This document shows positions 1 to 32,985 of a DNA stretch of 32,985 nucleotides, piece by piece; the stretch's first letter is position 1, and the number at the start of each line of letters is the position of its first letter. A program made the translations under genes and the position numbers. Where the stretch lies: positions 1 to 32,985 of the forward strand of contig CALUKK010000117.1 in assembly GCA_944321205.1 (NCBI GenBank), in the 5' to 3' direction. This DNA is from an uncultured Alistipes sp. (GTDB lineage Bacteria; Bacteroidota; Bacteroidia; Bacteroidales; Rikenellaceae). The notes beneath the pieces are model-generated. The model was not told the origin of the DNA. It ran no database searches and worked only from the letters and a program-made list of their open reading frames with translations.

Positions 1-1031
1 GAAGGGGCCGCTCCGGCCAACAGAGGCGCCGTTTCCGTCAGTCCGTAACCGATGGCATAGGGAATGCGGGCCTCCAGCAGAAAACGCTCGGCCCCACGGT
101 CGAGTTTCGAGCCCCCGATTCCCAGGAAACGCATCCTCCCGCCAAAGACCTTCATGAGCTTCCGGCCCGCCACGCGGTGAAGATAACGCCGCAGGAAGCC
201 TACCCGGTACAGCGTCTTCCAGAAGCCGTTGGAGTTGAATTTCGCCAGAACCTGGTGGCGGTAGATCTTCTCAATGACGAGCGGAACGATGAGCATCACC
301 GTAGGCCGCACGCTCCGCAAGGCCGGCATCAGCACCGAGGCCGTAGGCGGGCGGTCGAGATAGACGACACGGGCTCCCTCCGAAAAGGGATAGATCATGC
401 CGATCGAACACTCGTAGGTGTGTGACAACGGAAGCACCGAAAGGAACGTATCGTCACCGTGAACCGGGAAAATCGAGGTCGAAAGGTCGATCTGTTTGCA
501 CAGTGCCTTGTGTGTCAACATGACACCCTTGGGTTTGGAGGTCGTACCCGACGTATAGATGATCACCGCCAGATCATCGGGATTCGGGATGCCCGTAGCC
601 CCCTCCTGACGGACATGTTGGGCGATGACTCCGAGATTCTTCGTACGTACGACGACATTCAGGCGGTCGATGGTCTTGCGGGAGAGTTTCGTGAAGAGCC
701 GGTCCGAAACCAGCAGCGCCTTGGCCTCTGCATGTTCGATGATCATGTCGAGCTCCTCACCCGAAAAGTCGGGAAGAATCGGCACGGCAACCATGCCTGC
801 CGAAGTGATGGCTAAATAGCAAACACCCCAATTGGGCATGTTGCTGCTCAGCAGGGCCACCTTGTCTCCGGGCCGAAGCCCCGAGGTGGTCAGGATCTCC
901 TGCACCCGGGCTATACGACGGCCCACCTCAGCATAAGTCACATCCTCGCCGTCGAACATCGAATAGGCAATCCGGGATGCAAACTTCTCCACGCTGTTGC
1001 GGACCAGTTCGTAGAGTGTATTGATAATCAT
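1..1031 (-). CDS. AMP-forming acyl-CoA synthetase (long-chain fatty acid-CoA ligase type), cut by window edge
   Basis: The reading frame is open from an ATG at 1031 down to base 1, so about 343 N-terminal residues are present and the C-terminal part lies outside the window. The protein activates a fatty acid with ATP to an acyl-adenylate and transfers it to coenzyme A. The AMP-binding signature YTSGTTSKPKG is visible (encoded near 525-560), followed by the LPLSHTYE stretch typical of long-chain acyl-CoA ligases, and by the adenylate-binding motif GYGLTET close to the left edge. It is divergent from queG with 96 bp between the starts. The family is clear. The chain length of the substrate cannot be told from this part, and other AMP-forming ligases of the same family remain possible. 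Confidence 0.9.
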   Translation of the reverse strand, partial: MIINTLYELVRNSVEKFASRIAYSMFDGEDVTYAEVGRRIARVQEILTTSGLRPGDKVALLSSNMPNWGVCYLAITSAGMVAVPILPDFSGEELDMIIEHAEAKALLVSDRLFTKLSRKTIDRLNVVVRTKNLGVIAQHVRQEGATGIPNPDDLAVIIYTSGTTSKPKGVMLTHKALCKQIDLSTSIFPVHGDDTFLSVLPLSHTYECSIGMIYPFSEGARVVYLDRPPTASVLMPALRSVRPTVMLIVPLVIEKIYRHQVLAKFNSNGFWKTLYRVGFLRRYLHRVAGRKLMKVFGGRMRFLGIGGSKLDRGAERFLLEARIPYAIGYGLTETAPLLAGAAP

Positions 1032-1104
1032 GACGTATTCTTGTTATCCGTTAAAGGAACGCAATATTACGGGGCTAAATTACGAAATTCCAGCCAAAAA
1101 ATAC

Positions 1105-1112
1105 TATTTTTG
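1105..1112 (+). promoter_or_regulatory. -7 promoter element of queG within a palindrome
   Basis: TATTTTTG matches the Bacteroidota -7 consensus TAnnTTTG and ends 15 bases before the queG ATG, so the leader would be very short. No TTTG is seen 19-21 bp upstream. The element is half of a near-perfect inverted repeat (1094-1113, CCAAAAAA..TTTTTGG). The other half gives a similar TA-T6-G string on the opposite strand that could serve the divergent acyl-CoA synthetase gene. Confidence 0.5.
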
Positions 1113-1127
1113 GCATAAATTATCAAC

Positions 1128-2054
1128 ATGCTCGACTATTCGTACATCAAAAAGCTCGCCAACGACGTCGGATTCGACCTTTGCGGCATCGCCCCCTGCC
1201 GCCACCTCGACGCTGCAGAGAGCCGTTTTCGCGAATGGATCGCCCTGGGCTACCACTCCTCGCTGGAATACCTCGAACGCAACACGGAAAAACGATTCGA
1301 CCCGCGGAAACTGGTCGAAGGGGCCCGTACGGCCGTGGTTTGCGCCGTGGGCTACAAGAACCGCATGAGCGACGGATACCCCGCCGGACATGCCACGAAA
1401 ATCGCATCGTATGCCTGCGCGGAGGATTATCACACGGTCATCCGCAACATGTTGCGCCGTCTGTTCGAGGGCTTGCGGGGCATTTCGCCCCAACTCCGGG
1501 GGCGCGGGTTCGTCGACACGGCACCGCTGGCCGAAAAGCTCCTGGCCGTGGAGGCCGGTCTGGGATGGATCGGACGGCAGTCACTGCTCATTACGCCCGA
1601 ACTGGGGAGTTTCGTCGTATTGGGAGAGTTGATCCTCACCGAAGAGTCCGACCGCTACGACTCCCCCTTCGAGGGGTCCCGCTGCGGAACCTGTCGGGCC
1701 TGTGTGGAGGCCTGCCCCACGGGTGCCGTGATGCCCGGACTGGGAATCGACACGTCACGGTGCATCTCGTGCCACACCATCGAACAAAGACCCGACCGCA
1801 CGATCGATCTCGACGGGTGGATCTTCGGCTGTGATGCCTGCCAGAGCTGCTGTCCCTGGAACCGCCGGGCCCCTCAACACCGAAACCGGGCTTTCGACCC
1901 GGTATTCGATCCCCTGCGGATGGATGCCGCAGAGTGGTTTGCACTGGACGAGGACCGCTTTGCAGAGTGCTGCGGCCGTACACCCCTCACCCGCAGCGGG
2001 CTGGAGCGTATCCGCAGCAACATCGCGTCCCGGAAAGAGGATCAATCCCGCTGA
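1128..2054 (+). CDS. queG: epoxyqueuosine reductase QueG
   Basis: QueG reduces epoxyqueuosine to queuosine in the wobble position of GUN-anticodon tRNAs, the last step of queuosine synthesis, using cobalamin and two [4Fe-4S] clusters in the cytoplasm. The 308-residue protein starts with the family's YSYIKKLANDVGFDLCGIA type N-terminus. The likely catalytic Asp is D130 in VDTAPLAEK. The ferredoxin-like part has C186, C189, C192 and C196 (RCGTCRACVEACP), C212 and C215, and C235, C238, C241 and C242 (GCDACQSCCPWN). The length is somewhat under the 350-380 residues of Escherichia coli QueG; the C-terminal HEAT-like region appears short. The end overlaps the end of the convergent lipoprotein gene by 13 bp. 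No other queuosine gene is visible in the window. Confidence 0.95.
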   Translation: MLDYSYIKKLANDVGFDLCGIAPCRHLDAAESRFREWIALGYHSSLEYLERNTEKRFDPRKLVEGARTAVVCAVGYKNRMSDGYPAGHATKIASYACAEDYHTVIRNMLRRLFEGLRGISPQLRGRGFVDTAPLAEKLLAVEAGLGWIGRQSLLITPELGSFVVLGELILTEESDRYDSPFEGSRCGTCRACVEACPTGAVMPGLGIDTSRCISCHTIEQRPDRTIDLDGWIFGCDACQSCCPWNRRAPQHRNRAFDPVFDPLRMDAAEWFALDEDRFAECCGRTPLTRSGLERIRSNIASRKEDQSR

Positions 2055-4201
2055 CAACGGATCGGCAACCCGAAGCCCCGCGGATCGGAATAGCATTCGT
2101 ACACCGTCGCCGAGGTCAGACCGAACGTCCAGGCTCCGAACGAATCGGAAGGGGCCGGCGAACTGGTCCAGTAATAACCCGACTGGGAGAAGAAAAAGGC
2201 TCCGTATTCGTCGTAACGATAACCGACTCCCGGATAGTAGGTCGTCGAAGAGCCGTTGTAGAGGAAGTTCCAACCCTGAACGAATGTCCCGGAGACCTCC
2301 GTCGTCCCGCTCGAAACCGTCGCCGTAGTGCCGGACTGCGTGAAACCGCTGAAGACATACGGATGCGGGACCTTCCAACCCGGCGGGCAGGGGTCAAACA
2401 GCGTCTTGGTGGTCTGCGCTCCGACGGTCGTACCATTGGGATTGCCCCACAGGCTGTTGTTGCGATAACCGGCCGTCGTACCCTGACCTCCGCCCCAATA
2501 CCAGTCATAGGAGGATCCGGGAACCGTGGCGATAAAGGTATCGGGATGGGCCGTGGCATACCACGTATTGCCCGTATAGCCGACATATTGTCCCGGGGAA
2601 CCGGTCGTCTGGACAGCCGTCCACTCCGAAAGGTAGTTGTAGGGGTTGTTGTCGGCATCGTAAACCACATCCCCCCACGGGAAGGGATCCTTCCGCCCCC
2701 ATTGGTAGAGCGGCGCCCGGAACGATCGTGCATAGGGCCCGTCCTCGTTGTAGATGGACCCCAGGTTGCGGTCCATCATCTGTGCCGAACCCGATCCGTA
2801 GGCCGTTTCGTAGGTCGAATACATCGTATAGGTCTCGGCCGCAGCCTGCAGCTCCTCGTTCGTCTGATCCGTCACCCAGATATGCCAGCTCCAGAGCGCC
2901 TCCCCGGAGGTCGAATCCGCATAGAGCCCGATCACGGCATTCCCGCCCAGGGACGTGGGACGCTCGGTCAACGTGAAGCTGATCTGCCCGTCGGCATAGG
3001 ACACACTGCCCGCCTCGATCAGATACGGCTGACTCTGCCACAGCAGTTTCGCATACCCTCCGCCGGAGAGGTCGGCCGAAAGGGTCCGTCCCTCGTAGCG
3101 CTGAACGGCCTGTTGCAGACTGTCGGGAATGACCCCGTTGCCGGCGACCGTGGCATCGAACGAGTAACTCTGCGACGGAACCGTCACCACGTAACAGTTG
3201 GCCGTTTCCCCCGTTGTCGAGAGATCGACGGTCGGACCTGCGGCCGTACCCGACGATACATCTTCGGTCAGGACCAGCATCTGGGCCGCCGAGATGACCG
3301 GCCCCGAACGCGTATAGGTTGCCGTATATCCGTCCGTGGTGCTTACGACGGCGTAGACCTGGCCGTTCCCCAGCGAATAGTCCGCAGGATTGACCGTCAG
3401 ATAGGCCGTCACGGTCTGTGCCCCCAGCACGGGAGGTTGCGTGAAGGTCAGTCCGCAATAACCGATCTGCGCCGCACCTCCGGCATAGGTGGCCGTGGCG
3501 GGTGCGGAGCCCGTCAGATCGAAGGTGAAGCTGCCCGTCATGTTGGCCGTTCCCGCAACCGTTCCCGTCGAGGAGACCGTTGCGGCATCCGTGGCAAAGA
3601 GCATCACCGACTCGACGCTCTTTCCGGCCATCGTCCCCGAACCCGTCAGATCCACCTCAATCACCGCAAAGGCATGGCTGAAGGTCAGCGCCGTGAAATC
3701 TCCCGTCGAACTGGTGAGGGCTCCGGCCACCAGAAAATCGTAATCCCCCAGATGTGAGGAGTCTCCCGAAGCGGATTGAACCTGCCGGGAATCCAACGCA
3801 AAGGAGACACTCGTGGCGCTCGCCGTCGACGACGAATAGGGATAATAGGCATAGAGCGTATAGGCTGAAGTCCCTTCGGCCAGGGTGATCTCCCCCTGGA
3901 AACTTCCGCCCGCGGCAGGTTCCGTACCCGTATAGACGAACGGAGCGTTGTTGGTGGTGAAGGTGCTTCCGCTGGAGACGAAGACGCCGATCGTATCGCC
4001 GGGGCTCCAGAGCATGTTATAGCCGTCGGAGGCCAACTGTGTCCGAGAGGCCGGGGTTGCCGCCTCGAGGTTGAGTCTGCGGGTCACAAGACGCAGCGAT
4101 TCCGTATCCGCCGTCCGATCCGAGCTGCAGGAACCCAGGCCGCAGACCGCAAGTCCCCATGCGACGACTCCTGCCATCGTCTTTCCGATTCGGGTACTCA
4201 T
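2042..4201 (-). CDS. fimbrillin-like surface lipoprotein with C-terminal FSMP-type domain
   Basis: A 719-residue predicted lipoprotein. The N-terminus has a charged stretch, a hydrophobic core and a lipobox ending LGSC, so it is probably lipidated and exported to the outer membrane. The middle part is Ser/Thr/Gly-rich and beta-rich, with an early TPASRTQLA..W..GD.IGVF pattern typical of Bacteroidales fimbrillin-like proteins. The last about 230 residues carry Fibrobacter succinogenes major paralogous domain hallmarks: MMDRNLG, YQWGRKDPFPWGD, FDPCPPGWKVP, YYWTSSP and a final GLPIRCQ. I chose the ATG at 4201 because its ATGA overlaps the stop of the upstream 40-residue ORF; a GTG two codons earlier is also in frame. 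The role (adhesion, pilus-like structure or glycan contact) is not shown by the sequence. Confidence 0.85.
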   Translation of the reverse strand: MSTRIGKTMAGVVAWGLAVCGLGSCSSDRTADTESLRLVTRRLNLEAATPASRTQLASDGYNMLWSPGDTIGVFVSSGSTFTTNNAPFVYTGTEPAAGGSFQGEITLAEGTSAYTLYAYYPYSSSTASATSVSFALDSRQVQSASGDSSHLGDYDFLVAGALTSSTGDFTALTFSHAFAVIEVDLTGSGTMAGKSVESVMLFATDAATVSSTGTVAGTANMTGSFTFDLTGSAPATATYAGGAAQIGYCGLTFTQPPVLGAQTVTAYLTVNPADYSLGNGQVYAVVSTTDGYTATYTRSGPVISAAQMLVLTEDVSSGTAAGPTVDLSTTGETANCYVVTVPSQSYSFDATVAGNGVIPDSLQQAVQRYEGRTLSADLSGGGYAKLLWQSQPYLIEAGSVSYADGQISFTLTERPTSLGGNAVIGLYADSTSGEALWSWHIWVTDQTNEELQAAAETYTMYSTYETAYGSGSAQMMDRNLGSIYNEDGPYARSFRAPLYQWGRKDPFPWGDVVYDADNNPYNYLSEWTAVQTTGSPGQYVGYTGNTWYATAHPDTFIATVPGSSYDWYWGGGQGTTAGYRNNSLWGNPNGTTVGAQTTKTLFDPCPPGWKVPHPYVFSGFTQSGTTATVSSGTTEVSGTFVQGWNFLYNGSSTTYYPGVGYRYDEYGAFFFSQSGYYWTSSPAPSDSFGAWTFGLTSATVYECYSDPRGFGLPIRCQRD

Positions 4202-4320
4202 TGCCACTCCTCCTGATCGAAACCTTCGATCTCCCCATCAACCTCCGAAACGGCAAATCCGCGTTCGACGCAGACCTCCAACACCTCGATCTCCGGCTTT
4301 ACATACGTTTGCTTTTCCAT
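4198..4320 (-). CDS. 40-residue small protein coupled to the fimbrillin-like lipoprotein
   Basis: An ATG at 4320 opens a 40-codon frame whose TGA (4198-4200) overlaps the ATG of the lipoprotein gene as ATGA. The peptide begins MEKQTYVKPEIEVLEV, has a GFAVSE centre and ends GFDQEEWQ; it is acidic, with no signal peptide or membrane segment. Short proteins with a KPEIEVLEV-like start, a GFA segment and an acidic, aromatic C-terminus are common just upstream of fimbrillin and other surface lipoprotein genes in Bacteroidales (from family knowledge, not a search here). The tight overlap suggests translational coupling. Its function is unknown to me. It falls below most automatic length cut-offs and is easy to miss. 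Confidence 0.65.
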   Translation of the reverse strand: MEKQTYVKPEIEVLEVCVERGFAVSEVDGEIEGFDQEEWQ

Positions 4321-4439
4321 ATTGTCCGATTCGATGATCGAACCCGTTCATGCACATATCGTACCGAAATCTCCCGGCATCACACGCTTGGCCGGGCGGC
4401 AGGGTCCGGTCGGCGGCAAGGATCCCCCCCCCGAACCGT

Positions 4440-4475
4440 AAAAAAAGAGGACCGAGCCCGCAGGCCCGGTCCTCT
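4440..4475 (-). terminator. intrinsic terminator after the TPR protein gene
   Basis: Read on the minus strand, a 12-bp GC-rich stem (GAGGACCGGGCC with GGCTCGGTCCTC, one wobble) and a short loop are followed by seven Ts. It lies 23 bases after the stop of the TPR gene and separates it from the downstream small-ORF/lipoprotein pair. Confidence 0.85.
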
Positions 4476-4497
4476 TCATCATCCGGAGATTCCGGAA

Positions 4498-5436
4498 TTA
4501 TTTCTGAAGCTCGGCAAGTGCCGTCTTGGCATTCTCCGCTGCGGCACCGGCCGTCACCTTCTGGAAGGCGGCGATGGCCTGGGCCTTCATCTCCTTGGCG
4601 TTGTAGGCGGCTCCCAGCAGATAGTACATCAGACTCTTGTCCTCCTCATCGGTCTGTGCATCGGCGGCAGCCTGTGCCAGTTCGATCACCTTGTCGTAAT
4701 CCTTCTTGTTGGCGTAGGCCTGCAGACGTACGTTCTGGAACAGCGCACTGGCGGGGTTCTTCTCGAGCTGGGCGTCGGCCATCGTGATGATGCCGTCGTA
4801 GTCGCCGGCAGTCTGCATCTCGGCCACCTTGTTGTTCGTGTAGAGGGCCATCATCTCCTTGGCCTTGGCCACATCCTCGGCATATTTCGGGTGCGTCTTG
4901 GCGGCAATGGCCTCATAGATGTCCATACCCTTCTCGTATTCGCCCATCTCGCAGTAGCTCATCGCCAGATTCAGCGCCATGGCCGTATTGTCGGGGTCAG
5001 CCTTGTAACCCTTCTCGAAGATCCCGGCAGCCGTCACGTAGTCCTTGTTGTTGAAGGCTTCGCCACCCTGAAGCTGGTAGATCTTGGCCACCCAGCCGTT
5101 TGCCTTGGCCATCTGCGACATGTCACCGTAGAGCTCGGACAGTTCGGCGGACTTCGAGAAGTTCTTCAGCGCCTCTTCATAGTTTCCGGTCTTGATGGCG
5201 GCACCGCCCAGATAATAGTAGCATTTGGGCAGCGTCGATTTGGCGGTGGCGACCTGCGTGGCAACCTCCTCGTTGTCGACTCCCAGGTCGATCACCTGTT
5301 CAAACTTGGCGGCGGCACCCGCAAAATCCTTGGCATTGAATGCGGCACCGGCCTCATTGTAGAGTGTCGTAACATCCTGGGCCGAAAGCGAGAAAGCCGC
5401 CATCAGCGCTACGGCCGAAACAAAAATCTTTTTCAT
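4498..5436 (-). CDS. secreted tetratricopeptide-repeat protein
   Basis: A 312-residue protein with a clear Sec signal peptide (MKKIFVSAVALMAAFSLSA, likely cut before Gln20), so it is periplasmic or exported. The rest is alanine-rich helical repeat. TPR-like helix pairs can be read as A.FNAKDFAGAAAKFEQVI, GNYEEALKNFSKSAEL, KDYVTAAGIFEKGYKADPDN, MALNLAMSYCEMGEYEKGMDIYE and a C-terminal LLGAAYNAKEMKAQAIAAFQK. TPR arrays are protein-protein scaffolds; no enzymatic motif is seen and I do not assign a partner. It follows tadA on the same strand but has its own canonical promoter, a roughly 110-base leader containing a tandem repeat, and its own terminator, so it is probably an independent and well expressed unit. 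Confidence 0.85.
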   Translation of the reverse strand: MKKIFVSAVALMAAFSLSAQDVTTLYNEAGAAFNAKDFAGAAAKFEQVIDLGVDNEEVATQVATAKSTLPKCYYYLGGAAIKTGNYEEALKNFSKSAELSELYGDMSQMAKANGWVAKIYQLQGGEAFNNKDYVTAAGIFEKGYKADPDNTAMALNLAMSYCEMGEYEKGMDIYEAIAAKTHPKYAEDVAKAKEMMALYTNNKVAEMQTAGDYDGIITMADAQLEKNPASALFQNVRLQAYANKKDYDKVIELAQAAADAQTDEEDKSLMYYLLGAAYNAKEMKAQAIAAFQKVTAGAAAENAKTALAELQK

Positions 5437-5470
5437 GGTATTCGTTTTTATATTTATGAGTTTTCCGAGA

Positions 5471-5522
5471 TTCCCGTATCAAAAAGTTCCCCACAAGGTT
5501 CCCGTATCAAAAAGTTTCCCAC
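5471..5522 (-). repeat. two-copy 24-bp direct repeat in the TPR gene leader
   Basis: The 24-bp unit beginning TTCCCGTATCAAAAAGTT occurs at 5471-5494 and 5499-5522 (plus-strand reading) with one mismatch and a period of 28 bp. It lies between the promoter at 5550-5582 and the TPR gene start at 5436, so both copies would be transcribed into the 5' leader of the mRNA. Confidence 0.9.
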
Positions 5523-5549
5523 GGAGAACCCCTCCGGTGAGGTTGAGGA

Positions 5550-5582
5550 CAAAAATACAAAAAAAATTCCGCTTTTGCCAAA
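5550..5582 (-). promoter_or_regulatory. canonical Bacteroidota promoter of the TPR gene
   Basis: On the minus strand TTTG (5579-5582) is followed after 21 bases by TATTTTTG (5550-5557), a full match to the TTTG/TAnnTTTG consensus. It begins immediately after the tadA stop codon and would give a leader of about 110 bases. Confidence 0.8.
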
Positions 5583-5583
5583 T

Positions 5584-6030
5584 CTAATTCCGCAAAGCCG
5601 CGAAAAAAGAGCTCATCAACGCCTCGCACTCTCCGGCCAACACGCCGCTCACGACCGTGGTTTTGGGATGCAACACCCGCTCGCTGTAACGGCGGAAACC
5701 CCGTTTGGGGTCGTCGGCGCCCCAGACCACACGCCCGATCTGCGCCCAACCGATCGCCCCGGCACACATGATACACGGCTCGACCGTCACATACAACGTG
5801 CACTTTTGCAGATACTTGCCGCCGAGCGTCGAGGCGGCGGCCGTCAACGCCTGCATTTCGGCATGGGCCGTCGGGTCGGAGAGCGTCTCCACAAGGTTGT
5901 GCCCCCGGCCGATCACCGTGCCGTCGGCCACGACAACCGCCCCGATGGGCACCTCCTGTTCATGCAACGCTTTTCGGGCCTCGTTTAGTGCGAGGCGCAT
6001 GAATTTTTCATCGATTTGTCGCTGGTCCAT
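5584..6030 (-). CDS. tadA: tRNA-specific adenosine deaminase TadA
   Basis: TadA converts adenosine 34 to inosine in the anticodon of tRNA-Arg(ACG). The 148-residue protein has the zinc-dependent deaminase signature: H56-A-E58 (HAE), with E58 as the proton shuttle, and the PCIMC motif with C86 and C89. PIGAVVV and N45 in GRGHN also match the family. An upstream in-frame extension to 6150 exists, but the ATG at 6030 ([15 protein letters not shown]) gives the normal family length, and the extension runs into a GC-rich hairpin and a basic low-complexity stretch. It is divergent from aspS. The stop is directly followed by the promoter of the TPR gene. Confidence 0.95.
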
Positions 6031-6086
6031 GCGGATTTTTCTGCAAAAAACGCGATTTTTTCCCGGATTTGCAAATCTTCCGCCAC

Positions 6087-6124
6087 AGCGCCCCGGCCGG
6101 ATCGCGGGCCGGGGCGCTTTTTTT
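6087..6124 (+). terminator. terminator-like GC hairpin with T tract upstream of aspS
   Basis: AGCGCCCCGGCC (6087-6098) and GGCCGGGGCGCT (6107-6118) form a perfect 12-bp stem with an 8-base loop, followed by seven Ts (6118-6124). The geometry is that of a plus-strand intrinsic terminator, yet no plus-strand gene ends nearby: queG ends 4 kb to the left and the intervening genes are on the minus strand. It may stop antisense transcription or protect the aspS promoter 34 bp downstream. Confidence 0.65.
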
Positions 6125-6157
6125 CGGCCTTGCGGTCTTTTTATCCGCAAAAGTTAT

Positions 6158-6165
6158 TACCTTTG
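6158..6165 (+). promoter_or_regulatory. -7 promoter element of aspS
   Basis: TACCTTTG matches TAnnTTTG and lies 53 bases before the aspS ATG. A T-rich stretch but no clear TTTG is present at the expected -33 distance. Confidence 0.6.
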
Positions 6166-6218
6166 TGGGTTCCTTCCAGAGAACAAGCAAGGAGCACGGA
6201 CATACAAACTTACACGAC

Positions 6219-7976
<1,758 letters not shown>

Positions 7977-8000
7977 CGCCCGGCCGCTATCCGACAACCA

Positions 8001-8034
8001 CAAGGCGCCTTCTCCATCAGGGGAAGGCGCCTTG
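8001..8034. terminator. bidirectional hairpin between aspS and the convergent lipoprotein gene
   Basis: CAAGGCGCCTTCTCC and GGGGAAGGCGCCTTG form a 15-bp stem with one wobble around a 4-base loop. It sits between two convergent stop codons (7976 and 8036) and probably ends both transcripts, although the flanking T tracts are weak. Confidence 0.7.
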
Positions 8035-8035
8035 T

Positions 8036-8509
8036 CTATTCACGGCGGGAATGCCGGCAATCACCGCGTTCCGACATTCGCTCCGCGGCATCGGGTTCGA
8101 GATACTCCCACGGCGGCGGGAACGAGCGGTAGACAAAGGGGATCTCGGCATCGGTCAGCCGCCGCGACAGGCGCAGACGAAGCGTCACCCCCTCGACCAG
8201 ACGTCCGGCAGTTTGGTTTGTGCAGAAACGCTCCATGCGTTCCAACACCCGTCCGGTCTGTTCGTCGAGCGAATCGAGCAGGGCGAAAGTGCCGTCGTGC
8301 AGATAGCCGTCGTGGAGGGTTTCGATCTCGCGAGACGTGGCTCCGGCATAGGAGCGGAGCACCTCGTCGAGAAGCATCGACTGCAGATCGGTCACCCGGA
8401 GAAACTCCCGTTCGGCCAGGTCGAACTGCAACTGTCGGTCACACCCTGTCGGGAGCAGCATCACAAGAAGGGCTCCCACCACCGGAAAGAAAATTTGCCG
8501 TTTTTTCAT
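8036..8509 (-). CDS. small lipoprotein of unknown function
   Basis: A 157-residue frame beginning MKKRQIFFPVVGALLVMLLPTGC, a lipoprotein signal peptide with lipobox PTGC at Cys23. The mature part is acidic and mostly helical (for example DLAEREFLRVTDLQSMLLDEVLRSY) with a proline-aromatic patch FPPPWEYLEP near the C-terminus. I do not recognise a family. Upstream lies a candidate RNA unit with its own promoter and terminator (8571-8743). If that terminator is conditional, it would be an attenuator controlling this gene. Confidence 0.7.
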   Translation of the reverse strand: MKKRQIFFPVVGALLVMLLPTGCDRQLQFDLAEREFLRVTDLQSMLLDEVLRSYAGATSREIETLHDGYLHDGTFALLDSLDEQTGRVLERMERFCTNQTAGRLVEGVTLRLRLSRRLTDAEIPFVYRSFPPPWEYLEPDAAERMSERGDCRHSRRE

Positions 8510-8570
8510 AAAAAAGCACGGGTCAGTTACTTATCGGCTAACAAGGTAGGCCAATACCCGCGCACACGAT

Positions 8571-8598
8571 AAACAAAAGCCCGCGCAAAAGCGCGAGC
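8571..8598 (-). terminator. terminator of the candidate RNA
   Basis: On the minus strand GCTCGCGC (8591-8598), loop TTTT, and GCGCGGGC (8579-8586) form an 8-bp stem with one G-U pair, followed by TTTTGTTT. It lies 62 bases upstream of the lipoprotein start at 8509, so it stops transcription before that gene. Confidence 0.65.
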
Positions 8599-8708
8599 AT
8601 TACATCTATCGTTCTTGTACGCTTCTTTTAATGGCCTTTTTGTTAGCGAGAACAATAACGTAACGCTTACGTTAATAATATGTCATGCGGCGGAACGGAC
8701 CCGCCCAC
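8571..8708 (-). ncRNA. candidate structured small RNA or attenuated leader
   Basis: A canonical promoter at 8713-8743 should start a minus-strand transcript near 8706-8709. About 135 bases later an intrinsic terminator ends at 8571, and no convincing ORF lies between. The transcript would fold into a GGCGG/CCGCC hairpin at its 5' end, a perfect 8-bp stem TAACGTAA-GCG-TTACGTTA (8656-8674), a possible long-range GTTCT/AGAAC pairing, and the terminator stem. I cannot match it to a known family such as 6S, SRP RNA or tmRNA. The alternative is that it is the 5' leader of the lipoprotein gene that begins at 8509. Confidence 0.45.
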
Positions 8709-8712
8709 AGAA

Positions 8713-8743
8713 CAAAGATAGTGATTTCGGGGGAGAATCCAAA
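8713..8743 (-). promoter_or_regulatory. canonical promoter with no gene directly behind it
   Basis: TTTG (8740-8743), a 19-base spacer and TATCTTTG (8713-8720) on the minus strand match the Bacteroidota TTTG/TAnnTTTG consensus completely, including spacing. The nearest downstream coding start is over 200 bases away, beyond a terminator. Confidence 0.75.
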
Positions 8744-8747
8744 AAAG

Positions 8748-9123
8748 AGCCGGAATCTCTTTTTCTGCAAGGGGCGGGAAGGGAGGGGTCCGGCAAGTCC
8801 GGAGCCGCCCCGAAGTCCCGCCTCTCAGGCGGGCCGGGCCTAAACCGTTCTTTTAGACCGGTACCTTTTGGTGTCAAAAGGTACCACCAAAACCATCCGC
8901 AAGTCGCTTTCGCGGGAATCGGCCAAAAGCCAAGCTGAGCGGGTGCAGAAAGATCAAGCCTATTCAGCCTCCCGCTCGGTTTTTGCGGCGCTTTTTGGGT
9001 CGGCAAAAAGCGCCATAAACAACTACGGATGCGCCCGACAGTGAAATCCGGTGGAAGGAGGTACTATCCGCTTCCGCATCAAAAAGGAGAAAAACGGAGA
9101 AACTATTCTTCCCGGTTTTTTCG
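8748..9123. repeat. non-coding stretch with three inverted repeats
   Basis: No convincing gene lies between the candidate RNA promoter and rarA. The stretch holds CCCGCC-TCTCA-GGCGGG (8817-8833), a perfect 11-bp inverted repeat GGTACCTTTTG/CAAAAGGTACC around GTGT (8860-8885), and a second perfect 11-bp repeat GGCGCTTTTTG/CAAAAAGCGCC around six bases (8987-9014). The last two share a CTTTTG/CAAAAG core. Short ORFs on both strands here have low-complexity, Pro/Arg/Lys-rich translations and look spurious. The architecture suggests a dispersed palindromic element, but this window has only one copy. Confidence 0.5.
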
Positions 9124-9131
9124 TATCTTTG
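9124..9131 (+). promoter_or_regulatory. -7 promoter element of rarA
   Basis: TATCTTTG is a perfect match to TAnnTTTG, 23 bases before the rarA ATG. The -33 region is pyrimidine-rich without a clear TTTG. Confidence 0.6.
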
Positions 9132-9154
9132 ACCCGTAAAAAACGTGCCGAGTC

Positions 9155-10432
9155 ATGCCCAATATCCCATTAGCCGAACGCCTGCGCCCGCAGACCCTCG
9201 ATGAATACATCGGGCAGGAGCATCTTGTGGGCCCCAAAGGTGTCTTCCGCAAATTCTTCGAGACGGGTAACGTCCCCTCGTTCATCCTCTGGGGACCGCC
9301 CGGAGTGGGGAAGACCACGCTGGCGCGAATCGTCGCCTCGCAACTCAACCGTCCGTTCTTCACCCTTTCGGCCGTTACGTCGGGCGTCAAGGAGGTTCGC
9401 GAAGTAATCGAATCAGCCCGTAAACAGCGCTTTTTCGACCAGCAGCCCCCGTTTCTTTTCATCGACGAGATCCACCGTTTCAACAAGTCACAGCAGGATT
9501 CGCTGCTGGGGGCCGTCGAGCAGGGAATCGTCACGCTGATCGGCGCCACGACCGAGAACCCCTCATTCGAGGTGATCTCCCCGCTGCTGAGCCGCTGCCA
9601 GGTCTACATCCTCAAGGCCCTGGAGGATGCCGATCTGCAAAAACTGCTCGACCGCGCATTGGCCAAGGACTCCGAACTGCGCGAACGCCAGATCGAGGTA
9701 CGGGAGACGGCGGCGCTGTTCCGCTTCTCGGGAGGCGATGCCCGCAAGCTGCTCAACATCCTCGACATCGTGGTCGGAGCCTCCGACGGCAAGGTGACGA
9801 TCACGGACCAGTACGTGCAGGACTGTCTCCAGGAGAACATCGCCCTCTACGACAAGAACGGAGAACAGCATTACGACATCATTTCGGCCTTCATCAAGTC
9901 GGTCCGGGGCAGCGACCCCAACGCCGCCATCTACTATCTGGCCCGGATGCTGGCCGGCGGCGAGGAGCCGCGTTTCATCGCCCGGCGGCTGGTGATCCTC
10001 GCCTCGGAGGACATCGGGCTCGCGAACCCCAACGCCCTGCTGCTGGCCAACGCCTGCTTCGACACGGTGCACAAGATCGGTATGCCCGAGGCACGCATCA
10101 CCCTGGCCGAAACGACGATCTATCTGGCCACCTCGCCCAAGAGCAACTCGGCCTACATGGCCATCAACAAGGCCCTCGCAATGGTCGAACACGACACGAC
10201 AAACCGTCCCGTACCGCTCCATCTGCGCAACGCCCCGACCCGTCTGATGAAGCAGGCCGGCTATGCCGAGGGCTACAAATACGCCCACGACTACGAGGGA
10301 CACTTCGCCGAACTGGAATTCCTGCCCGAATCGCTCTCCGGCACGAAATTCTACGAACCCGACACACAGAATGCCGCCGAGGCCAAGATTGCCGAACGCA
10401 TCGCCCGCCTCTGGAAAGACAAGTACAAATAG
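9155..10432 (+). CDS. rarA: replication-associated recombination ATPase RarA (MgsA)
   Basis: A 425-residue AAA+ ATPase of the RarA/MgsA/WRNIP1 family, which acts at stalled replication forks and interacts with SSB. It starts PLAERLRPQTLDEYIGQEHLVG, the family signature. Walker A is GPPGVGKT (residues 47-54), Walker B is FLFIDEIHRF (100-109), and IGATTENPSFE is the sensor 1 region. The C-terminal part holds the tetramerisation domain, with the conserved GSDPNAAIYYLARML and EDIGLANP stretches. It heads a same-strand run with a phosphoesterase 27 bp downstream and a ClpC-type gene, ending at the long hairpin at 13528-13590. Confidence 0.95.
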   Translation: MPNIPLAERLRPQTLDEYIGQEHLVGPKGVFRKFFETGNVPSFILWGPPGVGKTTLARIVASQLNRPFFTLSAVTSGVKEVREVIESARKQRFFDQQPPFLFIDEIHRFNKSQQDSLLGAVEQGIVTLIGATTENPSFEVISPLLSRCQVYILKALEDADLQKLLDRALAKDSELRERQIEVRETAALFRFSGGDARKLLNILDIVVGASDGKVTITDQYVQDCLQENIALYDKNGEQHYDIISAFIKSVRGSDPNAAIYYLARMLAGGEEPRFIARRLVILASEDIGLANPNALLLANACFDTVHKIGMPEARITLAETTIYLATSPKSNSAYMAINKALAMVEHDTTNRPVPLHLRNAPTRLMKQAGYAEGYKYAHDYEGHFAELEFLPESLSGTKFYEPDTQNAAEAKIAERIARLWKDKYK

Positions 10433-10459
10433 GCACGCGCAGGCCGCAATCCTCCCACC

Positions 10460-10981
10460 ATGAAACGCATAGGAATCATCTCCGATACGCACGGATGCTT
10501 TGACGAACCGTTGCGTGAATTTCTCAAGGATGTCGACGAGATCTGGCACGCCGGCGACATCGGATCGCTCGAACTGGCCGACCGCATCGCCTCGTTCAAG
10601 CCCCTGCGCGCCGTCAGCGGCAACATCGACGACGGGATCACCCGCCGCGTCTACCCGCTCTTCCAGTCGTTCGAGTGCGAGGGGGTACGGGTGCTGATGA
10701 CCCACATCGGAGGCTATCCGCGACGTTACGACCCGCGGGCCCTGCGGCAGATCCAGGCACTGCGCCCGAAACTCTTCATCGCCGGCCATTCGCACATCCT
10801 GAAGGTGATCTACGATCCCGTCTACGAGATGCTGACCGTCAACCCCGGGGCCGCCGGCGAACGCGGCTTCCACAAGGTCCGTACAGCCATCCGTCTGAAG
10901 TTCGAGGGCGGCGAAATGCACGACATGGAGGTCGGCGAATGGCCCCGGCGTCAGCACGATAGCAACGACGTGTCCGAATAG
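10460..10981 (+). CDS. YfcE/MJ0936-family metallophosphoesterase
   Basis: A 173-residue calcineurin-like phosphoesterase of the small YfcE type. All metal-ligand motifs are visible: D9 and H11 (ISDTHG), D33 (HAGDIG), N55 (SGNID), H82 (MTHIGG), and H110 and H112 (GHSH). These bind a di-metal centre, usually manganese. Family members hydrolyse phosphodiesters in vitro; the physiological substrate is generally unknown. It starts 27 bp after rarA and is probably cotranscribed with it. YfcE-like is a family call rather than a strict orthologue assignment, so I give no gene symbol. Confidence 0.9.
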   Translation: MKRIGIISDTHGCFDEPLREFLKDVDEIWHAGDIGSLELADRIASFKPLRAVSGNIDDGITRRVYPLFQSFECEGVRVLMTHIGGYPRRYDPRALRQIQALRPKLFIAGHSHILKVIYDPVYEMLTVNPGAAGERGFHKVRTAIRLKFEGGEMHDMEVGEWPRRQHDSNDVSE

Positions 10982-11049
10982 ACGATTCAGCCCGCATAAT
11001 AAACAGAAGCGTCCGGTCGTTAGTGTGGCGAATTTAACGACGACGCAAC

Positions 11050-13506
<2,457 letters not shown>

Positions 13507-13527
13507 TCCGCAGGACAACGTCTCACG

Positions 13528-13590
13528 ATCCGCCAGGCCCCGGGCGCTTTTCTTCCTCATCCGGGAAGAAAAAGCGCCCGGCTGGCGGAT
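13528..13590 (+). terminator. long hairpin after clpC
   Basis: Two arms of about 28 bases (13528-13556 and 13563-13590) pair with few bulges around a six-base loop; the core is CCGGGCGCTTTT against AAAAAGCGCCCGG. It begins 22 bases after the clpC stop and precedes the promoter of the MATE gene. There is no strong T tract after the outer stem, but the inner stem carries a T run, so it is a probable terminator. Confidence 0.7.
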
Positions 13591-13617
13591 TATCCGCTCT
13601 TTTCGGGAAGAATTTCG

Positions 13618-13625
13618 TACCTTTG
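13618..13625 (+). promoter_or_regulatory. -7 promoter element of the MATE gene
   Basis: TACCTTTG matches TAnnTTTG, 19 bases before the ATG. No clear -33 TTTG is seen. Confidence 0.55.
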
Positions 13626-13644
13626 CGGCCCAAACACGTTCCGC

Positions 13645-15006
13645 ATGACCTACCGTTTTTCAATCTATAAGGAACAATACCGACAGAACCTGCGGCTGGC
13701 CCTGCCCGTCGTGCTGACTCAGCTGGGGCAGATTCTCACGCAGTTTGCCGACAATCTGATGGTCGGCCGTTACGGCGGCAACGACCCCACACCGCTGGCT
13801 GCCGTATCGTTCGGCGGCTCGGTCTTCTTCATCCTCTTCATCGCCTCGATCGGCATCGCCCTGGGCATGACACCCCTGGTCGGAGAGCGCTACGTCCAGG
13901 GAGACCGCGCACAGGCCTCGAAGCTCCTCCAGAACGGCATCCTGTTCTACGGAGTGCTCGGGATGGCGATGTCCGCCCTCCAGTATGCCGCCATTCCGCT
14001 GCTCTACGCGCTGAACCAGCCCGCCGACGTCGTCGACATGGCCATCCCCTACTACAAGATGCTCGTATACAGCATGCCGGCCGTCATGCTCTTCTTCGCC
14101 TTCAAGCAGTTCCTCGAGGGCGTCGGAAATACCCGGGCCGAGATGTATGCCACGATCATCGCCAATGCGGCCAACATCGCTTTCAACTGGCTGTTCATCT
14201 ACGGCCGCTGCGGCATGCCCGAGATGGGGGCCGAAGGGGCCGGACTGGGAACCCTGCTGGCCCGGGTGATCGGCATGTTGATCATGATCGGATACTTTTG
14301 TGCCGGGAGCCGTTACAGACTCTATTTCCGGGGGTTTTCGTGGAGGGGTTTCTCGTGGAGAACCATTCGGGAACTCTTCCACATGGGAGGTCCCATTTCG
14401 TTGCAGATGTTCCTCGAATCCTCGGCCTTCGTCGGAACGGGCATCATGATGGGATGGTTCAACAAGCAGGCCCTGAGTGCCAACCAGATCGCCATGACAA
14501 TCGGCAACTGTGCCTTCATGATCGTCATGTCGATCGGTGCCGCCACCACGATCCGGGTCTCCCACTGCTACGGAGCCCGCAACATCGGAGAACTCTCCCT
14601 GGCCGCCAAGGCGTCATATCACCTCGTATTGGCCTGGAACGCCCTGGCCGCCCTGCTCTTCATCTCCCTGCGGCACATCATTCCCACGCTCTTCACCTCG
14701 AACCCCGAGGTCATCACCATCACCTCCCAACTGCTGGTTCTGGCCGCCCTGTACCAACTCTCGGACGGTGTGCAAAACGTCTCCGTGGGGATTCTGCGCG
14801 GCATTCAGGACGTGAAGATCATCATGCCGATCGCCTTCGTGGCTTACTGGCTGTTGAATCTTCCCGTAGGATATCTCCTGGGATTCACCCTCGGCATGGG
14901 TCCTTCGGGGCTCTTTCTGGGCTTCACTTTCGGACTCTCGGCGGCCGCCGTGCTGCTGATTCTGCGCATCCGCCACAGCGTGCGGAGACTTCACGCGGCA
15001 AAATAA
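13645..15006 (+). CDS. MATE-family multidrug/Na+ antiporter (NorM type)
   Basis: A 453-residue polytopic inner-membrane protein with about 12 hydrophobic segments in two similar halves. The start LALPVVLTQLGQILTQFADNLMVGR is the MATE signature of helix 1 (P and Q residues, then D-N-MVG), and the second half repeats a GGPISLQMFLE..F segment. MATE proteins export cationic drugs or metabolites in exchange for Na+ or H+. The substrate cannot be predicted. The gene has its own promoter and is followed after 50 bp by ricT, which also has a -7 element. Confidence 0.92.
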   Translation: MTYRFSIYKEQYRQNLRLALPVVLTQLGQILTQFADNLMVGRYGGNDPTPLAAVSFGGSVFFILFIASIGIALGMTPLVGERYVQGDRAQASKLLQNGILFYGVLGMAMSALQYAAIPLLYALNQPADVVDMAIPYYKMLVYSMPAVMLFFAFKQFLEGVGNTRAEMYATIIANAANIAFNWLFIYGRCGMPEMGAEGAGLGTLLARVIGMLIMIGYFCAGSRYRLYFRGFSWRGFSWRTIRELFHMGGPISLQMFLESSAFVGTGIMMGWFNKQALSANQIAMTIGNCAFMIVMSIGAATTIRVSHCYGARNIGELSLAAKASYHLVLAWNALAALLFISLRHIIPTLFTSNPEVITITSQLLVLAALYQLSDGVQNVSVGILRGIQDVKIIMPIAFVAYWLLNLPVGYLLGFTLGMGPSGLFLGFTFGLSAAAVLLILRIRHSVRRLHAAK

Positions 15007-15031
15007 TACGTGGCGGAATCAATTTTTTTCG

Positions 15032-15039
15032 TATCTTTA
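15032..15039 (+). promoter_or_regulatory. -7 promoter element of ricT
   Basis: TATCTTTA differs from TAnnTTTG only in the last base and lies 17 bases before the ricT ATG. A TGG stands 18 bases upstream as a poor -33 candidate. Confidence 0.45.
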
Positions 15040-15056
15040 CGCAAATTATACCCGAA

Positions 15057-16709
15057 ATGGAGATCGAAAAACAACATAACGGCGCCTGCAAACCCGAAGT
15101 GGGACGCGGATGCGCCTTCTGCAACTGCGGCTCGGAGCCCGAAGTCCGGCTCTGCGACGGTTGCTTCAAACTGCACGAAACACCCTGGCTCGACGAATAT
15201 CCCGTCAACGAACCCTCGGATATCGTCGAGGTGCGATTCAAGAATACCCGACGTTCGTTCTACCAGAACGTCAACCACCTCGACCTCAAGCGCGGTGACA
15301 TCGTGGCCGTCGAGGCCTCGCCCGGGCACGATATCGGCATCGTCTCGCTCACGGGCGACCTGGTGGCCCGGCAGATGCGCCGCATCGGATTCACCCCCTA
15401 CAACGGCGAGTACAAGAAGATCTACCGCAAGGCCAAACCCTACGACATCGAACGCTGGCAGGAGGCCATCGCCCTGGAACACGAAACGATGATCGCCTCG
15501 CGGCAGATCGCCGCAGACATGGGACTCAACATGAAGATCGGCGACGTCGAATACCAGGGAGACAAGATCAAGGCCATCTTCTACTACATCGCCGATGAAC
15601 GCGTCGACTTCCGCGAACTGATCAAGGTCTTCGCCGAACGCTTCCACATCCGCATCGAGATGAAGCAGATCGGAGCCCGGCAGGAGGCCGGACGCATCGG
15701 CGGTCTGGGCGCCTGCGGACGCGAACTATGCTGTGCCTCGTGGATGTCGACCTTCTCGAGCGTGACGACCGGCGCGGCCCGCGTACAGGACATCTCGCTC
15801 AATCCCCAGAAGCTGGCCGGGCAATGTTCGAAACTCAAGTGCTGCATGATGTACGAGTACGACGCCTATGTCGATGCACGGAAGGATTTCCCGCGCCTGC
15901 GCGAGCCGCTCGTGACCGAACAGGGTGAGTGGTTCCCGGTCAAGAGTGACGTATTGGCCGGAACGATGACCTTTTCGTCCTCCAAGGAGACGCTCTCGAA
16001 CGTCATCACGCTCTCCGTATCGCGCGTCAAAGAGATCCTGGCGCTGAACAGACAGGGCAAAAAGGTCGAGCAATTGCAGCCCGACGATGAGGTTCGTCCC
16101 GCGGTGGAGGAGCCCACCTACCGTTCGGAGGAGGACAGCATCACCCGCTTCGACCAGGCCAAACGCCGCAAACGGGGCGGCAAGAACAAAAACCGGAACA
16201 GCCAGAACGGACAAAACGGCCAGAACGGCCAGAACACCCGGGCCCAACAGGCGGCACCGACAGCAGCCGAAGATGGAGAGTCATCCCGCGAACAGACCCC
16301 CGGGAATCCGCAACGCCGCAACCCGCGAAACCGCAACAACGGCAATCAGAACGGGAATCGCGGCAACTCCGAGAAGAACGGCCCGAACACCCAGGGGGCC
16401 AGCAAAGGCAATGCGGCCGGTGAGAATACCCCGAAGCCCCGACAGGAGAACGGACGTCGCGGCAATGGGGAGAATCGCGACAACCGCGAGCCTCGACAGG
16501 AGAACGCCAACCGGGATCCGCGCGAAAAGAGTGACAACGAAGCAAACGGGAAAACAAACGGAGACAACACCGCCTCCCCACGCGAAGGCGGCAACCGCAA
16601 TCATCGCCGCAACCACCGTCGTGGCGCAAACGGCAACAACGCCCGGAACGATCGTGGAGATTCCCGCAATACGGGATCGTCTAACGGCTCCACCCCTCCA
16701 AACGAATAA
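15057..16709 (+). CDS. ricT: RicT/PSP1-domain protein with long Asn-rich tail
   Basis: A 550-residue protein. The N-terminal about 40 residues are cysteine-rich (C11, C19, C22, C24, C33, C36). The central PSP1 domain (about 55-310) has the family cysteines C220, C225 and C226 (ACGRELCC) and C257, C262 and C263 (CSKLKCC). In Bacillus RicT (YaaT), cysteines of this domain bind a [4Fe-4S] cluster with RicA and RicF and affect RNA processing by RNase Y. From about residue 365 to the end, the chain is a low-complexity tail rich in Asn, Gly, Arg and Gln (NSQNGQNGQNGQN), predicted to be disordered. The ATG at 15057 follows its own -7 element. gldH follows directly, an arrangement known in Bacteroidota. 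RicA/RicF partners are not in the window. Confidence 0.85.
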   Translation: MEIEKQHNGACKPEVGRGCAFCNCGSEPEVRLCDGCFKLHETPWLDEYPVNEPSDIVEVRFKNTRRSFYQNVNHLDLKRGDIVAVEASPGHDIGIVSLTGDLVARQMRRIGFTPYNGEYKKIYRKAKPYDIERWQEAIALEHETMIASRQIAADMGLNMKIGDVEYQGDKIKAIFYYIADERVDFRELIKVFAERFHIRIEMKQIGARQEAGRIGGLGACGRELCCASWMSTFSSVTTGAARVQDISLNPQKLAGQCSKLKCCMMYEYDAYVDARKDFPRLREPLVTEQGEWFPVKSDVLAGTMTFSSSKETLSNVITLSVSRVKEILALNRQGKKVEQLQPDDEVRPAVEEPTYRSEEDSITRFDQAKRRKRGGKNKNRNSQNGQNGQNGQNTRAQQAAPTAAEDGESSREQTPGNPQRRNPRNRNNGNQNGNRGNSEKNGPNTQGASKGNAAGENTPKPRQENGRRGNGENRDNREPRQENANRDPREKSDNEANGKTNGDNTASPREGGNRNHRRNHRRGANGNNARNDRGDSRNTGSSNGSTPPNE

Positions 16710-16755
16710 CCGCCCACAACGTGGAGGAAAAGGATAGACCGAAGATGATGCAACG

Positions 16756-17196
16756 GTGAAGAGACGGATCCGACAAATCATATGGTGCAGCGTGTTTCTG
16801 ACGGGAGGCGCCAGTTGTTCGTCACCCTATCAGAGTGCCGTAACGGACATTCCGGCCCGGAAGTGGAGCGAAGCCATCGAGATCCGGATGGAGAATGCCG
16901 ATACGCTGACGTTGCGCGATGCCGCGCTCTTTCTGCGTTGTAACGACCGTTTTACGGAGGATACGCTCACGGTCCGCATCGCCACCCTCTCACCGGATTC
17001 CCTGCGTTTCGAGGAGTCCTTTCTGCTGGCCATCACCCGCAAGAACACACCTGCAGCCTTGATGCACGAATACCTGATCCCCTACCGCCGGCGGATCCGA
17101 CTCTCCCGGACGGGGGAATATCGCCTCGTTGTCACCCCCGAGCGCAGCGTACGCGGCGTCGAGGCTGTCGGAATCCGGCTCTCGAAAAGCAACTGA
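16756..17196 (+). CDS. gldH: GldH-like lipoprotein
   Basis: A 146-residue lipoprotein with signal peptide and lipobox GASC (Cys21). The frame has only a GTG at 16756 as start, because a stop lies just upstream and the nearby ATGs are out of frame. The mature part resembles GldH: DIPARKW near the start, then the alternating strands DTLTLRDAALFLRCNDRF and LTVRIATLSPD, and an ending EYRLVVTPERSVRGVEAVGIRLSKS. GldH is required for gliding in Flavobacterium and is retained next to ricT in many non-gliding Bacteroidales. No other gliding or type IX secretion gene is visible here. The conservation is weak, so the name is moderately sure. Confidence 0.65.
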   Translation: MKRRIRQIIWCSVFLTGGASCSSPYQSAVTDIPARKWSEAIEIRMENADTLTLRDAALFLRCNDRFTEDTLTVRIATLSPDSLRFEESFLLAITRKNTPAALMHEYLIPYRRRIRLSRTGEYRLVVTPERSVRGVEAVGIRLSKSN

Positions 17197-17241
17197 CCCC
17201 ATCCCTCCCCAAAACCTACCACCACCAAGCAACAGACATCC

Positions 17242-17994
17242 ATGGGAAAAGACAAACTCCGCCGTTTTCGCGAGAATCTCACCTTCGCCTGCTTCGTACA
17301 ACCCGAATTCGAGGAGGTTTTCCGGCACGACCACCCGCTCAAGGGGCATTGGAACACGGATTTCTTCCACAACGACCATCCCATCGTCCTCGAACTCGGA
17401 TGCGGCAAGGGGGAATATACCGTAGCCCTGGCCGAACGGGACCCCGCCCGCAACTACATCGGCATCGATATCAAGGGGGCGCGGATGTGGCGCGGGGCAA
17501 AAACCGCAACCGAACGCGGCATGACAAACGTCGGATTCCTGCGCACCCGGATCGAATTCATCAACGGGCTCTTCGCCGAAAACGAGGTCGCCGAGATCTG
17601 GATTACCTTCCCCGATCCCCAGCTCAAGACGCGTCGTGCCAAAAAACGTCTCACCTCGCCGCTCTTTCTCGAATATTACGCCCGGATGCTGCGGCCCGAC
17701 GGTGCAATCAACCTCAAAACCGACTCGAAACACCTCTATGCCTATACGAACGAGGTGATTCACCGATTCGGACTTCCGTGCGAAGTCTCCGAACCGGACA
17801 TCTACGGCTCGGGCCATGCCGACGAGACGCTCTCGGTAAAGACCGCCTACGAGGAGCGATTCCTCGGGATGGGGCTTCCGATCACCTACACGCGCTTCCG
17901 CCTCGAGGGACGGCGCGACTTTCCGTGGTTTGACTGGGAGGAGGACGAAAAACTCGAAAAAGATGCCGAAGAGGCCAGAAGGGCCGGACGTTAA
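17242..17994 (+). CDS. trmB: tRNA (guanine-N7)-methyltransferase TrmB
   Basis: TrmB methylates G46 in the variable loop of tRNAs using S-adenosylmethionine. The 250-residue protein has the SAM-binding motif VLELGCGKGEY (49-59), IGIDIKGARMW as the acidic strand, and the family-specific ITFPDPQLKTRRAKKR and LKTDS..LY motifs, which form the tRNA and catalytic site. It starts 45 bp after gldH on the same strand and its stop codon lies inside a terminator hairpin, so it is probably the last gene of the ricT-gldH-trmB run. Confidence 0.95.
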   Translation: MGKDKLRRFRENLTFACFVQPEFEEVFRHDHPLKGHWNTDFFHNDHPIVLELGCGKGEYTVALAERDPARNYIGIDIKGARMWRGAKTATERGMTNVGFLRTRIEFINGLFAENEVAEIWITFPDPQLKTRRAKKRLTSPLFLEYYARMLRPDGAINLKTDSKHLYAYTNEVIHRFGLPCEVSEPDIYGSGHADETLSVKTAYEERFLGMGLPITYTRFRLEGRRDFPWFDWEEDEKLEKDAEEARRAGR

Positions 17995-18010
17995 GTCCGA
18001 CCCTTCTTTC
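17978..18010 (+). terminator. terminator overlapping the trmB stop codon
   Basis: GAAGGGCCGGAC (17978-17989) and GTCCGACCCTTC (17995-18006) form a 12-bp stem with one mismatch around a loop that contains the TAA stop, followed by a short T-rich run. Confidence 0.65.
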
Positions 18011-18138
18011 GATACCGGATTCCGCCACGGAAAGAGATTCCGGCACGTTGGAGATGCCGCATCCCGGCTACCGACAGGCCGTCGACACCCGGTCGTCCGG
18101 GGCCGCAGCATCCCGTCTCACCGATCCGCCGCTCGGGC

Positions 18139-19236
18139 TCACTGCAACCCCAACAGTTCCATGATACGCCGCGACAGTTCGCTATTTTCCATCACGCCGT
18201 GGATACGGTCGGCTCCCGTTCCATACAGATAGACCGGAACCATTGTAGCCGAGTGATTATGGGTCGAGAAATTGTAGCGGGCATTACCGTTGGCTCGGGT
18301 AAAATCCTTCTCCACCCCGGGAAGCGAAAGTCCTCCCGTCTCGTGGTCGGCCGCAATGACAACCAGCACCCCGGGGGTCCGGTCGGCATAATCCATCGCC
18401 ACGGCTACCGTACGCTCGAAATCCCGCAACTCGGCCTGCATCCATTCGATATCGTTGGCATGCCCGGCCGAGTCGATCTGCGACCCCTCCACCATCAGCA
18501 GAAAGCCGGTACCACGATCCGCCGCCTCGTTTCCGAGCAATTCAAGAGCCTTGCGCGTAGCCCGGGGCAGGAAATCCCCGCGTTCCGGAGCCGGAGCCAG
18601 ATGCTTTTCGGCCGCCACGCACAAAACACGACCCCGGGTCAGGGTATCGGTCGCAGCAAGCGTTTCCGTGACGAAATACCCGCGTCGGCGAAAGGCGTCC
18701 AAACCACTGCCGCCCTCGGGACACTCCTCCGCAAGCCACTTGCGGCCGCCCCCGAACAACACGTCAACGTCGCTCTCCATCAGGTCCCGGGTAATGGATA
18801 ATGTCTCGTTCCGATTGTTCTCATGCGCATAGAAGGCCGCCGGAGTGGCATGCTGCAGATAGCAGGTTACGGCAATTCCCGTCGGCATGCCCTGCTGCTG
18901 AGCCCGCGTCATCATCGACCGCAAGGAATTTCCCGCCAGATCGACCCCCAGCATTCCGTTACCGGTCTTTGTTGCCGACGAAAGAGCCGTTCCGGCCGCT
19001 GCCGAATCGGTGACACGGCTGTTCGCCGAGCGCGTCCGGATCAAGGCAACACCCTGTGCCCGATCAAAAGCCGTCAACGTATCCCCCTTTTCAAGTTGCA
19101 ACATCGACACCTGGGCCAGACCCATGCCGTCCCCGATCAGAAAGATCAGGCTTCGAACCGAACCGTCGCCATCCGAGGCCAGCACCAAAGTCGTCGCAAA
19201 AAGCCCCGCAAGAAGGCTTCCTATTCTCTTTTTCAT
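18139..19236 (-). CDS. phoA: alkaline phosphatase (PhoA family), exported
   Basis: A 365-residue metal-dependent phosphomonoesterase. The ATG at 19236 (MKKRIGSLLAGLFATTLVLAS) gives a standard signal peptide; an upstream in-frame ATG at 19260 would overlap the promoter. Family motifs are IFLIGDGMG (D36, zinc/magnesium ligand), VTDSAAAGTA with nucleophile Ser78, VEGSQIDSAGH, AADHETGG and THNHSA with the last zinc-binding His. The short length puts it in the compact bacterial group, without the large insertions of eukaryotic enzymes. It is convergent with trmB and divergent from ung. A phosphate-starvation operator cannot be recognised here, so regulation is unknown. Confidence 0.92.
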   Translation of the reverse strand: MKKRIGSLLAGLFATTLVLASDGDGSVRSLIFLIGDGMGLAQVSMLQLEKGDTLTAFDRAQGVALIRTRSANSRVTDSAAAGTALSSATKTGNGMLGVDLAGNSLRSMMTRAQQQGMPTGIAVTCYLQHATPAAFYAHENNRNETLSITRDLMESDVDVLFGGGRKWLAEECPEGGSGLDAFRRRGYFVTETLAATDTLTRGRVLCVAAEKHLAPAPERGDFLPRATRKALELLGNEAADRGTGFLLMVEGSQIDSAGHANDIEWMQAELRDFERTVAVAMDYADRTPGVLVVIAADHETGGLSLPGVEKDFTRANGNARYNFSTHNHSATMVPVYLYGTGADRIHGVMENSELSRRIMELLGLQ

Positions 19237-19257
19237 ACTCCACGAAGGTTTTACATG

Positions 19258-19265
19258 CAAAGATA
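19258..19265 (-). promoter_or_regulatory. -7 promoter element of the alkaline phosphatase gene
   Basis: On the minus strand TATCTTTG matches TAnnTTTG exactly, 21 bases before the ATG at 19236. The -33 region lacks TTTG, which could mean dependence on an activator. Confidence 0.6.
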
Positions 19266-19318
19266 CCTCTTTTATCGAACTTTTTACTACATTTACGCTA
19301 CTTTAACTACCTTGTAAC

Positions 19319-19981
19319 ATGGATGTAAGAATCGCCGCGGACTGGAAAGAGATTCTCGCTCCGGAGTTCGAAAAACCCTATTTTGCCCAACTCACCGATT
19401 TCGTACGTCAGGAGTATGCCTCGCACCGTATCTATCCGCGAGGAAGCAATATCTTCCGGGCCTTCGACAAATGCCCTTTCAGCCAGTTGAAGGTGGTTAT
19501 CATCGGGCAGGATCCCTATCACGGCCCCGGACAGGCCAACGGACTCTGCTTTTCGGTAGCTGACGGAATTCCCTTTCCGCCGTCGTTGCAGAACATCTTC
19601 AAGGAGGTGGCCGACGACACGGGACGTCCGATTCCCTCCAGCGGGAATCTCGATCGCTGGGCTGAACAGGGGGTTTTGTTGTTGAACGCCGTGCTGACGG
19701 TCCGGGCTCACGAGGCGGCATCACATGCCGGACGAGGTTGGGAGACCTTCACCGATGCCGTTGTGCGGGCCATTGCCGAGCGCAAGCAGGGAATTGTCTA
19801 CATGCTCTGGGGCAGCTATGCCCAGCGAAAGGGCGCCATTGCCGACCCGACGCGTAACCTCATTCTGAAGGCGCCGCACCCCTCGCCGCTTTCGGTCTAC
19901 CGCGGGTTCTTCGGCTGTCACCACTTCTCGCAGGCCAATGAATACCTCCGAAGTCTGGGCAAGGAGCCCATCAACTGGTAG
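19319..19981 (+). CDS. ung: uracil-DNA glycosylase, family 1
   Basis: Removes uracil from DNA to start base-excision repair. The 220-residue protein has motif A GQDPYHG (catalytic Asp65, with His68), the uracil-contact segment GLCFSV, LLNAVLTVR, and motif B HPSPLS with its catalytic His followed by YRGFFGC. The order and length are normal for the family. It is divergent from the alkaline phosphatase gene. The intergenic has only a weak TACCTTG promoter-like string just before the ATG. Confidence 0.97.
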   Translation: MDVRIAADWKEILAPEFEKPYFAQLTDFVRQEYASHRIYPRGSNIFRAFDKCPFSQLKVVIIGQDPYHGPGQANGLCFSVADGIPFPPSLQNIFKEVADDTGRPIPSSGNLDRWAEQGVLLLNAVLTVRAHEAASHAGRGWETFTDAVVRAIAERKQGIVYMLWGSYAQRKGAIADPTRNLILKAPHPSPLSVYRGFFGCHHFSQANEYLRSLGKEPINW

Positions 19982-20090
19982 CCACCGGGGAATCACCGCC
20001 AGCGATTTCAACCCGTCCGCCCGACACGCAGTATCCGACGGAGATCACCCGACAAAGATCGTTGTCCGACAAACGCCGACAACAACATAC

Positions 20091-20122
20091 AAAAAAACCG
20101 GAGGTCTTAACCTCCGGTTTTT
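20091..20122. terminator. bidirectional terminator between ung and rpoD
   Basis: A-rich run, CCGGAGG, six-base loop, CCTCCGG, T-rich run: symmetrical, so it can stop both convergent transcripts. It is about 110 bp after the ung stop and 30 bp after the rpoD stop. Confidence 0.88.
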
Positions 20123-20152
20123 CCTATTCCGTTCGTCTGTCCCGACGGGATA

Positions 20153-21013
20153 CTATCCCAGATAGGATTTCAGCAGTTTCGAACGCGACGAGTGACGCAG
20201 ACGACGGATCGCCTTCTCCTTGATCTGACGCACGCGTTCTCGCGTAAGGTCAAACTTCTCGCCGATCTCCTCCAACGTCATCTCCGAGCAGCCTATGCCG
20301 AAGAAGTATTTGATGATGTCGCGCTCCCGCTCGGTCAGCGTCTCCAGAGCCCGTTCAACCTCGGTCGACAGCGACTCGTTGATCAGTCCACGGTCGGCGT
20401 TGGGCGAATCAGGGTTCACCAACACGTCCAACAGCGAGTTGTCCTCTCCATCGGCGAAGGGTGCATCCACCGACACATGCCGTCCTGCAACACGCAGCGT
20501 ATCGGTTACCTTCTCCTTCGGAAGTTCCAGTTCGGTAGCCAGCTCTTCGGGCGACGGCGTACGTTCATGCTCCTGTTCGAAACGGGCGAAGGCCTTGTTG
20601 ATCTTGTTGAGCGAGCCGACCTGGTTCAGCGGCAGACGCACGATACGCGACTGCTCGGCCAGCGCCTGGAGAATCGACTGCCGGATCCACCACACGGCAT
20701 AGGAGATAAACTTGAAGCCGCGGGTTTCATCGAACTTCTCGGCAGCCTTGATCAGTCCGAGGTTCCCCTCGTTGATCAAATCCGGGAGACTCAGACCCTG
20801 GTTCTGGTATTGTTTGGCCACCGAAACCACGAATCGGAGATTCGCCTTGGTGAGTTTCTCGAGAGCTTCCTGATCGCCTTTTTTGATCCGTTGTGCGAGT
20901 TCCACCTCCTCTTCCACCGTGATGAGCTCCTCCTTGCCGATCTCCTGGAGATACTTGTCCAACGAAGCGCTCTCGCGGTTGGTGATGGACTTTGTGATTT
21001 TGAGTTGACGCAT
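20153..21013 (-). CDS. rpoD: primary sigma factor RpoD (Bacteroidota type)
   Basis: A 286-residue sigma-70 factor. It lacks region 1.1 and begins near region 1.2 ([18 protein letters not shown]). Region 2 is complete: [33 protein letters not shown], and [19 protein letters not shown] for -10 recognition and melting. Region 4 has [16 protein letters not shown] and the helix-turn-helix [23 protein letters not shown]. This short form is the housekeeping sigma of Bacteroidota that recognises TTTG/TAnnTTTG rather than TTGACA/TATAAT, consistent with the promoters seen across this window. It lies 68 bp downstream of degP on the same strand, with only a poor -7-like TATTTTAG between, so it may be partly cotranscribed. 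Confidence 0.96.
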
Positions 21014-21081
21014 ATCCTTATCCTAACTTCCTAAAATAGTTTCTCTTCCATTCGACACGAAACCCGCCTCCGGATCACCGG

Positions 21082-22560
21082 CTACTCGACGAGCATGTAG
21101 CTTGCCGAACGGCCGTTGGGATAGATACCGTCGATCGAACGGATCTTCTCGGTCATGCGCTGCATGTCGCTGAGCGAATAGACCGGTTGATCGTTGATGT
21201 GGGTAATCACAAATCCCTGCTTGACGCGGGCGCGGGCCAGAATGCCGTCCGCCTTGATGCCGACAACCTGTACTCCGCCCTTGATATCGAGCTCACGGCA
21301 CAGTTTCGCCCCGGCATCGGCGAACTTTCCGCCAAGGGCCTCGACCACGTCGACGTCCTCTTTGGTCAACAATTCCGTTTTACCAGCCTTATTACGCAAA
21401 GTCACCTCAATTTGTTTCACTTGTCCGTCCCTTTTTATCGATAATTTGACCTTATCGTTGGGGCGGCGTTTGGCGATCTGCTCCTGCAACGTCGAAGGCT
21501 CGGTAATCTTCACACCGTCGATATCCAGAATCACATCTCCCTTGCGGATGCCGGCTTCCGAAGCCGATCCTCCCTCCGAGACACTGGCTACATAGGCACC
21601 GCCAAGCTCCTTGATTCCCAGATCCTTGCCCTCCGTATCGAGGAAGTCCTGATCCACCACGCGGAACTGAATGCCCAACATGGCACGCTGTACGACGCCG
21701 TACTCCTTCAGATCGACAACCACCTTGCGGACGATCGACTCGGGAATGGCGAACGAATAGCCCACGTAACTGCCCGTCTGCGACTTGATCAGCGTATTGA
21801 TGCCCACCAGCTCTCCGTGGGTGTTGACCAGCGCTCCGCCCGAATTTCCGGGATTCACGGCGGCATCGGTCTGGATGAACGATTCGATCCGGAAATCGTT
21901 GGGAATGGCTCCCAACTGGCGGGCCTTGGCACTCACGATACCGGCCGTAATGGTCGACTGAAGGTCAAAGGGCGAACCGATGGCCAGCACCCATTCGCCC
22001 AGACGCAGTGCATCCGACGATCCGAAGGGCAGCGTCGGAAGATCCTTGGCCTCGATCTTCAACAGCGCAAGGTCCGTGGCCGAATCCGTACCGATCAGCT
22101 TGCCGTCGAACGTCCGTCCGTCATTGAGTTTCACGCGGAGTTTCGAGGCGCCGTCCACCACGTGGTTGTTCGTCACGATGTAACCGTCCTCCGAAATGAT
22201 CACGCCAGAACCGCCGGCCCGCTGCTCGCGATACTGCGGACGACCGTCACCATAACCGTAATCCTGGGGTATGCCGAAGAACTCCAGGAAGGGATCGTAA
22301 CCACGCCGCGGCATCTCCACCTGCTGGATGGCCTCGATATTCACGACGGCCTTCACGGCATTCTCCGCCGCATAGGTCAGGTCGGGATATTGTTCATTCT
22401 GATAAGAGGTAAAATGGTTGCCCAACGCCGGGGTGCGCTCCACCTGACGCTCGACATATGCTACGGAGTCCTCACGGTCTCCGCCTACGGCCCATGCCGT
22501 CACTCCGCCGGCAAGGGCCGAAACGGCTACGAGTCCCAAAATCAAAAATGCCTTTTTCAT
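21082..22560 (-). CDS. degP: periplasmic serine protease DegP/HtrA (Do type)
   Basis: Envelope quality-control protease and chaperone. The ATG at 22560 gives 492 residues with an N-terminal signal or anchor segment (MKKAFLILGLVAVSALAGGV). The trypsin-like domain has catalytic His133 (NNHVV), Asp163 (ATDLALLK) and Ser240 (NPGNSGGAL). Two PDZ domains follow: the first around 280-380 (GDVILDIDGVKI), the second around 400-490 (VKQGFVITHINDQPV). An upstream in-frame extension to 22644 is open, but it would put a non-hydrophobic stretch before the signal peptide. It is followed by rpoD at 68 bp. Its own promoter is not clear. Confidence 0.95.
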   Translation of the reverse strand: MKKAFLILGLVAVSALAGGVTAWAVGGDREDSVAYVERQVERTPALGNHFTSYQNEQYPDLTYAAENAVKAVVNIEAIQQVEMPRRGYDPFLEFFGIPQDYGYGDGRPQYREQRAGGSGVIISEDGYIVTNNHVVDGASKLRVKLNDGRTFDGKLIGTDSATDLALLKIEAKDLPTLPFGSSDALRLGEWVLAIGSPFDLQSTITAGIVSAKARQLGAIPNDFRIESFIQTDAAVNPGNSGGALVNTHGELVGINTLIKSQTGSYVGYSFAIPESIVRKVVVDLKEYGVVQRAMLGIQFRVVDQDFLDTEGKDLGIKELGGAYVASVSEGGSASEAGIRKGDVILDIDGVKITEPSTLQEQIAKRRPNDKVKLSIKRDGQVKQIEVTLRNKAGKTELLTKEDVDVVEALGGKFADAGAKLCRELDIKGGVQVVGIKADGILARARVKQGFVITHINDQPVYSLSDMQRMTEKIRSIDGIYPNGRSASYMLVE

Positions 22561-22674
22561 ACCAATCAAGAGTTTAGTGTTTATCAATAATCGGAGGCAA
22601 TTTTTTCCACATAGGCAATGTTTCAAATTTCTTTTGTGGGACAAACGGTCGAAATTGTCCGGTTAGTATGTCCC

Positions 22675-22718
22675 TTTTGTACAAAAAAAATCGGAGCATC
22701 CTCCCGAATGCCCCGATT
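22675..22718 (-). terminator. terminator of metK
   Basis: On the minus strand AATCGGGGCAT (22708-22718) and ATGCTCCGATT (22689-22699) pair around an eight-base loop and run into a T8 tract. The T tract is followed by a 12-bp perfect palindrome TTTTGTACAAAA (22675-22686). It lies about 18 bases after the metK stop, so metK is cut off from degP. Confidence 0.87.
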
Positions 22719-22735
22719 GTCGCAAATTCCGTGCA

Positions 22736-24040
22736 CTAAAGTCCGAATTCCCGACGGACGGCATCCACGGCATCGAGCTTCTCCCAACCGAAGAACTCGA
22801 TCTCGCGCTCCACCTCCCGGCCGTTCTCCCAGACCTTCACCGTCTTGCGATAAGGACGGTTTCCGAAGTGTCCGTAGGAGGCCGTGGCCTCGAAAATCGG
22901 ATTCTTCAATCCGAAACGTTTTACGATGGCGGCAGGACGCAGATCGAAGAGTTTGCCGATTCGGCGGGCTATTTCACCGTCGGTCATCCCTTCCAGAGCC
23001 TTCGGACGCGGCGAACCGTACGTGTCGACATAGATCGACAGCGGCTCGGCGATACCGATGGCATAGCTCAGCTCCACAAGCATCTGGTCGGCAACGCCCG
23101 CCGCAACCAGATTCTTGGCGATGTAGCGCGCGGCATAGGCCGCCGAACGGTCCACCTTCGAGGAGTCCTTGCCCGAGAAGGCGCCGCCGCCATGGGCTCC
23201 GCGGCCTCCGTAGGTGTCGACGATGATCTTGCGGCCCGTCAGACCGGTATCCCCGTGAGGGCCGCCGATGACAAATTTGCCCGTAGGATTCACGTGCAGG
23301 ATGTAGTCGTCGCCGATCAGATCGGCCAGCTTGTCCCCGGCACGCTCCAGACGCGCCTTCACGCGCGGAATGAGGATCGTACGCACATCCTCGCGGATGC
23401 GCTCCTGCATCTGACGTTCGGCCTGCTTCTCACTCAGACCGTTGCCCGGGCGGACAAATTCATCATGCTGCGTCGACACCACGATCGTATGCACGCGCAG
23501 CGGCTTGTTCGTCCGCTCGTCGTACTCGATCGTCACCTGCGACTTCGAATCGGGACGCAGGTAGGTCATCACCTTGCCTTCGCGGCGGATGACGGCCAGC
23601 TCCTTGAGGATGACGTGCGAGAGGATCAGCGTCGCAGGCATCATCTCGCGCGTCTCGTTGCAGGCATAGCCGAACATGATGCCCTGGTCACCGGCACCCT
23701 GTTCCTCCTCCTGCTCGCGGACTACACCCTGGTTGATGTCGGACGACTGTTCGTGGATGGCCGACAGAACGCCGCACGAGTTGCAGTCGAACTGGTATTC
23801 GCTCTTCGTGTAGCCGATGCGTTCGATCACGCGGCGTGCCACGCCCTGCACATCGACATAGGCCTCCGAGCGCACCTCGCCGGCCACGACCACAAGGCCC
23901 GTGGTACAGAGCGTTTCGCATGCGACCTTCGAATTGGGATCATGACGGAGAAACTCGTCGAGAATGGCGTCGGAAATCTGATCCGAGACCTTATCGGGGT
24001 GTCCTTCCGAGACAGACTCCGATGTAAACAAAAAACCCAT
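22736..24040 (-). CDS. metK: S-adenosylmethionine synthetase MetK
   Basis: Makes S-adenosylmethionine from methionine and ATP. The 434-residue protein starts [24 protein letters not shown], the ATP- and methionine-binding signature. The hexapeptide-type [12 protein letters not shown] and the triphosphatase P-loop-like [19 protein letters not shown] are intact. The length exceeds the roughly 384 residues of the Escherichia coli enzyme; the extra residues are mainly in the central and C-terminal domains, as is usual for Bacteroidota. The gene is monocistronic: a promoter at 24185-24192, a 140-base leader with a SAM-II-like riboswitch, and a terminator after the stop. Confidence 0.97.
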
Positions 24041-24112
24041 TTTGTACCGTTTTTTAAGGTTAAACGTCTAAAATGGGAAAAATTGGCTGTTGGAAAAATA
24101 AAAAACGTGCTG

Positions 24113-24160
24113 TTTTAGCGATTTTTTATTGTGGTTTGCAATCAGTCAAATCTTTCCACA
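24113..24160 (-). promoter_or_regulatory. SAM-II-like riboswitch in the metK leader
   Basis: The minus strand reads, in order: P1 5' arm TGTGG (24156-24160), GATTT (24148-24152), GATTGCA (24137-24143), P1 3' arm CCACA (24130-24134), an A-rich linker, AATC, then GCTAAAA (24113-24119). These are the SAM-II hallmarks: H-type pseudoknot, AUUU and UUGCA in loop 1, an A-rich linker with AUAAA, and GCUAAA at the 3' end. The pseudoknot pairing GAUU/AAUC replaces the UAUU/AAUG of the crystallised metX aptamer, a compensatory change. P1 also differs in sequence but keeps pairing. The downstream gene makes SAM. The class is best known from Alphaproteobacteria, so the phylum is of interest. Identification is by eye. 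Confidence 0.75.
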
Positions 24161-24184
24161 TTCCCCGCTTGACAGACGGGACCG

Positions 24185-24192
24185 CAAATATA
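24185..24192 (-). promoter_or_regulatory. -7 promoter element of metK
   Basis: TATATTTG on the minus strand matches TAnnTTTG exactly. CTGG stands 19 bases upstream as a partial -33. Transcription would start near 24180, giving about 140 bases of leader that include the riboswitch. Confidence 0.65.
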
Positions 24193-24270
24193 AGGGGTTT
24201 TCACGGATTATCCAGCTTTTTTCGGAGATTTTTTCCAAAAAACGCAAAATCCGCTTTCACACCTTATTAT

Positions 24271-24302
24271 AAAAAGGGAGGAGGCCTCTTCGGTCTCCTC
24301 TC
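24271..24302 (-). terminator. terminator of the transketolase gene
   Basis: On the minus strand GAGGAGACC and GGCCTCCTC pair around GAAGA with one mismatch, followed by CCCTTTTT. It lies about 30 bases after the tkt stop at 24332. Confidence 0.75.
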
Positions 24303-24331
24303 CTGACATGGCCGGTCTGTTGCCCGACGGG

Positions 24332-26365
24332 CTACCGGCCCAACATTTTCTTTACTTCGGCAGCCACCGTGGCTCCGTTGTAGCCGAACTTCTCGTCGAG
24401 CACCTTGTAGGGCGCCGAATATCCGAAATGGTCCAGACCGTGGATCACGCCATTCTCGCCGACCAGTCCCTGCAGATTCACCGGAAGTCCCGACGTCATG
24501 CCGTAACGCGGCAATCCGGCCGGAAGCACCGTCTCCTGGTAGGATTTGGGCTGGTCCCGGAACAAACCCTCACTCGGGGCGCTCACCACACGGACGGAAA
24601 TCCCCTCCACAGCGAGCTGTTCGGCACCCTCGACCAACGTCGAAACCTCCGAACCCGACGCAATCAGCACGGCAGCCGGTTTGGCGGCATCCATCACCAC
24701 GTAAGCACCCTTGGCCACCTGCGCAGCCTCCTCGCGACGGCTGGCACCCAGAGTCGGCAGGTTCTTGATCGTCTGACGCGACAGCACCAGCGCCACGGGA
24801 CGATGTTCCTCCACGGCCAGCTTCCAGGCCATGACCGTCTCCTCGGCATCCGCCGGACGCAGAACGACCATCGAACGTTCTCCCTCATGGTTCTTCAGGT
24901 GCTCCATCAGACGGATCTGCGCCTCCTGCTCCACAGGCTGGTGCGTGGGACCATCCTCTCCCACACGGAACGAATCATGCGACCAGACGTAGATCACGTG
25001 CAGACGCATCAGCGCCGCCATGCGCACGGCGGGCTTCATGTAATCCGAGAAGACGAAGAAGGTCCCGCAAACCGGAATCACTCCGCCGTGCAGCGCCATA
25101 CCGTTCATCACGCAGGCCATCGTCAACTCCGAGACGCCCGCCTGGAAGAACTTGCCCGTAAAGTCACCCTTCGTGAAGGCCTTGGTCTTCTTCAGATAGC
25201 CGTCCGTCTTGTCCGAATTCGAAAGGTCGGCCGACGAAACGATCATGTTGTCGAACCGATCGGCATAGACCCCCAAAACCGAGGCGGAGGCGGCACGCGT
25301 CGCCACGTCGGGTTTCACCTCGATCTGTTTGTAGTCGATCTCGGGAAGACGTCCCGAGAGGAAATCATCCAGCTTGCGGGCCAGCTCCTTGTGCTCGCTG
25401 CGCCACGACTTCTCGACGGCAGCCTGCTCCGCAGCCCAGGCCTTCAGGGCCTCGCGGCGCTCGGCAAAGACCTCGCGACTCTCCTCGAAGACGGCAAAGG
25501 GATTCTCGGGATCCCCGCCCAGGTTCTTCACCGTAGCGGCAAAATCGGCTCCGGCGGCCGTCAGCGGCTGTCCGTGAGTCGAGACGCGGTTTTCGTAGCT
25601 CTCGCCCGCAGGACCCTTGGCTCCCTTGCCCATGACCGTACGACCGATGATGAGCGTCGGACGTTCGGTCTCGCTCTGGGCTGCGACCAGCGCCTCGCGG
25701 ATCTGGTTGATGTTGTGGCCGTCGATCGACAGGACGTTCCAGCCCCATGCCTCGTACTTCATGGCCACGTTCTCCGTATCGACTTCGTCGACCTTCGTCG
25801 ACAACTGGACGTTGTTCGCATCGTAGAACATCACCAGATTCGACAGCCCGAGATGTCCGGCAATCCGGCCTACGCCCTGCGAGATCTCCTCCTCGACGGC
25901 CCCGTCCGAAATGTAGGCATACGTTCTGTGAGCCATCCACTCCCCGAAGCGTGCCACCATGAAACGTTCGGCTATGGCGGCTCCGAGGGCCATGGCATGC
26001 CCCTGACCAAGCGGCCCCGACGTATTCTCCACTCCGCGCATCACGTCGACCTCCGGATGTCCCGGCGTCACGCTGCCCCACTGGCGCAGCGACTGCAAAT
26101 CCTCGGTCGTATAGTGCCCGGCCAGTGACAACGTCGCATAGAGCATCGGCGACATGTGCCCCGGATCAAGGAAAAACCGATCCCGGAACGGATAGGCCAT
26201 GTTGTCGGGATCATAGCGCAGAAACTCGGCATAGAGCACCGTGATGAAGTCGGCGCCGCCCATGGCTCCGCCCGGATGTCCCGATTTCGCCTTTTCGACC
26301 ATCGCTGCCGACAAGATGCGAACGTTGTCGGCGACACGCGTCAGTTTTGAATTCGTTGTAGACAT
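24332..26365 (-). CDS. tkt: transketolase
   Basis: Thiamine-diphosphate enzyme moving two-carbon units in the non-oxidative pentose phosphate pathway. The 677-residue protein has the N-terminal substrate and cofactor motif SGHPGGAMGGADF (28-40). The thiamine-diphosphate motif is ISDGAVEEEIS..FYDANNVQLS, with SDG in place of the usual GDG as I know from Bacteroidota transketolases. The pyrimidine-binding domain has AGVSELTMACVMNGMALHGG and the SHDSFRVGEDGPTHQPVEQ signature, and a C-terminal transketolase domain ends the protein. It lies 90 bp downstream of clpX on the same strand, across a GC-rich hairpin region without a visible promoter consensus. Confidence 0.95.
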   Translation of the reverse strand: MSTTNSKLTRVADNVRILSAAMVEKAKSGHPGGAMGGADFITVLYAEFLRYDPDNMAYPFRDRFFLDPGHMSPMLYATLSLAGHYTTEDLQSLRQWGSVTPGHPEVDVMRGVENTSGPLGQGHAMALGAAIAERFMVARFGEWMAHRTYAYISDGAVEEEISQGVGRIAGHLGLSNLVMFYDANNVQLSTKVDEVDTENVAMKYEAWGWNVLSIDGHNINQIREALVAAQSETERPTLIIGRTVMGKGAKGPAGESYENRVSTHGQPLTAAGADFAATVKNLGGDPENPFAVFEESREVFAERREALKAWAAEQAAVEKSWRSEHKELARKLDDFLSGRLPEIDYKQIEVKPDVATRAASASVLGVYADRFDNMIVSSADLSNSDKTDGYLKKTKAFTKGDFTGKFFQAGVSELTMACVMNGMALHGGVIPVCGTFFVFSDYMKPAVRMAALMRLHVIYVWSHDSFRVGEDGPTHQPVEQEAQIRLMEHLKNHEGERSMVVLRPADAEETVMAWKLAVEEHRPVALVLSRQTIKNLPTLGASRREEAAQVAKGAYVVMDAAKPAAVLIASGSEVSTLVEGAEQLAVEGISVRVVSAPSEGLFRDQPKSYQETVLPAGLPRYGMTSGLPVNLQGLVGENGVIHGLDHFGYSAPYKVLDEKFGYNGATVAAEVKKMLGR

Positions 26366-26406
26366 TGCGTTGAAGTTTATTTATTTAAGTGTTGGTTGCT
26401 CTTTGT

Positions 26407-26453
26407 CGGACGGCTCCGTCCGGCCCGGACACCCCGGTCCGGACCCGCTCCGG
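26407..26453. other. GC-rich inverted repeats between clpX and tkt
   Basis: CGGACGG-CT-CCGTCCG (26407-26422) is a perfect 7-bp hairpin. The adjoining segment to about 26453 adds overlapping CCGGAC/GTCCGG repeats. No T tract follows on either strand, so I do not call it an intrinsic terminator. It could be a processing or stability element in a clpX-tkt transcript. Confidence 0.45.
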
Positions 26454-26455
26454 AA

Positions 26456-27736
26456 TCACCCCACCTGCTTGAGGGCCGGAAGGTTGGCCTTCTCGATCTT
26501 CTCACGCGCATAGTCGAGTGTTACGGTGAACTCCCGGGCGCCGGTCGACGGCAGTTCGAACATCGTATCCATCATGATCGCCTCGCAGATCGACCGCAGA
26601 CCCCGGGCGCCGAGTTTGAACTCCACGGCCTTGTCGACGATGTAGTCCAGCACCTCCTCCGTGAAGGTCAGCTTCACACCGTCCAGCTCGAAGAGTCGTA
26701 TGTACTGTTTGATGATGGCGTTGCGCGGCTCGGTGAGGATCGACCGCAACGCATCGCGGCCCAACGGCTGCATGTAGGTCAACACCGGAAGACGCCCCAC
26801 CAGCTCGGGAATCAATCCGAAGGATTTAAGATCCTGGGGCGTGATATACTGCATCAGATTCGACCGGTCGATCGGATCGGCATTGATGCGTCCATAGCCC
26901 ATGGCCCGGGTATTGAGCCGCTGGGCGATCTTCTTCTCGATGCCGTCGAACGCTCCGCCGCAGATGAAGAGGATGTTGCGCGTATCGACCTGGATGAACT
27001 TCTGTTCGGGGTGCTTGCGCCCGCCCTGGGGCGGAACGTTGACAACCGTCCCTTCGAGGATCTTCAGCAGCGCCTGCTGCACCCCCTCGCCCGAGACGTC
27101 ACGCGTGATCGAAGGGTTGTCCCCCTTGCGGGCGATCTTGTCGATCTCGTCGATGAAGACGATGCCGCGCTGCGCCTGTTCGACGTCGTAGTCGGCCACC
27201 TGCAGCAGCCGCGAAAGGATGCTCTCGACATCCTCGCCCACGTAGCCGGCTTCGGTGAGCACCGTGGCGTCGACGATCGTGAAGGGAACCTTCAGCAATT
27301 TGGCGATCGTGCGGGCCATCAGTGTCTTGCCCGTACCCGTAGGACCCACCAGCACGATATTCGACTTGTCGAGTTCGACGTCGTTCTCCTTCGGTGCATA
27401 AAGCAGGCGTTTGTAGTGGTTGTAGACCGCTACGGACATGTAGCGCTTGGCGGCGTCCTGCCCGATGACATACTGATCGAGAAACTCCTTGATCTGAGCC
27501 GGCTTCAGAAGCTCCTCCTTCTTCAGCGGAGCTGCCGACGTGTGGCTCTTGTGTCCCGCCACGATGTCGTTGTCGAGAAGAATCCGGTAGCCGTTCTCGA
27601 TGCATTTGTTGCAGATATTGGCGCCATCCATACCCTGGAACATGATCTCCACTTCGGAGCGTTTGGCGCCGCAGAACGAGCAGCAGTCGCCGCCGTTCTT
27701 CGTATTGTCATTCTTGTTGTTGCGATTCTGTGCCAT
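26456..27736 (-). CDS. clpX: ATP-dependent unfoldase ClpX
   Basis: AAA+ specificity subunit of ClpXP. The 426-residue protein has the N-terminal zinc-binding domain with C19, C22, C42 and C45. Walker A is GPTGTGKT (131-138), the pore loop GYVGED (164-169), Walker [10 protein letters not shown] (191-199), and [16 protein letters not shown] is the conserved helix after it. RPELVGR-like [10 protein letters not shown] and sensor 2 GARGLR are also present. The ClpP-docking IGF tripeptide is expected around residue 280, where MGY (279-281) stands. It begins 5 bp after the clpP stop, so the two are one operon. A DnaA-like or other adaptor gene is not seen nearby. Confidence 0.97.
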
Positions 27737-27741
27737 GGAGG

Positions 27742-28410
27742 TTACTTCTCACGTTTGGTGAGTACGGTATCGATCAAGCCGTACTCCTTGGCCTCGGGGG
27801 CCGAAAGCCAGTAGTCTCGATCGGCGTCCTTCTCGATCTTGCGGATCGAAACGCCGGAATGGGCCGCGAGGATCTCGTAGAGTTCGCGTTTGGTCTTCAT
27901 GATTTCGCGGGCCGTGATTTCGATGTCGGAGGCCTGACCCTGGGCTCCGCCCAGCGGCTGGTGGATCATCACCCGGGCATGGGGCAGCGCGGCACGTTTG
28001 CCCGCCGCACCGGCCGTCAGCAGCACGGCACCCATCGAGGCGGCCAGGCCCGTACAGATGGTCCCCACGTCGCACGCCACAAGCTGCATCGTGTCGTAGA
28101 TACCCAGACCCGCCGAGACCGAACCACCGGGCGAGTTGATGTAGATCTGGATATCCTTGTCGGGGTCGACCGACTCGAGAAACAGCAACTGGGCCTGGAT
28201 GATATTGGCGGCATCGTCGTAAATCGGGGCTCCGAGAAAGATGATGCGATCCATCATCAGACGCGAGAAGACATCCATGGTGGCAACGTTCAGCTGGCGC
28301 TCCTCGATGATCGTCGGCGAGACATAGGCCGCGCTGACGGATTGGAAATCATGCAGTTTCAGCGAACTGATCCCGCAATGCTTCCGGGCGTATTTTTCAA
28401 ATTCAGACAT
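27742..28410 (-). CDS. clpP: ATP-dependent protease proteolytic subunit ClpP
   Basis: Serine protease that forms the tetradecameric chamber of ClpXP/ClpCP. The 222-residue protein has the catalytic triad Ser125 (ASMGAV), His150 (MIHQP) and Asp199 (spacing identical to the family), the oxyanion strand SPGGSV and the QGQA.DI..A handle region. About 25 residues precede the mature family start, so a propeptide is possible. clpX follows at 5 bp. Upstream is a 406-bp gap with a hairpin 36 bases before the ATG and degenerate repeats, then trigger factor. Confidence 0.97.
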
Positions 28411-28445
28411 ATTCTTCGGTTCGTTATCCTTTCAACACACATTGT

Positions 28446-28471
28446 CTGCGGGGGGGGGCTTCTGCCCGCAG
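28446..28471 (-). promoter_or_regulatory. hairpin with a nine-base G/C tract just upstream of clpP
   Basis: CTGCGGG (28446-28452) and CCCGCAG (28465-28471) form a 7-bp stem. The loop side contains most of a run of nine Gs on the plus strand (28450-28458). In the clpP mRNA leader it would be a C9-containing hairpin ending 36 bases before the start codon. Function unproven. Confidence 0.4.
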
Positions 28472-28553
28472 GGCCGACACCCGGAAAGAGCGTAGCGTCC
28501 CGGCCATCTTCCTCGGTTTTCCGAGCCTTCCGCAACCGCCCGGGTCAAGCAAT

Positions 28554-28726
28554 CCCGGATTCCTCCCGACAGCCCTGGCAACAAGCGACCCCGGATTCCT
28601 CCCGGTAACCCTTGCAACAACCGCCCCGGATTCCTCCCGACAGCCACCCGCTGTCTCCCGGCCCCGGCCCCGGCTCCGGCTCTCTCCAGATCCCCGCTGT
28701 CATCCGGCCCCACTCTCTCCAGATCC
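28554..28726. repeat. C-rich degenerate tandem repeats between tig and clpP
   Basis: CCCGGATTCCTCCCG occurs three times, at 28554, 28590 and 28625 (period 35-36 bp). CTCTCTCCAGATCC occurs twice, at 28680 and 28713 (period 33 bp). The 406-bp gap holds no convincing gene. A minus-strand ORF through it starts inside the tig terminator and translates the repeats into Gly/Arg/Cys-rich sequence. Confidence 0.8.
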
Positions 28727-28753
28727 TCACTTTCTCCCGGCCCCCGCGCACAC

Positions 28754-28791
28754 AAGAAAAGGACTTTGCAAACATCGCGCCTGCAAAGTCC
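28754..28791 (-). terminator. terminator of the trigger factor gene
   Basis: On the minus strand GGACTTTGCA (28782-28791) and TGCAAAGTCC (28761-28770) form a perfect 10-bp stem with an 11-base loop, followed by TTTTCTT. It lies 25 bases after the tig stop. A TATCTTTG string (28791-28798) touches the stem. Confidence 0.87.
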
Positions 28792-28816
28792 AAAGATAAT
28801 CAAAATTCCGCGAATC

Positions 28817-30142
28817 CTAAAGCGCATTCGCCATTTTGGCGAAATCCTCTGCGGAAACGGCTTTTTCCGTCACCTTGATCTTCGACTTGACATCCTCGAC
28901 AACCTTCGTCTCGAAGAGCTTCTCGTAGATCTTCTGTCCCTGCTCCTTGTCGGAGAGGATCTTCTCGGCATATCCGGCCAGCATGTCATCCGGAGCCGAC
29001 GGCATGCCGTACTGCGCGAACTGCGCGGCGGCCAGCGCCTTGGCCTCGGCCGTCGCCTCCTCCTTCGTTACGGTGAGGTTGTCGGCCTTGATGAAATGCT
29101 TCTGGAGGTAGTTCCAGGTGAACATCTTCAGGAACTGATCGAAATCCTTCTCGATCTGCTCCATCGTGAACTTGCCCTCGTTGATCGTGTAGAGCCAGCG
29201 CTTGAGGAATGCCTCGGGCATCTTCAGATCGGCCTTCTTGATGAGGTAGTCACGCAGCTGCAGCGTGAAGAGATAGTCGCTCTCACGACGCAACTCGCTC
29301 TCGATCTGCGCATCGAGGAACTTGTCAAACTCGGCCTCCGAGGTGACGTTGCCCTGCGGGAAAGCCATCTTGAAGAACTCCTCGTTGAGTTCCGGCTCGG
29401 CAAACTTGCGGATCTTGGTGATCTCCAGTTCGAACTCGGGGTTGATGCCGTCAAGCTCATGCTCCTTGACCTGCAGGCAGGCGGCACGCTGGGCCGGAGT
29501 CTTGTAGAGCTCGTTGATGTTGACCTTCATCTTGTCGCCGACCTTCTTGCCCTGGAAAGGCTTGCGCTCCTCGTCGGTCATCGAAATCAGACCCACGTAC
29601 GCATCGGCCACGTTCATGTCACCATTGTCGAGCGTCACGGTCAGCGCCTCGTCCGAAGTCACCTCGTCGGCATTCACCAGACGCCCGTAACGACGCAGGT
29701 AGTTCGAACGGTAGTCGTCGTGCATCTTCTTGTCGATCTTGATCTTGTTGTAGGTGAGTTTGTCCTTCTCCGAGAGGTCGAGCTTGATCTCCGGGGCCTC
29801 GCCGATCTCGAAGACAAACTCGAATTCGGTATTGTTCTCGAAGTCGAAGGCTCCCTGCTCCTCGGCCGGGATCACATCTCCCAGGTAATCGATGCCCTCC
29901 TTCTGGAGATACTCGAAGACGGAGTTCGAGGCCGTGCGGTAGGACTCTTCGGCCACTACGCCCTTGCCGTACATCTTGCGGATGATGCCCATGGGGACCA
30001 TGCCGGGTCGGAAGCCCGGAATGTTGGCCTTGCGACGATACTCCCGCAGCGCCTTTTCGACGACCTGCCCGTAATCGTCCGGACCGACGGTCACGCGGAT
30101 CAGCGAGTTATTCTCGCCGTGCTGTTCTCTTACAATGTTCAT
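28817..30142 (-). CDS. tig: trigger factor
   Basis: Ribosome-associated chaperone that meets nascent chains at the exit tunnel. The ATG at 30142 gives 441 residues (MNIVREQHGENNSLIRVTV). An in-frame extension to 30397 runs through the promoter and is rejected. The ribosome-binding loop is GFRPGMVPMGII, the Bacteroidota form with Met where Escherichia coli has Lys in GFRKGK. The middle domain is present but its peptidyl-prolyl isomerase motif is diverged. The C-terminal part is long, helical and charged, as expected for the substrate-binding arms. It has its own promoter and terminator and lies upstream of clpP-clpX in the same order as in Escherichia coli. Confidence 0.93.
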   Translation of the reverse strand: MNIVREQHGENNSLIRVTVGPDDYGQVVEKALREYRRKANIPGFRPGMVPMGIIRKMYGKGVVAEESYRTASNSVFEYLQKEGIDYLGDVIPAEEQGAFDFENNTEFEFVFEIGEAPEIKLDLSEKDKLTYNKIKIDKKMHDDYRSNYLRRYGRLVNADEVTSDEALTVTLDNGDMNVADAYVGLISMTDEERKPFQGKKVGDKMKVNINELYKTPAQRAACLQVKEHELDGINPEFELEITKIRKFAEPELNEEFFKMAFPQGNVTSEAEFDKFLDAQIESELRRESDYLFTLQLRDYLIKKADLKMPEAFLKRWLYTINEGKFTMEQIEKDFDQFLKMFTWNYLQKHFIKADNLTVTKEEATAEAKALAAAQFAQYGMPSAPDDMLAGYAEKILSDKEQGQKIYEKLFETKVVEDVKSKIKVTEKAVSAEDFAKMANAL

Positions 30143-30194
30143 AATGAAGGTATTATATCTGTTTTCTTGCGTTTTCCCTCTCGGAATCGGGAGG

Positions 30195-30225
30195 CAAAGA
30201 TACGAAATTATTCGAATCCACCCAA
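30195..30225 (-). promoter_or_regulatory. promoter of tig
   Basis: On the minus strand TTG (30223-30225), a 20-base spacer and TATCTTTG (30195-30202) match the Bacteroidota consensus. The leader would be about 48 bases. Confidence 0.72.
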
Positions 30226-30275
30226 CAGAAACTTCCATAATATAGGTGAAATTATGATATATGGTTTGCTTTTCG

Positions 30276-30283
30276 TAACTTTG
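30276..30283 (+). promoter_or_regulatory. -7 promoter element of the glutaminyl cyclotransferase-metH pair
   Basis: TAACTTTG matches TAnnTTTG, 19 bases before the ATG at 30303. TTATG about 19 bases upstream is a weak -33. It is divergent from the tig promoter. Confidence 0.6.
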
Positions 30284-30302
30284 CAGGATATATCGCATCC
30301 GC

Positions 30303-31124
30303 ATGATGAAACTCACGACGATCCTGCTCCTGGCCGCAGGGCTTCTGACGGCCTGCGGCAACGCCCCGGCACGGGCCCGCAAAGCGGCGGAAACCAACCC
30401 CGCGACAACCCGTGCGAGCGAGCCGAAACAATATACCTATCGGGTGAAGGCCTCCTACCCCCACTCCACGAAGGCCTATACGCAGGGGTTGCTGTGGCAC
30501 GACGGCACCCTGTGGGAGGGGACGGGACAGAACGGCGCATCGGTCGTGCAGACCCTCGACCTGCCGTCGGGCGAAAACCGCGTGCTGGCACGTCTGCCCC
30601 GCTCGGAGTTCGGCGAAGGTATCGCCATCCTGGGCGACGAACTCTTCCAACTCACCTGGCAGTCGAACACCGTCCACGTCTACCGCATCGAGCAAGGACG
30701 CCTCGAGAAACTCCGCGACCACCACTACGCCGGCGAAGGGTGGGGCATCACCACCGACGGCACGAAACTCTACATGACCGACGGTTCAGCCAACCTCTAC
30801 ACGGTGGATCCGGCCACATTCCGCCGCAGCGGCCATGTGACCGTCACCTGGAAGGGCGAACCGGTCCCCTACCTCAACGAACTGGAGTGGATCGACGGCC
30901 GCATCTGGGCCAATGTCTACACGACGGACCAACTGGTCATCATCGATCCGGCCTCGGGACGCGTCGAGGGGGTGGTCGACCTTACGGGGCTGCTTCCGGA
31001 CGAAGAGCGCACCCCGACGACCGACGTACTGAACGGAATTGCCTGGGACCCCGAGGCCAAACGCCTTTTCGTCACGGGCAAAAACTGGAGCAAAATCTTT
31101 GAAATAGAGATCATCGAACAATGA
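30303..31124 (+). CDS. glutaminyl-peptide cyclotransferase, lipoprotein form
   Basis: A 273-residue protein with lipoprotein signal MMKLTTILLLAAGLLTAC (Cys18), so it is anchored on the outer face of a membrane. The mature part matches the plant-type (beta-propeller) glutaminyl cyclase family: YPHSTKAYTQGLLWHDGTLWEGTG, EFGEGIAILGDELFQLTW, GEGWGITTDGTKLYMTDGS, YLNELEWIDGRIWANVY and LNGIAWDPEAKRLFVTGKNW. These enzymes convert N-terminal Gln to pyroglutamate. In Bacteroidota this is thought to act on exported proteins that carry N-terminal Gln after signal cleavage. Two adjacent ATGs (30303, 30306) are equivalent starts. Its TGA overlaps the metH ATG as ATGA. Confidence 0.92.
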   Translation: MMKLTTILLLAAGLLTACGNAPARARKAAETNPATTRASEPKQYTYRVKASYPHSTKAYTQGLLWHDGTLWEGTGQNGASVVQTLDLPSGENRVLARLPRSEFGEGIAILGDELFQLTWQSNTVHVYRIEQGRLEKLRDHHYAGEGWGITTDGTKLYMTDGSANLYTVDPATFRRSGHVTVTWKGEPVPYLNELEWIDGRIWANVYTTDQLVIIDPASGRVEGVVDLTGLLPDEERTPTTDVLNGIAWDPEAKRLFVTGKNWSKIFEIEIIEQ

Positions 31125-32985
31125 TACCCGCAGAGACGAAAAACAATACGCTGCAAGCGCTGCTCGAGCGCCGCATCCTGCTGCTCGACGGCGGATTCGG
31201 CACCATGGTCCAGGGCTACGGACTCGATGAGGAGGCCTACCGCGGCGAACGCTTCCGCACGTGGGAGGTGCAGCTCAAGGGGTGCAACGACCTGCTGGTG
31301 CTGACCCGTCCCGAAGTGGTCCGCGAGATTCACGAAAAATACCTCGCGGCCGGTGCCGACATCATCGAGACCGACTCGTTCAATGCCAATGCCGTCTCGC
31401 TGTCCGACTACCGCCTCGAGGGGTTGGCCCGCGAGATCTCGCGCGCGGCCGCCGAGGTGGCGCGCGCGGCGGCCGACACCTTCACGGCCCGCAATCCGCA
31501 GAAACCGCGCTTCGTCGCCGGGTCGATGGGCCCGACGAACCGCACGGCCTCGATGTCGGCCGACGTGGCCAACCCCGCCGCCCGCGAGGTGACCTTCCGC
31601 CAGCTGGTCGAAGCCTACACCGACCAGGCCCACGGACTGGTGGAGGGGGGCGTCGACATCCTGCTCGTTGAGACGGTCTTCGACACGCTCAACGCCAAGG
31701 CCGCCCTTTATGCCATCGACCGGTTGTGCGAGGAGCTCGGACGCCGGATTCCCGTGATGGTCTCCGGAGCGCTGGCCGACGCCGGCGGCCGCACCCTTTC
31801 GGGACAGACCGTCGAGGCCTTTGCCGCCTCGCTCTCCCACGCCCGGCTGCTGTCGATCGGTCTGAACTGCGGCTTCGGGGCGCGGCAGCTGATGCCCTAC
31901 CTCGAGCGGCTGGCCGCCGTAGCCGAAACCCGCATCTCGGCCCATCCCAACGCCGGACTGCCCAACGTCATGGGTGGCTACGACGAAACTCCGGCGATGT
32001 TTGCCGAGGATGTCGGCGAGTACATGCGCCGCGGACTGGTCAACATCGTCGGCGGCTGCTGCGGCACAACCCCGGCCCACATCCTCGAACTGGCCAGAAT
32101 CGTCGACCGCTACACGCCGCGTCCGCTCCCCGCACCGCGCCACGAGACGGTGCTCGCGGGGCTCGAACCGCTGCGGGTGGTTCCCGAAGCGAACTTCATC
32201 AACATCGGCGAACGGACGAACGTCGCCGGATCGGCCCGCTTTGCGCGGCTCATCCGCGAGGGCAACTACGACGAAGCCCTCTCGGTGGCGCGGGCACAGG
32301 TCGAAGCCGGGGCGCAGGTGGTCGACGTCTGCATGGACGACGGCATGATCGACGGCGTGGAGGCCATGCGCACGTTCCTCAACCTGATGGCCTCGGAGCC
32401 CGAAATCGCCCGCGTTCCGGTGATGATCGACTCGTCGAAATGGGAGGTGCTCACCGCAGGGCTTGAGGTGGTTCAGGGCAAATCGGTGGTCAACTCCATC
32501 TCCCTGAAGGAGGGAGAGGAGGAGTTCCTGCACCGGGCGGCCGAAATCCACCGCTACGGGGCCGCCGCCGTGGTGATGCTCTTCGACGAACGGGGACAGG
32601 CCGACACCTTCGAACGCAAGATCGAGGTGGCACAGCGGGCCTACCGGCTCCTGACCGGAAACGGATTCCCGGCCGAGGACATCATCTTCGACCCCAATAT
32701 CCTGGCCGTGGCGACGGGTATCCCCGAGCATGACGGCTATGCCAAGGCCTTCATCGACGCCACGCGCTGGATCAAGGAGCACCTGCCCTGGGCCAAGGTC
32801 TCGGGCGGCGTGTCGAACCTTTCGTTCGCCTTCCGCGGCAACAACGCCGTGCGCGAGGCCATGCACTCGGCGTTCCTCTACCACGCGATCCGCGCCGGGA
32901 TGGACATGGGGATCGTCAACCCCCAGATGCTGCGCGTCTACAGCGAGATCGAACCCGAACTGCTCGAAAGGGTCGAGGACGTGAT
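31121..32985 (+). CDS. metH: cobalamin-dependent methionine synthase MetH, cut by window edge
   Basis: The frame opens at the ATG overlapping the cyclotransferase stop and runs off the right edge after about 621 residues. It makes methionine from homocysteine with methyltetrahydrofolate via methylcobalamin. The homocysteine-binding domain (about 10-330) has LLDGGFGTMVQ and the zinc ligands Cys250 (LNCGFG), Cys313 and Cys314 (GGCCGTTP), with the same spacing as Escherichia coli C247, C310 and C311. The pterin-binding domain follows (FINIGERTNVAGS, then VMIDSSKW and DPNILAVATGI). The cobalamin and activation domains, if present, lie outside. I see no cobalamin riboswitch before the operon. Confidence 0.96.
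   Translation, partial: MIPAETKNNTLQALLERRILLLDGGFGTMVQGYGLDEEAYRGERFRTWEVQLKGCNDLLVLTRPEVVREIHEKYLAAGADIIETDSFNANAVSLSDYRLEGLAREISRAAAEVARAAADTFTARNPQKPRFVAGSMGPTNRTASMSADVANPAAREVTFRQLVEAYTDQAHGLVEGGVDILLVETVFDTLNAKAALYAIDRLCEELGRRIPVMVSGALADAGGRTLSGQTVEAFAASLSHARLLSIGLNCGFGARQLMPYLERLAAVAETRISAHPNAGLPNVMGGYDETPAMFAEDVGEYMRRGLVNIVGGCCGTTPAHILELARIVDRYTPRPLPAPRHETVLAGLEPLRVVPEANFINIGERTNVAGSARFARLIREGNYDEALSVARAQVEAGAQVVDVCMDDGMIDGVEAMRTFLNLMASEPEIARVPVMIDSSKWEVLTAGLEVVQGKSVVNSISLKEGEEEFLHRAAEIHRYGAAAVVMLFDERGQADTFERKIEVAQRAYRLLTGNGFPAEDIIFDPNILAVATGIPEHDGYAKAFIDATRWIKEHLPWAKVSGGVSNLSFAFRGNNAVREAMHSAFLYHAIRAGMDMGIVNPQMLRVYSEIEPELLERVEDV

Follow-up and report, generated by a model that had tools for sequence, protein, structure and literature searches.

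A SAM-II riboswitch upstream of metK in Alistipes and its possible action on the start codon itself

Known SAM-II systems and the Alistipes aptamer

In Escherichia coli, the translational riboswitches of thiM and btuB sequester the start region and mask the Shine-Dalgarno sequence as well. SAM-II riboswitches of the RF00521 type are represented by metA and metZ of Sinorhizobium meliloti; passages of PMC9373788 give a predicted terminator for metZ and, for metA, a Shine-Dalgarno sequence that adjoins the pseudoknot. In the Bacteroides group, SAM-II was noted in 2005 (in a part of PMC1273637), it was reported in Bacteroidetes in 2007 (likewise in a part of PMC2258182), and RF01726 was listed for the same phylum in 2010. 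The available sections of PMC2864571, the source of that listing, yielded no description of an expression platform for RF01726.

Bacteroidetes lack Shine-Dalgarno sequences, and initiation depends on the structure around the AUG; the nucleotides that flank it show a tendency to stay unpaired, which is stronger in genes with high translation (according to parts of PMC6847099). Because initiation proceeds without Shine-Dalgarno sequences, it is a genuine question by what route riboswitches of this group act on the ribosome. The interest of the present locus lies on this output side; the aptamer is textbook.

On the minus strand of the window (the whole stretch of 32,985 nucleotides that was analysed), the TATATTTG box is followed, in 5′ to 3′ order, by a short hairpin, the SAM-II aptamer, 64 nt more of leader up to the AUG at 24040, and metK. 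The features of this part are:

24185-24192, minus: -7 promoter box TATATTTG of the Bacteroidota TAnnTTTG type, read from the sequence
24163-24181, minus: short GC-rich hairpin (CCCG/CGGG) between promoter and P1, predicted by folding
24105-24165, minus: SAM-II aptamer, RF01726 (long loop), 65.3 bits against a cut-off of 44, model matched over its full length
24156-24160, minus: P1 5′ strand UGUGG, from the model alignment, invariant in 34/34 class-1 leaders
24130-24134, minus: P1 3′ strand CCACA, from the model alignment, likewise invariant in 34/34 class-1 leaders
24140-24145, minus: pseudoknot strand CUGAUU, from the sequence, able to pair with AAUC (24123-24120) and AG (24111-24110)
24110-24123, minus: pseudoknot partner AAUC, conserved GCUAAA and CAG, from the sequence and the model alignment
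22736-24040, minus: metK, S-adenosylmethionine synthetase, 434 aa, with Pfam PF00438, PF02772 and PF02773 (all three MetK domains)

RF01726 was found with an E-value of 1.3e-10 in a search of the whole window and is its sole Rfam match, both at the gathering score and at E<=0.01. The initial annotation, which had proposed a SAM-II-type element ahead of metK, is borne out by this score and by the Pfam domains, and its list of motifs proved exact: P1, GAUUUG, UUGCA, the A-rich linker and GCUAAA (24119-24114) all lie on the minus strand, with 73 nt counted between GCUAAA and the AUG where about 75 had been given. The two families it had named for checking did not hold. RF00521, the alphaproteobacterial model, reached 20.2 bits against a gathering score of 36, and none of the 8 matches with an E-value of up to 10 was SAM-V (RF01826); both are ruled out, and RF01726 is the model that fits. 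P1, the putative pseudoknot, GCUAAA and the proposed OFF logic are common to the Alistipes element and RF00521, while with RF01726 (Bacteroidetes, marine) it shares aptamer and taxon.

The covariance model and the gene context support the identification of the metK leader element as a SAM-II aptamer, with SAM binding as its predicted function. Chance resemblance without any riboswitch has next to no likelihood, given the score, the E-value and the conservation of the element ahead of metK across the order. For MetK itself, the first eight relatives among the matches listed are Alistipes proteins, 90-96% identical.

Matches to RF01726 above the cut-off were present in 133/151 genomes of the genus sample, 212/250 of the family, 176/247 of the order and 41/296 of the phylum sample. 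A MetK N-terminus follows in 235 of the 242 loci collected (226 parsed directly and 9 by a looser pattern); the remaining 7 are second copies. Loci L001-L102 comprise up to 30 best matches per search and thus tilt toward high scores, whereas L103-L242, which add 100 more genus matches, the 7 second copies and 33 family matches, are a part of all matches. Since the aptamer has been in print since 2005 and is common in genus and order, that of Alistipes adds one more case to an established family. Its presence here is ordinary; the SAM-II element on metK thus stands as first annotated, and the surprise attached to finding it in Bacteroidota does not.

We take TAnnTTTG to be the Bacteroidota -7 consensus, which would make TATATTTG a -7 box. 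Such a motif occurs no more than 65 nt ahead of P1 in 130/131 same-genus leaders and in 129/2680 shuffles, at a median distance from P1 of 15.5 nt in the leaders. Because the box stands so near P1, the aptamer is probably close to the 5′ end of the transcript. In relatives, the site of the short hairpin (24181-24163) is often occupied, by eye, by another hairpin-like sequence.

Within the aptamer of the window, GAUU (24143-24140) is able to pair with AAUC (24123-24120), and CU (24145-24144) with AG (24111-24110) could extend this pseudoknot. In the class-1 alignment, which takes in leaders up to 85 nt long (34 out of 45), the pseudoknot columns are 58.8% and 78.7% paired, counts that are unfair because the loop columns are misaligned in 14 of the 34 rows. 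P1 carries no covariation information in these leaders, being invariant.

Two predicted, competing folds around the metK start codon

Between the aptamer and the coding sequence, the following strands are of importance:

24097-24106, minus: U-rich strand, a possible partner of the aptamer's A-rich linker (24130-24121) when no ligand is bound, from folding
24071-24092, minus: anti-aptamer strand that can pair with the aptamer 5′ half (24163-24139), from folding and matched changes in relatives
24070-24077, minus: 5′ arm CCCAUUUU of the start-codon hairpin, from folding and relatives, overlapping the anti-aptamer strand
24036-24043, minus: 3′ arm AAAAUGGG of the start-codon hairpin, from folding and relatives, containing the metK AUG

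When the leader was folded alone from 24104, CCCAUUUU paired with AAAAUGGG around the AUG, with CGUUU/AAACG as the inner helix (z -1.64; 12/200 shuffles were equally stable). When it was folded together with the aptamer, the minimum-energy structure placed 24092-24071 on the aptamer 5′ half and 24106-24097 on the A-rich linker (z -2.57; 4/200 shuffles). The two pairings compete because 24077-24070 overlaps the strand 24092-24071. Computation shows, at the level of predicted folds, one leader strand taking part in two mutually exclusive pairings. A strand shared between aptamer-side and start-region pairings is also what likens this leader to thiM and btuB; the difference is the Shine-Dalgarno sequence, masked there and missing in Bacteroidetes (again by parts of PMC6847099).

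In a model of the growing transcript, P1 keeps a pairing of 0.97-1.00 until 24093 is transcribed and then drops as the anti-aptamer strand emerges, the pairing of which reaches 0.99 at 24075. For a transcript ending at 24033, the model gives 0.79 for the anti-aptamer pairing and 0.27 for the start hairpin; the anti-aptamer pairing later recovers.

With the aptamer locked, the bases of the AUG were 0.99-1.00 paired in 15/15 contexts modelled, and with the aptamer unlocked their per-base pairing ranged from 0.03 to 0.89 over the same contexts. The leader of the window, flanked by 20 nt upstream and 24 coding nt, gave an AUG pairing of 0.63 free and 0.99 locked; longer contexts change more. Computed without pseudoknot and ligand, the energy favours the free fold over the locked one by 11.7 kcal/mol, so the OFF state would need kinetic holding. 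Locally, the metK AUG is the most strongly paired among the 114 own-genome genes examined (0.993; mean 0.517), followed by that of another gene in the window (0.992).

We propose, with a probability of roughly 0.6, that at high SAM the SAM-II riboswitch acts as an OFF switch on metK translation by masking the AUG itself. The aptamer would fold first, as RNA polymerase leaves the promoter. Bound SAM would hold P1 and the pseudoknot and so keep the strand 24092-24071 off the aptamer; the 3′ part of this strand could then pair with the start region and bar 30S subunits from the AUG. When SAM is scarce, the same strand would invade the aptamer 5′ half and the U-rich strand would capture the A-rich linker, which would leave the start-codon hairpin without its 5′ arm and allow metK to be translated.

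The switched target would be the AUG rather than a Shine-Dalgarno sequence and, in contrast to S. meliloti metA and metZ, would lie about 75 nt away. Burying the start codon is in keeping with the absence of Shine-Dalgarno use in these bacteria. The earlier suggestion that control may differ from masking of a ribosome-binding site agrees with what we infer from the leader. If true, the platform would be unlike the terminators and the Shine-Dalgarno masking described for SAM-II elsewhere; in the open-licence literature, which misses most subscription journals, no description of an AUG-masking SAM-II platform was found. For a gut genus, the leader supplies a specific design that can be put to the test: the start codon is the proposed switched element, and the matched changes seen in relatives can guide the choice of mutants.

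The pairings in relatives

Identical leaders were removed before all counts. Leaders under 25 nt were excluded from the comparison of AUG pairing with shuffles, and those under 40 nt from the counts of arm, anti-aptamer strand, aptamer complementarity and P1 base.

Within the genus, the pairing of the AUG exceeded that in 95% of own shuffles for 65/127 distinct leaders. The arm, picked as YYYCCRY blind to its inner pairing, is present in 97 of the 127 leaders and absent from 30. In its inner helix, 0.646 of cells are paired; the best slid register reaches 0.533, and none of 500 permutations goes above 0.552. Of the two positions adjacent to the start codon, the first is A-U in 39 leaders and U-A in 33, with G-U and C-G pairs in addition, and the second is C-G in 36 and U-A in 29, with U-G pairs in addition. 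In two relatives whose metK starts with GUG (L138, L151), the arm has the matching change, CCGC where others have CCAU. By eye, four loci (L004, L014, L018 and L038) have long insertions in the loop of the start hairpin, with the stem kept.

The anti-aptamer strand also changes together with its partner. Parsing of the leaders lost 5/226 loci. Among the 96 anchored genus leaders, the linker AAAG goes with UUU ahead of the C-run in 44/48, AAGG with CUU in 29/31 and AGGG with CCU in 6/10, while AGAG goes with UCU in only 2/5. The leaders have a paired fraction of 0.821; permuting them 1000 times gave 0.762 (maximum 0.781), and the best slid register 0.696. Swaps of A and G at the linker are uninformative, as G strengthens most duplexes, and the fair swap is that of A and U at the P1 base: the leader pairs better with U in 68 of 126 genus leaders, equally in 36 and worse in 22.

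In the class-1 alignment (n=34), the OFF structure is 87.5% paired (slid registers 37-52%) and the ON structure 91.6% (47-67%). The helix of U-rich strand and A-linker has 95.0% of its cells paired, and 9 of its 13 pairs never vary. After shuffling of columns, the covariation score was reached in 11/500 cases for OFF and 2/500 for ON, and the number of double-change pairs in 164/500 and 47/500, respectively; the OFF structure has 3 such pairs, and two slid registers have 5. The excess over column shuffles is thus modest and double changes are few.

Modelled switching, counted as a change in AUG pairing above 0.3, was seen by class (leaders of 40-220 nt) in 15/45 class-1 leaders versus 5/180 shuffles, in 10/34 class-2 leaders versus 8/136, and in 7/47 of the remaining leaders versus 5/188. 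By taxon (leaders of 40-130 nt), it was seen in 29/106 genus leaders versus 25/424 shuffles. Switching is visible in just these 29 because many relatives have the AUG paired in the free state too, the modelled mean being already 0.70 in class 1 and 0.78 in class 2. Corresponding figures are 2/28 versus 8/112 in the family, where the modelled change in AUG pairing is 0.01, 3/25 versus 7/100 in the order, and 5/24 versus 3/96 in other orders.

All covariation counts are to be read as not independent, since the leaders have a common ancestry. A metK tree built from 112 rows of the genus and the family left 3, 1, 1 and 2 supported independent pairs for four tests, too small a number for a decision; no test was significant, and at arm position 5 no independent pair agreed. 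Leaders of the genus show matched changes in both downstream pairings.

Outside the genus, the support for the start-codon hairpin is weak. The AUG was more strongly paired than in 95% of own shuffles for 9/31 leaders of the family, 5/31 of the order and 1/26 of other orders, and the YYYCCRY anchor was found in 0/26 leaders of the latter. This weakness, the lack of support for the hairpin in other orders, the non-significant tree-aware tests and the genus leaders without the arm would suit a different reading, in which the aptamer acts by another route (for instance, a pseudoknot that blocks a standby site or alters the decay of the mRNA) and the AU-rich complementarity downstream is incidental. 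We regard it as quite improbable in view of the matched changes at both the linker and the start-codon arm, which come with register and permutation controls, and of the rank of the metK AUG in its own genome.

Complementarity to the aptamer 5′ half extends further than the arm. It beats own shuffles (p<0.05) in 66/126 leaders of the genus, 5/31 of the family, 11/30 of the order and 12/24 of other orders. In these significant leaders the median distance from the end of the strand to the AUG is 31, 35, 33 and 25 nt, respectively. In other orders, P1 has GAGG in place of GUGG in 23/24 leaders, and A gives the leader better pairing than U does in 21 of the 23; the same swap gave no preference in the order group (15 better, 14 worse). 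We tentatively suggest, at somewhat less than even odds, that Bacteroidota SAM-II riboswitches share an anti-aptamer strand ending about 25-35 nt before the start codon and that in Alistipes this strand buries the AUG, which would amount to a Shine-Dalgarno-free translational platform.

The U-tract behind the hairpin and second SAM-II-like elements

Masking of the AUG has its main rival in the sequence that follows the start-codon hairpin:

24026-24035, minus: U-tract UUUUUUGUUU after the start-codon hairpin, formed by the last base of codon 2 and metK codons 3-5, a possible terminator tail

When SAM is bound to the aptamer, the hairpin CCCAUUUU/AAAAUGGG and the UUUUUUGUUU behind it could work as an intrinsic terminator overlapping the start codon, and metK would then be controlled by transcription attenuation. 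The U-tract comes directly after the stem, the hairpin has an energy of -10.6 kcal/mol, the T-run is kept in most of the class-1 and class-2 leaders listed, and SAM-II of alpha- and betaproteobacteria is most often linked to terminators, as passages of PMC2258182 state. We nevertheless consider a terminator unlikely. The stem is AU-rich, and the U-run consists mostly of the Phe-Leu-Phe codons of the MetK N-terminus. AU-rich codons are general at the gene starts of this genome (TTT makes up 0.67 of Phe codons there, n=30, versus 0.20 further in, n=438), and we therefore rejected T-rich codons as evidence for a terminator. In addition, the hairpin persists (p 0.00-0.01) in four class-2 leaders that read AUGGCAAAUUAUCUG and have no U-tract. 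A terminator scan of the minus strand reported no site, but it covers loops of 3-8 only and is blind to this hairpin.

The hairpin of A-linker and U-rich strand (24130-24097) was also considered as an intrinsic terminator and rejected: as part of the fold without ligand, it would reverse the logic. As for codon usage in same-genus loci, metK codons 3-5 (24034-24026) have TTT for 92% of Phe, compared with 38% further in, and TTA for 55% of Leu, compared with 2%.

Apart from the metK leaders, a second SAM-II-like element was observed in 7/151 same-genus genomes (L203-L209, from G141, G047, G057, G040, G150, G123 and G043). These score 40.6-52.7 bits, six of them over the cut-off, and the proteins encoded 58-114 nt downstream have about 260 or 300 aa (102 aa in L206). 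The two such proteins that were searched, those of L203 and L209, had no match in Pfam, NCBIfam, PHROGs or PADLOC. A SAM-II aptamer on uncharacterised genes, or one of altered specificity, would merit attention. Core bases are changed in several of these elements, with GCCAAA or ACCAAA in L206-L208 and TTGTG in L205 and L209.
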